A stretch of DNA of 64,000 nucleotides from NCBI RefSeq assembly GCF_040149665.1, contig NZ_JBEFLP010000001.1:2480001-2544000 (forward strand), in the 5' to 3' direction. This stretch comes from Sulfitobacter sp. HNIBRBA3233. Lineage in GTDB: Bacteria; Pseudomonadota; Alphaproteobacteria; Rhodobacterales; Rhodobacteraceae. This document shows, in pieces, positions 1 through 64,000 of this stretch. The position numbers and the translations under genes are program-made. The number at the start of each line of letters is the position of its first letter. The stretch's first letter is position 1. A model generated the notes under the pieces. The model saw only the letters and a program-made list of their open reading frames with translations. It made no database searches and was not told the origin of the DNA.

Positions 1-1520
1 TGGCCCAGCTGGTCGATGTGCCGCCGCATCAGGTCGAGCGTTTCCGGACGCTCCGCGAGGATCTGGACGGTGATGTTACGCTCGTCGCGGGCGACCGAAA
101 GCCGAACGCGCCCCAACTCTCGGGGGCTCATCACGATCTCGACCGGCTTTTGCGTGGCGGATGGCAGAATATCGACAAGCTGTCGCATGACCTGCGGCGC
201 AGGTTCCGGACGCGGGGCGCCCTGTGCGGCGGATGTCTGACCCTGCGACAGGCGCGGTGGCTCCCAGACCAGATCGGTCATCGGTTCGGTCGCAATCAGC
301 GATGATCCCTCGCCACTCTGACCTCCGGGGGGGGCTGGTGCTGCCACGGCCTGCACGATGCCTGTCGCGACGATAGCGCCCGATTTAGCGGGCAGCTGCA
401 CGCCAACCTCCGCTAAGGGTGGATCCGCACGACGAGGAAGCCCTTCCCGAGGTGGGAGGTGCTGCGCCATCATCTTCGCGGTATCGCTTTCAGGTACCGG
501 GGGATACCCGGCCTCGAAGGGCGAAAAGCCGTGGCTGGCGTGGGCGATTCCTGCAGGGGCGGGATGCCCGCCCGGATTGCCAGCGATCGCGCTGACTTCT
601 GCGTGGCTCCTGAGGAGCCGCTGTTGCAACGCTGCGGCGACAGTGCTGGATGGATGCGCCTTTGGGTTACCTGCTGGCGCGGCGTTATCCGCTGTAACGG
701 CCTCTATCGGATCGCTGAAGGAGGGGTCCGTGCTGGCCGGGGAGGCAACGCTGGAAAGAGACAGCCGGGCTTGTGGATCACGACCCGCTCCACTGCGCGC
801 GCTGGTTTTCGTGGCTGCGGATTCGGACTCCGATCCGGCCCCCTGCGCGGATCGTCCGGCGATGGTAACGGGTGGCTGCCCGCTCGGTGCCTCTGAAGCG
901 GCAGTCTTGCCCGCGGCGTGCGATTCTGCGCGGCCGGGAAAGTCACGACCGTTTGGAAGCCCACTGATTTCTGAGTTCTCGAGGGCATCAAGGCCAGGCG
1001 GGCTGACCGATCCATGCAGCATCCCCGCACGCCCCGACTGCTCTGAAGGGGACCGATCCGTCCGTGTTGGCACGGTCTGCCAACCGGTCGGGAAGCCCGC
1101 TGATACAGCCGGATGATCTGCTTCCAGAGGCGGAGCAGAGGCCGAACCTTCCTGAACGCGCGCCTCTTGCCCGTCCCGCACATCTTCGGCGCTTGTTGCT
1201 GCATCCTTTGCATTGTCGCCCGTGGATTTTTGCTCCGGCGCGGGCCGCGGTGCTGCGCTCTCGGCATCTGTATCCGACGTGGCCTTGTCTAGCCCATCCG
1301 CCGATCTCTCCTTGTCCCTTTCGACTGCGGACTTGCCACTGGATAGAGGTTGCCCCTGCGCTTTTGCCCGCTTTTCCAGGGCCGCCGCGACGACAAATTC
1401 CGCGAAGCTATTGTGTTTTGGCCGGTCTGTGGCAGCCGCCGGGTTTGCCGATGTCGTTGCGTCCGCACCGGCAGGGGGCGCGTGTGTAAGGGATATCGAG
1501 GTCTCGGAGAGAGAGTGCAT
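1..1520 (-). CDS. fliK: Flagellar hook-length control protein FliK (3' end beyond window)
   Basis: Controls hook length during flagellar export. The minus strand is open from an ATG at 1520, preceded by a GGAAAGG ribosome-binding site, to the window edge; about 506 codons are visible. The first ~400 residues are low-complexity, rich in Ala, Ser, Pro and Glu, as expected for the FliK ruler region. The last ~70 visible residues form the conserved C-terminal hook-length domain, with the stretch MSPRELGRVRLSV followed by ITVQILAERPETLDLMRRH. It diverges from the rod-binding protein gene. The C-terminal end and stop lie outside the window, so full length is unknown. The symbol rests on domain plus flagellar context. 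Confidence 0.85.
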   Translation of the reverse strand, partial: MHSLSETSISLTHAPPAGADATTSANPAAATDRPKHNSFAEFVVAAALEKRAKAQGQPLSSGKSAVERDKERSADGLDKATSDTDAESAAPRPAPEQKSTGDNAKDAATSAEDVRDGQEARVQEGSASAPPLEADHPAVSAGFPTGWQTVPTRTDRSPSEQSGRAGMLHGSVSPPGLDALENSEISGLPNGRDFPGRAESHAAGKTAASEAPSGQPPVTIAGRSAQGAGSESESAATKTSARSGAGRDPQARLSLSSVASPASTDPSFSDPIEAVTADNAAPAGNPKAHPSSTVAAALQQRLLRSHAEVSAIAGNPGGHPAPAGIAHASHGFSPFEAGYPPVPESDTAKMMAQHLPPREGLPRRADPPLAEVGVQLPAKSGAIVATGIVQAVAAPAPPGGQSGEGSSLIATEPMTDLVWEPPRLSQGQTSAAQGAPRPEPAPQVMRQLVDILPSATQKPVEIVMSPRELGRVRLSVARDERNITVQILAERPETLDLMRRHIDQLG

Positions 1521-1636
1521 TCTGCGCCTTTCCGGTTGCGGTCTTTCTGGCGTGCAACATGACATCTGATCCTTACCGGTTGTTTACGGCTTCCCTGTCA
1601 TCCTCCGGAAAATCCGATCAATTTGAGGAGACTGAA

Positions 1637-1915
1637 ATGATTCCCCCCCTATCGAACACACAACCGGCGCAGGGCCTTGGCCCTGATCGCGACAAGGCAT
1701 TGATGGATGCCGCCAAGGAGCTTGAGGTGACATTCCTTGCGGAAATGCTGGAATCCGCCGGTCTGGGCGAGCCGAGCGAGACATTCGGGGGCGGCGCGGG
1801 AGAGGACCAGTTCGGATCGCTGCTTATCCAGCATCAGGCACGGTTTATCGTTGACGGGGGCGGTATCGGATTGGCCCAGACCCTTTTCGAGACATTGAAG
1901 GAGCGCGCGAAATGA
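1637..1915 (+). CDS. flgJ: FlgJ-like flagellar rod-binding protein
   Basis: A 92-residue protein matching only the rod-binding N-terminal half of FlgJ, without the muramidase domain; this short form is usual in alphaproteobacteria. Recognisable parts are KELEVTFLAEMLESAG near the start and GEDQFGSLLIQHQARFIVDGGGIGLA toward the end in two adjoining blocks. I chose the ATG at 1637 over an upstream in-frame ATG at 1559 because GAGGAG sits at ideal spacing and the extra 26 residues look non-conserved. It overlaps the next gene by ATGA. It likely acts in the periplasm, helping rod assembly. Confidence 0.8.
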   Translation: MIPPLSNTQPAQGLGPDRDKALMDAAKELEVTFLAEMLESAGLGEPSETFGGGAGEDQFGSLLIQHQARFIVDGGGIGLAQTLFETLKERAK

Positions 1916-2265
1916 CATCGGCTGCAAACCAGTTCGGCGAACTCGAAACCTTGCTCGAAGCCGAACGCGAGGCCCTTCTGGCCGGAGATCTCAGGCGCAT
2001 CGCCGACCTTCTGCCCCGAAAGGAGGCGCTGGTCGCCACGGTCATGGAGAGAGGGTGGCAGGACCCGAAACCGGCGCAGGAGCTGCAATCGAGACTGGAG
2101 CGCAACCAGATGCTGCTTGACGGTGCCATGGAAGGCATCCGCAGCGTGGCTGCGCGGCTGAAGTCGCTGCAACAGGTGCGCGAAGCGCTCGATACCTACG
2201 ACGCGGACGGCAAGAAGCGCAGCGTGAAGCGCCTGTCGGGCGGAAATGTCGAACGCCGCGCCTGA
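1912..2265 (+). CDS. flgN: FlgN-like flagellar export chaperone
   Basis: A 117-residue, almost entirely helical protein. Leucine-rich heptads run through residues 8-45 (ELETLLEAEREALLAGDL) and 55-95, typical of the FlgN family that chaperones hook-junction proteins FlgK and FlgL in the cytoplasm. It overlaps the rod-binding gene (ATGA) and sits directly upstream of a flagellin gene, where small FlgN-like genes occur in Rhodobacterales. The family call rests on size, predicted coiled-coil character and context; sequence signatures for FlgN are weak. Confidence 0.65.
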   Translation: MTSAANQFGELETLLEAEREALLAGDLRRIADLLPRKEALVATVMERGWQDPKPAQELQSRLERNQMLLDGAMEGIRSVAARLKSLQQVREALDTYDADGKKRSVKRLSGGNVERRA

Positions 2266-2373
2266 TCCGGCGCTTTATTAAAATCGGGCAGAGACCGGAT
2301 GACGGCATTAGGGCACCGTTAAGAGTTTGGAGGACAGATTGCACCTGCATCCGATCGCGGATGGCGCCGCGAA

Positions 2374-2394
2374 CCCCCGGCACGGATCCGGGGG
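2374..2394 (+). other. GC-rich hairpin in flagellin leader
   Basis: Within the 220-base gap between flgN and the flagellin start lies a perfect 7-bp inverted repeat: CCCCCGG at 2374-2380 and CCGGGGG at 2388-2394, with a 7-base loop. No T-tract follows, so it is not an obvious intrinsic terminator. It would fold in the 5' untranslated region of flagellin mRNA, about 90 bases before the start codon. Flagellin leaders are known sites of post-transcriptional control in alphaproteobacteria (FlbT), but a role here is inference. Confidence 0.4.
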
Positions 2395-2421
2395 AACGCG
2401 GCAGTGGTCAGAAGGACAGTA

Positions 2422-3879
2422 TCAGGCCGTGCTCGCACGGTGACCCCATCCGGCGCAAAGCGCCAAAGCGAAAGGAACATGCTTCATGTCGAGCATTATC
2501 ACCAACAACAGCGCAATGGTTGCGCTGCAGACCCTCAAGCAGATCAACATGAACCTGTCGGAGACGCAAAACGCGATCGCGACAGGCAAGGACATTTCGT
2601 CCGCGAAAGACAACTCCACGGTCTGGATGACCTTCGCGTTGGACGAATAGGCGCGCTGGGTCTGGATCATCGACGTCAGTTCCGTCGCCACGTCGGTCGA
2701 GGATTCCTCGCGCGCGAAGGCCACGATGTCGCCGGTCGGCCCGTCCGACGCATCCCACAAGAAGTAGGATCCACTATCGACCGAAGGCTGGTAGGTCTGA
2801 TCGTCTAGGGCGACCATGCCGTTCGGATTCGGCAGATCGACAAGCGGCACCTGATAGATCGTCCGCGTGACGCCGGTGTCGAAACTCGCGTGGACATAGC
2901 CGTTCGCATCGACCTCGACGCTGGTCATGTTGCCGACGGGCGATCCGTCCTTGGTGATGTTCACCGGCGCGAAGGTGTCCGACAGCTGGGTAAGCGCATC
3001 TTTCTGCCCGAGCAGGCCGATGTCGATTTCGATCGGACCACCGTCGACGTTGACGATCAACTTGCCGGTGGTGGCATCGTATGCGCCGCCGCTGACCGTT
3101 GTCACGGAGGCCAGTGTGCCGCCCGCGGTCCGGTCGTCCGCGAAGGTCAGGACATATTCGCCGATCGTGACCGTCGGATCGACTGAATCGGTCATCGTCA
3201 TCGTCCATTCGTTCGATGATCCGGTGGCCGGAACGGTCGGGGTGAACGTGACATTGATGTTTTCGGACGTGCCGAGGTTGCCGTAGTATTCGACGGCCAG
3301 CTGTTGCGGCGCGCCCGCTGCGCCGGCCACAGTTTCTGTTGCGGGCAGGTTGACCCCCAGCGTCATCCGCGTGGTGGGCTCTCCGGTCAGCTGGTTTACG
3401 TTGATCTGTACCGGCTCCAGCCCGTCGTCGGTGTCGCGCGAATAGGTCGGGATCGACCCGTCCGCATTGGCGGGCCAGCCCAGCAGAACCAGCCCCGAGC
3501 CTGTCGTCAGATACCCCTCTGCGTCGGTCTTGAACGATCCGGTTGTGGTCAGCAGCAGGTTGGTTTCGCCGTTACCGACATTCAGGTCGGTCCGCTTGGC
3601 CACCGGGAGCATGCCGCGGCCCCGCACCGCCAGATCCGTCGCGTTCGATGTCGCCACGAGCGGGCCGCGCAGATCGATCTGCCGGTGTGCGCTGGCCCGA
3701 ACACCGCCCGCAGAATACTGCGCCCCCCGGGACGAGATCACCATGGACTGGAAATCGGTCTGCACGCGTTTGTATCCGTAGGTCGACGAATTCGCGATAT
3801 TGTCCGAAATGCTCGCGAGCCGCGTCGCGTTTGCTGACAATCCCGCGACGCCCGCGTTCAGTGAAGACGAAATGGTCAT
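2422..3879 (-). CDS. flgE: Flagellar hook protein FlgE with aberrant C-terminus
   Basis: Hook subunit. The ATG at 3879 follows GAAAGG. The N-terminus (MTISSSLNAGVAGLSANATR, then ISDNIANSSTYGYKR) is the flagellar rod/hook signature, and the body is intact to TQRAYSSNAKVIQT at residues 407-420. Family members normally end about a dozen residues later after an ADxMLQ-type helix. Here codon 421 enters the antisense of the flagellin stump, adding a 65-residue unrelated tail to a stop at 2422. The tail includes a chance hydrophobic run (LICLRVCSATIALLLVIML). The C-terminal helix packs the hook inner core, so function is doubtful. It lies downstream of motB on the same strand; the usual flgK-flgL-flgI followers are missing. 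Confidence 0.85.
   Translation of the reverse strand: MTISSSLNAGVAGLSANATRLASISDNIANSSTYGYKRVQTDFQSMVISSRGAQYSAGGVRASAHRQIDLRGPLVATSNATDLAVRGRGMLPVAKRTDLNVGNGETNLLLTTTGSFKTDAEGYLTTGSGLVLLGWPANADGSIPTYSRDTDDGLEPVQINVNQLTGEPTTRMTLGVNLPATETVAGAAGAPQQLAVEYYGNLGTSENINVTFTPTVPATGSSNEWTMTMTDSVDPTVTIGEYVLTFADDRTAGGTLASVTTVSGGAYDATTGKLIVNVDGGPIEIDIGLLGQKDALTQLSDTFAPVNITKDGSPVGNMTSVEVDANGYVHASFDTGVTRTIYQVPLVDLPNPNGMVALDDQTYQPSVDSGSYFLWDASDGPTGDIVAFAREESSTDVATELTSMIQTQRAYSSNAKVIQTVELSFADEMSLPVAIAFCVSDRFMLICLRVCSATIALLLVIMLDMKHVPFALALCAGWGHRASTA
2486..2650 (+). pseudogene. fliC: Flagellin gene, 5' stump only
   Basis: Starts at an ATG with an AAAGGAA ribosome-binding site. Residues 1-47 are a clear Rhodobacterales flagellin N-terminus (MSSIITNNSAMVALQTLK, then a TGKDISSAKDNSTVW block). 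After Trp47, encoded at 2624-2626, homology stops: the frame enters antisense flgE sequence and ends at TAG, giving a 54-residue product. A normal flagellin has several hundred residues and needs its C-terminal helix for filament assembly, so this cannot make filament. The break coincides with an 8-bp joint shared with flgE. Deletion, rearrangement or a misassembled contig could each explain it. Confidence 0.85.
2619..2626. other. Chimeric fliC/flgE junction (8-bp microhomology)
   Basis: CGGTCTGG at 2619-2626 can be read as flagellin codons for Thr-Val-Trp on plus or as flgE codons for Ile-Gln-Thr on minus. Left of it the sequence is flagellin, right of it antisense flgE. If each parent gene carried this octamer in the same plus-strand direction, loss of everything between the two copies would produce exactly this tail-to-tail fusion. 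The octamer is seen here; its second parental copy is inferred from the expected codons. Confidence 0.75.
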
Positions 3880-3994
3880 GAAGTGGCCTTTCTGCTCTGC
3901 CTCTGTGATCCGGCCCTCTTGGTATCCGCGTGCCTTTAATGTCGTGCTAACAGATAAAATGCGCTCTACTTCCCGCTCTGCCGCGCCGGGCGTT

Positions 3995-4840
3995 TCATCT
4001 GCCCTTGCGCAGCAGGATGATTTCCAGCCGGTCGTTTCGCGGCGCCATCCGGTTCGAGGTGACGGGTTCGCGGTCTGCGTGGCCGGTCACGCGCCGCATC
4101 CGGGCCTGCGCCATTCCCTGCTCCTCCAGCAGAAGACGCATCTGCGTCGCGCGCCGCTGCGAAAGCGCCCAGACCGGATTGTCGGCCAGCACCAGCGGCT
4201 GCGAGCGGACATGCCCTTCGACGGCGACAGGATTGCTCACCGATTTCGCAACCGCCGCGATCAGGGTCGCCAGATCCCGCAGCAGCTGTGTCGGCGTATC
4301 GGTATCCCCCTCGAAGATCGTCACCCCGCTGCGCGAGAAGACCTCGATCACCAGACCTTCGTCGGTGATGCGGGTGTTGATATGTTCCAGCGCGTTTTCC
4401 ATCACCAGCGATTCGCCCCCGAACCCCTGCAACTGAGCGTCCAGACTGTTGAAAATCTCGTTCTCGGCGGCGGTTTCCTCGGCCTTGGGGTCATTGCCCA
4501 CGCTGCCGCGCGCCTTGTTCTCTGCCGCCGGGCGCAGGGCCGATGCGCCGGTGCCGTTCTTCGGCAGGGTATCTTCGGTAAAGATACTCTCGCCGCCGAA
4601 GGCACCGTTGCCCCCGCCAGAAACCCGGTTGATCGGAATCGTCGGAGAGAAATAATCCGCGATACCTTTGCGTTGCTGTTCCGTTGTCGCGTTCAGCAGC
4701 CACATCAACATGAAAAAAGCCATCATCGCGGTGACGAAATCCGCATAGGCGACCTTCCAGGCACCGCCATGGTGCCCGCCGCCCTTGATGACCTTCTTGC
4801 GTTTGATGATGACCGGCGCCGCGTTTGTGCGCGCGTCCAT
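3995..4840 (-). CDS. motB: MotB-type flagellar motor stator protein
   Basis: Peptidoglycan-anchoring stator subunit. After a basic, Lys-rich N-terminus (VIIKRKKVIKGG) comes GGAWKVAYADFVTAMMAFFMLMWLL in one membrane span, carrying the MotB proton-channel aspartate in YADFVTAMM. The C-terminal half has the OmpA-like peptidoglycan-binding domain (VAVEGHVRSQPL and LSQRRATQMRLLL). I prefer the ATG at 4840 to an in-frame start at 4894, because the extra residues precede the usual family N-terminus. Length is 281 residues, which is normal. It lies upstream of flgE on the same strand, a typical Rhodobacterales order. The MotA partner is not in the window. Confidence 0.9.
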   Translation of the reverse strand: MDARTNAAPVIIKRKKVIKGGGHHGGAWKVAYADFVTAMMAFFMLMWLLNATTEQQRKGIADYFSPTIPINRVSGGGNGAFGGESIFTEDTLPKNGTGASALRPAAENKARGSVGNDPKAEETAAENEIFNSLDAQLQGFGGESLVMENALEHINTRITDEGLVIEVFSRSGVTIFEGDTDTPTQLLRDLATLIAAVAKSVSNPVAVEGHVRSQPLVLADNPVWALSQRRATQMRLLLEEQGMAQARMRRVTGHADREPVTSNRMAPRNDRLEIILLRKGR

Positions 4841-4974
4841 AACCACTACCTTTTCTTCACCCGGCTCCAGAAGTAGCCCGACAGGTCTTAGCAAATCGCT
4901 AAACGCCTACCGTCAGGGTTAACGGGTGATGACGACCCTTGCGCTTTGGTCCGGTCTGCCCCCAGTGTGGCGGA

Positions 4975-6192
4975 ATGGAACGCGATACCACCGACAGCCG
5001 CGCCGCATGGATGCGCCTTGGCATGACGCTGCTGACCGGCACTGTCATCAACGCGGGCATGTGGGCGATCATCGTCATCATGCCCGCGGTGGAGGCCGAG
5101 TTCGGCTCGACCCGCGCGATGTCCTCCATGCCCTATGTGCTGACGATGATCGGCTTCGCGCTGGGCAACTATTTTATCGGTCGCGCGGTGGACAGGTTCG
5201 GCGTGACGCTGTCGCTGATCGCAGCCGCCGTGATGGCCGCGCTGGGCTATGCGCTGGCGACACTGGCGGGCTCTGTCGTGTTTCTGTCGGCGGCCCAACT
5301 GATCATCGGTTTTGCCTCGGCTGTCGGGTTCGGGCCGCTGATCGCGGATATCTCGCACTGGTTTGAACGCAGGCGCGGGATTGCCGTCGCCATTGTGGCG
5401 TCGGGCAACTACCTGTCCGGGGCGATCTGGCCGATCATCCTTGCCGGTGTTCTGGCCGACAGCGGTTGGCGCAGCGTCTATCTGGTGATGGCCGTGCTGA
5501 CGCCGATGGCCGTTGTGCCGCTTGCGCTGGCCCTGCGCGCGCGGGTGTCCGAGGAAACCACCGCCCGCGCAGAGCAGGTATCGGCGCAGAACGCGGCGTC
5601 AGCGGGGCTGAGCCCGCGCGCCTTGCAGTATCTTCTGGGCTTTGCGGGCATCGCCTGCTGCATGGCGATGGCGATGCCGCAGGTGCATATCGTGGCGCTT
5701 TGTGTCGGTCTGGGATACGGGCCCGCCGTGGGCGCGCAGATGCTGTCCATCATGCTGCTGGGCGGGGTCGTATCGCGAATCCTCTCGGGGCTGGTGGCGG
5801 ACCGGCTGGGCGGTGTGCGCACATTGCTGATCGGGTCGGTCTTGCAGACCGTCGCGCTGTTTCTCTATCTGCCTGCGGGCGACATGGTCTCGCTCTACAT
5901 CGTCAGCCTGATCTTCGGGCTGAGCCAGGGCGGGATCATACCCAGCTATGCGCTGGTTGTGCGGCAGTACATGCCCGCGCGTGAGGCGGGATCGCGGGTG
6001 GGTTTCGTGATGATGGCCACTGTTCTGGGAATGGCCTTGGGCGGCTGGGTGTCCGGGCTGATCTATGATCTCAGCGGCAGCTACAGGATGGCGTTCATCA
6101 ACGGGATCGGTTGGAACATGCTGAACATCGCGATCATCGTCTGGCTGATCGCCCGAAGCCGCCCGCGCAGGGTTGCGCCGGTTGCGGCCTGA
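4975..6192 (+). CDS. MFS transporter
   Basis: About 405 residues with twelve predicted membrane segments and the loop motif GRAVDRFG after the second segment, the MFS motif A position; a second such motif, LVADRLGGVRT, follows segment 8. This is a major facilitator superfamily secondary transporter. The substrate cannot be named; it resembles MFS_1 proteins often labelled monocarboxylate or oxalate/formate-type. I start at the ATG at 4975 (MERDTTDSRAAW), not the in-frame TTG at 4939, whose extra residues are Cys-rich and unlike an N-terminus. It stands alone, divergent from motB and abutting trhO stop-to-stop with no spacer. Confidence 0.8.
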   Translation: MERDTTDSRAAWMRLGMTLLTGTVINAGMWAIIVIMPAVEAEFGSTRAMSSMPYVLTMIGFALGNYFIGRAVDRFGVTLSLIAAAVMAALGYALATLAGSVVFLSAAQLIIGFASAVGFGPLIADISHWFERRRGIAVAIVASGNYLSGAIWPIILAGVLADSGWRSVYLVMAVLTPMAVVPLALALRARVSEETTARAEQVSAQNAASAGLSPRALQYLLGFAGIACCMAMAMPQVHIVALCVGLGYGPAVGAQMLSIMLLGGVVSRILSGLVADRLGGVRTLLIGSVLQTVALFLYLPAGDMVSLYIVSLIFGLSQGGIIPSYALVVRQYMPAREAGSRVGFVMMATVLGMALGGWVSGLIYDLSGSYRMAFINGIGWNMLNIAIIVWLIARSRPRRVAPVAA

Positions 6193-7083
6193 TTACCACT
6201 TGCGCATTTTCGCCAGCGCCATCTGCTTCTGACGTTCGCGGAAACGGTTCTTGTCGTCTTCCGTGGTCTCTTCGATGCAGTTGTGGCACGACACGCCCGC
6301 CTCGTATTCAGGGCGCTCGGTGTCCTTCGGCAGGATCGGACGGCGGCAGCCGTGGCACAGGAGATGCGGGCCGGGTTTCAGCCCGTGTTCGACGCTGACG
6401 CGGTTGTCGAAGACAAAACAGGCCCCCTCCCAAGTGCTTTGCTCCTGCGGGACCTCCTCGAGGTATTTCAGGATACCGCCCTTGAGGTGATAGACCTCCT
6501 CAACCCCCTGACCCAGCAGGTAGTTGGTCGATTTCTCGCAACGGATGCCGCCGGTGCAGAACATCGCGATCCGCTTGTTGTGGAAGCGGTCCTTATTGGC
6601 CTCCCACCACGCGGGAAACTCGCCAAAGCTTTCGGTCTTGGGGTCGATCGCGCCCTTGAAGGTGCCGATGGCCACTTCGTAGTCGTTGCGCGTATCGATT
6701 ACGGCCACGTCGTCCTGACCGATCAGGTCGTTCCACGCGTCGGCTGTCACATAGTGGCCCGTGCCCGCCAGCGGGTCCACGTCGGGCTGGCCCATGGTCA
6801 CGATTTCGCGCTTCAGGCGGACTTTCATCTTGCCGAAGGGCGGCACATCGCTGTGCGATATCTTGTGCTCCAGATCGGCACAGCCGGGCAGGCCGCGCAG
6901 ATGCGCAAGCACCGCATCGACAGCGCCCTGCGACGGCCCGGCAATCGTGCCGTTCACACCTTCATGGGCCAGCAGAAGCGTGCCGGTGATCTCGTGATCC
7001 AGACACAGTTTCAGAAGCGGCGGCTTCAGCGTCTCCGGATCCTCGAAGCGCGCAAAGTGATAAAGGGCGGCGATGGTATACAT
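6193..7083 (-). CDS. trhO: tRNA uridine(34) hydroxylase TrhO (rhodanese family, YceA)
   Basis: 296 residues. The family hydroxylates U34 of certain tRNAs on the way to 5-oxyacetyl/methoxyuridine. The N-terminal acylphosphatase-like part includes GTLLLAHEGVNGTIAG (residues 34-49). The rhodanese domain carries the active-site loop CTGGIRCEK at 176-184 with catalytic Cys176 and the second conserved Cys182. The C-terminus has a Cys-rich zinc-like knuckle (CHGCRRP and CHNC). ATG at 7083 is chosen because MYTIAALYHF is the standard family start; upstream in-frame codons are Ala/Pro-rich. It is divergent from pncA. Confidence 0.9.
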   Translation of the reverse strand: MYTIAALYHFARFEDPETLKPPLLKLCLDHEITGTLLLAHEGVNGTIAGPSQGAVDAVLAHLRGLPGCADLEHKISHSDVPPFGKMKVRLKREIVTMGQPDVDPLAGTGHYVTADAWNDLIGQDDVAVIDTRNDYEVAIGTFKGAIDPKTESFGEFPAWWEANKDRFHNKRIAMFCTGGIRCEKSTNYLLGQGVEEVYHLKGGILKYLEEVPQEQSTWEGACFVFDNRVSVEHGLKPGPHLLCHGCRRPILPKDTERPEYEAGVSCHNCIEETTEDDKNRFRERQKQMALAKMRKW

Positions 7084-7178
7084 GGGTCGCCAAATAGGCC
7101 CGCGGGGGGCTGTTGCGCAAGAGGGTGCTGGGCTAAAACAACCTCTCAGACCGAACGCAGCTATTGATGAGGCCCGCC

Positions 7179-7772
7179 ATGCACGCACTTCTTGTGATCG
7201 ACGTCCAGAATGATTTCTGCCCCGGTGGCGCGCTCGAGGTCAGCGGCGGTGACGAGATCGTGGCGGGCATCAACGCGCTGATTGGCGAGTTCGATGCCGT
7301 GATCCTGACGCAGGACTGGCATCCGGCGGGGCATTCGTCTTTCGCCTCCGTACACGAGGGCAAGTCCCCGATGGAGATGATCGACATGCACTACGGCCCG
7401 CAGGTGCTCTGGCCCGATCACTGTATTCAGGGCAGCGAGGGGGCGGAGTTCCACCCTCTTCTCGACACGGACCGCGCCGATCTGGTCATCCGCAAGGGGT
7501 ATAACCCCGCCATCGACAGCTACTCCGCCTTTTTCGAAAACGATCACAAGACGCCCACGGGGCTTGAAGGCTACCTGAGCACGCGCGGCATCAAGGAAGT
7601 GACCCTCGTGGGGCTCGCAACCGATTTCTGCGTCAACTTCTCCGCGGTCGATGCCGCGCAGCTGGGCCTGAAGGTGCACGTGCGCATGGACCTGTGTCGC
7701 GGCATCGACATGGATGGATCGCTTGATCAGGCGAAAAAGGCGATGACCGGCGCGGGTGTGGACCTGCGCTAG
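7179..7772 (+). CDS. pncA: Nicotinamidase PncA
   Basis: Hydrolyses nicotinamide to nicotinate for NAD salvage in the cytoplasm. Isochorismatase-like fold with catalytic Asp8 in VIDVQNDFCPGG, a metal-site stretch QDWHPAGH, and the catalytic cysteine at about residue 151 in GLATDFCVNFSA. Length of 197 residues fits the family. I start at 7179 because GAGG lies six bases upstream; an in-frame ATG at 7167 is possible. It shares its last bases with the convergent NYN gene. pncB, the next enzyme of the pathway, is 0.7 kb downstream. Confidence 0.9.
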   Translation: MHALLVIDVQNDFCPGGALEVSGGDEIVAGINALIGEFDAVILTQDWHPAGHSSFASVHEGKSPMEMIDMHYGPQVLWPDHCIQGSEGAEFHPLLDTDRADLVIRKGYNPAIDSYSAFFENDHKTPTGLEGYLSTRGIKEVTLVGLATDFCVNFSAVDAAQLGLKVHVRMDLCRGIDMDGSLDQAKKAMTGAGVDLR

Positions 7773-8257
7773 AGCCCTTTCAGGATCACGCGCTGCCCCT
7801 CCATCCGGCCCTTTACGAGGCGGATATTGCGCGATTCGCGCGGGCGGTCGCGGAACTGGTCATTGCTGACGACTGCAACCTTCTGGTCCTTCGCGAACCG
7901 CAGGATAAAGGCATCGGCCTCGGTCCTCGCGGGGCAGACCATGACGTTGCGCACCGGCAGACGCAGCGCGCGCGCGAAGCCGCCTTCGTCCAGAGACCGG
8001 TCGCCGACGTGGTGGCGCGACGACGCGTCCAGAAACACGACCGGCTCGAAACCGGATCGTTCCAGATGCCGGACGACCGACTTCAACGTCGACACAAGGG
8101 CGATGTTGTCGCGCCAGAACATCACATTCGTGCCGTCCACGGCGATGGAGCGCGCGGACCTCGCCGTTCCCTGTTTCGGACGCCGCTGCAGCAATAGAAG
8201 AGCACCGACAATGACCGCGCCAAGAGCGGCTATCGCGATCCAATCTGTGGGTTGCAT
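7769..8257 (-). CDS. Membrane-anchored NYN/PIN-like RNase domain protein
   Basis: 162 residues. An N-terminal membrane span (IAIAALGAVIVGALLLL, residues 8-24) is followed by a short basic linker and a domain beginning SIAVDGTNVMFW, the Asp-bearing first strand of Zc3h12a-like NYN ribonucleases. Further acidic positions of the fold appear in ARTEADAFILRFA and VVSNDQFRD. It is probably an inner-membrane-tethered RNase facing the cytoplasm; the RNA target is unknown. Its stop codon overlaps that of pncA (convergent, 4 bases), and it diverges from pncB. No toxin-antitoxin partner is visible. Confidence 0.6.
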   Translation of the reverse strand: MQPTDWIAIAALGAVIVGALLLLQRRPKQGTARSARSIAVDGTNVMFWRDNIALVSTLKSVVRHLERSGFEPVVFLDASSRHHVGDRSLDEGGFARALRLPVRNVMVCPARTEADAFILRFAKDQKVAVVSNDQFRDRPRESRNIRLVKGRMEGQRVILKGL

Positions 8258-8456
8258 CTGGTCCTGCCCTTTCTGCGCGCCTCACGGGCCTTCGATCCGC
8301 CGGATCGGTCATTCATACCGTTTTTGCAACTTTTACGTCCGAAAACGGCCTGTATACGGCAGGCAGCGGGCGCAAATAGGGATCTGCACGGGCGATTTGC
8401 CTTGTCAGTCACCGCGCATCTTTGGCACAACCGCCTGAACGCGAAAGGGAAACTAC

Positions 8457-9749
8457 ATGGTCGATATCGCCACGCGCGTCTGGAATCACAAGTGGAAGAT
8501 CGATCCGATTGTTCGGTCGCTCATCGATACCGATTTCTACAAACTTCTGATGTGCCAGTCGATTTTCCGCAATCGTCCGGACGCGCAGGTGACGTTCAGC
8601 CTCATCAACCGCTCCACCCATATCCCGCTTGCCGATCTGATCGACGAGGGCGAGCTGCGCGAACAGCTCGATCATATCCGGTCCCTGTCTCTGTCGCGCG
8701 GCGAAAGCACGTGGCTGCGGGGCAATACCTTCTACGGCAAGCGACAGATGTTCCGCTCGGATTTCATGGAGTGGTTCGAGGGGCTGCGCCTGCCGCCCTA
8801 CCATCTTGAACGCAAGGGCGACCAATACGAGCTGACATTCGAGGGGAAGTGGCACGAGGTCATGCTGTGGGAAATCCCGGCGCTTGCCGTGCTGATGGAA
8901 CTGCGCGGACGTGCGGTTCTCGATGGTATGGAGAAATTCGAGCTTCAGGTGCTCTACGCGCGCGCCATGACGCGGGTCTGGGAAAAGGTCGAGGCGCTGC
9001 GCGACATCCCCGATCTGTCGATCGCGGATTTCGGCACGCGGCGGCGGCATTCGTTCCTGTGGCAGGACTGGTGCGTACAGGCGATGAACGAAGGTCTGGG
9101 CAAGGCCTTCACCGGCACCAGCAACTGCAAGATCGCGATGAAGCGCGAGCTTGAGGCGATCGGCACCAACGCCCACGAGCTGCCGATGGTCTACGCGGCC
9201 CTAGCCGAGGATGACGCGGCGCTGTTTCAGGCCCCCTACAAGGTTCTCGAAGACTGGCACGAAGAGCACGAGGGCAACCTGCGGATCATCCTGCCCGATA
9301 CCTATGGCAGTCGCGGATTTCTCGACAATGCGCCGGACTGGCTGGCAGGCTGGACCGGTATCCGCATCGACAGCGGCGATCCCGAGACAGCGGCGAATAT
9401 CGCTCTCGACTGGTGGAAGGCGCGGGGCGAAGACCCAAAGACCAAGCGGATCATCTTCAGCGACGGTCTGGACGTGGCCAAGATTCGCGAGCTTCACGGG
9501 ATTTTCGCCGACAAGGCGAATGTCTCCTTCGGCTGGGGTACACTGCTGACCAACGATTTCCGCGGGCTGGTTCCCGATGACGCGCTGGCACCCTTCAGCC
9601 TCGTTTGCAAGGCCGTGAGCGCCAATGGCAAACCCACGGTGAAACTGTCTGACAATCCCAACAAGGCGATGGGCCCCGAGGACGAGATCGCGCGCTACAA
9701 ACGGGTCTTCGACGTAGGCGCGCAGGACGCGCTGGACGTGCTGGTCTAG
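8457..9749 (+). CDS. pncB: Nicotinate phosphoribosyltransferase PncB
   Basis: Converts nicotinate and PRPP to nicotinate mononucleotide, the committed Preiss-Handler step. 430 residues, normal length. The N-terminus SLIDTDFYKLLMCQ is the family signature; the central ADFGTRRRHSF and GTSN motifs and the phosphate-binding IRIDSGD and IIFSDGLD stretches are present. ATG at 8457 follows GAAAGGGAA. With pncA nearby it completes nicotinamide-to-NaMN salvage. The roughly 200 bases upstream, shared with the divergent NYN gene, show no obvious operator. Confidence 0.93.
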   Translation: MVDIATRVWNHKWKIDPIVRSLIDTDFYKLLMCQSIFRNRPDAQVTFSLINRSTHIPLADLIDEGELREQLDHIRSLSLSRGESTWLRGNTFYGKRQMFRSDFMEWFEGLRLPPYHLERKGDQYELTFEGKWHEVMLWEIPALAVLMELRGRAVLDGMEKFELQVLYARAMTRVWEKVEALRDIPDLSIADFGTRRRHSFLWQDWCVQAMNEGLGKAFTGTSNCKIAMKRELEAIGTNAHELPMVYAALAEDDAALFQAPYKVLEDWHEEHEGNLRIILPDTYGSRGFLDNAPDWLAGWTGIRIDSGDPETAANIALDWWKARGEDPKTKRIIFSDGLDVAKIRELHGIFADKANVSFGWGTLLTNDFRGLVPDDALAPFSLVCKAVSANGKPTVKLSDNPNKAMGPEDEIARYKRVFDVGAQDALDVLV

Positions 9750-9785
9750 CCTCAACCCCGTTCTCTTGGCGAGGCGGGCGGGGCG

Positions 9786-10613
9786 TCAGGTCTTGACGGC
9801 GCTGCGGGCGCGAATGCTCTGTCGGATAAAGCCCGCGATGAAGATCGCGGTCAGGATCAGGATGATCGTCGGGGCGGGCGCGCTGTCCAGATAGAAGCTG
9901 ACGTAGACACCGGATAGTCCCGAAAACATCGTCACGGCGACCGCAACCGGCAGCATATGTGAAAACTGCCGCGTGAAGAGGAACGCAATCGCGCCGGGTG
10001 CGATCAGCAGGCCAATCGACAGGATGATCCCCACCGCCGACAGTGTGGCCACGATGGTAAGCGAGATCAGCGCCAGCAGTCCGTAGTGCAGCAAGCCCAC
10101 CCGCAGGCCCACGGCCTGTGCCTGCACCGGATCGAAGGCGTGCAGCATCAGGTCCCGCCGCTTCGCGATCAGCGTGGCCGAGACGAAAAGCGCGATCAGA
10201 CCGGCTGTCCACAGATCCGACGTTCCGATCCCCAGCATGTTGCCGAACAGGATGTGGTCAAGATGCACATCGGTCGAGATTTTCGTGTAGAGCACGATGC
10301 CGAGGCCGAACATGCCGGAAAAGACGATGCCCATCACGGTATCCTGTTTCACGCGGCTGTTTTCCGACAGAAAACCTGTCGACAGCGCGCAGATCATGCC
10401 CGCGCAAAATGCGCCCACGATCAGCGGCAGGCCCAGAATATAGGCCAGAACCACCCCCGGCAGCACCGCGTGGCTGATCGCGTCGCCCATCAGCGACCAA
10501 CCCTTGAGCACCAGATAGCACGACAGCAGGCTCGTCGGGACGGCAATGATTGCCATGATGAAGAACGCATTCTGCATGAAGGCGAACTGGAACGGTTGCA
10601 GCAGTATCTCCAT
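9786..10613 (-). CDS. sitD: Mn/Fe ABC transporter permease SitD
   Basis: ABC-3 family integral membrane permease of 275 residues with about eight predicted helices. It begins [16 protein letters not shown] and contains the family segment GWSLMGDAISHAVLPGVV, the helix that contacts the ATPase. It follows sitC with a TGATG overlap and ends the operon. SitC and SitD are paralogues that pair to form the channel. A longer in-frame opening upstream is an artefact running through sitC. Confidence 0.9.
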   Translation of the reverse strand: MEILLQPFQFAFMQNAFFIMAIIAVPTSLLSCYLVLKGWSLMGDAISHAVLPGVVLAYILGLPLIVGAFCAGMICALSTGFLSENSRVKQDTVMGIVFSGMFGLGIVLYTKISTDVHLDHILFGNMLGIGTSDLWTAGLIALFVSATLIAKRRDLMLHAFDPVQAQAVGLRVGLLHYGLLALISLTIVATLSAVGIILSIGLLIAPGAIAFLFTRQFSHMLPVAVAVTMFSGLSGVYVSFYLDSAPAPTIILILTAIFIAGFIRQSIRARSAVKT

Positions 10614-11473
10614 CAGTGCGGCCCCTCCAGTGCGGCAGCGGCGCGTCTGCGTGCCGCCAGATACCCGTGTTTCGGTGCCAGAACGAAGGCCAGAAGGAAG
10701 ATCGCCGTCTGAAGGGTCACAATGATCCCGCCGGTTGCCCCGTCCAGAAAGAAGCTGAGGTAGGCCCCGAAAAAGCAGCTCAGCGTGCCGATGGTGACAC
10801 TGACGATCAGCAGACGCGGGAAGCGGTCGCACAGAAGATACGCCGTGGCCCCGGGCGTAACCACCAGTGCGATGACCAGAAACGCGCCAACGGTTTGTAG
10901 CGCGGCCACGCAGGAGGCCGCCAGAAGCGTGAAGAAAACCACGCGCAGGACATTGGGCCGCAACCCGACAGAGCGCGCGTGGTCCTCGTCGAAGAACGTA
11001 ACCATCAGGTCTTTCCATTTTGCCAGAAGGATCGCGAGGGTGGTAAAGCCGATGATGGCCAGTTGCAGCGTATCGCCCGGCGTGATGGCAAGGATATTGC
11101 CCATCGTGATCGTCTGCACGCTGACAGAGGTCGGCGACAGCGACACCATGAACAGGCCCAGCCCGAAAAACGATGTGAAGATGAGGCCGATGATCGTGTC
11201 TTCTTTCAGCCCCGTGCGCTGGTTGAGAAACAGCATCGCCCCCGCCGCCAGTCCGCCTGCGACAAAGGCCCCCAGCGCGAAGGGCAGGCCCAGCATGTAG
11301 GCCCCCGCCACGCCGGGCACGATGGAATGGCTCAGCGCGTCGCCGATCAGCGACCAGCCTTTCAGCATCAGGTAGGCCGAAAGAAACGCGCAGATCGCGC
11401 CGACCAGAGCACTGACCCACATGGCGTTGAACATGTAGCCGTAGGAAAAGGGCAGGAGCAGCGTCTCTATCAC
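10613..11473 (-). CDS. sitC: Mn/Fe ABC transporter permease SitC
   Basis: 286-residue ABC-3 permease with about eight membrane helices and the coupling-helix stretch [20 protein letters not shown]. It is closely parallel to SitD, sharing helix order and the EDT/QDT turn ([11 protein letters not shown] here, VKQDTVMGIVF there). Its start overlaps the sitB stop and its stop overlaps the sitD start, so the proteins are likely translationally coupled. It forms the membrane channel with SitD for Mn2+ or Fe2+ delivered by SitA. Confidence 0.9.
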
Positions 11474-12324
11474 TCCGCATCTTCCTTCTGTGTCTCGTCG
11501 CCGTAGACCACGAAGGGGCGTTCGTCATCGGTGATCACACGGACCGACCGCCCGTCGTCGTCATCGTGCAGGTCGGACCCGCCCAAAACGAAATGGCGCA
11601 GCACGCCGCCAAAGGCGCGCTCCAGATTTTCGTGGGTGAAAGTGGTTGCTGTCGGCCCGAAGGCCAGCACCGTTTCCTTGACCAGAACGGTGTGGTCGCA
11701 GAACTCCGGCACCGACCCGAGGTTATGGGTCGATACCAGCATCACCCGGCCCTCGTCGCGCATCTCGCGCAGAAGCGATACGATCGCGTCTTCGGTTTTG
11801 ACATCGACGCCGGTGAAAGGTTCGTCCAGCAGGATCACCTGCCCCGCCTGCGCCAGTGCGCGGGCGAGGAAGACGCGCTTGCGCTGGCCGCCCGACAGCT
11901 CGCCAATCTGGCGGTGGCGGAAATCGCTCATGTTCACGCGGGCAAGGGCGTCTGACACGGCTGCATGGTCTTCGGCGCGCGGGCGACGGAAGAAGCCCAT
12001 ATGCCCGTAACGGCCCATCATCACCACGTCCTCGACCAGAACCGGAAAGGACCAGTCGACCTCTTCGGATTGCGGGACATAGGCGACGATGTTCTTGGCC
12101 AGTGCTTCCTTTACGGGCATGCCCATCACGGTGATCGTACCGCGCGCGGCCGGAACAAAGCCCATGATCGCCTTGAACAGGGTCGATTTACCCGCGCCGT
12201 TCACACCGACAAGGCCGGTGATGCTTCCTTTCGGGACCTCGAATGTCGCCTTCCGCAGAGCCGTGTGGCCGTTGCGGTAGGTGACCGTCACATCCCGCGC
12301 CGAGATGCCGGAGGTTTCGGTCAT
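11470..12324 (-). CDS. sitB: Mn/Fe ABC transporter ATP-binding protein SitB
   Basis: 284-residue cytoplasmic ATPase. Walker A GVNGAGKS is at residues 40-47, the ABC signature ELSGGQRKR near 142, Walker B VILLDEPF about twenty residues later and a switch His in LVSTHN. The C-terminal ~40 residues beyond the ATPase core are acidic ([10 protein letters not shown] and a QKEDAE end), longer than minimal homologues. It overlaps sitA by ATGA and sitC likewise. Confidence 0.92.
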
Positions 12325-13214
12325 CGGGTCAACCCTTCGGCGATGGTTTCGGAAGTGACGCGCAGCAGATCCAGGTAAGTGGGAACCGGGCCGTCGGCCT
12401 CGGTCAGGCTGTCGACGTAAAGCATGCCGCCGTAGGCCGCGCCGGTTTCACGCGCAACCTGTTCGGCAGGGGCTTGGCTGACGGTGGATTCGCAAAAGAC
12501 AGCCGGGATATCGTTCGCGCGCACGGTGTCGATCACCTTGCGTACCTGCTGCGGGGTGCCCTGGCTGTCGGCGTTCATCGGCCAGAGATAGAGCTCCTTC
12601 ATCCCGAAATCGCGGATCAGATAGCTGAACGCACCTTCGCAGGTCGCCAGCCACCGCTGCTCTTCGGGAACCGCCATGATCCGGTCGCGCAGGGGCTCGA
12701 TCACCTCGCGGATGCTCTGCTTGTAGGCCTCCGCATTGGCGGCGTAGATCTCGGCATTGTCCGGGTCATGCTCGGCAAAGGCATCGCGGATGTTGTCGAT
12801 ATAGATCAGCGCCGATGTCAGGCCCATCCACGCGTGCGGGTTCGGTTTGCCCTCGTATTCGCCTTCGACGATCGAGATCGGGTCAATGCCGTCGGTGATC
12901 GTTGCGGAGGGGATATCGCTCAGGTTGGACAGAAACTGCTCGAACCAGAGCTCCAGATTGAGGCCGTTCCACAGGATCAGGTCGGCGTCTTGCGCACGGA
13001 TGATATCGCGCGGGGTCGGCTGGTACCCGTGAATTTCAGCGCCGGGGCGGGTGATGCTTTCGACGATGGCGGCGTCACCGGCGACGTTGCGCGCCATGTC
13101 GGCAATCACGGTAAAGGTGGTCACAGCCTTGAATTTGTCTTCCGCCTGCGCGGGGGCCGCGGTGCTGACAGCAAACGCGAGCGCGGCGGCGATGGATGTA
13201 AGATTTTTCATCAT
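12321..13214 (-). CDS. sitA: Periplasmic Mn/Fe-binding protein SitA
   Basis: 297 residues with a Sec signal peptide (cleavage after APAQA, about residue 24). Cluster A-I metal-binding family. Ligand candidates are His62 in EIHGYQP, His127 in NPHAWMG, Glu193 in ATCEGAFSY and an Asp in LYVDSLTE. A Glu at the third site, where ZnuA has His, is the family sign of Mn/Fe rather than Zn specificity. First gene of sitABCD, divergent from the Fur-family regulator with an operator-like palindrome between them. ATG at 13214 or the adjacent one at 13211. Confidence 0.92.
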
Positions 13215-13278
13215 GGTTTTGTTTCCCTCGGGGAATGTTCAGGTTTTTGCTTATGAGAACTATTCACAAGTGTAAACA

Positions 13279-13295
13279 AGAATGATAACGATTCT
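13279..13295. promoter_or_regulatory. Candidate Mur/Fur operator between sitA and mur
   Basis: The 119-base divergent region contains AGAAT at 13279-13283 and ATTCT at 13291-13295, a perfect 5-bp inverted repeat around the A/T-rich core GATAACG. It resembles a Fur-family box and lies in the only AT-rich part of the region, upstream of both genes. Repression of sitABCD by metal-loaded Mur, with possible autoregulation, is inferred. Confidence 0.5.
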
Positions 13296-13333
13296 CAAAG
13301 ATAGGACCTGATTGAGAAAATGGAGCCAGTTCG

Positions 13334-13762
13334 ATGAGCGACAAGAGCGACGAGACAGAAAAACTGGCCGCTTCCCTGCGAAAATCAGGCATCCGCGTGA
13401 CCAAGCAGCGTGTCGCGCTGATGAGCGTTCTGGCCAGTGCCGACGATCATCCCGACGCCATCGAGCTCCACGACCGCGCCCGCGCAATCGAACCGTCGGT
13501 CTCGCTCGCCACGGTCTATCGCACCCTGTCGGTGCTCGAAGAGGGGGGCGTCGTCCACCGCCACAGCTTTGACGGGGGCGGGGCGCGATTCGAAACGACC
13601 CACGACGACCACCACGATCACATTCTGGATGTCGACACCGGCGAGGTGACGGAATTCCAGTCAGACAAGATCGAAAAGCTTCAGGACGAGATCGCGCGCG
13701 AACTGGGGTACGAGGTGGTTCATCACCGGCTGGAGCTCTATTGCCGCAAGATCAAGGGCTGA
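13334..13762 (+). CDS. mur: Fur-family metal regulator, Mur type
   Basis: 142 residues. The DNA-binding winged helix spans about 15-80, with RVTKQRVALMSVL and the recognition helix SLATVYRTLSVLEE. The dimerisation/metal domain has the His cluster H90, H93, H94, H96 (THDDHHDH). The two CxxC structural-zinc motifs of classical Fur are absent; a lone Cys137 remains. That pattern and the head-to-head position with sitABCD match the alphaproteobacterial manganese regulator Mur rather than an iron Fur. Likely ligand Mn2+; the iron-responsive option cannot be excluded from sequence. Confidence 0.8.
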   Translation: MSDKSDETEKLAASLRKSGIRVTKQRVALMSVLASADDHPDAIELHDRARAIEPSVSLATVYRTLSVLEEGGVVHRHSFDGGGARFETTHDDHHDHILDVDTGEVTEFQSDKIEKLQDEIARELGYEVVHHRLELYCRKIKG

Positions 13763-14659
13763 TCAGGCTCTCGCGGCGCGGCGCACGCTGCGTTCGCGCC
13801 AGATGATGATCATGCCGCTGGCAATGATCAGCAACGCACCCGGAAACAGCTCGTCCCACGGCTGTTCGTCGAAGAACACCCACCCCAGCACAAAGGCCAG
13901 CGGGATCCCGAAATAGTTGAACGGGGCAAGGTTGCTCTGTTCGGTCATGCGGAAGGCCATCGTCAGAAGCAGCACGGCAGAGCCGCCGAACGCCCCCATG
14001 GCGACGATCCACCACAGATCGCTGGTCTGTGTAACAGGGGTGAAGCCACCGGTCATCAGGGCCAGAACCAGCCCGCCGATCATCGCAACGCCGGTCGAGT
14101 AGAGATTGATCAGCGGTGTCGGCACGTCATCGTCCACCAGCCGCGCCATCACACCGATCAGCGCATAACCCGCCGCAGCGCCCAGCGGCAGCAAGGACGC
14201 GGGCGTAAAGGCGTCGGCGCCGGGGCGCACGATCCAGATGACACCGGCAAACCCGACCATCACGGCAGACCAGCGCAGCGCGCCGACCCGCTCGCCCAGG
14301 ATCGGGACGGCGAATGCCACGGCAAAGATCGCGTTCGAATAGGTGATCGTCGCGGCTGTGGCAAAGCTGATCAGCCCCAGCGAAAGGTAGAAAGAGAACT
14401 GCGAGAAGGTCAGAATCACGCCGCGCAGCGCGGCCAGTTTCCACTGGCGCACCTTCACGATCCGGCCCCGCGCGTGCCAGTCGCGCGACATATACAGCAC
14501 CACCATCGCCGGAATCAGCCCGAAGACATTGCGGTATGCCGAAAGCTCGGCGGCCTGAAAACGTGGCGAGAGATATTTGATGATCAGGCCCATCGCGTCG
14601 AAAAGACAGATGGCCAAAAGCATGAGGGCAATGGCGGCAAGTGTACGGTCTGTCTTCAT
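13763..14659 (-). CDS. EamA/DMT family transporter
   Basis: 298 residues with ten predicted membrane helices in two five-helix EamA repeats. Residues 9-130 include FDAMGLIIKYLSPRF and SYRN-type stretches, and the second repeat ends near AFVLGWVFFDEQPW. It exports or imports small metabolites; the substrate cannot be assigned. The ATG at 14659 (MKTDRTLAAIALMLLA) gives a normal N-terminus just before helix 1; a long open extension upstream runs antisense to the cobalt genes and is not real. It ends immediately after the convergent mur gene and diverges from the cobalamin riboswitch operon. Confidence 0.8.
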   Translation of the reverse strand: MKTDRTLAAIALMLLAICLFDAMGLIIKYLSPRFQAAELSAYRNVFGLIPAMVVLYMSRDWHARGRIVKVRQWKLAALRGVILTFSQFSFYLSLGLISFATAATITYSNAIFAVAFAVPILGERVGALRWSAVMVGFAGVIWIVRPGADAFTPASLLPLGAAAGYALIGVMARLVDDDVPTPLINLYSTGVAMIGGLVLALMTGGFTPVTQTSDLWWIVAMGAFGGSAVLLLTMAFRMTEQSNLAPFNYFGIPLAFVLGWVFFDEQPWDELFPGALLIIASGMIIIWRERSVRRAARA

Positions 14660-14759
14660 CGGCGCATGATGTGTCGGATTTGGAACGAAGGCCAGAACCC
14701 GCACGCGCATTTTCTGCATTTTCGGGGAATTGTCTTGCGTGGCTCCGGTGAATCCGCGT

Positions 14760-14945
14760 AACTGGAGAGGCTTGGTGCCCATCCACGGGCCGAAAAGGGA
14801 ATTCAGGAGGAGCATCGCCTCTGATCTGAAGCCGCCCCCGCGACTGTTAGCGGCGAGCCGTTGCCCCGTATGCCACTTACCTCGATGGGTGGGGAAGGCG
14901 GGCAAAGGCACCGACCCGCGAGCCAGGAGACCTGCCAGGCAAGAA
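14760..14945 (+). promoter_or_regulatory. Cobalamin (AdoCbl) riboswitch
   Basis: Matches the conserved B12-riboswitch core in order: GGTGCCC (14774), AAAAGGGAA, GAAGCCGCCCCCGCGACTG (from 14829), CCACT, GGGGAAGGCGGG, and the closing GCGAGCCAGGAGACCTGCC (about 14918-14937). Boundaries are approximate. It precedes cbtB and the 15-kb cobalt/cobalamin operon. In the family, adenosylcobalamin binding lowers expression. The absence of a T-tract downstream and a hairpin at the ribosome-binding site suggest translational control, at least for cbtB. Confidence 0.93.
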
Positions 14946-14957
14946 CGTGTCAGAAAC

Positions 14958-14980
14958 GCCGTCGGGGTGACGGCCAGGAG
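14958..14980 (+). promoter_or_regulatory. Probable expression platform and cbtB ribosome-binding site
   Basis: GCCGTC at 14958-14963 pairs with GACGGC at 14969-14974, forming a 6-bp hairpin with a five-base loop that ends one base before the AGGAG ribosome-binding site (14976-14980) of cbtB. Placed right after the riboswitch aptamer, it is the likely switch that hides or frees the ribosome-binding site. This reading is inference from position. Confidence 0.5.
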
Positions 14981-14989
14981 TGTGTAGAT

Positions 14990-15160
14990 ATGAAGACCGA
15001 AATCAAGACAGTCGCAGCAGAACGCAGCGCCGCCCTTCCCGCGCTTTTCGCGGTCATCCTCGGTGTTGCCGTGGTGACGATGACGGGCCACCTGCAGGCG
15101 GATACGCTGCACACCGCGGCGCATGATATGCGCCACGCAACCGGCTTCCCCTGCCACTAA
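14990..15160 (+). CDS. cbtB: Cobalt transporter subunit CbtB
   Basis: 56 residues. One membrane span (about residues 16-33) is followed by a His-rich tail with H34, H41, H45, H49 and a final His56 in HDMRHATGFPCH, the hallmark of CbtB. It pairs with CbtA for B12-regulated cobalt uptake. ATG at 14990 follows AGGAG and lies directly behind the cobalamin riboswitch. A longer in-frame reading into the riboswitch is not biological. Confidence 0.9.
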   Translation: MKTEIKTVAAERSAALPALFAVILGVAVVTMTGHLQADTLHTAAHDMRHATGFPCH

Positions 15161-15163
15161 CCC

Positions 15164-15844
15164 ATGCTTCCCAAATTGCTGACCAGCGCGTTGTTCGCTG
15201 GTGCTGCCGCAGGTCTGATTGCCGGCCTGTTGCAGCTTTTGTTCGTTCAGCCGGTGTTGTTGCACGCCGAGCTGTATGAAAGCGGCGCACTTGTGCATTT
15301 CGGTGCGGCGCAGGTTTCTGCCACGCCCGACCTGCCCGGATTTGATCCGGTGCGCGACCTCCTCAGCGTCGTTTTCACGATGCTCACCTATACCGGCTAC
15401 GCCTTCATCCTCGTCGCGCTGATGCTGGTCGCCGACGAACGCGGCGCCGAACTGAACGCACGGACCGGCCTTCTGTGGGGCGTGGCGGGCTTTGTCGCGG
15501 CGCATCTTGCACCGGGGTTCAGCCTCGCGCCCGAAGTGCCCGGTGTCGCCGCTGCCGATGTTGGCGCCCGCCAGATCTGGTGGTTCGCCACCGTGATCGC
15601 GGCTGCCGTTGCGCTGTGGTTGATCGCCTTCGGGCGCAACTGGGCGCTCTGGGGGGTGGCGGTGATCCTGCTGGCCGCGCCCCATATCATCGGCGCGCCG
15701 CAGCCCGACAGCTTTATCGGCCCGGTTCCCACCGAACTCGGTGCCCTTTTCGCCGCACGCGCTCTGGGCGTTGGCCTCGCGTCTTGGGTTTTGCTGGGCG
15801 CTTTTGGTGCCTATTTTCTGGATAAGGAGCAGCGCCGCGCCTGA
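15164..15844 (+). CDS. cbtA: Cobalt transporter subunit CbtA
   Basis: 226-residue integral membrane protein with five to six helices, beginning MLPKLLTSALFAGAAAGLIA, with the characteristic glutamate/histidine loop QPVLLHAELYESGALVHFG after helix 1 and HLAPGFSLAPEVPG between helices. This is the CbtA family, predicted cobalt permease found with CbtB behind B12 riboswitches. It starts three bases after the cbtB stop. Substrate assignment rests on the family and on the cob genes downstream. Confidence 0.9.
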   Translation: MLPKLLTSALFAGAAAGLIAGLLQLLFVQPVLLHAELYESGALVHFGAAQVSATPDLPGFDPVRDLLSVVFTMLTYTGYAFILVALMLVADERGAELNARTGLLWGVAGFVAAHLAPGFSLAPEVPGVAAADVGARQIWWFATVIAAAVALWLIAFGRNWALWGVAVILLAAPHIIGAPQPDSFIGPVPTELGALFAARALGVGLASWVLLGAFGAYFLDKEQRRA

Positions 15845-15874
15845 CCGCGGCGTTTCATCGACCGGGAGCCGACA

Positions 15875-16354
15875 ATGCGCTGTTTCTTTCTGTTTCTCAT
15901 CGGGCTGACATTCGGCGCCGCGGGCGGGTTTGTCTACGCTGCGGCGAATGGCCTGACGCTGGACGGGCATGACCACGCCGATCCCGCCCAGCACGCGGAG
16001 ACCGACCACGCGCGGATGCACGAGGAACCTGTCGATCTGGCTCCCGCCGATGCGCCCTCGCTTGAGGTGGAGGTGATCAAAGACCCGTTGGCGGGCTATA
16101 ACCTCCACGTGATAACCGAAGGGTTCACATTCTCGCCCCGGAACGCCGGGGGCGCGCATGTCCCCGGCGAAGGCCACGCGCATGTCTACGCAAACGGGGT
16201 CAAACTGGGGCGCCTTTACGCGCCCTGGGTGCATCTGGACGGGTTGCCGCAGGGGCCCGTCGAGATCGAGGTGACCCTGACAGCCAACGACCACAGGCCG
16301 CTGGCCGCAGGCGGCACCCCGATCTCTGCCAGCACGACCGTAACGGTGGAGTAA
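15875..16354 (+). CDS. His-rich exported protein of the cobalt/B12 operon
   Basis: 159 residues, function unknown. An N-terminal hydrophobic segment (residues 3-24) acts as signal or anchor. A metal-binding-looking stretch follows, with H32, H34, H40, H45 and H49 (GHDHADPAQHAETDHARMH). The remaining ~95 residues look like a small beta domain with GEGHAHVYANGVKLGRLYAPW and a symmetric VEIEVTLTANDHRPL strand pair. Position between cbtA and the cob genes suggests periplasmic cobalt binding or delivery to CbtAB. That is inference; I do not recognise a named family with confidence. Confidence 0.6.
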   Translation: MRCFFLFLIGLTFGAAGGFVYAAANGLTLDGHDHADPAQHAETDHARMHEEPVDLAPADAPSLEVEVIKDPLAGYNLHVITEGFTFSPRNAGGAHVPGEGHAHVYANGVKLGRLYAPWVHLDGLPQGPVEIEVTLTANDHRPLAAGGTPISASTTVTVE

Positions 16355-16424
16355 CGCCACCCCTCCAAGCGGCGCTTTCTGCGCCCGTCGATATAGGCTA
16401 AACCCAGCCGGGAAGGAGCATGCC

Positions 16425-16799
16425 ATGACCGCAACACTCTATGTCTGCACCACCTGCCGCGCGGGTGAAGCTGTCGAAGACGACACCATGCGCCCGGGCG
16501 CGGTGCTGCACCGCGCACTGCAAGCGGGTGGCGCGCCCGCGGGGGTGCGTATTGTCGGGGTCGAGTGCCTGTCGGCCTGCAAGACCGGCGCCGCGATCGC
16601 GCTGTCCGCGCCCGGCAAGTGGACCTATGTCTACGGTCACATGACTCCTGACGACGCCGCAGAGATCCTTGCAGGTGCTGCCGCCTACGCGGCCACGCCC
16701 GACGGGTTGGTGCCCTGGCGCGAGCGCCCGGTGATCTTCCGCAAACAAAGCGTGGCCCGCGTGCCCGCGTTCACACTACCAACGGAGGCTGCCGAGTGA
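16425..16799 (+). CDS. DUF1636 ferredoxin-like protein, copy 1
   Basis: 124 residues. Cysteines C8, C11 (YVCTTCRAG) and C48, C52 (VECLSACKTG) form a CX2C...CX3C pattern as in thioredoxin-fold [2Fe-2S] ferredoxins; this matches DUF1636. ATG at 16425 has a strong GGAAGGAG site, and the stop overlaps the cobW GTG. DUF1636 genes commonly sit in cobalamin clusters, and a redox or metal-handling role is plausible but unproven. A second, shorter copy lies at 29401 in the same operon. Confidence 0.75.
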   Translation: MTATLYVCTTCRAGEAVEDDTMRPGAVLHRALQAGGAPAGVRIVGVECLSACKTGAAIALSAPGKWTYVYGHMTPDDAAEILAGAAAYAATPDGLVPWRERPVIFRKQSVARVPAFTLPTEAAE

Positions 16800-17830
16800 G
16801 CGACCTGTCAAAAATCCCCGTCACCGTGATCACCGGCTTCCTTGGATCGGGCAAGACGACCCTGATCCGTCATCTGATGACCAATGCGGGCGGTCGCCGT
16901 CTTGCGGTGCTCGTCAATGAATTCGGGACCGTGGGGGTGGATGGCGACATCCTGCGCTCCTGTGCGATCCCGGACTGCCCTGAGGAAAATATCGTCGAAC
17001 TGGCCAACGGATGTATCTGCTGCACCGTGGCGGATGATTTCATCCCCACGATCGAGGCGTTGATGGCGCTGCCGACCCGTCCCGACCACATCCTGATCGA
17101 AACCTCCGGCCTCGCGCTGCCGAAGCCGCTGCTCAAGGCGTTCGACTGGCCCGCGATCCGCTCCAAGATCACCGTCGATGGCGTGATCGCGCTGGCCGAC
17201 GCCGAAGCCGTTGCCGCAGGCACCTTCGCCTCCGACGTGGCCGCCGTGGACGCGCAGCGTCTGGCCGACGACAGTCTCGACCACGAAACGCCGCTCTCCG
17301 AGGTCTTCGAAGATCAGATCAATTGCGCGGACATCATCCTGATGTCGAAGGCCGATCTGGCCGGTCCCGAAGGTCTGTCCAAGGCCCGTGAGGTGATCGA
17401 GGCGGAAAGCGAGCGCAAGATCCCGATCCTCGAGATGACCGAGGGCGTCATCGACCCGAATGTGGTTCTGGGCCTCGACGCCCGCGCCGAAGACGACCTT
17501 GCCGCGCGTCCCTCGCACCACGACGGCGCCGACGACCACGAGCATGACGATTTCGACACGATCGTCGTTCCCATGCCCGAGATCGAGGATGTGGATGCGC
17601 TGGTTCAGGCGATCGAATCGCTGGCGAAGGAACAGCAGATCCTGCGCGTGAAGGGCTATGTCGCCGTCAAAGGCAAGCCGATGCGCCTGCTGGTGCAGGC
17701 CGTGGGCACCCGTGTGCGCCACCAGTTCGACCGTCTCTGGGGGTCCGAGGTCCGCTCCGGCGCGCTGGTTGTCATCGCCGAACACGACCACATCGACCAC
17801 AACAAGATCCGGGAGGCGCTGGGCGCGTAA
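16796..17830 (+). CDS. cobW: CobW GTPase (G3E family metallochaperone)
   Basis: 344 residues, GTG start overlapping the preceding stop. P-loop GFLGSGKTT at 14-22, metal-binding CxCC motif C73, C75, C76 (NGCICC), an ILMSKADL guanine-specificity motif (SKAD), and a histidine-rich stretch near 240 (SHHDGADDHEHDD) that probably binds metal. The CobW C-terminal domain ends with EHDHIDH. Proposed to deliver Co2+ to the CobN-ST cobaltochelatase; cobN follows three bases downstream, which supports that. Confidence 0.92.
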   Translation: MSDLSKIPVTVITGFLGSGKTTLIRHLMTNAGGRRLAVLVNEFGTVGVDGDILRSCAIPDCPEENIVELANGCICCTVADDFIPTIEALMALPTRPDHILIETSGLALPKPLLKAFDWPAIRSKITVDGVIALADAEAVAAGTFASDVAAVDAQRLADDSLDHETPLSEVFEDQINCADIILMSKADLAGPEGLSKAREVIEAESERKIPILEMTEGVIDPNVVLGLDARAEDDLAARPSHHDGADDHEHDDFDTIVVPMPEIEDVDALVQAIESLAKEQQILRVKGYVAVKGKPMRLLVQAVGTRVRHQFDRLWGSEVRSGALVVIAEHDHIDHNKIREALGA

Positions 17831-17833
17831 ACC

Positions 17834-20800
17834 ATGCACGTCGTTTTCCGCGAAAGCCACGGGTTGGAGGATTCCGAAACCCCGTATGATCCCGGGCAAA
17901 GCCCTGCGGATCTGGTGGTGCTGTCGTTCTCCGACAGTGACCTCGGCGCTTTCGCGGCGGGATGGCATCGTGCGGGCGGGGCGGGCGGCAGCCTGCCTTC
18001 GCTGCGTCTGTGCAACCTCACGGCCCTGCGCCACCCGGCGTCCATCGACAACTACGTCGATGCGACGCTGACCGGCGCCAAGGGTATTCTGATCCGCCTG
18101 ATCGGCGGCGAGAACTACTGGCCCTACGGCATCATGCAGGTGCAGGATTTCGCCCGCCGTCACGGGATAGCACTGGCGGTGCTGCCCGCGGACGGGCGCG
18201 AGGATCCGACACTCGACGCGCATTCGACACTGCCGACCTCGACGCTGCGGCGGCTCCAGCATCTGTGCGATGCCGGCGGTGCGGTCGCGGCGCAGGCCGC
18301 GCTGGCGCAGATGGCGCTGGCCGCGGGGCTCTATGCCGGTCCGGTGCCGGGGGCGAAAACCGTGCCCGACTGCGGCTTTTATGACCCCGATCGCGGTGTC
18401 ATTCCCTTTGTGGACACCGAGGGCGATACGGTCGCGGTGACCTTCTACCGCAGCTATCTGACCGCCGCCGATACCGCCCCGGTGGATGCGCTGATCCGGA
18501 TCCTGCGCGACCGGGGCTACAACGCGGTGGGCGTTTTCGCACCTTCGCTGAAAAACCCGACTGCGCGCGATTTCATCCCCTCCGCGCTGGCACAGTTGTC
18601 GCCGGTCGCCATCGTCAACGCCACGGCCTTCTCCGGGCGCGGCAGCGATTCCACCTCGCCGCTCGACACAGCCGGTTGCCCGGTGTTCCAGGTGGCGCTG
18701 TCTACCGCCCGCAAGAAGGAGTGGGCCGACAGCGAACGCGGGCTGTCGCCTGCGGATCTGGCCATGCATGTTGTGCTGCCCGAAGTCGACGGGCGCATCT
18801 TTACCGGTGTCATCAGCTTCAAGGCACCGGAGAAGAAAGACCCCGATCTGCAATATTCACGCTTCTCGCACCGCGCCCATGCCGCGCGGATCGACGCCGT
18901 GGTCGACCGGATCGACGGCTGGCACCGCCTGGCGAAAACCCCCGCTGCCGCGCGCAGGATTGCGCTGGTTCTGTCGACCTATCCGGGCCGGGATGACCAG
19001 ATCGCCCATGCCGTCGGGCTCGATGCGCTGGCCTCTGCCGAAGATATGCTCCTGACCTTGGGCAGTGCGGGCTATTCGGTCACCCCCGAGATCGGATTTG
19101 GTAAAACACTGGCCCACGCCCGTATCGACTGGCCGCTGGCCGAGTACGAGGCAGCGCTTGCCAGCCTGCCCGAGACGCTGCGCACCGATCTGCTGACTGC
19201 GTGGGGCGCGCCGCAGGACGATCCGCTGTTTAGCGACGGCGCGTTCCATTTCGCCGCCCGCGAGTGCGGCAAGGCGCTGGTGGCGCTCCAGCCCGAACGC
19301 GGGGCGATTGCGCAGCGCGACACCGATTACCACGATCTGGCCCGTGTGCCGCGCCACTCCTACGTCGCCTTCTATCTCTGGCTGCGGGCGCAGGGGCATC
19401 ACGCGCTTGTCCACATCGGGGCCCATGGCACGCTGGAATGGCTGCCGGGCAAATCCGTCGCCCTGTCCGACGAGTGCTGGCCCGAGGCGCTGACCGGCGC
19501 GCTGCCCGTGATCTATCCTTTCATCGTCAACGACCCCGGCGAGGCCGCGCAGGCCAAGCGGCGTATCGGCGCGGTCACGCTGGGCCACGTCCCGCCCCCG
19601 ATGGTCGACAGCGAAACCCCCGATGCCCTGCTGCGGCTTGAGAGGTTGCTCGACGAATACTCTACCGCCGATGGTCTGGACCCCGCGCGCCGCGACCGTC
19701 TGGTTGGCAACATCCGCGACGAGGCCCGCGCCGCCGGTGTCGAGGATGATCTGGGCCTTGCGCCCGACGCCTGCGAGGCCGAGGCGATCACCCGCATCGA
19801 CCGGTTCGTCTGCGACATCAAGGAAAGCCAGTACGGCGACGGCCTGCACATCTTTGGCCGCGCCGAGGGAGAAACCGACGGCCTGCTGGCCGCGCTCGAC
19901 GGGCGGCGCGTGGCGTCCGGTCCCTCCGGGTCGCCCTACCGTGGCCGGTCCGACGTGCTGCCGACGGGGCGGAACCTCTATTCCGTTGATCCGCGCGCCG
20001 TGCCGTCCCGCGCGGCTTATGCGCAGGGGGTGAAACTGGCCGAAGAACTGCTGCGCCGGCATCTTCAGGATCAGGGCGACTGGCCGAAGGGGCTGGTGGT
20101 CGATCTCTGGGGGTCGGCCACCATGCGCACCGCGGGCGAGGAAGTTGCAATGGCGATGCACCTCGCGGGGCTCGCGCCCACTTGGGACGACGGGTCCGAA
20201 CGCGTCTCGGGGTTCGAGGTGCTGCCGCTCACGCTGCTGGATCGTCCGCGCATCGACGTAACCCTGCGGGTCTCGGGCCTCTTCCGCGATATATTCCCGG
20301 GCTTGGCGGGCCTGTTCGATGCCGGTGCCGCAGCACTCGCTGCGCGCGAGGAAGCGGACGACATGAACCCCTACAAGCAGCGCGCCGCCCGTGTGTTCGG
20401 CCCCAAGCCGGGGCTTTACGGGATGAACATGGAGGCCGCGATGCTGGACTATTCAGAGGCCGGTCGCGGCGCGGCCGGGGAGGCATGGCTGAAAGCCTCC
20501 GAATGGGCGCTGGACGCAAAAGGCGAGGCGCACCAGGACCGCGCGGGGCTGGAGGCGCGTCTGCGCGCCGCCGACGGGTTTGCCCATGTGCAGGACCTCA
20601 CCGAGACCGATCTGCTTCTTTCGTCCGATTATGCCAGCCACGAAGGCGGCTTTGCCGCTGCGATGGCGCAGCTCGGCGCGGCGGAGCCCGCGATGTATCA
20701 CGTCGACAGCACCCGCATGGGCGACCCCCGCGCCCGCGCCTTGCCCGAAGAAATCGCGCGGGTGGTGCGGGCACGTGCGGCGAATCCCGATTGGGCCAAC

Positions 20801-21076
20801 GGCATGATGCGCCACGGTTTCCGCGGTGCCGCCGAAGTTGCCGCAACCCTCGACAACCTCGCCGCTTTTGCGCATCTGACACGCTCGGTCCCGGCGCATC
20901 TCTTCGATCTCTATTTTGACGCAACGCTGGGGCGTGACGATCTGGTGGCCTTCATGGAGGCCGAAAATCCCCGCGCATTGGAAGCGATGCGCAACCGGTT
21001 CGCAGCCCTGCGCGATGCGGGCCTGTGGGTCACACGCCGGAATTCGATTTCGGCAGCGATGGAGGCGGCTGAATGA
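17834..21076 (+). CDS. cobN: Aerobic cobaltochelatase subunit CobN
   Basis: 1080 residues. Large subunit of the ATP-dependent CobNST chelatase that inserts cobalt into hydrogenobyrinic acid a,c-diamide. It belongs to the CobN/Mg-chelatase BchH family; recognisable parts include HIGAHGTLEWLPGKSVALS, YRGRSDVLPTGRNLYSVDPRAVPS in adjoining blocks, and LVVDLWGSATMRTAGEE. Length is at the shorter end for CobN but no domain is visibly missing. Ends with an ATGA overlap into cobG. The CobS and CobT partners are not in the window. Confidence 0.93.
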   Translation: MHVVFRESHGLEDSETPYDPGQSPADLVVLSFSDSDLGAFAAGWHRAGGAGGSLPSLRLCNLTALRHPASIDNYVDATLTGAKGILIRLIGGENYWPYGIMQVQDFARRHGIALAVLPADGREDPTLDAHSTLPTSTLRRLQHLCDAGGAVAAQAALAQMALAAGLYAGPVPGAKTVPDCGFYDPDRGVIPFVDTEGDTVAVTFYRSYLTAADTAPVDALIRILRDRGYNAVGVFAPSLKNPTARDFIPSALAQLSPVAIVNATAFSGRGSDSTSPLDTAGCPVFQVALSTARKKEWADSERGLSPADLAMHVVLPEVDGRIFTGVISFKAPEKKDPDLQYSRFSHRAHAARIDAVVDRIDGWHRLAKTPAAARRIALVLSTYPGRDDQIAHAVGLDALASAEDMLLTLGSAGYSVTPEIGFGKTLAHARIDWPLAEYEAALASLPETLRTDLLTAWGAPQDDPLFSDGAFHFAARECGKALVALQPERGAIAQRDTDYHDLARVPRHSYVAFYLWLRAQGHHALVHIGAHGTLEWLPGKSVALSDECWPEALTGALPVIYPFIVNDPGEAAQAKRRIGAVTLGHVPPPMVDSETPDALLRLERLLDEYSTADGLDPARRDRLVGNIRDEARAAGVEDDLGLAPDACEAEAITRIDRFVCDIKESQYGDGLHIFGRAEGETDGLLAALDGRRVASGPSGSPYRGRSDVLPTGRNLYSVDPRAVPSRAAYAQGVKLAEELLRRHLQDQGDWPKGLVVDLWGSATMRTAGEEVAMAMHLAGLAPTWDDGSERVSGFEVLPLTLLDRPRIDVTLRVSGLFRDIFPGLAGLFDAGAAALAAREEADDMNPYKQRAARVFGPKPGLYGMNMEAAMLDYSEAGRGAAGEAWLKASEWALDAKGEAHQDRAGLEARLRAADGFAHVQDLTETDLLLSSDYASHEGGFAAAMAQLGAAEPAMYHVDSTRMGDPRARALPEEIARVVRARAANPDWANGMMRHGFRGAAEVAATLDNLAAFAHLTRSVPAHLFDLYFDATLGRDDLVAFMEAENPRALEAMRNRFAALRDAGLWVTRRNSISAAMEAAE

Positions 21077-22200
21077 GCGATGCCCAGAGGGTCAAGGGCT
21101 GGTGCCCCGGTGCGTTGCGCCCGATGATGTCCGGCGACGGGCTGGTGGTGCGTGTGCGCCCTTTCGGTGGCCGCCTGCGCCGCGCGCAAGCGGACGGGAT
21201 CGCCTCGCTTGCCGCGGCGCACGGGAACGGCTTCATCGACCTGTCGAGCCGCGGCAACATCCAGATCCGCGGCGTCCGCGAGGACCGGCACAAGCCGCTG
21301 ATCGACGGGCTGCGGGCAATGGGCCTGATCGACCCCACGCCGGAAATCGAAAGCCGCCGCAACGTGATGGTACAGCCGTTCTGGATCTCGGGTGACGATA
21401 CCGAGCTTCTGGCCGCCGAACTGACCGAGGCGTTGGTCAGCGCCGAGCTTCCGGTTCTGCCCGGCAAATTCGGATTTGCCGTCGATACCGGCGCCAAGCC
21501 GGTGTTGCAGGACGCCTCAGCCGATGTCCGCCTTGAACAGGACGCGGGCGGGGGGCTGATCCTTGTGGCCGAGGGGATGCAATCGGGCAAACCCGTTTCG
21601 CTGAAAACCGCCGTCGCCGAGGCGATCGCGCTTGCCCGCTGGTTTGCGGGGGCCCCCGGCGCGCCGAAACGCATGGCCGAGCTTGTCGCTAGCGGCACCC
21701 GCCCAGAGGGGCATTTCGTGCCGCGCCAGACCGGTGCCTACCGTGCCAAACCGGGCTTTTCGCCAATGGGCGCGATGGTCGGCCCCGCCTTCGGGCAGAT
21801 GCGTGTCGAAACCCTGTCCTCGCTGGCAAAACACGGCGGGCTGCGGATGACGCCATGGCGTCTGGTCCTCGTGGAAAGCGCGCGCAACCTGCCCGAGATC
21901 GCGGGTGTGATCACCGATCCCGACGATCCGATGCTGCGCATCACCGCCTGTACCGGTGCACCGCGCTGCGCGCAGGCGCTGGGCGACACCCGCGAACTGG
22001 GGCGGCATCTGTCAGCTTCGCTGCGCGCGGGCGTGACGCTGCATATCTCGGGATGCCCCAAGGGCTGCGCCCATCCGCGCTCCGCGCCCCTGACAATCAC
22101 AGCGCAGCAGGACGGCTACGCCCTGATCCGCGACGGAAAGGCCAGCGATGCGCCCGCGCTGACCGGCCTTTCCCCCGACGAGTTGAAAGACCACATCTGA
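21073..22200 (+). CDS. cobG: Precorrin-3B synthase CobG
   Basis: 375 residues. O2-dependent enzyme that makes precorrin-3B, the step that defines the aerobic pathway. Two sulfite/nitrite-reductase-like half domains are present, with a [4Fe-4S] cysteine set C293 and C299 (CTGAPRC) and C328 and C332 (CPKGC). Overlaps cobN by ATGA and is followed by cobH through TGATG. Its presence, with cobN and cobF, marks this as the oxygen-dependent route. Confidence 0.92.
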   Translation: MSDAQRVKGWCPGALRPMMSGDGLVVRVRPFGGRLRRAQADGIASLAAAHGNGFIDLSSRGNIQIRGVREDRHKPLIDGLRAMGLIDPTPEIESRRNVMVQPFWISGDDTELLAAELTEALVSAELPVLPGKFGFAVDTGAKPVLQDASADVRLEQDAGGGLILVAEGMQSGKPVSLKTAVAEAIALARWFAGAPGAPKRMAELVASGTRPEGHFVPRQTGAYRAKPGFSPMGAMVGPAFGQMRVETLSSLAKHGGLRMTPWRLVLVESARNLPEIAGVITDPDDPMLRITACTGAPRCAQALGDTRELGRHLSASLRAGVTLHISGCPKGCAHPRSAPLTITAQQDGYALIRDGKASDAPALTGLSPDELKDHI

Positions 22201-22829
22201 TGCCGCATCACTACATCACCGACGGGGCGGAAATTTACCGCCAGTCCTTTGCCACCATCCGCGCTGAGGCTGCCCTGGCCCGTTTCACCCCCGAGGAAGA
22301 GATCGTCGCTGTTCGCATGATCCATGCGGCTGGCATGGTCGGACTCGAAGATCACATCGCCTTCACCGAAGGCATGGCGATAGCCGCACGCGCCGCGCTG
22401 GAAGACGGCGCGCCGATCCTCTGCGACGCCTATATGGTCAGCGAAGGCATCACCCGCAAACGCCTGCCCCGCGAGAATGCCGTGATCTGCACCCTGCGCG
22501 ATCCGCGCGTGCCGGATATGGCGCGCGAGATGTCGAACACCCGTTCCGCCGCCGCTCTCGAGCTCTGGCGCCCCGATCTGCAAGGCGCTGTTGTCGCCAT
22601 CGGCAATGCACCCACCGCGCTTTTCCATCTTCTGAACATGCTCGAAGATCCCGATTGCCCGCGCCCTGCCGCCATCATCGGCTGTCCCGTCGGCTTCATC
22701 GGTGCCGCCGAAAGCAAGGACGCGCTCATGGCGGCCCCGCCGGTGCCGTCGATGATCGTGCGCGGGCGCCTGGGCGGTTCCGCGATCACGGTCGCGGCGG
22801 TCAACGCTCTGGCCAGCCGGGTGGAGTAG
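22200..22829 (+). CDS. cobH: Precorrin-8X methylmutase CobH
   Basis: 209 residues. Moves a methyl group from C11 to C12 to give hydrogenobyrinic acid. Family signatures include the N-terminal IYRQSFATIRAEA, VRMIHAAGMVGLEDHI carrying the catalytic His, and the glycine-rich IGCPVGFIGAAESK with IVRGRLGGSAITVAAVN near the end. ATG at 22200 overlaps the cobG stop. Five bases separate it from cobI. Confidence 0.93.
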   Translation: MPHHYITDGAEIYRQSFATIRAEAALARFTPEEEIVAVRMIHAAGMVGLEDHIAFTEGMAIAARAALEDGAPILCDAYMVSEGITRKRLPRENAVICTLRDPRVPDMAREMSNTRSAAALELWRPDLQGAVVAIGNAPTALFHLLNMLEDPDCPRPAAIIGCPVGFIGAAESKDALMAAPPVPSMIVRGRLGGSAITVAAVNALASRVE

Positions 22830-22833
22830 AGAC

Positions 22834-23565
22834 ATGGGAAAGGTCATTTGCGCCGGGCTCGGACCCGGTGATCCGGAATTGATGAGCGTCAAATCCGACC
22901 GCGCCATTCGCGGCGCCAGACACCTCGCCTATTTCCGCAAGAAAGGCCGCAAGGGGCAGGCCCGCACCATCGTGCGCGACATGCTGCGCGACGATGTCGT
23001 GGAATATCCGATGGAATACCCCGTCACGACCGAACTGCACTTCGGCTCCGATGAGTATCGCCAGCTGATGGTGGATTTCTACGCGGAATGGGCCGACAAG
23101 CTGGAGGCGCTGGCCCGCGATCACGATGTGGTTGTACTCTGCGAGGGGGATCCGTTCTTCTACGGCTCGTTCATGCATCTGCACACGCGCCTGCAGGGCC
23201 GCACCGAAGTCGAGGTCCTGCCGGCCATTCCCGGTATGGTCGGCTGCTGGAACGCGCTCGATACCCCCTTCACATGGGGTGACGACGTGATGAGCGTTCT
23301 GATGGGCACCCTGCCCGAGGAAGACCTGATCACGCACATGCGCCGCGCCGATGCGCTGGTCATCATGAAAACCGGTCGCAACCTGCCACGGGTGCGCCGC
23401 GCGCTCGAAGCGACCGGGCGGCTCGACGATGCATGGCTGGTCGAAAAGGGCACGATGCCCGACCAGCGTATCGCGCGGCTGGCGGATGTGGCCGACGACG
23501 ATTGCCCCTATTTCGCGATTGTTCTGGTGCACGGTCAGGGACGGCGGCCAGAGGCCGGGGAATGA
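22834..23565 (+). CDS. cobI: Precorrin-2 C20-methyltransferase CobI
   Basis: 243 residues. SAM-dependent tetrapyrrole methyltransferase: N-terminal GLGPGDPELMSVKSDRAI, the VVVLCEGDPFFYGSF catalytic strand and VEVLPAIPGMVGCWNAL loop. The tyrosine/phenylalanine-rich middle (YPMEYPVTTELHF) is typical of CobI/CbiL. The start follows the cobH stop by four bases and the end overlaps cobJ. Converts precorrin-2 to precorrin-3A, the CobG substrate. Confidence 0.92.
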   Translation: MGKVICAGLGPGDPELMSVKSDRAIRGARHLAYFRKKGRKGQARTIVRDMLRDDVVEYPMEYPVTTELHFGSDEYRQLMVDFYAEWADKLEALARDHDVVVLCEGDPFFYGSFMHLHTRLQGRTEVEVLPAIPGMVGCWNALDTPFTWGDDVMSVLMGTLPEEDLITHMRRADALVIMKTGRNLPRVRRALEATGRLDDAWLVEKGTMPDQRIARLADVADDDCPYFAIVLVHGQGRRPEAGE

Positions 23566-24296
23566 CCGGCTGGGTCGCCATTGTGGGCCTCGGCCCCGGG
23601 CGCGAAACGCTTGTCACACCCGAAGTCCGCGCTGTGATCGACGAAGCGACAGACATCATCGGCTATATTCCCTACGTCAAACGCATTGCCCCGCGCGATG
23701 GGCTGACCCTTCACGCCACGGATAATCGGGTCGAGATCGACCGCGCCACCCACGCGCTGACCCTCGCGCAGCAGGGCGGGCGCGTCGTGGTGGTGTCATC
23801 GGGCGATCCGGGTGTCTTTGCCATGGCTTCCGCGCTTTTCGAGGCGCTGGAGGCGCAGCCGCGGTTCGCCGATGTCGCGATTACCGTGCACCCCGGTATC
23901 ACCGCGATGCTGGCCGCCGCTGCCGCACTCGGTGCGCCGCTGGGGCATGATTTCTGTGCGATCAACCTCAGCGACAATCTCAAACCATGGTCGGTCATTG
24001 AAAACCGCCTGCGCATGGCGGCGCGTGGCGATTTCGCCATGGCTTTCTACAACCCGCGTTCCAGATCGCGCCCCGTGCAATTCGGTCAGGCGCTGGATAT
24101 CCTGCGCGAGGAATGCGGGCCGGACCGTCTGATTTCATTCGCCCGCAACGTCACCCACGAAGACCAGCGCCTGCGTACCGTCACGCTGGGCGAGGCGACC
24201 GAGGATATGGCGGATATGCGCACGGTGGTCATCGTCGGCAACTCGGCGACCCGGCGGGTCGGCGGCCATGTCTATACGCCACGCTCGGCGGAGTGA
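23562..24296 (+). CDS. cobJ: Precorrin-3B C17-methyltransferase CobJ
   Basis: 244 residues. Methylates C17 and contracts the ring to form precorrin-4. Signatures: GLGPGRETLVTPEVRAVID, DIIGYIPYVKRI, VVVVSSGDPGVFAMAS, and the CobJ-specific DFCAINLSDNLKPWSVIE with MAFYNPRSRSRP. ATG at 23562 overlaps the cobI stop. Its last 25 bases are antisense to the end of cobK, so the two mRNAs overlap tail-to-tail. Confidence 0.93.
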   Translation: MTGWVAIVGLGPGRETLVTPEVRAVIDEATDIIGYIPYVKRIAPRDGLTLHATDNRVEIDRATHALTLAQQGGRVVVVSSGDPGVFAMASALFEALEAQPRFADVAITVHPGITAMLAAAAALGAPLGHDFCAINLSDNLKPWSVIENRLRMAARGDFAMAFYNPRSRSRPVQFGQALDILREECGPDRLISFARNVTHEDQRLRTVTLGEATEDMADMRTVVIVGNSATRRVGGHVYTPRSAE

Positions 24297-25021
24297 TTCA
24301 GATGGCGCAGAACAGTCTCTGTATCGGGGCAAACGGTCGTGTCGGGCAGGGTGGGCCGGTCCACAAGGATCACCCGCATACCCAGCGCACGAGCCGCCTC
24401 GATCTTGGCCAGCGCGCCGCTGCCTCCCGCGTTCTTGGCCACGACATGGGTGATGCGATGGTCGCGCAACAGCGCGGTATCGCCCGCCACATCGAAAGGA
24501 CCGCGCGCGACGATCACCGTGGTGTCGGGCAGCGGCAGGCCCTCTTTGGGCGGATCGACCAGACGCAGCAGATACCGGTGCTGCGGTGCCCCCGCAAAGG
24601 ACGCCAGATGCATCCGGCCGATGGCAAGAAACACCCGCGACCGCGCCTGCGGCAAAGCCTCCCGCGCGGCGTCGAGCGTGGGAACATGCACCCAGTCGTC
24701 GCCCTCCTGCGCGCGCCATGCAGGGCGCTCCAGCCGCACGAGCGGCAGGCCGCAGGCTGCGCTGGCATGATGTGCGTTCCACGACATCTGCGCGGCAAAG
24801 GGATGGGTGGCGTCGATGATATGGCTGATGCCTTCGGCACGCAGGTATCGCACCAGCCCGTCCACCCCGCCAAAGCCCCCGACCCGCACGGGAACGGGCT
24901 GCGCCACGGGTGCATTCGTGCGGCCCGCATAGGAAAAAACAGTCTCTATTCCGGCGGATTTCAGGGCATGGGCCATCTGGCGCGCCTCGGTCGTCCCGCC
25001 CAGAAGAAGGACGCGCATCAT
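24272..25021 (-). CDS. cobK: Precorrin-6A reductase CobK (inverted within the cob operon)
   Basis: 249 residues. NADPH-dependent reduction of precorrin-6A to 6B. N-terminal nucleotide-binding VLLLGGTTEARQMA, then IIDATHPFAAQMSWNAH and the C-terminal VVAKNAGGSGALAKIEAARAL. It is the only gene of the cluster on the minus strand. An AAGGA ribosome-binding site precedes tandem ATGs at 25021 and 25018. The 3' end overlaps cobJ by 25 bases and the start abuts the cobL start (25020), so its promoter must lie within cobL. Confidence 0.9.
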   Translation of the reverse strand: MMRVLLLGGTTEARQMAHALKSAGIETVFSYAGRTNAPVAQPVPVRVGGFGGVDGLVRYLRAEGISHIIDATHPFAAQMSWNAHHASAACGLPLVRLERPAWRAQEGDDWVHVPTLDAAREALPQARSRVFLAIGRMHLASFAGAPQHRYLLRLVDPPKEGLPLPDTTVIVARGPFDVAGDTALLRDHRITHVVAKNAGGSGALAKIEAARALGMRVILVDRPTLPDTTVCPDTETVLRHLNHSAERGV

Positions 25022-26201
25022 GGGTGATCCTTGGCTCAGCATCATCGGTTTCGGTGAAGATACCCTCGACGGGTTGCCCCCCGCAAGCCGTGCCGCGCTT
25101 GACGCGGCAGAGGTGGTGTTCGGCGGCCCGCGCCATCTGGACCTTGCGGCGGTCGGCGACAGGGGCAGGCCATGGCCGGTCCCGTTTTCGACGGCACCGG
25201 TGCTGGCGTGCCGTGGTCAACGGGTGGCGGTTCTGGCCTCGGGCGATCCGTTCTGGCACGGCGCGGGCGGCAGCCTCGTGCGCGATCTGGCGCCGGGGGA
25301 ATGGCGCAGCTTTCCGGCCCCGTCCACCTTCACCCGCGCGGCCAGCGCAATGGGCTGGCGGATGGAGGAGATTACCTGCCACGGTCTGCACGCCGCGCCG
25401 CTTGCGCGGTTGCGCGCGGTGCTCGCACCCCGTGCGCGGTTTGTCTGCCTTCTGCGCGACGGCGACGCGCCTGCGGAACTGGCCGCGTGGCTCACCGCTC
25501 AGGGCGCGGGCGCGGCGGAGCTGACAGTGCTCGAACGGCTGGGTGGCGCGCGCGAACGCATCCGCGCCACCCGCGCGGACCGCTTCGATCTGGCCGATAT
25601 CGCGGCACCGGTCGCGGTTGCCGTTGCCTTGCCGGACGGCGTCGGCCTGCCGCGCAGCAGCGGTCTGCAGGACGATCTGTTCGCCAGTGACGGACAGATT
25701 ACCAAACGCCCGGTCCGTGCGCTGACACTCAGTGCGCTTGGCCCCCGCCCGGGGGATCTCTTGTGGGACATCGGGGCCGGATCAGGCTCTGTTTCGGTGG
25801 AATACTGCCTTGCCGGTGGCCGTGCCATCGCCTTTGAACAGCACGCTGCCCGGGTTGAGAATATCCGCAGGAACATCACCGATTTCGGCATCGATCACCG
25901 GATGGAGGTGCGGCAGGGCCGCGCCGAAGATCTGATCGCCGATGCCCCGCCCCCTGATGCCGTCTTCATCGGCGGTGGCGCGAAAGAACCCTTGTTAGAG
26001 ACGCTTTTCACAACCCTGCGGCCCGGCACGCGTCTTGTGGCAAACGCTGTCACGCTGGAGACCGAGGCGCTGCTGACACAGATGCACGGGCGGCGTGGCG
26101 GTCACCTTTTGCGGGCCGAACTGTCCGAGGCGGCCCCCCTCGGCCCGCTGCGCGGCTGGAACGCGGCGCGCCCCATCGTCCAGTGGAGCGTCACGCTGTG
26201 A
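25020..26201 (+). CDS. cobL: Precorrin-6Y C5,15-methyltransferase CobL
   Basis: 393 residues, a fusion of CbiE- and CbiT-like halves. Residues 1-~190 are a tetrapyrrole methylase domain (IIGFGEDTLDGL, VAVLASGDPFWHGAG). From ~210 on a Rossmann methyltransferase follows, with SAM motif I LLWDIGAGSGSVSVEY and DAVFIGGGAKEPLL. It methylates C5 and C15 and decarboxylates the acetate side chain at C12, giving precorrin-8X. The start codon lies back-to-back with cobK; the stop overlaps the cobE GTG. Confidence 0.92.
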   Translation: MGDPWLSIIGFGEDTLDGLPPASRAALDAAEVVFGGPRHLDLAAVGDRGRPWPVPFSTAPVLACRGQRVAVLASGDPFWHGAGGSLVRDLAPGEWRSFPAPSTFTRAASAMGWRMEEITCHGLHAAPLARLRAVLAPRARFVCLLRDGDAPAELAAWLTAQGAGAAELTVLERLGGARERIRATRADRFDLADIAAPVAVAVALPDGVGLPRSSGLQDDLFASDGQITKRPVRALTLSALGPRPGDLLWDIGAGSGSVSVEYCLAGGRAIAFEQHAARVENIRRNITDFGIDHRMEVRQGRAEDLIADAPPPDAVFIGGGAKEPLLETLFTTLRPGTRLVANAVTLETEALLTQMHGRRGGHLLRAELSEAAPLGPLRGWNAARPIVQWSVTL

Positions 26202-26578
26202 GGGTCGCGGGTTTCGGTTTCCGGGGCGGGGCGGCACTCGCGTCGCTTCAGGATGCGCTGCAACGGGCGCTGGCGCTGGCGGGCGACGATCCGCTCGAGG
26301 CACTTGTCACCGAAAGCGCCAAATCCCGCGCGCCCGTGTTTCGCGAACTGGCGCAGGTCATGGCGCTGCCCGGCTTGGGCATCCAGCTTGAGGACCTGCA
26401 ACAACTCATCACGCCCACGCAATCAAGGCAGGTGCTGGACCGGTTCGGCACCGGCAGCCTGTGCGAAGCCGCGGCCCTTGCCGCTGCCGGTCCGGGGGCC
26501 ACGCTGGTTGCGGTGCGCGTCGTCTCGGGCGATGGTATGGCAACGGCAGCGATTGCCGATCTGAAAGGCACGACATGA
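26198..26578 (+). CDS. cobE: Cobalamin biosynthesis protein CobE (CbiG C-terminal type)
   Basis: 126 residues with GTG start inside the cobL stop (GTGA). It matches the CobE/CbiG C-terminal family: [21 protein letters not shown] at the start in one strand-helix unit, [18 protein letters not shown] in the middle, and the ending [14 protein letters not shown]-like helix seen here as [19 protein letters not shown]. The exact role in the aerobic pathway is not settled; the gene nearly always travels with the cob methyltransferases, as here. Confidence 0.82.
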
Positions 26579-27357
26579 CGGTTCACTTTATCGGCGCAGG
26601 CCCCGGCGCCGCCGACCTGATCACACTGCGCGGACGCGACCTGATCGCGGCCTGTCCGGTGTGTCTCTACGCGGGCTCTCTGGTGCCGGAAGGCATCCTT
26701 GCCCACTGTCCCGAAGGCGCCCATGTGGTCAACACAGCACCCCTGTCGCTGGACGAAATCATGGCCGAGATCGAAGCGGCCCACGCGCGCGGGCAGGATG
26801 TGGCGCGGATCCATTCGGGCGACCTGTCGATCTGGTCGGCCATGGGCGAACAGCTGCGCCGGTTGCGGGCCCTTCAGATCCCCTATGACGTGACGCCGGG
26901 TGTCCCCAGTTTTGCCGCGGCCGCGGCGACGCTGGCGTCGGAACTGACACTGCCCGGTATCGTACAATCGGTGGTGTTGACCCGCACTTCCGGCCGCGCC
27001 ACCGCGATGCCAGAGGGAGAAACCCTTGCCAATTTCGCGGCCACCGGCGCGACGCTTGCCATCCACCTGTCGGTGCATGTTCTCGACCGCGTGGTCGAGG
27101 AACTGACGCCCCACTACGGCGCGGACTGCCCTGTCGCCGTCGTCTGGCGGGCAAGCTGGCCGGATGAACGGGTGGTGCGCGCAACGCTCGGCACCTTGCA
27201 GACCGCCGTCGGCGAAGAGATGGCGCGCACGGCGCTGATCTTCGTGGGTCACGCGATTGGGGCCGAGGATTTCGACGAAAGCAGGCTCTACGCAGGCGAT
27301 TACGATCGCCGCTTCCGCCCCGTCGGGGCGGAGCCGCGTTTTCCGGAGGCCGAATGA
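26575..27357 (+). CDS. cobM: Precorrin-4 C11-methyltransferase CobM
   Basis: 260 residues. SAM-dependent methylation giving precorrin-5. Signatures: [66 protein letters not shown] at 26575 overlaps the cobE stop; an in-frame ATG upstream lies in cobE and is not used. The stop overlaps the cobB start. Confidence 0.93.
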
Positions 27358-28682
27358 TCCCGCCCGGCCTGATGATATCCGCCCCCGCCTCGGGGACCGG
27401 CAAGACCACGCTGATGCTGGGGCTTCTGGCCGCGTTTCGGGCGCGGGGTGTCGAGGTGCAGCCGTTCAAGGGTGGCCCGGATTACATCGACCCCGCGTTC
27501 CATACCGCCGCATCGGGTCGTGCGTCGTTCAACCTCGACAGCTGGTCGATGGAGCGGGCGCGGATCGACGGGCTGCACGGAAACGCCGAAGGCGCCGATC
27601 TGATCCTTGCCGAAGGCTCGATGGGTCTGTTCGACGGCGTGGCGATCCCCGGCGAATGCGGCAATGGCGCCAGTGCGGACATCGCCGCGATGATGGGGTG
27701 GCCCGTCGTTCTGGTGCTGGATGCTTCCGGCGCGGCGCAGTCGGTGGCGGCGACGGCGCTTGGCTTCGCGCGGATGCGCGATGACGTCACGCTTGCGGGT
27801 GTTGTGCTGAACCGCGTCGCCTCCCCAAGGCACGAGGCGCTGATCCGCGCGGGCATGGCATCCGTGGGCATCGATGTGCTGGGCGTCCTGCCACGGCGCA
27901 CCGATCTGGAGCTGCCCGAGCGGCACCTCGGACTGGTTCAGGCGGGCGAACAGGAAAACCTCCCCGAGCTTCTGGCACAGGCGGCGGAATTCGTGGCCGA
28001 ACACGTCGATCTCGACGCGCTGCGGGCCGCGGCGCGCGGTGGCGGGCAGGGGGCTGAGGTGCCCTCCGCCGTTACACCACCCGGCCAGCGGATCGCGCTG
28101 GCGCAGGACAATGCCTTCGCCTTCGTCTACCCGCATCTGCTGGCCGGATGGCGCGCTGCCGGGGCCGAGGTTTTGCCCTTTTCGCCGCTCGCGGACGAGG
28201 CCCCCGATCCACACGCCGACGTCTGCTGGATTCCCGGTGGCTATCCCGAACTGCACGCGGGCAGACTGTCAGCGGCGACGACCTACCGCGAGGGGCTGCG
28301 CGCCTTTGCCGAAACACGGCCCGTGCACGGTGAATGCGGCGGGTACATGGCCCTTGGTGCGGGATTGGTGGACAAGGACGGCACGCGCCACGAAATGGCC
28401 GGTCTGCTGGGGCTGGAGACATCGTTTGCGAAACGGAAATTTCACCTCGGATACCGCCGCGCAACGCTGGCGGCGCCAATCCCCGGCGCGCCTGCCGGGG
28501 CGCTGCTGCGCGGGCATGAATTCCACTATGCGACCATCGTCGAAGAACCAGACACGCCGCTGGCGGTCATCACCGACAGCAACGGTCTGGCCGTCCCCGA
28601 AACCGGCACTTGGCGCGCGATGCCCGGTGGCGGGCGCGTGTCAGGCACGTTCTTTCACCTGATTGCCGGAGGCACGGCATGA
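27354..28682 (+). CDS. cobB: Hydrogenobyrinic acid a,c-diamide synthase CobB
   Basis: 442 residues. Glutamine- and ATP-dependent amidation of the a and c side chains. The N-terminal dethiobiotin-synthetase-like domain has the P-loop [16 protein letters not shown] (about 9-24) and [12 protein letters not shown]. The C-terminal glutamine amidotransferase domain carries the nucleophile Cys328 in [11 protein letters not shown] and a late His in GHEFHYA. The product is the CobNST substrate, so cobB and cobN work in sequence. Confidence 0.93.
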
Positions 28683-29404
28683 CCGGTTTCGTCTCTTTCG
28701 TCTCGTCCGGACCGGGCGATCCGGAGCTGCTGACCGTCAAGGCCGTCAGACGGCTGGAGGAAGCGGACGTGGTGTTGTTCGATGATCTGTCCTCTGGTCC
28801 GATCCTCAGCCACGCACGGGCGGACGCGGACCTGATCGGGGTCGGAAAACGCGCCGGACGGCCGTCGCCGAAGCAAGACCACGTCAGCCGCACATTGGTC
28901 GAGCACGCACAGGCGGATTTGCGGGTGGTGCGCCTGAAATCCGGCGACAGCGGGATGTTCGGACGGCTCGAGGAAGAGATCACAGCCCTGCGCGCCGCCG
29001 GGATCCCCTTTGAAATCGTGCCGGGTGTGACAAGTGCCTCGGCTGCCGCTGCAACCGCCGGTATCCCGCTGACCCGCCGTCTGACCGCGCGGCGGGTGCA
29101 GTTCATTACCGGTGCCGATGTCACCGGCGATCTGCCACCCGATGTCAATATGGCCGCACTGGCCGATCCGCTGGCGACGACGGTCGTCTACATGGGCAAA
29201 CGGACCTTTCCGGGGCTGGTGGCCCGGCTGATCGAGCACGGCCTTCCACCCGAGACGCCCGCGATGCTGGCCGAGGCTGTTTCGACCCCCGCCGAGCGTG
29301 TGGAGCGGTTCACCATCGCGGCCCTTGCGGCACATCTGGAAGCGACGACCACCAGCACGCCCGCGCTGATTTTCTACGGCCCGCTGGCAGAGGGTGAGCC
29401 GTGA
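28679..29404 (+). CDS. cobA: Uroporphyrinogen-III C-methyltransferase CobA (SUMT)
   Basis: 241 residues. Makes precorrin-2 from uroporphyrinogen III, the branch point from heme. Signatures: VSSGPGDPELLTVKAVRRL, VVLFDDLSSGPIL, LIGVGKRAGRPSPKQD, VVRLKSGDSGMFGR and VPGVTSASAAAA. A stand-alone SUMT, without the CysG dehydrogenase/ferrochelatase part. ATG at 28679 overlaps the cobB stop and its end overlaps the second DUF1636 gene. The name cobA is used here in the Pseudomonas denitrificans sense. Confidence 0.92.
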   Translation: MTGFVSFVSSGPGDPELLTVKAVRRLEEADVVLFDDLSSGPILSHARADADLIGVGKRAGRPSPKQDHVSRTLVEHAQADLRVVRLKSGDSGMFGRLEEEITALRAAGIPFEIVPGVTSASAAAATAGIPLTRRLTARRVQFITGADVTGDLPPDVNMAALADPLATTVVYMGKRTFPGLVARLIEHGLPPETPAMLAEAVSTPAERVERFTIAALAAHLEATTTSTPALIFYGPLAEGEP

Positions 29405-29706
29405 AGATGTACGTCTGCACCAGTTGCACCGCGCAGAGCCCCGCGTTGCTGGCACATATGCGCGCCGCCCTGCCCGGGATCACTGTCGAGGGGATCGACT
29501 GTATGTCGGGATGCGCCCGTGCCCAGACCGTGGCCTTCCGTGCGGCGGGCAAGGTCGCCTACCTGTTCGGTGAGATCACCGAGGACGATGTGCCGGACCT
29601 GCGCGGATTTGCCAGCCGCTATGCCGCGTCGCCCGACGGCACCTTTGCGGATGCGCGCGTGTTGGGCGGTTTGCGGCTGAAGGCGCTGGCACGGATTCCG
29701 GGATGA
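29401..29706 (+). CDS. DUF1636 ferredoxin-like protein, copy 2
   Basis: 101 residues from a GTG overlapping the cobA stop. C6, C9 (YVCTSCTAQ) and C34, C38 (IDCMSGCAR) repeat the CX2C...CX3C arrangement of the copy at 16425, and the C-terminal half also aligns by eye (KVAYLFGEITEDDVPDL against KWTYVYGHMTPDDAAEI). Two divergent paralogues bracket the cob genes. A thin-type [2Fe-2S] redox or metal-binding protein is likely; its partner is unknown. It overlaps cobF by ATGA. Confidence 0.75.
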   Translation: MKMYVCTSCTAQSPALLAHMRAALPGITVEGIDCMSGCARAQTVAFRAAGKVAYLFGEITEDDVPDLRGFASRYAASPDGTFADARVLGGLRLKALARIPG

Positions 29707-30449
29707 GCCTGCATCTGACCCTGATCGGCATCGGCACCGGCAACCCCGAGCACCTGACGCTGCAAGCCATCCGCGCGATGAACCGGCAGGACCTGATCCT
29801 GATCCCGCGCAAGGGCGCGGGCAAGGACGATCTGGCGGGCCTGCGCCGCGACATCTGCAACGAGTTGCTGACCAACGACCGGACCCGGATTGCCGAATTC
29901 GACCTGCCGGTCCGTGACGAGACCACGCTGGACTATCGCAAGCAGGTCGACGACTGGCACGATGCGATCGCCGCCGTGTGGCAGGCGACGGTGCTGGCCC
30001 ACGGGGGCGGAAACCGCGTGGCGCTGCTCGTCTGGGGGGATCCGTCGCTTTATGACAGCACGCTGAGAATTGCGGCCCGGCTCGATCCCGCGCCGGAGAT
30101 CGAGGTGATACCCGGCATTACATCGATACATGCGCTGACCGCCGCACATGCCACGGTACTGAACGAAATCGGCGCTCCCTTCACGGTGACCACCGGCAGA
30201 CGCCTGCGCGACGAAGGCTGGCCGCAGGGCGCTGACACGGTCGTGGTGATGCTGGACGCGGGCGGGGCTTTTCGCGAGATCGACAGTGACGGCCTGCATA
30301 TCTGGTGGGGGGCCTATGTGGGGATGAAAGAACAGATCATCGTCGAGGGGCCGCTTGCGGAGGTGGCGGAGCGGATCATGCAAGAGCGCACACAGGCACG
30401 GGCGCGGCACGGGTGGATCATGGATATCTACATGCTCAAGCGGGTGTGA
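29703..30449 (+). CDS. cobF: Precorrin-6A synthase (deacetylating) CobF
   Basis: 248 residues. Methylates C1 of precorrin-5 and removes the acetyl group; found only in the aerobic pathway. Signatures: LTLIGIGTGNPEHLTLQAIRA, DLILIPRKGAGKDDLAGLR in adjoining blocks, and VALLVWGDPSLYDSTLRI. ATG at 29703 overlaps the preceding stop. It is the last gene of the cluster; the convergent arfB ends 42 bases away with only a weak GC hairpin between. Confidence 0.92.
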   Translation: MSLHLTLIGIGTGNPEHLTLQAIRAMNRQDLILIPRKGAGKDDLAGLRRDICNELLTNDRTRIAEFDLPVRDETTLDYRKQVDDWHDAIAAVWQATVLAHGGGNRVALLVWGDPSLYDSTLRIAARLDPAPEIEVIPGITSIHALTAAHATVLNEIGAPFTVTTGRRLRDEGWPQGADTVVVMLDAGGAFREIDSDGLHIWWGAYVGMKEQIIVEGPLAEVAERIMQERTQARARHGWIMDIYMLKRV

Positions 30450-30491
30450 CCGGGGGCTCCTCGCTGCCCTTCGGGCGCTCCTCGCGCGGGT

Positions 30492-30911
30492 TCAGTCCGG
30501 ATCGACGCGTCCGCGCAATGCCTTGACCTCGCCGCGCACTTTCTTGGCCTTCAGGCGGCGTTTTTTCGATCCCAGTGTGGGGCGCGTCGCGATGCGCCGC
30601 TTCGGCGGCTTCAGGGCCTCCTGCACCATTTCTTTCAGGCGCTCGCGCACGATCTCGCGGTTGCGCGCCTGGCTGCGGGTCTCGTCGCATTGCAGAACCA
30701 CCGCGCCTTCCTTCGTCCAGCGTCTGCCGGCAATCCGCTTGAGGCGCGATTTCACCGGTGGCGGCAGCGACGGCGATGTCGCGGCCTCGAACCGAAGTTC
30801 GACCGCCGACGAGGTCTTGTTCACGTTCTGCCCGCCGGGACCCGAAGCGCGGATAAAGCTTTCGGTCATTTCCCAATCCTGCAGGGCGATCTGATCTGAG
30901 ATACGCAGCAT
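30492..30911 (-). CDS. arfB: Alternative ribosome-rescue factor ArfB (YaeJ)
   Basis: 139 residues. Peptidyl-tRNA hydrolase that frees ribosomes stalled on non-stop mRNA. Catalytic GGQ at 26-28 in SGPGGQNVNKTSSAVELRF, followed by a basic, disordered C-terminal tail (KPPKRRIATRPTLGSKKRRL) that enters the mRNA channel in this family. Start placed at MLRISDQIAL (30911); an in-frame start four codons upstream adds MMGI. Monocistronic, convergent with cobF. Confidence 0.9.
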   Translation of the reverse strand: MLRISDQIALQDWEMTESFIRASGPGGQNVNKTSSAVELRFEAATSPSLPPPVKSRLKRIAGRRWTKEGAVVLQCDETRSQARNREIVRERLKEMVQEALKPPKRRIATRPTLGSKKRRLKAKKVRGEVKALRGRVDPD

Positions 30912-30985
30912 GATCCCCATCATAGCGCGGAACGCGAGGGCGGGAAGGGCGTTATCCCGCTACACCCCTGTGAGGAGCCTTTCCG

Positions 30986-31384
30986 ATGTTCAGTTGCCCA
31001 TCCATTATCCAGATCCCGACCACCCGCGCGGATCTTTTCGCCTTTCGCATCACCGGGGAGGTCAGCCGCGAGGACATGTCCGGCATGGCCGACTACATGA
31101 ATTCCGTCTTCGACGCCCATGAAGATAAGGTCGATATGCTGATGATCTTCGACCGCTACGATGGCGCCGAAGCGGGCGCGAGCCTGTCGTGGGAGTCTCT
31201 CAAATCGCGGTTCCGGTCGGTCACGAACGTCGGGCGCTACGTTGTCGTCGGCGCGCCGGAGGCCGCCGAGGACGTCATCAGCATGATGGATCATCTCATC
31301 CCGGTCGAGGCCGAGACATTCGACGAGGAAGCCCCGGCATGGCGCAGCCTCGGCGCGGAGGCCGCAGCCCCGAAAGCCTCCTGA
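30986..31384 (+). CDS. SpoIIAA-like STAS-fold protein
   Basis: 132 residues resembling the SpoIIAA-like family: FAFRITGEVSREDMSGMADYMN, VDMLMIFDRYDGAEAG, and RYVVVGAPEAAEDVISMM. These small cytoplasmic proteins have an anti-sigma-factor-antagonist fold, but most have no known partner. The conserved Ser that is phosphorylated in true SpoIIAA is not evident. ATG at 30986 has AGGAG upstream. It is followed by the terminator hairpin at 31415-31440, which has no T-tract on this strand. Confidence 0.65.
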   Translation: MFSCPSIIQIPTTRADLFAFRITGEVSREDMSGMADYMNSVFDAHEDKVDMLMIFDRYDGAEAGASLSWESLKSRFRSVTNVGRYVVVGAPEAAEDVISMMDHLIPVEAETFDEEAPAWRSLGAEAAAPKAS

Positions 31385-31410
31385 TCGCGGAAAGCTGCAC
31401 TGAGGCAACG

Positions 31411-31440
31411 AAAAGGGCCGCCCCGGTTCGGGAGCGGCCC
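31411..31440 (-). terminator. Intrinsic terminator of the small minus-strand unit
   Basis: GGGCCGC at 31434-31440 read on minus pairs with GCGGCCC at 31415-31421, enclosing a GC-rich loop; on the minus strand the stem is followed at once by TTTT (31411-31414). On plus there is no T run, so the element fits minus-strand transcription best, though it may stall plus transcripts from the SpoIIAA-like gene. Confidence 0.7.
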
Positions 31441-31510
31441 AATCGAATTGAATAGGAGGCGGGTCGGTTAGACCGTATCCACCTTGGATTTCATCGTACC
31501 AGGGGCTGCC

Positions 31511-31567
31511 CTAGTACGCGCCCTCCAAAGCTGTCCCGACACCTCGCTCCAGTACACTTCTTGACAC
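31511..31567 (-). CDS. Candidate 18-residue small protein
   Basis: GTG at 31567, seven bases after the AGGAGG core of a 12-base perfect Shine-Dalgarno, opens a frame reading VSRSVLERGVGTALEGAY (first residue Met when initiated by GTG) and closing with TAG. No homologue is recognised. The strength of the ribosome-binding site is the main evidence. A further 8-codon frame (MKSKVDTV, 31494 to 31468) follows without an SD. It could be a leader peptide or a dual-function RNA. Confidence 0.35.
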   Translation of the reverse strand: MSRSVLERGVGTALEGAY

Positions 31568-31657
31568 TAGATCACCTCCTTTTCATTTGTTGAACCTAAG
31601 GAATCGTTGCACATAATCTGGGGTGCGCAAAGCATTTTTTGCACCAGATAATGTGAA

Positions 31658-31694
31658 AAAACACCCTGCTGCCCAAACGGGCGGCAGGGTGTTT
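31658..31694 (-). terminator. Intrinsic terminator after yhhQ
   Basis: On the minus strand AAACACCCTGCCGCCC pairs with GGGCAGCAGGGTGTTT around a GTTT loop, giving a long stem with one mismatch followed by a run of T. It lies 28 bases past the yhhQ stop codon. A textbook Rho-independent terminator. Confidence 0.9.
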
Positions 31695-31721
31695 GCGTAA
31701 AAGCGCGGACAGATGCCGCCG

Positions 31722-32339
31722 TCAGGAGGCGCGCAGGCGCTTCGTGATGACGCGGAAAGGGATCAGCGCGATCAGCGCCAGCGACAGTTTTACCGCCCAG
31801 TCGGCCACCGCCAGCGACACCCAGAGCGGCGCCATCGGGCCGGTGCCCAGCAGCGGCACGGCCTCGCCTGCCCAGGACACATCGGTGCCCGGATGCACAA
31901 AGCTCAGCGCACCCGAGAAGGCCACCGAAAAGAAAATGATCGTATCGACCGTGCTGCCCACAAGGGTCGAGACCAGCGGCGCCTTCCACCACGCGCCGCT
32001 GCGCAGGGCCGCGAAGATGCCGACGTCAAGCATCTGCGCCACAAGGAACGCCAGACCGGAGCCGATGGCGATGCGCATGGTCACGAGCGGCCCGAAGTCG
32101 CCCATGATCTGCGTGCCGATCAGCGAACACAGGATGCCGACCACGAACCCCACCAGAACGACGCGGCGCGCGGCGGCCGTGCCATAGACGCGGTTCATGA
32201 TGTCGGTGACAAGGAAGGCAAGCGGATAGGTAAAGGCGCCCCACGTCAGCCAGTCGCCATAAAGAAACTGAACGAGGATATTGGAGGCCACAACAATGGC
32301 AGCCATCGCAAGAATGCCGGGAAGGTAGGTGCGTGTCAT
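31722..32339 (-). CDS. yhhQ: Queuosine precursor transporter YhhQ
   Basis: 205 residues, six predicted helices, VUT/YhhQ family. Signatures: GAFTYPLAFLVTDIMNRVYG near the N-terminus, FLVAQMLDVGIFAALR, and the late VGSTVDTIIFFSVAF. It imports queuine precursors (preQ0/preQ1) for tRNA queuosine. I start at ATG 32339 (MTRTYLPGILAM), not at an in-frame TTG 32360, because the latter falls inside a candidate preQ1 aptamer. A strong terminator follows the gene. Confidence 0.88.
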   Translation of the reverse strand: MTRTYLPGILAMAAIVVASNILVQFLYGDWLTWGAFTYPLAFLVTDIMNRVYGTAAARRVVLVGFVVGILCSLIGTQIMGDFGPLVTMRIAIGSGLAFLVAQMLDVGIFAALRSGAWWKAPLVSTLVGSTVDTIIFFSVAFSGALSFVHPGTDVSWAGEAVPLLGTGPMAPLWVSLAVADWAVKLSLALIALIPFRVITKRLRAS

Positions 32340-32347
32340 CAGATAAA

Positions 32348-32376
32348 CCGTTTTATGCAAGGGTGCGGCGACTTGG
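32348..32376 (-). promoter_or_regulatory. Candidate preQ1-I riboswitch in the yhhQ leader
   Basis: Read on minus, a 29-base segment fits the H-type pseudoknot of class I preQ1 aptamers. P1 is CAAG (32375-32372) with CUUG (32361-32358). Loop 1 is UCG. P2 is CCG (32368-32366) with CGG (32350-32348). Before the P1 3' strand comes the conserved CACC, with the ligand-pairing C, and the A-rich loop is CAUAAAA. The CGG strand sits 8 bases before the yhhQ ATG, where a ribosome-binding site should be, which implies translational control. P1 is short (4 bp), hence moderate confidence. Confidence 0.5.
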
Positions 32377-32429
32377 TCCAGGGGATCGCGGACAGGGGCG
32401 CTTTAGGCCCGTTTCCCGCGCGGTGCAAC

Positions 32430-33290
32430 CTATTGCGTGATCTCGAATTCGACGATCTGGCTGCGCTGGATCCAGAGGAAGTTGTCGTCCGAGACCATCG
32501 TCAGGCGTATCGCCCCCTTCGTATCCCGCCAGACGCTCAGACCTTCTAGGTTGTCGAACCGCCCCGGTCCCGTGGTCAGCAGGATATGTTCGCGGGCCGC
32601 TTGGCCCTCCAGCGTGAACATGCGGATGCGGCTGCGAAATCCCAGCGGGGTCGCGGCGCGTTCCAGCAGCCACAAACGCCCCCGATCGTCGAAATCCGCG
32701 CCGACGGGCACGAACGGTCTGCGGTGCGGTATTTCAAACGCCGGTGTCCAGATATCCCCGCGCAAGGCGTGAACGACGAGGGGTGCGTCGCCCTTGGGGC
32801 GGGTTTCGGCAACGGCATAAAGCGCGTCATCCGGCCCGATCGCCAAGGCCTCCATCCCGACATTTCGCGCAAGGTCGAGGAAAAACGGCCGCCGGTCGCT
32901 CAGGTGACCGGTCTGCGGATCGACGCGCATGACCCTGTGATGGTGTTCGAACGACAGTTCGATCCGGCCATCTGCTCCGATTGCGATGCCTTCCAGATCG
33001 CGCTGCAGCTTGGGCAGAGCGCGGCCTTGGGCGCCCGTGACGGGGATCGCGCGATCGATCTCGACGCCAGTCAGATCACCGTCGCTGCGCTGCATCTTGA
33101 TGTGGGCAAGGGTGCCGCGGTCGCTGACCACAACGCCGGTTGTCCCGTGATCGCCGACCTCGATCCCCGACCAGCCGCCAAACCACGCGGCGCGGTCGTG
33201 CCAGTCGAACACCCGTTCGCCCACCAGCGCGGGTTCGGCAAGGGCGGGCTGCGCCAGCAGCGCCAGCCACGCCACCGCGCGCCAGATCAC
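32430..33290 (-). CDS. Phytase-esterase-like exported protein
   Basis: 286 residues with a Sec signal peptide (WRAVAWLALLAQPALA). The mature part matches the 'esterase-like activity of phytase' beta-propeller family: DLEGIAIGADGRIELSFEHHHR, RNVGMEALAIGPDDALYAVAE, and RFDNLEGLSVWRDTKG. The substrate is unknown despite the family name. GTG at 33290 overlaps the mepA stop (GTGA), so it is coupled to mepA. Last gene of the UMF1-mepA operon. Confidence 0.75.
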   Translation of the reverse strand: MIWRAVAWLALLAQPALAEPALVGERVFDWHDRAAWFGGWSGIEVGDHGTTGVVVSDRGTLAHIKMQRSDGDLTGVEIDRAIPVTGAQGRALPKLQRDLEGIAIGADGRIELSFEHHHRVMRVDPQTGHLSDRRPFFLDLARNVGMEALAIGPDDALYAVAETRPKGDAPLVVHALRGDIWTPAFEIPHRRPFVPVGADFDDRGRLWLLERAATPLGFRSRIRMFTLEGQAAREHILLTTGPGRFDNLEGLSVWRDTKGAIRLTMVSDDNFLWIQRSQIVEFEITQ

Positions 33291-34231
33291 AGGCCGTCGA
33301 GCACCGCTTTGCACTGGGCCGGAAGATCGGCCAACACCAGTTCGCGGCGTGGCGTGCTCGGCGCGGGCTTTGCACCGGGTTTCGGCTTGGGCGGGTTCAG
33401 GATATTCGCCTGCCACTGCCGCGCGTCGTCACAGCCGTCACCGGGCGGCGGCGGGGTCTGGTTGCGGCATCCGGTGGCACCCTGCGGGCAATTCAGCCGG
33501 ATGTGGAAGTGGTAATGGTGCCCGTACCACGGGCGGATCTTGCGCAGATAGCTGCGGTCGCCGGTTTCATCGTTGCACATCTGCACCTTCGCGCCGGGGA
33601 AGACAAAGATGCGCGACACGCGCGGATCCTTGGCAGCCGCCTTCAGGATCTCGTGGTGCGACCGCGTCCACGAGCTGTTGACATAGGCGCCGTTCGCCCG
33701 CCGCATCGAGATGGACGAGATATCCTCGCGCTGTTTGCGCGTCAGGCTCAGGGAGGTGGGCGGCAGCATCCAGATGTCTGCGTCCAGCCCGATCTGGTGG
33801 CTGCGGTGACCGGTCAGCATCGGCCCGCCGCGCGGCTGGCTCATGTCCCCGATATAGAGACCGTTCCACCCCGGTTGCTGCGCGGCAACGCGGCTCAGCC
33901 TTGTGACCATATCGATCATCTCGGGGTGGGCCCAGTTGCGGTTGCGGGACAGCCGCATCGCCTGCCATGTGGGGCCCGTTTCGGGCAGCTGCTGCGCGCC
34001 GGCAAGGCACCCCTTGGCGTAGCTGCCGAAGGGCGCGGGGCTTTGCGGGCTGGCCGCATTCTTGATGCCGAACAGCTTTTTCGCCTCGACATTGGCCAGC
34101 GGTCCCGCCAGCTCGCCGATGGTGGGCAATTCCGGCTGCTGCTCGGGCGCGCCGCTGATGTCGCGGCTGTTGCCACAGCTGGCAATCAACACGGTGAGGG
34201 CCGTAACACTGAGTATCTTTTTGATGATCAT
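33287..34231 (-). CDS. mepA: Penicillin-insensitive murein endopeptidase MepA
   Basis: 314 residues. Periplasmic zinc peptidase that cleaves peptide cross-links in peptidoglycan. Lipoprotein-type signal (LTVLIASC, lipobox Cys at residue 19). LAS-family zinc site: His and Asp in HRSHQIGLDADIW, and the C-terminal His pair in WYGHHYHFHIRL. Several cysteines (CNDE, CPQGATGC, GDGC) may form disulfides. The ATG at 34231 overlaps the transporter stop. Confidence 0.9.
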   Translation of the reverse strand: MIIKKILSVTALTVLIASCGNSRDISGAPEQQPELPTIGELAGPLANVEAKKLFGIKNAASPQSPAPFGSYAKGCLAGAQQLPETGPTWQAMRLSRNRNWAHPEMIDMVTRLSRVAAQQPGWNGLYIGDMSQPRGGPMLTGHRSHQIGLDADIWMLPPTSLSLTRKQREDISSISMRRANGAYVNSSWTRSHHEILKAAAKDPRVSRIFVFPGAKVQMCNDETGDRSYLRKIRPWYGHHYHFHIRLNCPQGATGCRNQTPPPPGDGCDDARQWQANILNPPKPKPGAKPAPSTPRRELVLADLPAQCKAVLDGL

Positions 34232-35601
34232 CTGCTGAAATCCCCGTTCGGTTTGACCCATGCTAACAGTATCAACCCTAGGATGAATAGCCCCACAATC
34301 GGCGTGACACCCAATTGCTGGCTGCCCGTCATCTGGCTGGTAAACGCGATCAGCGCGGGCGCCAGAAAGGACGTCGCCTTGCCGGACAAGGCGTAAAGGC
34401 CGAAAGCCTCTGTCATGCGCTCGGGGTTTGCCTGCCGCGTCATCATGTTGCGCGAAGACGCCTGCAGGGCACCGCCCGCGGCGCCGATCACCGCACCGGC
34501 GATGAAGAAGCTGACGTCAGGCAGCGCCGATCCTTCGGCGACCGGGATCCACAGCACCTGACCGGGGCTGACGGACACGATCAGCACCGCCACCAGCGCC
34601 AGTGCGACATTGCAGAAGACGATGACGGGCATCGGTCCTACGCGGCGGTCCACACGGCCCGCGATCCAGCAGAAAACCGCCCCCGAAACGGCGGCCAAAA
34701 TGCCAAAGATACCCACCTGCGTGATCGACCAGTTCAGCACCCCGGTCGCGTAGACACCGCCGAAGGTATACATCCCGTTCAGCGCGTCGCGGTAGAACAT
34801 CGACGACCCCAGATAGGCCAGCAGCGAAGGATGGCGCGGCAATCCCCGCAGGGTCCGGCCAAGATCCCGCAGGCTCTGGCGAATCACGATACGGTCGGCC
34901 ATCGCGGTGGGCCGGTCGCGCGCGGTCAGAAAGAAGGGGATCATGAAGACGGCGAACCACACCGCCGTCAGCGGCCCGACAATCCGTGTGTCGGCCTTCG
35001 TCGCCGGATCCAGCCCGAAGAGCGGCGAAAGCCCCGCCATGGTCTTGCCGCTGCCGGTGGCCTGAAACAGCGCCAGCATCAATGCCAGCGCCAGCACCCC
35101 GCCAACGTAGCCGAAAGCCCAGCCCGACCCCGAAATCCGGCCCAGCTCTGCCGGATTGTCGTCCAGTTCGGGCAGGTAGGAATTGGTAAAGATCGTCGCG
35201 AACTCCATCCCGATCAGGCCGATCCCGAAGAAGAACAAGGCCCACAGAACGGAAAAATCCTGTGGCGCCGTCCACCACAGGGCCAGTGAGCCCGTGAAAT
35301 AGAGAAAGGAGAAGAACCAGATCCACGGCAGCTTGCGGCCCGAATTATCCGCGATGGCACCCAGCACCGGGGCCAGCACCGCGATAGAGACGCCCGCAAT
35401 GGCCAGACCCCACCCCCAGTAGGCCTGCGCCTGCGCCTTGGCTGCGGCCTCCGGCATGCCCGAGGCGATCAGGTTGGCCGACACGGTCGCGGCGAAATAG
35501 GGGCCGAAAATGAAGGTCAGCAACAAGGTATTGTAAGGCTGGCTTGCCCAGTCGAAGAAGTACCAGCCCCAGATCCGCGCGCGCCCCGATGGTTGTGCCA
35601 A
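34228..35601 (-). CDS. UMF1-type MFS transporter (Atg22-like)
   Basis: About 457 residues, twelve predicted helices. Family markers: the N-terminal YFFDWASQPYNTLLLTFIFGPYF in one block, APVLGAIADNSGRKLPWI at motif A, and the late GALQASSRNMMTRQANPER. Bacterial UMF1 proteins are thought to export small molecules; the substrate is unknown. I favour a TTG start at 35601 because GGGAGG precedes it; an upstream TTG at 35649 is possible. First gene of the operon with mepA and the phytase-like gene, which suggests an envelope role. Confidence 0.8.
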   Translation of the reverse strand: MAQPSGRARIWGWYFFDWASQPYNTLLLTFIFGPYFAATVSANLIASGMPEAAAKAQAQAYWGWGLAIAGVSIAVLAPVLGAIADNSGRKLPWIWFFSFLYFTGSLALWWTAPQDFSVLWALFFFGIGLIGMEFATIFTNSYLPELDDNPAELGRISGSGWAFGYVGGVLALALMLALFQATGSGKTMAGLSPLFGLDPATKADTRIVGPLTAVWFAVFMIPFFLTARDRPTAMADRIVIRQSLRDLGRTLRGLPRHPSLLAYLGSSMFYRDALNGMYTFGGVYATGVLNWSITQVGIFGILAAVSGAVFCWIAGRVDRRVGPMPVIVFCNVALALVAVLIVSVSPGQVLWIPVAEGSALPDVSFFIAGAVIGAAGGALQASSRNMMTRQANPERMTEAFGLYALSGKATSFLAPALIAFTSQMTGSQQLGVTPIVGLFILGLILLAWVKPNGDFSR

Positions 35602-35653
35602 CTGCCTGCCTCCCGTTTTGAAAAGGTAGAGCAGGCGGACTGAGCACAATCAA

Positions 35654-35675
35654 GACAGGTTATTGTTGACCTGTC
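35654..35675. promoter_or_regulatory. Inverted repeat, candidate operator
   Basis: GACAGGT (35654-35660) and ACCTGTC (35669-35675) form a perfect 7-bp inverted repeat with an 8-base AT-rich spacer, in the divergent region between the UMF1 transporter and the BLUF gene. A TATATT follows at once. It looks like a dimeric regulator site; the regulator is unknown. Confidence 0.45.
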
Positions 35676-35695
35676 ATATATTACTGTGCATCTTT

Positions 35696-35713
35696 TTGGT
35701 TAGCTGGAACCAA
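35696..35713. promoter_or_regulatory. Second inverted repeat upstream of the BLUF gene
   Basis: TTGGTT (35696-35701) and AACCAA (35708-35713) make a 6-bp inverted repeat with a 6-base spacer, 48 bases before the BLUF start codon. No T-tract follows, so an operator is likelier than a terminator. Confidence 0.35.
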
Positions 35714-35760
35714 TAACACAACCTAAGCGGTCTTTGCGCTTCAATGGCTCGGGGGGAAAG

Positions 35761-36087
35761 ATGATCAGACTTATGTATTTCAGCACGGCGGCATCCTATG
35801 TTTCCAAGGCAGAACTTGACGCCCTGTGCGACAGTTCGGCCAGCAAGAATGCGTCGCGGTCGCTGACCGGTATGCTCGCGTTCAATGGCCGTAATTTCTG
35901 CCAGATCATCGAGGGCGAGGAAAACGATGTCGATGACCTGATCGAGGTCATTCGCGCCGACAGCCGTCACGCGGGCTTCAAGGTGCTCGCGCGCAAGCCG
36001 ATCTCCGAGCGCTATTTCGACGGCTGGTCCCTCAGGCGGGTCGACTCCCTCGACTTTTCCGAGGCGTTCGGCGCGATGGATGCCTGA
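35761..36087 (+). CDS. Short BLUF-domain blue-light sensor
   Basis: 108 residues, a BLUF domain with no effector attached. Flavin-site residues of the family are present: Tyr6 (MIRLMYFSTAA), Asn30 (SKNASRSLTG), Gln48 (FCQIIEGE) and Trp89 (FDGWSLRR). Blue light rearranges the Tyr-Gln-flavin hydrogen bonds and the signal passes to a partner protein, not identified here. Start at 35761 has a GGGGGAAAG site. It stands alone behind two inverted repeats. Confidence 0.88.
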   Translation: MIRLMYFSTAASYVSKAELDALCDSSASKNASRSLTGMLAFNGRNFCQIIEGEENDVDDLIEVIRADSRHAGFKVLARKPISERYFDGWSLRRVDSLDFSEAFGAMDA

Positions 36088-36237
36088 ACGGCGCTGCTGC
36101 CCGCCGCCCGTGGTCGCGGGCGGCTGATCCACCCCGGCTCGGGCGGGCCTGCACATCCGGAACGCGGGGCGCACTTGTCCTTTTACGCGGTCTTGCTTAC
36201 TTCACTGTCTGACCAGACCCCGGATAGGACCGTTTAC

Positions 36238-36525
36238 ATGACTTCGCTTTTCCAGATCCTGATGCTGCTGCTCGACATCGTGTGGTTCTTCATCATCGCG
36301 CATGTCATCATGTCCTGGCTGATAAATTTCCAGGTCCTCAACCTGCGGCAACCGCTGGTCAGCCAGATCTGGTACGGCATCAACCGCCTGATGGAGCCGC
36401 TCTATGCCCCGATCCGGCGGATCCTGCCCAACATGGGCGGTCTCGATCTGGCGCCGCTGGTGGTGCTGATCGCCGTGGCGGTACTGCGCATCGTTCTGGT
36501 CAACAACGCGGCGGCCTTTTACTGA
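36238..36525 (+). CDS. YggT family membrane protein
   Basis: 95 residues with two hydrophobic segments (about 3-25 and 68-90) flanking IWYGINRLMEPLYAPIRRILP, the YggT signature loop. Small inner-membrane proteins of unclear function, linked in some bacteria to osmotic resistance or cell division. ATG at 36238 with AGGA upstream; an in-frame ATG at 36175 lacks one. It precedes recQ by 83 bases. Confidence 0.85.
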   Translation: MTSLFQILMLLLDIVWFFIIAHVIMSWLINFQVLNLRQPLVSQIWYGINRLMEPLYAPIRRILPNMGGLDLAPLVVLIAVAVLRIVLVNNAAAFY

Positions 36526-36608
36526 CCGCGACCGCGCTGCGGGCTGTTGCCCCCGGCGGACCAATGTGGGAGTCCTGTCGCAACTGATTTCCTGACAGGT
36601 TCCCCCGC

Positions 36609-38651
36609 ATGCCCGCCGCGCAAGAGCTGCTGAAAGACATTTTCGGTTTCGAAGGCTTCCGCCCCGGACAGGAAGAGATCGTCGATGCGGTCAGCGCGGG
36701 CGAAAACGTGCTTGCCATCATGCCCACGGGCGGCGGAAAATCCCTGTGTTTCCAACTGCCCGCCATGATGAACGAAGGGGTCACGGTGGTCATCTCGCCG
36801 CTGATCGCCCTGATGCGCGATCAGGTTCGCGCCCTGCAAGAGGCGGGCGTTGGCGCTGGTGCGTTGACCTCCGGCAACACCCCCGAAGAAACCGACGCGG
36901 TTTGGGAGGGGCTCGAGGCGGGAACGCTCAAGCTTCTTTACATGGCGCCGGAACGGCTGGCCTCGGGGGCGGCAATGGGCATGTTGCGCCGCGTGGGTGT
37001 GCGACAAATCGCCGTGGACGAGGCGCATTGCGTCAGCCAGTGGGGCCACGATTTCCGGCCTGACTACCTGCGCATCGGAGAGCTGCGCCGCACCCTCGAT
37101 GTGCCGCTTGCGGCCTTTACCGCCACCGCGGACGCCGAAACCCGCGAAGAGATCGTGCAGAAACTCTTTGACGGGCACCCGCCCCGCGCCTTCCTGCACG
37201 GGTTCGACCGTCCGAATATCCATCTTGCCTTTGCCGCCAAGAATTCGCCGCGCGCGCAGATCCTGAACTTTGCCGCCGCGCGCCGGGGCCAGTCGGGCAT
37301 CGTCTATTGCGGCACCCGCGCCAAGACCGAGGGCCTCGCCCGCGCGTTGAACGACGCAGGGCAGACCGCGATCCATTACCACGGCGGGATGGAGGCAGAG
37401 GACCGCCGCATCGCCGAGCGGCGCTTCCAGCAGGAGGACGGGCTGATCGTCTGCGCCACGGTGGCGTTCGGGATGGGCGTCGACAAGCCCGACATCCGCT
37501 GGGTCGCCCACGCCGACCTGCCCAAATCCATCGAAGCCTATTATCAGGAAATCGGCCGTGCGGGCCGCGACGGTGCCCCCGCCGAGACGCTGACACTCTA
37601 CGGCCCCGACGACATCCGCCTGCGCCGCACCCAGATCGACGAAGGGCTGGCCCCGCCCGAACGCCGTACTGCGGATCACGGGCGGCTCAACGCGCTACTG
37701 GGTCTGGCCGAGGCGCTCGAATGCCGCCGCAGTACCCTACTCGGCTATTTCGGCGAGGCCGAAGTGACCTGCGGAAACTGCGATCTGTGCGACAGCCCCG
37801 CAGAAACCTTCGATGGCACCACTGCCGTGCGCAAGGCGCTGTCGGCGATGCTGCGCACCGATGAATGGTTCGGCGCGGGCCATCTGATCGACATCCTGCT
37901 GGGCGCCGACACCGACAAGATCCGCCAGCGCGGTCACGACAGCCTGCCGACATACGGCGTCGGCACCGAATATTCCAAGGGCCAGTGGCAGGCGATCTTT
38001 CGGCAGATGATGGGCCATGATCTGGTCCGGCCGGACCCCGAACGCCACGGCGCCCTGCGCATGACCGATGCGGCGCTGCCTATTCTGCGCGACGAGGCGT
38101 CGATCACCCTGCGCAGCGACACGGTGGCCTCTGCCGCCACCCGCCGCCCCGCCGTCAAGGCGATGGTCGGCGAAGAGGACGCGCCGCTTCTGTCCGCTCT
38201 CAAGGCCAAGCGCCGTGCGCTGGCCGAGGCGGCGAAGGTCCCTGCCTATATCATCTTCACCGACCGGAGCCTGATCGAAATGGCCGAACGCCGGCCCGCC
38301 ACGCTCGACGATATGGCCCGGATCAGCGGCGTCGGCGCCAAGAAGCTCGACAGCTACGGCGCGGCGTTCCTCGAAGTGATCAACGGCGCGGCCGAGGCGA
38401 TGCATCCCCAGCGCCGCAAGCTGGCAGGGCGCGATGCCGGATCGCTCTACGACCGTCTGATGTCGGTGCAGGTCGATCTTGCCCGTGGCCCGATGGGCAC
38501 CGACCGCCCGCTCAGCTGTTCGGCCTCCCTTCTGGCGAAGGTCGCGCAAATGCGCGATCCGACCGAAGAGACGCTGGAACGTCTCCTGGGCGACCGCCGG
38601 GCCGAGAGATTTGGCGCGGCCTTTCTGGACGTCCTGCGTGACCCGGACTAG
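36609..38651 (+). CDS. recQ: ATP-dependent DNA helicase RecQ
   Basis: 680 residues, full length. 3'-5' helicase in recombination and fork repair. Walker A PTGGGKS at 39-45, DEAH-type box VDEAHC near 136, Q-motif-like FRPGQEEIV at 17-25, helicase motif VI YYQEIGRAGRDG near 310, RQC zinc cysteines C388, C391, C394 (CGNCDLC), and an HRDC domain around 520-600 (YIIFTDRSLIEMAERRP). The last ~70 residues carry a further small repeat-like region. A separate gene from yaaA, 40 bases on. Confidence 0.95.
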   Translation: MPAAQELLKDIFGFEGFRPGQEEIVDAVSAGENVLAIMPTGGGKSLCFQLPAMMNEGVTVVISPLIALMRDQVRALQEAGVGAGALTSGNTPEETDAVWEGLEAGTLKLLYMAPERLASGAAMGMLRRVGVRQIAVDEAHCVSQWGHDFRPDYLRIGELRRTLDVPLAAFTATADAETREEIVQKLFDGHPPRAFLHGFDRPNIHLAFAAKNSPRAQILNFAAARRGQSGIVYCGTRAKTEGLARALNDAGQTAIHYHGGMEAEDRRIAERRFQQEDGLIVCATVAFGMGVDKPDIRWVAHADLPKSIEAYYQEIGRAGRDGAPAETLTLYGPDDIRLRRTQIDEGLAPPERRTADHGRLNALLGLAEALECRRSTLLGYFGEAEVTCGNCDLCDSPAETFDGTTAVRKALSAMLRTDEWFGAGHLIDILLGADTDKIRQRGHDSLPTYGVGTEYSKGQWQAIFRQMMGHDLVRPDPERHGALRMTDAALPILRDEASITLRSDTVASAATRRPAVKAMVGEEDAPLLSALKAKRRALAEAAKVPAYIIFTDRSLIEMAERRPATLDDMARISGVGAKKLDSYGAAFLEVINGAAEAMHPQRRKLAGRDAGSLYDRLMSVQVDLARGPMGTDRPLSCSASLLAKVAQMRDPTEETLERLLGDRRAERFGAAFLDVLRDPD

Positions 38652-38691
38652 GTAGCGCCCAGACCCGAACAACAGTGACCAAGGAATTGCC

Positions 38692-39471
38692 ATGCTCGTC
38701 GTGATCTCACCCGCCAAGAAACTGGACTGGGCCGCGCGTGACACCGGCACCACCGCGCCGGATTTCACCGAAGATGCAAATCGTCTGGTGAAAACCGCAC
38801 GCAACCTCAGCCTCGGCGATCTGAAATCGCTGATGGGCCTCAGCGATGATCTGGCGCGGCTGAACCGCGACCGCTTCCAGAGCTTTGCCGAAACCCCTGA
38901 CGCGGACCAGACACGGCCCGCGGCACTCGCCTTCGCGGGAGATACCTATCAGGGGCTCGAGGCCGCCACCCTCGACCCGGACGAGATGGCCTATGCGCAG
39001 GATCATCTGCGCATCCTGTCCGGTCTTTACGGGCTTCTGCGTCCGCTCGACGCGATACAGCCCTACCGGCTGGAAATGGGGAGCAAGCTGAAAACCCGGC
39101 GCGGCAAGAACCTTTATGACTATTGGGGCGCGGATCTGTCCAAGGCGTTGAACGCCCAGGCAAGCGCCACAGGCAGCGACACGCTGATCAATTGCGCAAG
39201 CCAGGAATATTTCGGTGCGGTGGACCGCAAGGCGCTGGACCTGCGCGTTGTGACGCCGCAATTCATGGAAGACAAAGGGGACGGCAAGGGCCCCAAGATC
39301 GTCAGCTTCTACGCCAAGAAAGCGCGCGGCGCGATGGCGCGCTTCATCGTCCAGAACCGGATCACCGACGCGAACGCGCTGCGCGACTTCGATCTGGGCG
39401 GATACGCCTTCGACGCCGACCGCTCCACCCCCGACACGCCGGTCTTTCTGCGCGATTATCCCACGTCCTGA
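38692..39471 (+). CDS. yaaA: Peroxide stress protein YaaA
   Basis: 259 residues, YaaA/UPF0246 family: starts MLVVISPAKKLDW, includes DTYQGLEAATLDPDEMAYAQ and HLRILSGLYGLLRPLD, and FYAKKARGAMARFIVQ near the end. The family binds DNA and limits iron-driven damage during peroxide stress. Nearness to recQ is consistent with a damage context but not proof. Its last 16 bases overlap the end of the convergent histidine kinase gene. Confidence 0.92.
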   Translation: MLVVISPAKKLDWAARDTGTTAPDFTEDANRLVKTARNLSLGDLKSLMGLSDDLARLNRDRFQSFAETPDADQTRPAALAFAGDTYQGLEAATLDPDEMAYAQDHLRILSGLYGLLRPLDAIQPYRLEMGSKLKTRRGKNLYDYWGADLSKALNAQASATGSDTLINCASQEYFGAVDRKALDLRVVTPQFMEDKGDGKGPKIVSFYAKKARGAMARFIVQNRITDANALRDFDLGGYAFDADRSTPDTPVFLRDYPTS

Positions 39472-41624
39472 ACCGGTAGAACCGGCGCGGTTCCTTCCGG
39501 CTGGGCTTTCAGGATCTGCTGCTCTATCGCCGCGCGCTTCAACGGTTTCGACAGGTAGTGGTCGAGCCCCGCGTCCAGAAACGACTTGTCGTCATCGCGC
39601 AGGGCGTGCGCCGTCATTGCCACGATGGGAACGTGCCGGCCGCTCGTTTGCTCGATGCCGCGGATCTCGGCCGTGGCCTTCCGGCCGTCCATTTTCGGCA
39701 TCGAGATATCCATGAAAACCACGTCCGGCCCGAAGGACCGGTAGAGCGCGACAGCCTCTTCCCCGTTCTCGGCGAATTGCAGGTCGATGTTGAGCGTCTT
39801 TACCATCTTGCTGAACACCAGACGGTTGGTTCTGTTGTCCTCCGCCGCCAGCACCCGCATGCGCCTGCCGACAGCCGGCGGGGCGTCGCTGTCGCGCGCC
39901 GGGGCAGGCAAGGCGCGCAGCGCATCCACAAGGGCGCGCCGTGGCAGCGGCTTTTGCAGCACCTGCGCGAAAAGCGTGGCGCGGCTGTCGTCCTTCAGGC
40001 CGATCAGGTTCGAGCTGATCACCAGCACCTGCGCGCGCCCCGCCACCGCCTCGGCCAGGGATGCGGCATCGACGCAGGGCGGCTTGTGTTCGGTCACGAT
40101 CACGTCAAAGCCTTCGGGATCGGTATCGACCTGTGCGATCGCCTCCGCAGTGCTGCCGACACCCGCAACCGCCAAGCCGAGCTGTGCCAGCTGACGCTCC
40201 AGTATGGCGCGGTTGCCGGGGCTGTCGTCCACCACCAGCACCCGGCGAAACCTGTCGCCCAGCCCCTCGAAACCGGGTTCAGCCTCCCCCTCCGTGGAAA
40301 GCGTGAGGCTGAAGCCAAAGCACGATCCCGCGCCCTCCTCGGAGGTTACCCAGATCTCGCCGCCCATCATCTCGACCAGCCGCCTTGTGATCGCAAGGCC
40401 CAGACCGGTGCCGTCGAACTGGCGGTTGCGCTGGGTCTCGACCTGATAGAACTCACCGAAGATATGTTTGGTCATATGCGCGGGGATCCCGATGCCCGTA
40501 TCTTCGACCGTGATATGCGGTGTGGCTGTTGCGCTCTGGGCGTCGGCCGTGCCGGTGACACGGATCAGCACATGCCCCCGTGTGGTAAACTTGATCGCAT
40601 TGCCGATGAGGTTCGTCAGCACCTGCCGGATACGCCCCGCATCGCCGCGCAGGCGCGTGGGCATGAAAAGATCGAAGTCGAAAAGGATCTCCAGCCCCTT
40701 CTCGCGCGCCATCGGCTGCAACAGCGTGATCACCTCCTCACAGGAGTGTTCCAGATCGAAGGGTTCGTCGTAGAGCTCCAGCCGCCCGGCCTCGATCTTG
40801 GAATAATCCAGCACGTCGTTGATGATAACCAGCAGCGCCTCGCCCGAACTGCGGATCGTCTGCACGTAAAGCCGCTGTTCTTCGTCCAGCTGCGAGTCGG
40901 CCAGAATATCGGCCATCCCGACGACGCCGTTCATCGGTGTCCTGATCTCGTGGCTCATATTCGCGAGGAATGCGGATTTCGCACGGTTCGCCGCCTCTGC
41001 CTGTTCGCGGGCATCGCGCAGTTCACTTTCGTATTTGACCGTGGCGGTGATATCGAGCCCGAGCGAAACCATATCGCCGCCCGGCCCGCGCTGGTCCACC
41101 AGACGGATATAGCTTTTGTTCCACAGCCGGATCACCGTCTCTTCGGGCACCCGTTTCTGGAACCGCGACAGCATCCGCTGCCGCCAGACCGTCGGGTTCA
41201 TGCCGTCCAGATCAACGATCCCCTCGTCGGTCATGGCCTGCAGGATGGTGACATAGTTCACCCCCGGCTTGATGATCTCCAGCCCGTCGAAGATGGCCAG
41301 ATACGCCTGATTGGCCATGATCAGCTGGTTGTCGCTGTCGAAGAACGCGAAACCGTCCTTGATCGTCTCGATAGAGTGCCACAGCCGCCGCTCCACCAGC
41401 GCGATCTTCTCCTGCGCCGCACTCAGATCGGATTTCACCCTCTGGTTCTCGCCACGGATCGATTCGACCAATGCGCGGGTATCGGTGATCTCGTCCGTCA
41501 GCTCCCGCGCGTGGCGGCCCAGCTTGCGGTTCGCGGCAAAAAGCTCGGCTTTCTTGAGCTCCAGCATACGCTCCGCCGCCAAACGGCCGCGCCGTTCCTC
41601 GGTCAGTTTCTGCTGTAGGCTCAT
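39456..41624 (-). CDS. Hybrid sensor histidine kinase with two receiver domains
   Basis: 722 residues, no membrane spans, so cytoplasmic. Coiled coil at 1-80, a PAS domain at about 90-190 (DGFAFFDSDNQLIMANQAYL), HisKA with phospho-His225 in MSHEIRTPMNG, HATPase_c at about 300-430 (DGTGLGLAITRRLVEMMGG). The first receiver (about 462-575) has Glu in VTEHKPP where the phospho-Asp belongs; the second (about 588-705) is canonical, with Asp near 638 in FMDISMPKMDG. The Glu may mimic or abolish phosphorylation. Signal and output are unknown; no response regulator gene is adjacent. Confidence 0.88.
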   Translation of the reverse strand: MSLQQKLTEERRGRLAAERMLELKKAELFAANRKLGRHARELTDEITDTRALVESIRGENQRVKSDLSAAQEKIALVERRLWHSIETIKDGFAFFDSDNQLIMANQAYLAIFDGLEIIKPGVNYVTILQAMTDEGIVDLDGMNPTVWRQRMLSRFQKRVPEETVIRLWNKSYIRLVDQRGPGGDMVSLGLDITATVKYESELRDAREQAEAANRAKSAFLANMSHEIRTPMNGVVGMADILADSQLDEEQRLYVQTIRSSGEALLVIINDVLDYSKIEAGRLELYDEPFDLEHSCEEVITLLQPMAREKGLEILFDFDLFMPTRLRGDAGRIRQVLTNLIGNAIKFTTRGHVLIRVTGTADAQSATATPHITVEDTGIGIPAHMTKHIFGEFYQVETQRNRQFDGTGLGLAITRRLVEMMGGEIWVTSEEGAGSCFGFSLTLSTEGEAEPGFEGLGDRFRRVLVVDDSPGNRAILERQLAQLGLAVAGVGSTAEAIAQVDTDPEGFDVIVTEHKPPCVDAASLAEAVAGRAQVLVISSNLIGLKDDSRATLFAQVLQKPLPRRALVDALRALPAPARDSDAPPAVGRRMRVLAAEDNRTNRLVFSKMVKTLNIDLQFAENGEEAVALYRSFGPDVVFMDISMPKMDGRKATAEIRGIEQTSGRHVPIVAMTAHALRDDDKSFLDAGLDHYLSKPLKRAAIEQQILKAQPEGTAPVLPVQDVG

Positions 41625-41755
41625 CCAGTTCCCTCACGCGCGCGCCGTCCCTCTCTATCGCCCGAACGCGGTAAACAGCGGATTAAGGACCAGCGGACTT
41701 GCCCGAATCTCGGCGGGCGTGCCACGCTGGGCGCATTTCAACGAAGGAATTTGCC

Positions 41756-44700
41756 ATGTCCGGTCTTTGCCGTCTTTTGTGGTTTCTTGCGCTGTCGGTT
41801 CTGGTGTCTCTTCCCGCGCGGGCGCAGGACGCGCTGCCCGACCACCGCTACCTTGTCAGCGAGAATACGGATTTCTACGGCGCGGACCTCGGGCCGCTCT
41901 TCGACACGTCCCGCGCGGCCTGCGTCCGGGCCTGCGATTCGCAATCGGCCTGCGTTGCCTATACGTTCAACAGCCGCTCGAACGCCTGCTTTCCGAAATC
42001 CGCCCTGACCGACAGCCAGCCGTTCGAGGGGGCGATCTCCGCCCGCAAGGTGCCGACACCGGCAGCGGCCCGCGCTCTGGGCACGGCGCGCGCCGCCGAA
42101 CTTTCGTTTCTGGCCCCCGATGACATCGCCGCTGCCAGTGCGCTGGTGACGACGCTTGCGAATGACACGCCGGTCGGCGATCTGCGGATCCCGGATGTGG
42201 TGGCCGCGTTCAACGCGGCGCTGAGCACGGGCAACCGCCCGGCAGCCGCACGGCGGGCAGCGCAGGCCGCCGTGATCGACGACAGCGCGGACAGCTGGCA
42301 GCGCCTTGCGTGGCTGGGTCTGCGGCCTGCGCCCGACAGCACACCGCGCGCATTGGTTAACCGGCTGCGTGCCCAGTCGGTGCCAGCCGCGATCAACGCC
42401 TATCTGCGCGCCGATACAACAGCGGCGCGGGTCACCGCGCTCGACCTGATGGCCCGCGCGTTCGAGGCCAACGGCAGGGGCCGGTCCATGATCGCCCCGC
42501 TGCGGCTCGCCGCCACGCTTGAGCCGCGCGCCGAGATCGCCGCGGCGCTGGAGACGGCCATCGGCAAATACGGCTTCCGCCTGACCGATACCCGCGTCGA
42601 CAAAGACAGCGCACGCCCGCGCATCTGTGCGGTCTTTTCGGAGGATCTCGTGCAGGCGGGGGTGGATTACGCGCCCTTCGTGCGCACCGAAGATCCGACA
42701 CTGTCGGTGGCCCCCGACGACCGCGAAATCTGTATCGAGGGGGTCAGCCACGGCGCGCGCTACCGCGTGACGTTCCGCAGCGGCCTGCCCGCCGCCAGCG
42801 GCGAGGTTCTGCACCGCGACACGCCCGTTACGCTTTATGTGCGCGACCGCCCCGCGACGGTGCGGTTCTCGGGCCGCGCCTATGTGTTGCCGCGCAGCGC
42901 CGATGCCGCGCTGCCGGTGGAGACGGTGAATACCGATGCGGTCGAACTGGTCCTGCGCCGGATCAGCGACAGGAACCTGCTGCGCGCCATGCAGGACAGC
43001 TATTTCGGCCGCCCCCTCAGCAAGTATCAGGAGGACGCCTTTGCCACCGACATCGCAGAGCATATCTGGACCGGCACCGGCACGGTGCAGAACACGCTGA
43101 ACGCGCAGGTCACCACGCGCCTGCCGCTGGGCGATATGCTGGCCGGCCAGCGCGCGGGCATCTATGCGCTCAGCGCGTCGATCGCGGGGCAGGATCCCTA
43201 CGATAATCCGGCAGCGACCCAGTGGTTCATCCTGACCGATCTTGGCCTCTCGGCGTGGTCGGGCACGGATGGCCTCTACGCGGCGGTGCGCGGTCTGGGG
43301 GATACAGGTGCGCGCGCGGGCGTCACGCTGACGCTGCTGTCGCGGGCCAATGCCGTGCTGGGCACCGCCGTGACCGATGCCGAAGGCTTCGCCAGATTTC
43401 CCGCCGGTCTGACCCGTGGCACCGGGGCCGCCGCGCCCGCCCTTCTCATGGCCGAGGAGGGGGAGACCGACGCGGCATTCCTCAGCCTGCGGGATCCCGG
43501 TTTCGATCTGTCCGACCGTGGTGTCGAAGGGCATCCGCCCAGCCCGCCGATCGACACCTTCCTGACGACCGACCGCGGCGCCTACCGCGCGGGCGAGGTG
43601 ATCCATGCGACGGTCCTGACACGCGATCCGGCGGGCAAGGCGGTGAACGGCCTGCCGCTGGTCGCCGTGCTGACCCGCCCCGACGGGGTCGAGCACAGCC
43701 GCACGCTCAGCCAAGGCGCGCGCGACGGGGGCCACGTCTTTGCGCTGCCCACGGGCCCGCTTGCGCCGCGCGGCGCGTGGCGGCTGGACGTGGTCGCCGA
43801 TCCCGCGATGGGGCCGCTCGCCTCGCAAACCGTGCTGGTCGAGGATTTTCTGCCCGACCGCATCACCTTCGACATGACCTTGCCGGACGCGCCCCTGCGC
43901 CTTGGCGACCGCCCGCCGCTTGCCGTTGCGGCCAGCTATCTTTTTGGCTCGCCCGGGGCGGGGCTCGCGGTCGAAGGGGAGGCGCGCCTGCGCCTGACCC
44001 GCAGTCTGGACGCGCATCCGGGCTATCTTTTCGGTCGCCACGACACGCGCTTCGACACGCGCACTGCCTACCTCGATCCCGTCACGACGGATGCGCGCGG
44101 CGCTGCAACCCTTGCGCTGACCCTCCCCGATCTGGACGAAGTGCCTGCCGCCCCGCTTGAAGCAGAGATCACCCTGCGCGTCGCCGAAGGCTCCGGTCGT
44201 CCGGTGGAACGCAGCCTGACGCGCCCCGTCGCGACGGGCGCACCCCTGATCGGGATCAAGCCCGATTTCGAAGGCCCCCTGAGCGAAGGCGCGGACGCCG
44301 CGTTCCGCCTGATCGCCACCGCAGGCGACATGCCCGTCCGCTGGACACTCAACCGGGTCGAGACGCGCTATCAGTGGTTCAGCCGCTACGGTGACTGGGA
44401 TTGGGAACCCGTCACCAGACGCATCCGTATGGATAGCGGGGAGGTTACCCTCGGCCAGACCCCGACAGCGCTTGAGCTGCCCACGGACTGGGGCCAGTAC
44501 GAGCTTGTGGTCGAACGCCTTGGCGCACCCTACGCGGTCAGTTCCGTCAGCTTCAGCGCGGGGTGGTACGGCGGCGGTGACGCGGCGGACACACCGGACC
44601 TGTTGCAGGTGTCGCTGGACCGCCCCGATTACGGCAGGGGCGACACGGCCACGTTGCGCTTTTCCGCGCCACAGGAGGGTGTCGCTCTGGTCTCTGTGCT

Positions 44701-47179
44701 GTCCAACCGTGTGATCGAACAGCGCGCTGTCGCGGTGCCGCAGGGGGATTTCGCGCTTCCCCTGACCGTGACCGAAGACTGGGGCCACAGCGCCTATGTC
44801 ACGGTACAGCTTTTGCGGCCCATGGATGCCGCGGCGGACCAATCCCCGCAGCGCAGCCTCGGGCTTGCCCATGCCCGCATCCGGCCCGAGGGCAAAGAGC
44901 TGACAGTCACGCTCGACGCACCGGCAGAGGTGGACGGGCAGGCGGGTCCGCTCGACGTGCCGGTGCGGATCGACGGTATCGCTGAGGGCGCGCAGGCGCA
45001 TCTGACGCTTGCCGCCGTTGACGTGGGCATCCTGAACCTCACCGGATTTGCCGCACCCGATCCGACCGATCACTATTTCGGTCAACGGCGGCTGGGGGTC
45101 GAGATCCGCGATATCTACGGACGCCTGATCGACGGGCTGAACGGAGCCATGGGGCAGGTACGCTCCGGTGGCGATGCCGCGCGGTCGGCGGGCCTGCAAG
45201 CGCCGCCCCCGACCGAGGCGCTGATGGCGGCGTTCAGCGGTCCGGTCACCGTGGGGCCGGACGGCACCGCCACTGTCCGCATCGCGCGCCCGGCCTTCAA
45301 CGGGACGATCCGCCTCATGGCCGTCGCCTGGAGCGATAGCGCCGTGGGCCGCGCCGTGCAGGATGTGATCGCCCGCGATCCGGTGGTCATCACCGGCAGC
45401 GTGCCGCGCGTGCTCGCACCGGGTGACGACACCACGATGCTGCTGGAATTTGTCCACGCTAGCGGCGGCGCGGGAGAGATGCCTGTCAGCGTGCTGGCCG
45501 ACGCGGGAATAGCAGTCGGCGCTTTCCCTGCCACCGTTGCCATCGATCCGGGCGGCACGGTCCGGTTGGCCGTACCGCTGAGCGCGCGGGAAATCGGCGA
45601 TCACCAAATCACCGTGACGCTAAGGCCACCGGGCGGCGCGCCGCTGCAACGGGTGCTGTCCCTGCCGGTGCGCATCAACGATCCCGAAATCGCCGTCACC
45701 CGCCGCTTCTCACTCGGCGCGGGCGAGACCTTCACCTACGACACCGCCCCCTTTGCCGGTCTTCGGGCGGGCACGGCCAGTGCCACGCTGACCGCAGGGC
45801 CGCTGGCGCGATTCGACGTGCCGGGCCTTCTGCGCCAGCTCGACCGTTACCCCTACGGCTGCACCGAACAGGTGACATCGGGCGCGCTGCCCCTTCTCGG
45901 CCTCGGCGCGCTTGCGTCTGAGGCGGGTCTGGGCGCGCCACAGGACATCAAGGCCAAGATCCAGTCCGGCGTCGATCAGGTGCTCGCGCGTCAGGCCTCG
46001 AACGGGGCCTTCGGCCTTTGGCGGGCGGATGGCGGGAACACTTGGCTCGACGCCTATGTCACCGATTTCCTCTGGCGCGCGCGGGGCGCTGGGCACGATG
46101 TGCCGCAACGGGCGCTGTCATTGGCGCTGGATCATCTGCGCAACCGCGTGAATTTTGCACCGGATTTCGACAGCGGCGGAGAGGACATCGCCTACGCGCT
46201 TCTGGTTCTGGCCCGTGCGGGTGCTGCGCAGATGGGCGATCTGCGGTACTACGCCGACACCAAATCCGATGCCTTCGCAACGCCCATGGCTGCGGCGCAG
46301 CTGGGTGCGGCGCTGGCGGCCTACGGCGATCCGGCGCGCGCCGACCGGATGTTCCGCCGCGCGGCAAGCCTGCTTGCCACACCGCCGGACACCACCCGCT
46401 GGCGCGACGATTTCGGCAGCCGCCTGCGCGATACCGCGTCATTGGTCCACCTCGCGGCAGAAGCAGGCAGCACTGCCGTCGACGCCGCCAGTCTGGCGCA
46501 AACCCTGCCTTTGGCAAACCTCACGCTGTCCACGCAAGAAGCAGCACAGGTCGTGCTTGCCGCGCAGGCGCTCGGTAGCCCCAGATCAGCCTCCGGGGTC
46601 GAGATTGACGGCGCGCCCGTCCCGGCCACCCATGTGCAGCGCCTGTCTGACCGGGATCCCCGAAGCCACACGGTGCGCAATACGTCAGGCGCGGCCATCG
46701 ACGTGACGCTGACGACCTTCGGTGTGCCTGTCCAGCCGCCTGAGGCGCAGGGCTACGGCTATGCGCTGACCCGGCGGCTCTTCACCCTCGAGGGGTCGGA
46801 GGTTACCGGACCCGTCGCCAGCGGCACACGATTGGTCGTGGTGCTGGAGGTGCAGCCGTTCGAGGATATCGGCGCGCGCCTGATGATCGACGATCCTCTT
46901 CCCGGCGGGCTCGAGATCGACAACCCGAACCTGCTGCGGTCGGGCGATGTTGCAGCGCTCGACTGGCTGGATGTCGCTACCCCCGAGATGACCCAGTTCC
47001 GCAGCGACCGGTTTCTGGCCGCACTCGACCACCGCTCGGCAGAGCCGGTACAGCTGGCGTACATCGTCCGTGCGGTCAGCCCGGGCAGCTATCACCACCC
47101 CGCGGCACAGGTCAGCGATATGTACCGGCCCGAATACCGCGCGGTCACCGCGACAACCCGTCTGACCGTCACCCGATGA
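41756..47179 (+). CDS. Bacterial alpha-2-macroglobulin with N-terminal PAN/Apple domain
   Basis: 1807 residues. Traps proteases in the periplasm and is thought to protect the cell when the envelope is breached. Sec signal peptide (FLALSVLVSLPARA), no lipobox, so soluble or loosely held. Residues 30-90 form a Cys-rich PAN/Apple-like module (ACVRACDSQSACVAY). MG domains follow, and the thioester motif is intact at 1369-1372 (PYGCTEQ). ATG at 41756 has GAAGGA upstream. It overlaps pbpC by ATGA, the classical A2M-PBP1C pairing. Confidence 0.92.
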   Translation: MSGLCRLLWFLALSVLVSLPARAQDALPDHRYLVSENTDFYGADLGPLFDTSRAACVRACDSQSACVAYTFNSRSNACFPKSALTDSQPFEGAISARKVPTPAAARALGTARAAELSFLAPDDIAAASALVTTLANDTPVGDLRIPDVVAAFNAALSTGNRPAAARRAAQAAVIDDSADSWQRLAWLGLRPAPDSTPRALVNRLRAQSVPAAINAYLRADTTAARVTALDLMARAFEANGRGRSMIAPLRLAATLEPRAEIAAALETAIGKYGFRLTDTRVDKDSARPRICAVFSEDLVQAGVDYAPFVRTEDPTLSVAPDDREICIEGVSHGARYRVTFRSGLPAASGEVLHRDTPVTLYVRDRPATVRFSGRAYVLPRSADAALPVETVNTDAVELVLRRISDRNLLRAMQDSYFGRPLSKYQEDAFATDIAEHIWTGTGTVQNTLNAQVTTRLPLGDMLAGQRAGIYALSASIAGQDPYDNPAATQWFILTDLGLSAWSGTDGLYAAVRGLGDTGARAGVTLTLLSRANAVLGTAVTDAEGFARFPAGLTRGTGAAAPALLMAEEGETDAAFLSLRDPGFDLSDRGVEGHPPSPPIDTFLTTDRGAYRAGEVIHATVLTRDPAGKAVNGLPLVAVLTRPDGVEHSRTLSQGARDGGHVFALPTGPLAPRGAWRLDVVADPAMGPLASQTVLVEDFLPDRITFDMTLPDAPLRLGDRPPLAVAASYLFGSPGAGLAVEGEARLRLTRSLDAHPGYLFGRHDTRFDTRTAYLDPVTTDARGAATLALTLPDLDEVPAAPLEAEITLRVAEGSGRPVERSLTRPVATGAPLIGIKPDFEGPLSEGADAAFRLIATAGDMPVRWTLNRVETRYQWFSRYGDWDWEPVTRRIRMDSGEVTLGQTPTALELPTDWGQYELVVERLGAPYAVSSVSFSAGWYGGGDAADTPDLLQVSLDRPDYGRGDTATLRFSAPQEGVALVSVLSNRVIEQRAVAVPQGDFALPLTVTEDWGHSAYVTVQLLRPMDAAADQSPQRSLGLAHARIRPEGKELTVTLDAPAEVDGQAGPLDVPVRIDGIAEGAQAHLTLAAVDVGILNLTGFAAPDPTDHYFGQRRLGVEIRDIYGRLIDGLNGAMGQVRSGGDAARSAGLQAPPPTEALMAAFSGPVTVGPDGTATVRIARPAFNGTIRLMAVAWSDSAVGRAVQDVIARDPVVITGSVPRVLAPGDDTTMLLEFVHASGGAGEMPVSVLADAGIAVGAFPATVAIDPGGTVRLAVPLSAREIGDHQITVTLRPPGGAPLQRVLSLPVRINDPEIAVTRRFSLGAGETFTYDTAPFAGLRAGTASATLTAGPLARFDVPGLLRQLDRYPYGCTEQVTSGALPLLGLGALASEAGLGAPQDIKAKIQSGVDQVLARQASNGAFGLWRADGGNTWLDAYVTDFLWRARGAGHDVPQRALSLALDHLRNRVNFAPDFDSGGEDIAYALLVLARAGAAQMGDLRYYADTKSDAFATPMAAAQLGAALAAYGDPARADRMFRRAASLLATPPDTTRWRDDFGSRLRDTASLVHLAAEAGSTAVDAASLAQTLPLANLTLSTQEAAQVVLAAQALGSPRSASGVEIDGAPVPATHVQRLSDRDPRSHTVRNTSGAAIDVTLTTFGVPVQPPEAQGYGYALTRRLFTLEGSEVTGPVASGTRLVVVLEVQPFEDIGARLMIDDPLPGGLEIDNPNLLRSGDVAALDWLDVATPEMTQFRSDRFLAALDHRSAEPVQLAYIVRAVSPGSYHHPAAQVSDMYRPEYRAVTATTRLTVTR

Positions 47180-49200
47180 AACGCGCCGCCGCCCTTCTTG
47201 CCGGTGCCGCTCTTGCGCTGGGGCTGGCCGCGCACAGCCGCGACCGGTTCGACAGCTGGGTTGCGGCAACGGTCCTGCCGCCGGTCCTGTCCGAAACCGG
47301 TGCCGAGGTGCGCGCCGGCGATGGCACCCTCCTGCGCGCCTTCCCGGTGGAAGACGGGCGCCTGCGTCTGGCGGTCGGCCTGCACGAGGTTGATCCGGTT
47401 TTCCTGCGGTTGCTGATCGCCTACGAGGACCGCCGCTTTTACGACCACGCGGGCGTCGATCCTCTCGCTCTTCTGCGCGCTGCCGCGCAGGCGGCGCGCT
47501 ACGGACGCGTCGTGTCGGGCGGATCGACACTGACGATGCAGGTGGCGCGGCTTCTGGAAAACTCCGGTACCGGGAGTGTAGGCGGCAAGCTGCGCCAGAT
47601 CCGCCTTGCGCTGGCACTGGAACGGCAGCTGACCAAGGAGCAGATCCTGTCGCTCTATCTGCTGCACGCGCCCTACGGCGGGCCGGTCGAAGGTATTCGC
47701 GCCGCGTCCCTGTCGTGGTTCGGCAAGGAACCACGCCGCCTCACGCTGGCCGAGGCGGCCTTGCTGGTCGCCCTTCCCCAGTCGCCGGAGGCGCGCCGCC
47801 CGGACCGCCACCCGGACGCCGCCCGCGCCGCGCGCGACAGGGTGCTGGCCCGCACCGGTATGGACGCCGGTGCCACGCGCGGCGATGTGCCCCGCACTCT
47901 CGGCACCCCGCGGCAGGATGCACCGCACCTGGCGGAAAGTATACGCCAGCGTATGCCGCAGCGGATCCAGCACCGCACCACTTTGGACCCAGCCCTGCAA
48001 CGGCAGATGCAATCGCTCGCCCGCCGCGCCGTCGCGGGGCAGGGCGATGCGGTTTCGGCGGCGATACTGGTCGCGGACCATGCCACGGGCGACGTGCTCG
48101 CCTATGTCGGATCGCCCGATTACACCGACGGACAGCGGCAGGGATATGTCGATATGGTCGCGGCGTCCCGCTCGCCGGGGTCAACGCTGAAACCGCTCAT
48201 CTACGCCATGGCCTTCGACGAAGGTCTTGCCCATCCCGACACGCTGATCGACGACGCACCGGTTTATTTCGGCCGCTACGCTCCGCAAAATTTCGACGGC
48301 GTTTTCCGGGGCAGGCTGACGGTCAGGGATGCGCTGTCGCTGTCGCTGAACATACCGCCGGTTCTGCTGCTGGACGAAATCGGCCCCGCGCGGCTGATGT
48401 CGACACTGGAACGCGCGGGCGCCGCGCCGCAGCTGCCCTCCGGCCAGCCCGGACTGGCCGTGGCGCTGGGCGGTGTGGGGCTCAGCCTGCGCGATCTGGT
48501 CCAGCTTTACGCCGCGATTGCGCAGGGCGGGGACGGACCGCCGCTTCGCATACTGCAGGATACCCACCCGAAAGATCCGCCGCACATCCTGTCGCCGGTC
48601 GCGGCGTGGCAGGTCGCGCATATACTGGCCGATATCGCGCCGCCCGCAGGGTCAGCCGCCCGCGCGGGGCAGATCGCCTACAAGACCGGCACCTCCTACG
48701 GGCACCGCGATGCCTGGGCGATCGGGTTTGACGGGCAGCATGTGATCGGCATCTGGCTGGGCCGGCCCGATGGATCACCGGTGCCGGGCGCCTTCGGGGG
48801 CGACCTCGCCGCGCCGGTCCTGTTCGAGGCTTTCGGGCGTCTCGGCTCCTTGGTGCCCCTGCCACGCCCCCCGCAGAACGCCCTGATCCTCGGCACCGCC
48901 CATCTGCCCGAACCGCTGCGCGTCTTTCGCAGCCGCAGCGCCGCCTTCGAACCCGCACCCGACGGGCCAGAGGTCACCTTCCCGCCCGAGGGCGCCACCC
49001 TGCGCCGCAGCGGCTTCGGCGTGCCGCTGAAACTGCGCGCCGGACGTCTGCCGCTGACGGTTCTCGTGGACGGCGCCCCCGTGCTGACGGGGCTGCACAG
49101 CCGCGACGCGCTGCTGCCGCTCGACGCGCCGGGCTTTGCGCGGATCGCGGTGATCGACGCGGACGGGCGCAGCGCCTCGGTGGAAATCAGGCTGGACTGA
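47176..49200 (+). CDS. pbpC: Penicillin-binding protein 1C
   Basis: 674 residues. Bifunctional peptidoglycan synthase. N-terminal membrane anchor, GT51 glycosyltransferase with catalytic Glu84 in EDRRFYDHAGVDP and GGSTLTMQVARLL. Transpeptidase nucleophile Ser336 in STLK (336-339), SLN motif (SLSLNIPP), and KTGTS from Lys503. A C-terminal BiPBP-type domain closes the protein. Coupled to the macroglobulin gene, implying that wall repair and protease trapping are co-expressed. Confidence 0.94.
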   Translation: MKRAAALLAGAALALGLAAHSRDRFDSWVAATVLPPVLSETGAEVRAGDGTLLRAFPVEDGRLRLAVGLHEVDPVFLRLLIAYEDRRFYDHAGVDPLALLRAAAQAARYGRVVSGGSTLTMQVARLLENSGTGSVGGKLRQIRLALALERQLTKEQILSLYLLHAPYGGPVEGIRAASLSWFGKEPRRLTLAEAALLVALPQSPEARRPDRHPDAARAARDRVLARTGMDAGATRGDVPRTLGTPRQDAPHLAESIRQRMPQRIQHRTTLDPALQRQMQSLARRAVAGQGDAVSAAILVADHATGDVLAYVGSPDYTDGQRQGYVDMVAASRSPGSTLKPLIYAMAFDEGLAHPDTLIDDAPVYFGRYAPQNFDGVFRGRLTVRDALSLSLNIPPVLLLDEIGPARLMSTLERAGAAPQLPSGQPGLAVALGGVGLSLRDLVQLYAAIAQGGDGPPLRILQDTHPKDPPHILSPVAAWQVAHILADIAPPAGSAARAGQIAYKTGTSYGHRDAWAIGFDGQHVIGIWLGRPDGSPVPGAFGGDLAAPVLFEAFGRLGSLVPLPRPPQNALILGTAHLPEPLRVFRSRSAAFEPAPDGPEVTFPPEGATLRRSGFGVPLKLRAGRLPLTVLVDGAPVLTGLHSRDALLPLDAPGFARIAVIDADGRSASVEIRLD

Positions 49201-49227
49201 CGCGGTCGCACCTGCAATCCCTGCGCC

Positions 49228-50139
49228 ATGGAATTCCTCCTCTCTGTCCTGCCCCTCGTGCTCGTGGTCGTCGCGGGCTATGCGCTGGCCAAGACCGGCA
49301 CGATCCCCCGCGGCAGTTGGGCCGCGATCGAGACGCTGTCTTTCCGTGTTCTCATTCCGGCCACGCTGATCCTCGCCATCGCGACATCGGATCTGTCGGT
49401 CGCGCGGTTCGGGGGCTTCGGCGCGACGCTGTTGATTACACTGGCGCTGGTTGCCGTGGGCACGCTGGCACTGCGGCTGTTGCCCCATCACCGTTTGTCG
49501 AACCCGTCCTTCACGACGCTCTTCCAGACAACCATGCGCTGGAACGTTTTCGTGGCGCTTGCCGCGTCAGAGCAGTTCCTGACCGGCGGCATCGCCTTGC
49601 TGGCGGTCGCCATCGCAGTGCTGATCCCGCTGATCAACATCATCTGCATTGTCGTTCTGGCCAGTTTCGGCCCGGCGCGCGCCAGTGTCAGGCGGATTTT
49701 CGGGGCCGTGGCGCGCAATCCGCTGGTGCAGGCCTGTGCCATTGGCCTCGCGCTGAACCTCTTGGATGTATCCTTGCCCGCACCGGTAGAGGACACGCTT
49801 GAAATGATCGGTCGCGGGGCGCTGGCGGTGGGGCTGCTCGCCGTAGGCGGGGGCATCAGCCTGCGCCGCCTTGCGCGGGCTGATGCCCGCGTCATCGCCG
49901 GTGCGATACTGCGCCCGCTGATCACACCCGCATTGTTCGTGGTGGTCGGATCGGCTGTCGGCCTGCCCGCTGTTCAGCTGTTCGCGGGGGTGCTGGTGTT
50001 CTCTGCCCCTGCCGCGTCGAACGGGTATATCGTCGCAAAACAGATGGGCGGGGATGCGGACCTCTACGCGGATGTGCTGACGTGGCAGGTGGGGCTGTCG
50101 CTCATGTTGTTGCCGGTCTGGGCCGCTGCACTGCTTTAG
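49228..50139 (+). CDS. AEC family (auxin efflux carrier-like) transporter
   Basis: 303 residues, about ten predicted helices arranged as two five-helix repeats: MEFLLSVLPLVLVVVAGYAL at the N-terminus and GVLVFSAPAASNGYIVAKQMGG, the conserved broken-helix motif, near the end. Bacterial members transport organic acids such as malonate or malate; the substrate is not assignable. It follows pbpC by 27 bases but is probably functionally separate. Its stop overlaps the convergent GNAT gene. Confidence 0.85.
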   Translation: MEFLLSVLPLVLVVVAGYALAKTGTIPRGSWAAIETLSFRVLIPATLILAIATSDLSVARFGGFGATLLITLALVAVGTLALRLLPHHRLSNPSFTTLFQTTMRWNVFVALAASEQFLTGGIALLAVAIAVLIPLINIICIVVLASFGPARASVRRIFGAVARNPLVQACAIGLALNLLDVSLPAPVEDTLEMIGRGALAVGLLAVGGGISLRRLARADARVIAGAILRPLITPALFVVVGSAVGLPAVQLFAGVLVFSAPAASNGYIVAKQMGGDADLYADVLTWQVGLSLMLLPVWAAALL

Positions 50140-50573
50140 AAGCGCAGGACCATGCCGTGCTTTTCCGCGTCCGAAAATCCGAGCTTTTCGTAAAACCCGC
50201 GCGCGCCCCTCGCGGTCCCGGTCAACAGCATGAGCTTGTAGGCACCCGCGCCGCGCGCGTGATCGATGGCCGCGCGCAGCGTCATCCGGCCCAGCCCGCG
50301 CCGCTGAAACCCGGGGTCGGTCACGACGTTTTCAATCAATCCGTAGGCCCTCCCGCCCGAGGTCATGTTGGGCAAAAGATGCGCGGTCAGCATCGAGCGG
50401 ATGCGGCCGTCGACCTCGGCTCCGAAAATGGCCGTGCCGGGATGGGCCAGCACAGCGGCGAAATCCCGGGGTGCGGCACTGACGGGAACCGGATCACGGG
50501 TCAGCGCCCGGTAGAGCGCGAGGGCATCGTCGAAATCCGCATTGGTCAGTCTCCGGATGTCCGGGGCGCTCAC
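50136..50573 (-). CDS. GNAT family N-acetyltransferase
   Basis: 145 residues from GTG 50573, which overlaps the stop of the upstream gene (GTGA). The acetyl-CoA pyrophosphate loop is visible as VVTDPGFQRRGLGRMTLRAAI (motif A, split over the beta4-alpha3 junction), and the C-terminal GARGFYEKLGFS is the motif B tyrosine helix. The substrate is unknown. Probably the last gene of the MoxR operon by position, although unrelated in function. Confidence 0.82.
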   Translation of the reverse strand: MSAPDIRRLTNADFDDALALYRALTRDPVPVSAAPRDFAAVLAHPGTAIFGAEVDGRIRSMLTAHLLPNMTSGGRAYGLIENVVTDPGFQRRGLGRMTLRAAIDHARGAGAYKLMLLTGTARGARGFYEKLGFSDAEKHGMVLRF

Positions 50574-52612
50574 CGGCGGCCTTCGCGCAACCACGCAGCG
50601 GTGATCAGGCCCGCGCTCAGCAGCAGAACCAGCCAGCCCGGCAGGATCGGTGTCTGGCGCACATCCAGCGTCTCGTAGGCGTTGCGCGGGGTCAGGCCGA
50701 TCCAGCCGCGCCCCGATGCGGGGCGGCCCGCGCGCACGTCGCGCAGGCGCGGCAAACCGTCCTCGATCCGGTGGACCCCGCCGCGCAGCGCCGCGACCTG
50801 CGGCTCCAGAACCTCGGCGCTTGCGATGGTCTCAACGAATTCGCGCGGCGCTGCGGGGCCAAGGCCGATCACGCTGACCTGATCGCCGTTTTCCAGCCGG
50901 TAGAGCCCGATTTCAGGACCGGTAAACACCGTCTCGAACCGGCCGGGGGCCGTTGGCGCAAGGTCAAGCTCGACCGTCTCGCCATCGGGGCCGGTGATGG
51001 TCAGCGGCGGGACTTCTTCGTCCAGCGTGCGGCGCTGGATGCGCATGGTCTGGCCTTCGGCGGTGGCGGTCAGGGCTTCTTCTTCGAGCTCCGGCTCCCC
51101 CATCATCCAGTGGGCCAGACGGCGCAGCAGTTCCAGTTGCGGGCCGCCGCCCTCGTAGCCGCGGTTCCACAGCCACGCATGGTCCGAGGCCAAAAGCGCC
51201 ACGCGCCCTTCCTCGACCCGGTCAAGGACCAGCAGCGGGCGATCGTCGATGCCCGTCATCACTGCGTCGCCCGAGGTCTGGTTCACGTCGATCTGGCGCA
51301 GCCAGCGGCCCCAGTCGCCGTTACCGGGCAGGCCGGAGGTGACGGGGTGGCGCGCGCCAAGGTCGGACACGACCGGCAGGTACGCTTCCTCCAGAACGCG
51401 GGCCGTGGGGCTGGCGGGCAGAACCGTGCCCAAGGGCGTGCGGAACAGGCTGTCGGCGCTGGCGAAATCCGGGCCCGCCGATACCAATACCGCGCCCCCC
51501 GCGCGGACGTATTGCGCGATGTTTTCCAGATAGAGCGACGGAAGGATGCCGCGCCTTTTGTAGCGGTCAAAGATGATCAGGTCGAAATCGTCGATCTTCT
51601 CCATGAAGAGTTCGCGGGTCGGAAAGGCGATCAGCGACAGTTCGGACACCGGAACGCCGTCCTGCTTTTCCGGCGGGCGCAGGATGGTGAAATGCACCAG
51701 ATCGACCGAGCTGTCGGATTTCAGAAGGTTGCGCCACGTGCGCCCGCCCGCATGCGGCTCTCCGCTGACCAGCAGCACGCGCAGGCGGTCGCGCACGCCG
51801 TTCATCTGGATGATCGCGCTGTTGTTGCGGTCGGTCAGCTCGCCCTCGGCCTCGGGCAGGGAAAAGCGGATCACGTTGCGGCCCCCGTGGGGCAGGGTGA
51901 CCGGCAGTTCCAGATCCTCGCCGATGGGCACCTGGAACCGCTGTGGTTCGTCCCCGTCGATCGAGATATCGAGTGCGGCCAGTTCGGCCCCGGCCGGGGC
52001 CGCGCCCAGATCGTCGATGCGCAGGGTCAGCACCACGGGCTCTCCGATGATGGCAAAGGCCGGGGCGCCCAGAACGCTGAGGCGGCGGTCCCAATCGGTC
52101 TGCTCGCCGCTGAGAAGAACGTGGAAAGGTGCGGGCAGGTCGACGGGCAGATCGGCGTCATGGACGCGCCCGTCGGTGAGCGCGAGAACCCCCGCCACCC
52201 GCGCGCGCGGCTCTTCGGCAAGGGCGGTCGAGAGCGCGGTCATCAGTTCGGTACCGGCATCGCCCTGACCGTCGGGCACGGTGATGCGGCGCAATTCGGT
52301 ATTGGGCCGGGCGGCGATTTCGGCGGCCAGCGTGTCGGCGGCGGTCAGGGTCTGGGCTTCCCGCTGGCCGAGCCGCTGGCTCGCGCTTTCGTCTTCGAGC
52401 ATGAGCACGATATCGGACAGCGGCGCGCGGTCTTCGCGCTGGAACGACGGGCCCGCGATCGCGGCCAGCACCACCAGTGCCGCCAGTCCGCGCAGGCCCC
52501 AGCCCTTGAGGCCCCGCATGACCGCCAGCAGCACACCCAAGAGCGCGACGATGGCCACCGCCACCAGAAGCGGCCAGGGCACGAGCGGGTCGAAAACGAT
52601 GGTCGAGGTCAT
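50570..52612 (-). CDS. Membrane protein with glutamine-amidotransferase-like domain (MoxR operon)
   Basis: 680 residues. Two N-terminal helices (about 13-33 and 40-57), a long extracytoplasmic part and a C-terminal helix (LPGWLVLLLSAGLITAAWL). The middle has a Rossmann-like region (LRVLLVSGEPHAGGRTWRN, DDFDLIIFDRYKRRG, VRAGGAVLVSAGPDFA) resembling class-I glutamine amidotransferase folds found in these operons; the catalytic Cys is not present. A VWA-like start (DIVLMLEDESASQ, GVLALTDGRVHDAD) suggests a metal-site adhesion fold ahead of it. Overlaps its neighbour by ATGA. Confidence 0.7.
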   Translation of the reverse strand: MTSTIVFDPLVPWPLLVAVAIVALLGVLLAVMRGLKGWGLRGLAALVVLAAIAGPSFQREDRAPLSDIVLMLEDESASQRLGQREAQTLTAADTLAAEIAARPNTELRRITVPDGQGDAGTELMTALSTALAEEPRARVAGVLALTDGRVHDADLPVDLPAPFHVLLSGEQTDWDRRLSVLGAPAFAIIGEPVVLTLRIDDLGAAPAGAELAALDISIDGDEPQRFQVPIGEDLELPVTLPHGGRNVIRFSLPEAEGELTDRNNSAIIQMNGVRDRLRVLLVSGEPHAGGRTWRNLLKSDSSVDLVHFTILRPPEKQDGVPVSELSLIAFPTRELFMEKIDDFDLIIFDRYKRRGILPSLYLENIAQYVRAGGAVLVSAGPDFASADSLFRTPLGTVLPASPTARVLEEAYLPVVSDLGARHPVTSGLPGNGDWGRWLRQIDVNQTSGDAVMTGIDDRPLLVLDRVEEGRVALLASDHAWLWNRGYEGGGPQLELLRRLAHWMMGEPELEEEALTATAEGQTMRIQRRTLDEEVPPLTITGPDGETVELDLAPTAPGRFETVFTGPEIGLYRLENGDQVSVIGLGPAAPREFVETIASAEVLEPQVAALRGGVHRIEDGLPRLRDVRAGRPASGRGWIGLTPRNAYETLDVRQTPILPGWLVLLLSAGLITAAWLREGRR

Positions 52613-55395
52613 TGTCCCAGCCTGTCGAGTAGCGCAGGCACGTGAACCTGATCGGATTTGTAGTTACCCGTCAGCACGTGCATGACGAGGTTGACGCCGA
52701 AGCGGTAGGCGATCTCGCGCTGGCGTTCGCCGGAGAAGCCGCGGCCCACGGGCAGCAGGGGCCCGCCGCCGCTGTTGACCGCCCATGCCGCCGCCCAGTC
52801 GTTGCCGCCGATCACCACGGGGGTCACCCCGTCATTGAGATCGCGGAAGGGCATGCCCTCGATCTGTTCGGCATTCGGATCGGAGGCTTCGACCCAGACA
52901 TCGCGGCTGATGTGGCGGCCCGGAAAATCCTGAAGCAGATAGAAGGTGCGCGTCAGGACATGGTCCTCAGGGACAGGTTCCAGAGCGGGAATATCGAGCG
53001 GCGCTGCCAGCTCTTGCAGCTTGCGACCGTTCGGGCTGGAGGCGCCGAAGCTGGCGATATCCGCATCGCGGGTGTCGAAGAGGATCAGCCCGCCGGACCG
53101 CAGATAGTCGTTGAGCCGCGCATAGGCTTCGGCGGAGGGGGTCGGCTGGCTGGGGGTGATCGGCCAATAGAGGATCGGGAAGAAGGACAGTTCGTCGGTT
53201 TCGAGATCGACACCCATCGGGTTGGTAGGTTCGACCGACGTCCTGAAGAAAAGCGTGTCGCTGAGACCGGTCAGACCGGCGCGGGCGATCTCGTCGACCT
53301 GCGCGTCGCCGGTCAGCACATGGGCCAGCACCAGTTCGGTGGTCGCCGCCAGCGCAAAGGCCTCGTCCTGCGCGCCGGCTTGCGCCTGCGCTTGTGCCTC
53401 GGCGGGAACGCCCTGCACCAGCGCGAGCGCCACAAGGGCCGCGGCAGCGCGGTTGCTGCGCCGCAGAAGCCGGCCCGACAGCGACAGTGACGCCACGACA
53501 TCGGCCAGCAGCACCAGCAGCGCGAGGCTCAGCAGCCACCCCGCGACGGGCTGTTCCGGTGCGACCGCAAGGCCGCGCACCGGTATCCGTGACGGCCAGG
53601 CCACCGGCTCAAGCGTCGCATCGGCGGTCAGCACGTTGCGCGCCAGCCGCTGGTCGCCCGACGCGTAAAGACCCGGAGGCAGGTCGGGGCCCGTCGGATC
53701 GGTGAGCAGCGCCGCCCCGTCGACACCGGGCAGGGTGCCGGCGTCGGACAGCGTGCCGAACCCGTCGAGCGTGCGCTGCGGGATCCATGTGCTGCCTGCC
53801 AGAGTCTCGACATCCGCCGTCGCGGCAGAGGACGAAACCGCCAGACGCTCCATCATTTCCACGAACAGACCCGACAGCGGCAGGGTCGACCATTCCGCCG
53901 TTGCCGTCACGTGGAACAGCACGATCTGCCCCTGACCGACATATTTGCGGGTGACCAGCGGCGTGCCGTCGCTGAGCGAGGCGATGACCCGTTCGGCAAG
54001 GGTCGGATCGGGTTGCGCGACCACCTGCGCGGTGACGGTTACGTCCTCCGGCACCGACAGGCCGAAGAAGGGCGAGCCGTTGGAAAACGCGGACAGGGCC
54101 TTTGGCTCACCCCAGCTCATCGCGCCCCCGACGCTGCGGCCTCCGGCGCGCAGGCGGACGGGCATCAGCGGATCCTCGTCGATGCGGCTGACGTCACTCG
54201 CAGCGATGCGCGGCCCGGCGAAGCGCACCAGCATCCCGCCGCCTTCGATCCATTCGGTCAGGGGGGCGGCCTCGGCTTCGGCCAATGTGGCGACATCGGC
54301 CAGCACGATCACATCGGGGTTCGCGGGCAGCACATCGCTGAGCGATCCGTCGATCAGATCGGCAGTCGGCGCAAGAGCCTGTTCGATGTAATGCAGCGGC
54401 GACAGCAGCTCCAGCCCCTCGCGGTTCTCGCGGGCCGAGATCAGCGCGACCTCGCGGCGTCTGAGCCCGTCATCGGTCAGCGTGCTGGCCCCGGCGGAAC
54501 GCTGTCCGGCGATGTCGAAACGGGTGATCCGCGCGCGCAGTTCGGACGGCAGGACAAGTGCGGCCTCGGCCTCGGTCGCGCCCTCCGCGAAGGGAGCGGT
54601 CGCTGTGGCAAGGATACGACCGTTGCCCGCCGGATCGCGGCCCACGGCCTGTATCGTGATATCACGCGCGGGGCCGGGTGCGGCCCGCAGCGCGCGCAGT
54701 TGTACCGCGCCATCGGCGTAGGTCGCAGGCGCCATGCCCAGCACGTTGAACGCGGTCTGGTAGGCCTCGACCGTGCCGCGATCCTCGAGCGTGGCAAGCA
54801 GCGTATCGCGCCCCTCGTAGGCCAGCGAGTCGCTGAACCACAGCGTGTCGAAATCGCCGACCTCTGCCAGCGCGTCCTGCGCCCGTGCAATCATCGCTTC
54901 GCTCGGTTGCCACGGCGCGGGCGACAGACCGGCAAGGCGGTTGCGCCATGCATCCGCGGACTGGAACACCGGCGCTTCGGGGCGGGTGAGGGTCAGGAAC
55001 CCGACCGTGCGGCCCTGACGGCTGGCACGGGTCAGCTGGGCGTCGATGGCCTCCTGTTGCTGGGGCCAGCGGGTGGCGCCGGCCCAGGAACCGTCGAGCA
55101 CGAACAGAAGCGGGCCGTCCCCTTCGGCCTGTTCGGTCTCGGGGTTGAGGACGGGACCGGCGAGGCCCAGAATGATCGCGGCAACCGCAAGCATGCGCAG
55201 CAACAACAGCCACCACGGCGTGCGGTCCGATACGGATTCGTCGTCGCGCAGGCCCAGCAGCAGCGCCACGCCGGGAAAGCGGCGGCGTATCGGTGCGGGC
55301 GGCACGGCGCGCAGCACCAGCCACAGGATCGGCAGGGCGGCAAGCGCCAGCAACAGCCACGGCGCGGTAAAGCCTATGCCCCCCAGAACGGTCAC
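52609..55395 (-). CDS. BatA/DUF4159 membrane protein (MoxR operon)
   Basis: 928 residues. BatA-type N-terminus with two helices around RRRFPGVALLLGLRDDE. A large middle domain follows with GEPKALSAF-type extracytoplasmic strands, then a helix near residue 630 (LLSLALLVLLADVVASLSL). The C-terminal ~220 residues are DUF4159 (ELSFFPILYWPITPSQPTPS, GGLILFDTRDADIA). GTG at 55395 overlaps the DUF58 stop. Function unknown; the family recurs with MoxR and DUF58 in alphaproteobacteria and is presumed to act on the envelope. Confidence 0.8.
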   Translation of the reverse strand: MTVLGGIGFTAPWLLLALAALPILWLVLRAVPPAPIRRRFPGVALLLGLRDDESVSDRTPWWLLLLRMLAVAAIILGLAGPVLNPETEQAEGDGPLLFVLDGSWAGATRWPQQQEAIDAQLTRASRQGRTVGFLTLTRPEAPVFQSADAWRNRLAGLSPAPWQPSEAMIARAQDALAEVGDFDTLWFSDSLAYEGRDTLLATLEDRGTVEAYQTAFNVLGMAPATYADGAVQLRALRAAPGPARDITIQAVGRDPAGNGRILATATAPFAEGATEAEAALVLPSELRARITRFDIAGQRSAGASTLTDDGLRRREVALISARENREGLELLSPLHYIEQALAPTADLIDGSLSDVLPANPDVIVLADVATLAEAEAAPLTEWIEGGGMLVRFAGPRIAASDVSRIDEDPLMPVRLRAGGRSVGGAMSWGEPKALSAFSNGSPFFGLSVPEDVTVTAQVVAQPDPTLAERVIASLSDGTPLVTRKYVGQGQIVLFHVTATAEWSTLPLSGLFVEMMERLAVSSSAATADVETLAGSTWIPQRTLDGFGTLSDAGTLPGVDGAALLTDPTGPDLPPGLYASGDQRLARNVLTADATLEPVAWPSRIPVRGLAVAPEQPVAGWLLSLALLVLLADVVASLSLSGRLLRRSNRAAAALVALALVQGVPAEAQAQAQAGAQDEAFALAATTELVLAHVLTGDAQVDEIARAGLTGLSDTLFFRTSVEPTNPMGVDLETDELSFFPILYWPITPSQPTPSAEAYARLNDYLRSGGLILFDTRDADIASFGASSPNGRKLQELAAPLDIPALEPVPEDHVLTRTFYLLQDFPGRHISRDVWVEASDPNAEQIEGMPFRDLNDGVTPVVIGGNDWAAAWAVNSGGGPLLPVGRGFSGERQREIAYRFGVNLVMHVLTGNYKSDQVHVPALLDRLGQ

Positions 55396-56276
55396 GCCGC
55401 CACCCCGGCCCGCGCATCGAGGGCAGCGTAAAGCCACAGCAGACCGGCCTGCGCCGTAGTGTCCGTGTGGTGCACGCCGTAGTGCCAGCCGGTCAGCTGG
55501 CAGAGCGCGGCAAGCTCGGCCTTGCGTTCGGCAAGACGCTCAAGATAGCGGTCCTTGAGGTCATTGGCCTTGAGGGTTTCATGGCTGAGCGTGCCGCCAA
55601 CGCTTTCGAAGATGGTGCGTCCGGTGAAGGGAAATGCCTCTTCCGAGGGATCCAGAACGTGGCACAAAACGCCGCGCACACCGCGATCGGCAGCCTTGGT
55701 CAGCGCCGTGCGCACGCCGGTCAGATCGCCCATGAAATCGGAGATGAAGACCGCGCGCGCCTGCGGGATCATGGCGCGGTGTTCGGGCGGGGCGTAATCG
55801 GCCTCGCTGTCGCGGCAGAACATTTCGGCCAGCGACAGAATCTGCGCCCGCCCCGCGCGCGGCGGAAGGGAGGTGCCGGTCAGGCCCACCCGCTCGCCGC
55901 CGCGTTCCAGCAGGATGGCGAGGGCAAGGCCCAGCACCCGCGCGCGGTCGATCTTTTGCGGCAGCCCGTCGCCGGAGGCAAAGCGCATCGACGCGCCCTG
56001 ATCGACCCACATCATCACCGACTGGGCAATCTGCCATTCGCGCTGGCGCACGTATTCCACATCGCCCATGGCGGACCTGCGGTGGTCGATGGCGCGCCGG
56101 CTGTCGCCGATCTGGGCCGGGCGGTACTGCCAGAAATCGTCACCCGTGCCCGCCCTGCGGCGGCCGTGCGCGCCCAGCAGAACGGTGCCCGCCAGATGCT
56201 CTGCCCGGGCCAGAAGCGCGGGCAGGCGGGCGGCCTCGTCCTCGGAGGTGGCGCGCAGGGTGACAGGATCGTTCAC
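55392..56276 (-). CDS. DUF58 domain protein
   Basis: 294 residues. The DUF58 core appears as RRRAGTGDDFWQYRPAQIGD, then the VWA-like metal-site strand SVMMWVDQGASMRFASG and AVFISDFMGDLTGVRTAL. GTG at 56276 overlaps the MoxR stop (GTGA). DUF58 proteins partner MoxR ATPases, which are thought to act as chaperones or metal-insertion factors for VWA proteins. In-frame sequence upstream runs antisense-like through the MoxR gene and is not part of it. Confidence 0.85.
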   Translation of the reverse strand: MNDPVTLRATSEDEAARLPALLARAEHLAGTVLLGAHGRRRAGTGDDFWQYRPAQIGDSRRAIDHRRSAMGDVEYVRQREWQIAQSVMMWVDQGASMRFASGDGLPQKIDRARVLGLALAILLERGGERVGLTGTSLPPRAGRAQILSLAEMFCRDSEADYAPPEHRAMIPQARAVFISDFMGDLTGVRTALTKAADRGVRGVLCHVLDPSEEAFPFTGRTIFESVGGTLSHETLKANDLKDRYLERLAERKAELAALCQLTGWHYGVHHTDTTAQAGLLWLYAALDARAGVAA

Positions 56277-57298
56277 GCGACGGCGGCTTTCGGCGAGGCA
56301 AGGGTTTGCGCGGTTTCCTCGATCAGGTCGAGCAGGCTGTCGCCGCGGGCGCGGGCGGCAAAGTTCAGCGCCATACGATGCGTCAGAACCGGACGGGCCA
56401 TATCGATCACGTCCTCGGCCGAGGGGGCCAGACGCCCCTGCAGAAGCGCACGCGCACGCACGGCCAGCATCAGCGCCTGTGCGGCACGCGGGCCGGGGCC
56501 CCATGCGACGGTTTCGCGGACACGGGCGCTCGCACCCTCTTCTTCCGGGCGGAAGGCCCGCACCAGATCGAGGATCATTTCCACGACGCTTTCGCCGACC
56601 GGCATCCGGCGCAGCAGGCGCTGGGCGTCGATCAGCTCTCCGGCGGTAAAGACCTGCACCGACTGCGCCTCGGCCTCGCCGGTGGTGGCGATCAGGATGT
56701 CGCGTTCGGTGTCGCGGTCGGGATAGGCCACGTCGATCTGTACGAGGAAGCGGTCCAGCTGCGCCTCTGGCAGGGGATAGGTCCCTTCTTGTTCGATCGG
56801 GTTTTGCGTGGCCAGAACGTGGAACGGCATGCCGAGCGCGCGGTTCTCGCCCGCGACCGTGACGGTCTTTTCCTGCATCGCCTGCAGCAGCGCGGACTGG
56901 GTGCGCGGCGAGGCGCGGTTGATCTCGTCCGCCATCAGAAGCTGGCAGAAGATCGGCCCCTCGATGAAGCGGAAGGCCCGGGTGCCGTCGGCGGCCGTGT
57001 CCAGCACTTCGGACCCCAGAATGTCGGCGGGCATCAGGTCGGGCGTGAACTGCACCCGCTTGCCATCGAGGCCCATGACCGTCGAAAGCGTTTCCACCAG
57101 ACGCGTCTTGCCCAGACCGGGCAGACCGATCAGCAGACCGTGACCGCCGCACAAAAGTGCCGTCAGCGTCAGTTCGACAACGCGTTCCTGCCCGATGAAG
57201 CGGGAGTTGATGGATTTGCGTGCCTCGCCCAGCTTTTCGCCCAGAGATTCGATCTGTGCGACCATGTCGTCCGTTGCTGTGGTGTCTTGCTGGGTCAT
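56273..57298 (-). CDS. MoxR family AAA+ ATPase
   Basis: 341 residues. Walker A GLPGLGKT at 58-65, Walker B LLMADEINRASP, sensor-1 ATQNPIEQEGTYPLPEAQLDRF in two contiguous blocks, and an arginine-finger region further on. ATG at 57298 with GGAGA upstream. First gene of a four-gene operon with DUF58, BatA/DUF4159 and a membrane GAT-like protein, all joined by 4-base stop/start overlaps. Cytoplasmic; probably remodels the VWA-fold partners. Confidence 0.93.
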   Translation of the reverse strand: MTQQDTTATDDMVAQIESLGEKLGEARKSINSRFIGQERVVELTLTALLCGGHGLLIGLPGLGKTRLVETLSTVMGLDGKRVQFTPDLMPADILGSEVLDTAADGTRAFRFIEGPIFCQLLMADEINRASPRTQSALLQAMQEKTVTVAGENRALGMPFHVLATQNPIEQEGTYPLPEAQLDRFLVQIDVAYPDRDTERDILIATTGEAEAQSVQVFTAGELIDAQRLLRRMPVGESVVEMILDLVRAFRPEEEGASARVRETVAWGPGPRAAQALMLAVRARALLQGRLAPSAEDVIDMARPVLTHRMALNFAARARGDSLLDLIEETAQTLASPKAAVA

Positions 57299-57353
57299 GA
57301 CTTCTCCGGCTCGGGGGTTATATCTGTAAAGCAATGTATCGCTGAATGAGGGA

Positions 57354-57947
57354 ATGGCAAAAGCAATGAGTGGACAAAATCCCGTGACACCTTCGCCCGA
57401 CAGCCTTGTCGCGTCTATTAAAGCGGCAAACACACGCGGATTGCCGCCGGTCGAGAAATGGGATCCGCCGTTTTCGGGCGACATTGACATGGAGATCCGT
57501 GCCGATGGCACATGGTGGCACGAGGGATCGCAGATCAACCGCAAGAAACTGGTCAAGCTGTTCTCGACGATTCTGATCCGCGAAGGGGAGAAGTACTTTC
57601 TCGTCACCCCGGTGGAGAAAGTCGGGATCAGGGTGGAGGACGTGCCCTTCATCGCCGTCGATTTCGAGGCGACGGGCAGCGGGTCCGACCAGCTTCTGAC
57701 CTTCGTGACCAACCTCGACGACGTGACCGAAGCGGGAGCCGATGCACCGATCCGGGTGGAGCGTGACCCCGACAGCGACGAGCCGTCGCCCTATGTTCTG
57801 GTGCGGCGCAATCTGGAGGCGCGGATCGACCGCAAAAGCTTTTACCGGCTGGTCGAACTTGGCGTTCATCACGACGGATGGTTTGGCGTCTGGTCGGGCG
57901 GCGTTTTCTTTGCCATCATCCCGTCCAAGGACCTGCCCGAAGGGTGA
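57354..57947 (+). CDS. DUF1285 family protein
   Basis: 197 residues. Matches DUF1285: PPVEKWDPPFSGDIDMEIR, GTWWHEGSQINRKKLVKLFS and VRRNLEARIDRKSFYRLVE. Small cytoplasmic protein of unknown biochemical role. ATG at 57354 lies almost against GAGGGA; the in-frame ATG at 57366 (MSGQNPVTPS) is an equal candidate. Divergent from the MoxR operon with 55 bases between. Confidence 0.82.
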   Translation: MAKAMSGQNPVTPSPDSLVASIKAANTRGLPPVEKWDPPFSGDIDMEIRADGTWWHEGSQINRKKLVKLFSTILIREGEKYFLVTPVEKVGIRVEDVPFIAVDFEATGSGSDQLLTFVTNLDDVTEAGADAPIRVERDPDSDEPSPYVLVRRNLEARIDRKSFYRLVELGVHHDGWFGVWSGGVFFAIIPSKDLPEG

Positions 57948-58003
57948 CGGTTACCCGTGGGTAACCCATTAATATTGCGTTAATTTTTGGCAAAGCGGGG
58001 CGA

Positions 58004-58759
58004 ATGAAACCAGCGGCGAATCTGAGCCATCTCTGGCCCGAGCTTCCATTTCTCGACCGGTTCGAGGCCGCCGCCGATGCAGGTTTCGCAGCGGTCGAGG
58101 TCCTGTTTCCCTACGATGTGCCCGCGAAGGATATCCAGCAGGCGCTGGGCCGTGGCGGGCTGGAGATGATCCTGATCAACGCGCCACCGCCGAACTATAC
58201 CGGCGGCGAACGCGGGTTTGCGGCTGTGGCCGGTCTGGAGGCGCGGTTCGATCATGACATGCGCCGCGCCTTCCGCTACGCGCAGGCGCTGGGGGCGGGG
58301 ATGATCCACGTCATGTCGGGGCCGGGCACCGGGGCCGGGGCGCGCGAGACGATGACCGAAAACCTGCGCCGCGCGGCGCGGGCCGCCCCGCGCGGTGTGA
58401 CGCTGACGCTGGAGCCGCTGTGCCCGCAGGCGCAGCCCGGATACTTCATGAACGACTACGCCCTGGCGGCAGAGATCATCGCCGCCGTGGACGCGCCCAA
58501 CGTGGCGCTGCAATACGATACCTTCCACGCGCAGATGATCCACGGTGATGCGGTGGCGGTGCTGGCCGAGTATCGCGACATCGTGGCGCATGTGCAGATC
58601 GGCGACAGCCCCGACCGCAGCGCCCCCGGCACCGGTGGCGTCGATTTCGACGCCGTATTCGCGGCCCTGCGCGACAGCGGATATGATCGCTGGGTTTCGG
58701 CGGAATATACGCCGGGCGGCCCGACGGACAAAACATTGGGGTGGCTGGCGGCCTTCTGA
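58004..58759 (+). CDS. hyi: Hydroxypyruvate isomerase-like TIM-barrel protein
   Basis: 251 residues, xylose-isomerase-like TIM barrel: NLSHLWPELPFLDRFEAAADAGF at the start in one helix-strand unit, ILINAPPPNYTGGERG, GVTLTLEPLCP with a metal Glu, and QYDTFHAQMIHGD with Asp and His ligands, then AHVQIGDSPDRSAPGTG. These match the Hyi family, which interconverts hydroxypyruvate and tartronate semialdehyde in glyoxylate metabolism. No glyoxylate genes are adjacent, so 'Hyi-like' is safer than a firm assignment. Confidence 0.75.
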   Translation: MKPAANLSHLWPELPFLDRFEAAADAGFAAVEVLFPYDVPAKDIQQALGRGGLEMILINAPPPNYTGGERGFAAVAGLEARFDHDMRRAFRYAQALGAGMIHVMSGPGTGAGARETMTENLRRAARAAPRGVTLTLEPLCPQAQPGYFMNDYALAAEIIAAVDAPNVALQYDTFHAQMIHGDAVAVLAEYRDIVAHVQIGDSPDRSAPGTGGVDFDAVFAALRDSGYDRWVSAEYTPGGPTDKTLGWLAAF

Positions 58760-58761
58760 CC

Positions 58762-58788
58762 CCCCGCGCGATCTGTCCTGTCGCGGGG
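58762..58788 (+). terminator. GC hairpin after the hyi-like gene
   Basis: CCCCGCG (58762-58768) pairs with CGCGGGG (58782-58788) over a 13-base loop, three bases past the stop codon. There is no T-tract, so termination here would need help; placement after a gene is the main support. Confidence 0.35.
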
Positions 58789-58877
58789 ACGGTCGGCATT
58801 TCGCGGCTGACGTCTCGCATCGGGGCGGCGCGATTGGGGTGTCTGGCCGCTGACCGGATGCGCGGCGTGGCCGGTCG

Positions 58878-59492
58878 TCAGTCCTCTGACACATAGTTGA
58901 GTTCGCGCAGCGCCTTGCGCCGGTTCCAGTTGCTGCGCACCTGACGCGTCAGGATCGTTGTCGGGACGTAGGTGATCGTGCCGTCCTGCCCGCGCTGGCG
59001 GGAGAACTTGCGCTTGGCCACCACCAGCTTCGAGGCATGGCCCGACGCGGCACCCACGGTGATTTCGATATCGTCGGCAGTGGTGTCATCGGACAGGCCG
59101 AGCCGCTGCCGCGCGCGCCAGATCAGATCGCCGAAGCTGCCTGCATCGAGATATTCGCCACTCTTGAGCGGCCCCTGGTTGGTGCGTTTGAGGGGGGTGT
59201 CGAGATGTTCGAAAGACAGCTCCTCGCGGTCGATGACCGAGGCATTGAAGATCTCGCCGTCGACCGTGAGGCGGGCAAGTATCGCGATGATATAGATCGG
59301 CTCGGCGCCCATGTTGGAGACGATGAGGCGCGCGCGGTCATCCTCGGCCGCGCCGTGGTGGATCATGATGACGGCCTGCCGCTGGCGCACATATCCCAGA
59401 TAGAGCAGTTGCAGATAGGCAAGCCACACCACCGCCGACAGGGCGGTCAACACCACCTGCAAGACGTCGCTGTTCTGGCTGATCCATTCCAT
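58878..59492 (-). CDS. Small single-span membrane protein, unknown
   Basis: 204 residues. One N-terminal membrane helix (VVLTALSAVVWLAYLQLLYL, about 13-32), then a soluble part with beta character (ARLIVSNMGAEPIYIIAIL) and a basic C-terminus (KRKFSRQRGQDG, SNWNRRKALREL). No family is recognised. Rhodobacterales genomes often carry similar small proteins, but I cannot name one. It stands between the hyi-like gene and polA, convergent with the former. Confidence 0.65.
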   Translation of the reverse strand: MEWISQNSDVLQVVLTALSAVVWLAYLQLLYLGYVRQRQAVIMIHHGAAEDDRARLIVSNMGAEPIYIIAILARLTVDGEIFNASVIDREELSFEHLDTPLKRTNQGPLKSGEYLDAGSFGDLIWRARQRLGLSDDTTADDIEITVGAASGHASKLVVAKRKFSRQRGQDGTITYVPTTILTRQVRSNWNRRKALRELNYVSED

Positions 59493-59579
59493 CGGGGACC
59501 CCTGCGGTTGACGGGGACCAACGCGGCGGGGGCGTCAAAAGGTCCGCCGCGGCGCGGGCGGGACGGACGAGGGGGTGGT

Positions 59580-62372
59580 TCAGTGCGCCTCGGCCCAGTT
59601 CGCGCCCTGGCCCGCGTCGACGGAAAGCTTCACGTCGAGCTTCACCACCGGATCGCAGGCGCCTTCCATGACCGTGCGGGCGGCACCGATCAGATCGTCC
59701 TCCGCCCCCTTGTCGACTTCGAACAGCAATTCGTCGTGGACCTGAAGCAGCATCTTCGCGGGGATGCCCGCGATGGCATCCGGCATCCGGATCATGGCGC
59801 GGCGGATCACGTCGGCGGCGGTGCCCTGAATCGGGGCGTTGATCGCGGCGCGGGCGGCGAAACCGGCACGGGGGCCTTTGCTGGCGATCTCGGGCGTGTG
59901 GATCTTGCGGCCAAAGAGCGTCTGGACGAATTTGTGTTCCTTGGCGAATTCCTTGGTGTCGTCCATGTATTTGCGGATGCCGGGGAAACGCTCGAAATAG
60001 CGGTCGATGAAGCCCTGCGCCTCGGCCCGCGGGATGCGCAGGTTGCGGGCGAGGCCGAAGCCCGAAATCCCGTAGATCACCCCGAAGTTGATCGCCTTGG
60101 CCTGGCGTCGCACGTCCGGTGTCATCTCGTCCATCGGGACGCCGAACATCTCGGACGCGGTCATGGCATGAATGTCGAGCCCGTCCGCGAAGGCCTGTTT
60201 CAGCTCGGGGATGTCGGCAATATGCGCGAGCAGGCGCAATTCGATCTGGCTGTAGTCCAGCGCCACCAGCGTCTTGCCCTCTTCGGCGACGAAGGCTTCG
60301 CGGATGCGGCGGCCTTCCTCGGTGCGGATCGGGATGTTTTGCAGGTTCGGATCGGTCGAGGCGAGCCGCCCGGTCGCCGCACCGGTGATCGAATAGGACG
60401 TGTGGACGCGGCCCGTGTCCTTGTTGATGTGATCCTGAAGCGCGTCCGTGTAGGTGGACTTGAGCTTGCTGAGCTGCCGCCAGTCGAGCACGCGCGCCGG
60501 CAGTTCATGCTCTGTCGCGAGGTCTTCGAGCACATCCGCACCGGTGGCATAGGCGCCGGTCTTGCCCTTCTTGCCGCCTTCGAGCCCCATCTCGTCGAAC
60601 AGGATCTCGCCCAGCTGCTTGGGCGAGCCGACGTTGAAACTGTGGCCCGCGAGTTCGTGGATCTCGGCCTCGAGCGCGCCCATTTTCTGGGCGAAGGCGT
60701 TGGACATCCGGCTGAGCGTGTCCCGGTCGACCTTGACGCCGTAGCGTTCCATCTGCGCCAGAACCGGCACCAGCGGGCGCTCCATCGTCTCGTAGACGCG
60801 GGTGACCTGTTCGCGGTGCAGCTGCGGTTTGAACTGCTGCCACAGGCGCAGGGTGATGTCGGCGTCTTCGGCGGCGTAGGGCACGGCATCGGCCAGCGGC
60901 ACCTTGTCGAAGGTGATCGCGGATTTGCCAGACCCCAGAAGCGGCTTGATCGGGATCGGGGTGTGCCCGAGGTAACGCTCCGCCAGCGTGTCCATCCCGT
61001 GACCGTGCAGACCTGCGTTCATCGCGTAGGACATCAGCATGGTATCGTCGAAAGGGGCGAGCGTGATGCCGAGCTGCGCGAAGATCTTGGCATCGTATTT
61101 CATGTTCTGCCCGATCTTGAGGATACCGGGATCCTCCAGCATCGGGGTGAGCATCTTCAGCGCTTCCTCAAACCCCATCTGGCCCTCGGCCAGATCGTCT
61201 GACCCGAAGAGATCGTCGCCCCGGTTCGCCTTGTGCGTCAGCGGAATGTAACAGGCCTCGCCCGCGTCGACGCAGAGGGAAATGCCCACAAGCTCGGCGG
61301 TCATCTCGTCGAGGCCGGTGGTTTCGGTGTCCACGGCGACATAGCCACGCTCGTATATCCGGTCGAGCCAGCCTTGCAGCGCCTCGGCGTCACCGACCTG
61401 TGTATAGGTCGCCTTGTCGAAGGGGACGGTTTCGATCTCCGGCGCGTTCTCTTCGGCCTTGGGTTCGGGAATTGCGGGGGCCTCGACATGCAGCGCGTCG
61501 GCGATGCGCTTGGTCAGGGTGCGGAATTCCATCCGGGTTAGGAAGTCGAGCAGCTTTTCCGGATCGGGGTCGCGGACTTCGAGATCGTCGAGGGTGAACT
61601 GGATCGGCGTCTTGTCGTCGAGCAGCACCAGCTTGCGCGACAGGCGGATCTGTTCGGCGTGGTCGATCAGGGTCTGGCGGCGCTTGGGCTGCTTGATCTC
61701 TTCGGCCCGCTCGAGCAGCGATTCCAGATCGCCGTATTCGTTGATGAGCAGCGCCGCCGTCTTGATCCCGATACCCGGCGCACCGGGCACGTTATCGACC
61801 GAATCCCCGGCGAGCGCCTGCACGTCCACCACGTTTTCGGGATAGACGCCGAATTTTTCGTGGACGCCTTCGCGGTCGATACGGGTGTTCTTCATCGCGT
61901 CCAGCATCTCGACGCCGCCGCCCACGAGTTGCATCAGGTCCTTGTCGGAGCTGATGATGGTGCAGCGGCCACCGGCCTCGCGGGCCTGCACGGCGAGCGT
62001 GGCGATGATGTCGTCGGCCTCATACCCCTCAAGCTCTTCGCAGGCGATATTGAACGCCTCTGTCGCTTCGCGGGTCAGGGGGATCTGCGGGCGCAGGTCT
62101 TCGGGCATCTCTTCGCGGTTGGCCTTGTACTGGTCGTACATCTCGTTGCGGAAGGTATGGCTGCCCTTGTCGAAGATCACCGCGACATGGGTGGGCGCAT
62201 CCGAACCGGTGTTCCCCTCGACGTAGCGCTGGAGCATGTTGCAAAAGCCGTGGACCGCGCCGATGGGCGCGCCGTCGGATTTGCGGGTCAGCGGCGGCAG
62301 GGCGTGGAAGGCGCGGAAGATGAAGGCCGATCCGTCGATCAGGTGCAGATGGTGCCCTTTGCCGAATGCCAT
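59580..62372 (-). CDS. polA: DNA polymerase I
   Basis: 930 residues with all three domains. 5'-3' exonuclease (1-~290): LIDGSAFIFRAFHALPPL, GYEADDIIATLA. 3'-5' exonuclease with an intact DxE motif in VAVDTETTGLDEM (~346) and GQNMKYDAKIF. Polymerase (~540-930): motif A LVALDYSQIELR (~703), motif B RRQAKAINFGVIYGIS, motif C LQVHDELLFEV. ATG at 62372 follows a GGAAGGAA-type site. Fills repair gaps and matures Okazaki fragments. Nothing abnormal. Confidence 0.97.
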   Translation of the reverse strand: MAFGKGHHLHLIDGSAFIFRAFHALPPLTRKSDGAPIGAVHGFCNMLQRYVEGNTGSDAPTHVAVIFDKGSHTFRNEMYDQYKANREEMPEDLRPQIPLTREATEAFNIACEELEGYEADDIIATLAVQAREAGGRCTIISSDKDLMQLVGGGVEMLDAMKNTRIDREGVHEKFGVYPENVVDVQALAGDSVDNVPGAPGIGIKTAALLINEYGDLESLLERAEEIKQPKRRQTLIDHAEQIRLSRKLVLLDDKTPIQFTLDDLEVRDPDPEKLLDFLTRMEFRTLTKRIADALHVEAPAIPEPKAEENAPEIETVPFDKATYTQVGDAEALQGWLDRIYERGYVAVDTETTGLDEMTAELVGISLCVDAGEACYIPLTHKANRGDDLFGSDDLAEGQMGFEEALKMLTPMLEDPGILKIGQNMKYDAKIFAQLGITLAPFDDTMLMSYAMNAGLHGHGMDTLAERYLGHTPIPIKPLLGSGKSAITFDKVPLADAVPYAAEDADITLRLWQQFKPQLHREQVTRVYETMERPLVPVLAQMERYGVKVDRDTLSRMSNAFAQKMGALEAEIHELAGHSFNVGSPKQLGEILFDEMGLEGGKKGKTGAYATGADVLEDLATEHELPARVLDWRQLSKLKSTYTDALQDHINKDTGRVHTSYSITGAATGRLASTDPNLQNIPIRTEEGRRIREAFVAEEGKTLVALDYSQIELRLLAHIADIPELKQAFADGLDIHAMTASEMFGVPMDEMTPDVRRQAKAINFGVIYGISGFGLARNLRIPRAEAQGFIDRYFERFPGIRKYMDDTKEFAKEHKFVQTLFGRKIHTPEIASKGPRAGFAARAAINAPIQGTAADVIRRAMIRMPDAIAGIPAKMLLQVHDELLFEVDKGAEDDLIGAARTVMEGACDPVVKLDVKLSVDAGQGANWAEAH

Positions 62373-62490
62373 GTGGTGCGTTCCTTCCTGAAGGTTGTCC
62401 CGGAGGAGCGGTGGACGACACGCGTCCTGCGCCTACCGGCGGGAATATAGGGCAGGGGGCCGTCCGGGACAGGGCGGAGGCCTGCGGGTG

Positions 62491-62670
62491 TCAGACCTTG
62501 CCTTCGAAATCGCGGTGAATGAACTTGCAATCGCAATAGCCGCATTCGACCCAGCCCTTGTCGGCGGGGATCTGGTACCAGACGCGCGGGTGGCCAAGCG
62601 CCCCTTCGCTGCCGTCGCAGGCGATGCGGTAGCTGTCAACGATGCGGGTTTCTGGGACATCTTGTGTCAT
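62491..62670 (-). CDS. CHCC-type zinc-finger protein
   Basis: 59 residues, [20 protein letters not shown] at the start and [12 protein letters not shown] toward the end. This is the zf-CHCC family, related to the NDUFS6 accessory subunit of complex I, common as a small gene in alphaproteobacteria. Zinc ligands are likely Cys18, Cys43, Cys46 and a His such as His27 (ALGHPRV). Start ATG at 62670, stop at 62491. Shares its strand with polA, 118 bases upstream. Confidence 0.82.
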
Positions 62671-63258
62671 CTGGGGCCTCGGGGCTGAACGAAAGGACCG
62701 GCGTCACGCCATCGCCCGCCGTTATGGACAATGTGCGGCGGGCGGGCAAGGGCAAGCGCAAGCCGCGCTTGCGCCATCCGCATCAGGGGGTGATTCGCGC
62801 CCGTCGGCCCCAGAGGTCGAATCGCGCGCCTGACGCCTACGCCACATCGTGTATGACCGGCCTCCGCTGGCGGATTATCTGGAGTCCGCCGGGGGAAAAT
62901 ACACGGCAATCTCAAAATTTCGTTGATCGGGAGCCGGCGGAGAGTCAACATGTCGCCATACCAAGCATCTATAGAAAGATTCCTTTCTTTTCCCTCTTCT
63001 TTGTACCCAAGGGCGGGGCTGAAACGGAAGCGAACCGTAACGCTGCCGACGATTCGTCGGGAGCAGGCTGTGTGGCATATTTCGCCCCGCGGTCCCGGGT
63101 CGGGTCCGTGGCATCCCTCCCGGTGCGACCGGACGCTCTTGGGGCTCATTTCTTGACCTTCGCCCGCGCGGACTGCGCCCTTCCGAAATATGGGTTCAAT
63201 CCGGCGGCCAACGGCGTTAGAAGGCCGGTATCCTGTCACACCCTCCCAAGGAGCGTTC
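62671..63258 (+). other. Gene-poor interval upstream of gpmI
   Basis: 588 bases with no gene I can support. The left part is GC-rich with a near-repeated GCAAGCGCAAGCCGCGCTTGCGC palindromic patch split across 62751-62775. The middle (about 62940-63010) is unusually AT- and pyrimidine-rich (CCTTTCTTTTCCCTC). No tRNA or convincing operator is seen. Open frames here lack ribosome-binding sites and recognisable motifs. It presumably holds the gpmI promoter. Confidence 0.5.
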
Positions 63259-64000
63259 ATGGCCCCCCGCAAGCCTGTTGTCCTGTGCATCCTAGATGGC
63301 TGGGGACTGAGTTCCCTGCGCAAAGGAAACGCCCCCCTGCTGGCCGAAACTCCGACGATGGACCGCCTGATGCAGGCCTGCCCGAACGCCACGCTGACGA
63401 CATTTGGCCCCGATGTGGGTCTGCCACGGGGGCAGATGGGAAATTCGGAGGTGGGCCATACCAATATCGGTGCGGGTCGCGTCGTGGCGATGGACCTCGG
63501 ACAGATCGACCTTGCCATCGAAGAAGACCGTTTCGCGACCAACCCGCCGCTGGTGGCGTTCATCGACGCGCTGAAGGTGTCCGGCGGCACCGCGCATCTT
63601 TTGGGGCTGGCCTCCGAGGGCGGTGTGCACGGGCATATCTCGCATATGATCGCGGCGGCGCGGGCGCTGGATGCGGCGGGCGTGCCGGTGGTGATCCACG
63701 CGCTGACCGACGGACGCGACGTGGCCCCGCAGGCGGCGGGTGACGATATCGCGGCGCTCGCGCAAGCGCTGCCCGATGGCGCGCGCATCGTGACGGTGAC
63801 GGGCCGCTATTTTGCCATGGACCGCGACAACCGCTGGGACCGCGTGGCCCGCGCCCATGGTGCGATCGTGCGCGGCGACGGCGAAGCGGCCCCCAGCGCG
63901 GGTGACGCGGTTCGGGCGGCCTATGCGGCGGGCACCACGGATGAGTTCATTTCGCCCCATGTGATTGATGGATACGCGGGCGCGCGTGACGGCGACGGTT
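63259..64000 (+). CDS. gpmI: 2,3-bisphosphoglycerate-independent phosphoglycerate mutase (3' end beyond window)
   Basis: First 247 codons of a Mn-dependent phosphoglycerate mutase, glycolysis/gluconeogenesis. The N-terminus VVLCILDGWGLSS has metal Asp13; the phospho-serine is Ser63 in GQMGNSEVGHTNIGAGR; substrate-site HALTDGRDV and TVTGRYFAMDRDNRWDR follow. AAGGAG lies eight bases before the ATG. The rest of the alkaline-phosphatase-fold domain lies outside the window. Confidence 0.95.
   Translation, partial: MAPRKPVVLCILDGWGLSSLRKGNAPLLAETPTMDRLMQACPNATLTTFGPDVGLPRGQMGNSEVGHTNIGAGRVVAMDLGQIDLAIEEDRFATNPPLVAFIDALKVSGGTAHLLGLASEGGVHGHISHMIAAARALDAAGVPVVIHALTDGRDVAPQAAGDDIAALAQALPDGARIVTVTGRYFAMDRDNRWDRVARAHGAIVRGDGEAAPSAGDAVRAAYAAGTTDEFISPHVIDGYAGARDGDG

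Follow-up and report, generated by a model that had tools for sequence, protein, structure and literature searches.

The Element and Its Surroundings

The window, which is the whole stretch of 64,000 nucleotides from Sulfitobacter sp. HNIBRBA3233 that was analyzed, contains a small gene on the minus strand between a queuosine precursor transporter gene and arfB (table 1). The element combines a near-perfect ribosome-binding site, an 18-codon frame, and a closing RNA fold, and looks like a translated RNA that is built around ribosome loading. The original prediction described a unit flanked by two terminators, and both are present: the upstream terminator has 11 + 4 stem pairs (-28.0 kcal/mol) and a six-U run of which three U lie inside the stem, and the element ends with its own hairpin. 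The predicted 18-codon GTG frame was likewise found, and the predicted row of small hairpins is present in a refined form that consists of a start-codon hairpin, a stop-codon hairpin, the CUAACCG element, and an internal anti-Shine-Dalgarno (anti-SD). The transcript probably starts near position 31600, after a promoter-like stretch that is conserved in relatives (TTG[AC] followed by NA...T at 16-18 nt in 54 out of 87 Rhodobacterales versus 1 out of 87 reversed controls). On the minus strand, UUCAACAAAUGAAAAGGAGGUGAUCUAGUG is the stretch between the promoter-like part and the frame, and a CCCGCCUCC element sits between the CUAACCG element and the terminator.

The fold of the RNA from position 31600 to 31410 beats 200 out of 200 shuffled sequences (z = -4.3). 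A tRNA or tmRNA identity was rejected after a scan, and no known RNA family scores above its cut-off at the site; the sole such match in the window is a cobalamin riboswitch.

Table 1. Positions of the features of the element and of other features in the window.
Feature	Position	Strand	Basis
Cobalamin riboswitch	14756-14953	+	109.5 bits
Tetrapyrrole methylase gene	29703-30446		
arfB, alternative ribosome rescue factor	30492-30923	-	NF006718, 185.4 bits, cut-off 100
SpoIIAA-like gene between element and arfB	30986-31384	+	match in 4/88 Rhodobacterales loci, the window's own included
Intrinsic terminator of the element	31411-31440	-	hairpin 31440-31415 + UUUU
Internal anti-SD CCCGCCTCC, able to pair with the SD	31455-31463	-	conserved core and minimum-energy fold
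CUAACCG element	31465-31471	-	motif count in Rhodobacterales
Stop-codon hairpin, CAGC loop	31495-31518	-	covariation versus shuffles
Micro-ORF VSRSVLERGVGTALEGAY, 18 codons from GTG + stop TAG	31511-31567	-	frame reading and comparison
Start-codon hairpin UCUAGU...ACUGGA	31548-31571	-	pair conservation in Rhodobacterales
Extended Shine-Dalgarno AAAGGAGGTGATCTAG	31567-31582	-	16-nt duplex with the 16S rRNA 3' end; last base is the G of GTG
12-base Shine-Dalgarno (SD) AAGGAGGTGATC	31581-31570	-	sequence read directly
Promoter-like stretch TTTGCGC ... GCAACGATTC	31600-31632	-	window copy placed by eye via alignment to relatives
Upstream terminator of the transporter gene, which insulates the unit	31656-31694	-	stem 31694-31659
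Queuosine precursor transporter (Vut_1; TIGR00697)	31722-32360	-	upstream match in 84/88 Rhodobacterales loci

Distribution of the Element

The searches of related genomes indicate that the element is a conserved gene in many alphaproteobacterial lineages that has so far been only partly catalogued, as a non-coding RNA. Within the genus, a blastn search matched the element in 35 out of 36 genomes, counting that of the window. Within the family, blastn matches were found in 149 out of 248 genomes (some to the terminator only), and the pattern AAGGAGGTGATCNANTGTC is present with at most one mismatch in 182 of them. Among other families of the class, a single genome out of 24 was matched by blastn, by a short terminator match only. 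A strict pattern identified 91 matches, not checked one by one, in 90 out of 385 genomes of the class (295 genomes had no match), and a backward control pattern displayed 0 matches among the class-sample entries listed. In a sample of the phylum, divided by hand, the pattern was found in 76 out of 135 Alphaproteobacteria versus 10 out of 263 other Pseudomonadota, and the control pattern matched in two entries. Because the pattern is strict, the many alphaproteobacterial genomes without a match in the class and phylum samples are not proof of loss. The comparison within the Rhodobacterales, by which the original prediction could be checked, came out in its favor: the element occurs in the 182 family genomes, the SD, the frame, and the stop-codon hairpin are kept, and the hairpin covaries.

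The locus set was fetched by an exact 19-base pattern, so that the invariance of the SD and the start within it is given by construction, and loci used in the counts also had to hold an SD-start expression. The same-genus blastn, the family blastn, and the Rfam genome searches are free of this selection effect. All p-values are inflated by related sequences.

The ten non-alphaproteobacterial matches were read individually. Eight are unrelated, five of them being the start of one long gene, which we take to be oxidoreductase-like, and three others. Spread to other classes was rejected, as only two alike 18-codon units remained among the ten matched genomes. These two (MSRVKVFGQAAMSEGRSS and MSSVLKIRKSAMSEGRVY; loci L231 and L232 in genomes G674 and G898 of another class) carry the same 12-base SD followed by 18 codons and by a terminator recognized by eye. 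Within their order, the exact pattern occurs in 2 out of 119 genomes, and within their family 4 out of 59 genomes match with one mismatch allowed, the two extra ones being counted by pattern only. Two further loci (L119, minus strand, ~7050, and L150, ~21), on contigs labelled SAR92 and Cellvibrionales, contain AAGGAGGTGATCCAGTGTC and then a terminator by eye; a stop codon is absent before the terminator, which would result in a non-stop mini-mRNA, and the labels may reflect a binning error. Two pattern matches within one genome, a possible duplication, were seen in G047 (C1:805114 and C1:2922049) and in G173. A phage origin was rejected (a search of 50,697 phage records at E 1e-5 gave no match), as was spread by plasmids (with a Rhizobium MAG homologue as the query, 4 out of 72,556 plasmid records matched, one of them over most of the length).

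Selection on the 18-Codon Frame

Several features of the aligned relatives argue that the frame is under selection. The base before TG, which the pattern leaves free, is A, G, or T in 90 out of 91 class matches (hand count), and the single exception with a C also lacks the next conserved base. A stop is found at codon 19 in 86 out of 88 distinct Rhodobacterales sequences (51 TAG, 19 TAA, and 16 TGA, with no TGG) and is missing in two. Codons 2-18 are free of in-frame stops, while the other two frames hold 21 and 29 (in the first codons this is partly a consequence of the search pattern). The synonymous share over codons 2-12 is 0.438 versus 0.207 ± 0.085, a value that was reached by 11 out of 2000 column shuffles. 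Codons 13-18 display no coding signal and an opposite trend (z = -1.8), and the synonymous share over codons 2-18 is not significant (reached by 227 out of 2000 shuffles), a sign that RNA pairing shapes part of the frame; codons 16-18 are free to change because the stop-codon hairpin covers them.

In other orders, where the peptides are of the VSHCHxPRS...TWIVAS type, the distance between the start and a ACCTGGATC-like T-W motif is 30, 33, 36, 39, or 42 nt for 51 out of 54 sequences. It is divisible by 3 in 53 of them, 50 of which have Trp at this codon. The count covers the 54 out of 87 distinct sequences with the motif at two or fewer mismatches; the other 33 are without it. The peptide body differs strongly between orders, and no NCBIfam protein family was found for the peptide at E up to 1 when two 25-residue relatives were scanned. 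The suggestion that the element encodes a micropeptide has thus gained comparative support from the codon-19 stop, the synonymous share, the start base, and the in-frame T-W motif.

Selection on the RNA Fold

The RNA fold is also under selection. RNAalifold on the raw alignment recovered few of the hairpin pairs, and the hairpins were then tested by position. For the stop-codon hairpin, ten pairs were tested in 68 out of 88 loci (62 distinct), and 20 loci with the loop out of register were set aside. A total of 85 cells are changed on both sides, versus 24.9 ± 4.7 in shuffles (reached by 0 out of 1000), 86.6% of the cells pair, and slid-strand controls give 12-22 two-sided cells. The number of further pair types, a weaker measure, is 25 versus 21.1 (reached by 17 out of 1000). 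A hairpin with a CARC loop is present in 68 out of 86 Rhodobacterales (1.1 in shuffles) and in 6 out of 10 deep-branching "MSSE" loci (0.5 in shuffles), where it lies inside the frame and reads ...EQPS.... It was further found in 5 out of 32 remaining loci (0.4 in shuffles), but in only 3 out of 77 VSHC loci (2.2 in shuffles) and in 0 out of 12 Bradyrhizobium-type loci (0.3 in shuffles).

The start-codon hairpin has up to 8 pairs, each kept in 73 to 87 of the 87 Rhodobacterales. At positions (-2,+15), C,T is swapped for T,C (Fisher p = 4.6e-9, uncorrected for relatedness); the states are 67 C,T, 12 T,C, 4 C,C, 3 T,T, and 1 C,G, so that one wobble pair is as a rule retained. The motif [CT]TAAC[CT]G occurs in 68 out of 87 Rhodobacterales versus 1 out of 86 stretches located 200 nt further down.

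When the window RNA is folded to minimum energy, the internal anti-SD pairs with the SD. A core that pairs with GGAGG is present in 86 out of 87 Rhodobacterales, in 13 of these by G.U pairing (CAUCUCC in 12 sequences and CACUUCC in one), and was lost in one. CCUCC itself is found in 73 out of 87, versus 15.4 in shuffles and 17 out of 86 control stretches. It is not enriched in other orders (11 out of 126 versus 19.1 in shuffles), where a different pairing is seen, of codons 2-8 with the post-stop segment: the matched pair beats 90% of mismatched partners in 44 out of 102 loci (~10 expected) and every mismatched one in only 13 out of 102. Among loci with non-canonical 5' ends, 18 out of 58 beat 90% of mismatched partners in the same test. 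Both the design of the Rhodobacterales and that of the other orders suggest that a late segment of the transcript covers the initiation region.

Pairing with the 16S rRNA and Early Codons

The perfect 12-base SD of the original prediction matches the anti-SD end of the 16S rRNA, and the duplex extends further: with the 16S 3' end of the same genome (ggctggatcacctcctttctaagg), AAAGGAGGTGATCTAG is able to form an uninterrupted run of 16 pairs that includes one G.U. A screen of the 9,172 window stretches of 20 bases that hold part of a Shine-Dalgarno identified this as the most stable 16S-end duplex in the window (-27.1 kcal/mol; -23.8 kcal/mol at the next separate site). The 3.92 Mb genome contains the 12-mer at two places, once in the element and once, in reverse complement, at a 16S end. 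As ~0.5 chance occurrences are expected per such genome (own arithmetic), the single occurrence is not proof by itself and it is the conservation that carries the proof. Among the 63 changes of the 12-mer listed for the family genomes (hand count), 52 are A to G at one position, which retains a G.U pair; the remaining 11 are not pair-keeping, 8 of these being A to C.

Codons 2-12 (TCA AGA AGT GTA CTG GAG CGA GGT GTC GGG ACA) are among the rarest, falling within the lowest 0.1% of 17,789 eleven-codon windows, and 1 out of 41 gene starts is equally low; the background is given by 41 window genes called by a simple method. Strong initiation in combination with slow early codons would favor ribosome queuing, although an A-rich, unstructured start would need the same letters anyway.

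Gene Neighborhood and arfB

The gene order in the Rhodobacterales is transporter, element, and arfB. Among the 81 Rhodobacterales loci that have 1.2 kb of sequence or more, 74 carry arfB downstream on the same strand, and the median distance from the terminator to the arfB start is 49 nt (<=129 nt in 71 out of 79 loci; starts from a simple caller, with two slightly negative values). No arfB match was found at 132 loci of other orders (with varying flank lengths), where the downstream genes are varied and often on the opposite strand. The ORF callers are crude, and the names of the neighbors rest on separate protein matches, including NCBIfam scores. A CCCTTCACCTT-like motif at two or fewer mismatches precedes arfB in 16 out of 80 loci, versus 0 out of 80 inside arfB, and may represent the gene's own promoter, a weak suggestion since in two of the 16 (L157 and L175) the motif is the anti-SD segment of the element itself and the majority of the rest come from close relatives of the window. 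At four loci of other orders (L082, L083, L100, and L138; three Bosea and one Methylobacterium) the next gene is on the same strand 135-286 nt downstream and presumably encodes RNase R.

Relation to Rfam CC2171

Based on a sub-threshold hit to CC2171 (RF01867) and a shared anatomy, the element is placed as the Rhodobacterales branch of a wider RNA family and a distant relative of CC2171 that falls outside the family under Rfam's rule. Its score is 32.1 bits against a cut-off of 75 (E = 3.7e-5 in a 451-base search) and is the same genome-wide. At E <= 0.01, RF01867 matched 45 out of 190 class genomes, 7 of them above the cut-off, and two of 14 control genomes (Caulobacter vibrioides and Deinobacterium chartae), one of them above the cut-off. 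Among 18 related loci, six score above the cut-off (Rhizobium MAG, Brevundimonas, Methylobacterium, Bosea, Microvirga, and Falsiroseomonas). The original prediction, which recognized no described family, therefore holds as far as the cut-off is concerned, but not with respect to relatedness.

The element and CC2171 share the start AACAA..GAAAGGAGGUGAUCYAGUGUC, a similar length, and the terminator, and the CC2171 5' core GAAAGGAGGUGAUCCAGUGUC is present in the window element with one inserted A and a C to U change. The stop-codon hairpin and internal anti-SD of the window differ from the stem of CC2171, CAUUGUC / GACAAUG, in which the first codons pair with the pre-terminator segment and for which 4 out of 7 pairs are non-standard in the window. 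Rfam types CC2171 as an sRNA and the accessible part of the entry mentions no ORF. The available part of a Caulobacter study reports that intergenic ncRNA regions are not translated, with the exception of two previously predicted ncRNAs (PMC4117421). No description of the element was found in the literature by sequence or by the name CC2171, a search with sparse coverage of subscription papers from which absence from print is not claimed; among the papers listed for the name, only the Rfam 15 paper is on RNA families judging by title.

Interpretation of the Element

The element is most plausibly a structured small mRNA that forms a unit of its own and has a very strong ribosome site, an 18-codon frame, and a fold-back closure (probability roughly 0.6). 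Comparison of the relatives shows the conservation of the gene, selection on the frame, the stop-codon hairpin, and the pairing-preserving changes, and we infer a transcript that is made, translated, and able to switch between an open and a closed state. Against this reading speak the missing coding signal in codons 13-18, the divergence of the peptide body between orders, the two sequences that have no stop at codon 19, the small number of loci in which the matched pair beats every mismatched one, the 11 SD changes that do not retain pairing, the class genomes in which the strict pattern is absent, and the report of untranslated ncRNA regions in Caulobacter. The transcript of ~190 nt would present the window's strongest 16S-pairing site followed by the GTG frame, and the last segment before the terminator would close over the initiation region, in the Rhodobacterales by means of the internal anti-SD and in many loci of other orders by pairing with the first codons. 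Translation would open the RNA and closing would stop translation; translation would be favored around the time of transcription, and the product would most likely be a peptide of 18-26 residues made in limited or regulated amounts.

The same features would suit an RNA that engages or titrates 30S subunits, as had also been considered originally. Such a decoy, or sensor of ribosome availability, would bind free 30S subunits via the 16 pairs and elongate slowly, with the peptide as a by-product and the open versus closed state reporting the number of idle 30S subunits. The strongest 16S pairing among the screened stretches, the retention of pairing in most of the listed SD changes, the rarity of codons 2-12, the location of the start codon inside a hairpin, and the divergence of the peptide body between orders all point this way. 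However, the frame survives changes in length and many loci of other orders retain the Trp, which is more than a pure decoy needs, and rare A-rich codons also fit the avoidance of structure near the start, leaving this explanation with a minor chance of being correct. It is rather unlikely that 30S loading itself is the conserved function, with a self-closing RNA acting as a sensor or titrator of free ribosomes and arfB located beside it in the Rhodobacterales; this proposal draws on the complementarity to the whole free 16S 3' end, the slow codons, and the stop codon that lies inside a hairpin in the Rhodobacterales.

A role as a leader, the third possibility raised by the original prediction, would involve arfB: the terminator would limit read-through into arfB in the Rhodobacterales, and translation of the micro-ORF would set the level of read-through. 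The position of a firmly identified arfB on the same strand, a short distance downstream of the terminator in most Rhodobacterales, agrees with this, but arfB is matched at none of the 132 other loci, the downstream gene there is often on the other strand, an opposite-strand gene separates the element from arfB in the window itself, and the motif before arfB is possibly the gene's own promoter, making an attenuator improbable. A non-coding sRNA that acts in trans, pairing with mRNAs through an exposed anti-SD or another loop while the ORF is incidental, is highly improbable given the selection on the frame and a CCUCC count that is not above chance in other orders. The classification of CC2171 as an sRNA, the internal CCUCC of the Rhodobacterales, and the alphaproteobacterial anti-SD sRNAs SisA-D described in the accessible part of one study (PMC12559287) are nevertheless in line with it.

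What the present analysis adds to the Rfam record is that both the frame and the fold are selected, in a gene that is kept in 182 out of 248 family genomes and is filed, for some lineages, as a small RNA. According to the available part of one report, 75.4% of Caulobacter genes are without an SD (PMC4117421). If the element is translated, it would be a micropeptide gene of very wide conservation whose initiation site comes close to the physical limit of SD pairing. It would provide a natural test of the effect of very long SD pairing, and it may connect the supply of ribosomes with their rescue.

Comparison with Known Systems

The mRNAs of type I toxins (hok and aapA1) encode a short peptide, have an SD that is closed over a long range by the 3' part, and possess their own terminator. 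The element likewise combines a predicted short peptide with a probable fold-back closure of the SD and its own terminator. Unlike type I toxins, it usually occurs once in a genome and is conserved across an entire family, and the Rhodobacterales peptide is by inspection not hydrophobic, VSRSVLERGVGTALEGAY of the window being charged and short rather than a hydrophobic membrane peptide. A consensus promoter scan revealed no antisense antitoxin, the sole promoter-like site on the plus strand of the region (31590-31617) pointing away from the element.

The Caulobacter RNAs SisA-D (alphaR8) and the sponge CrfA use SD-like or anti-SD-like sequences, as far as the accessible part of the source shows (PMC12559287), and in this respect resemble the element. 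In the same portion of that source the core of SisA-D is UUUCCUCCCU and the matching site of CrfA is a G/A-rich loop, whereas the element matches the 16S end and carries a frame under selection. The "intergenic 134" of P. denitrificans and the R. pomeroyi table gave no usable link to the element. Sinorhizobium meliloti SEP1 (23 aa, pI 4.18) displays the top translation efficiency among the candidates in the available part of its report (PMC10117765) and, judged from its pI, is unlikely to be the homologue. The same part describes rnTrpL/peTrpL of Sinorhizobium, a short ORF on a small RNA with a reported dual function (PMC10117765), which is leaderless and tied to trpE, whereas the element has a strong SD and is free of a fixed downstream gene outside the Rhodobacterales.
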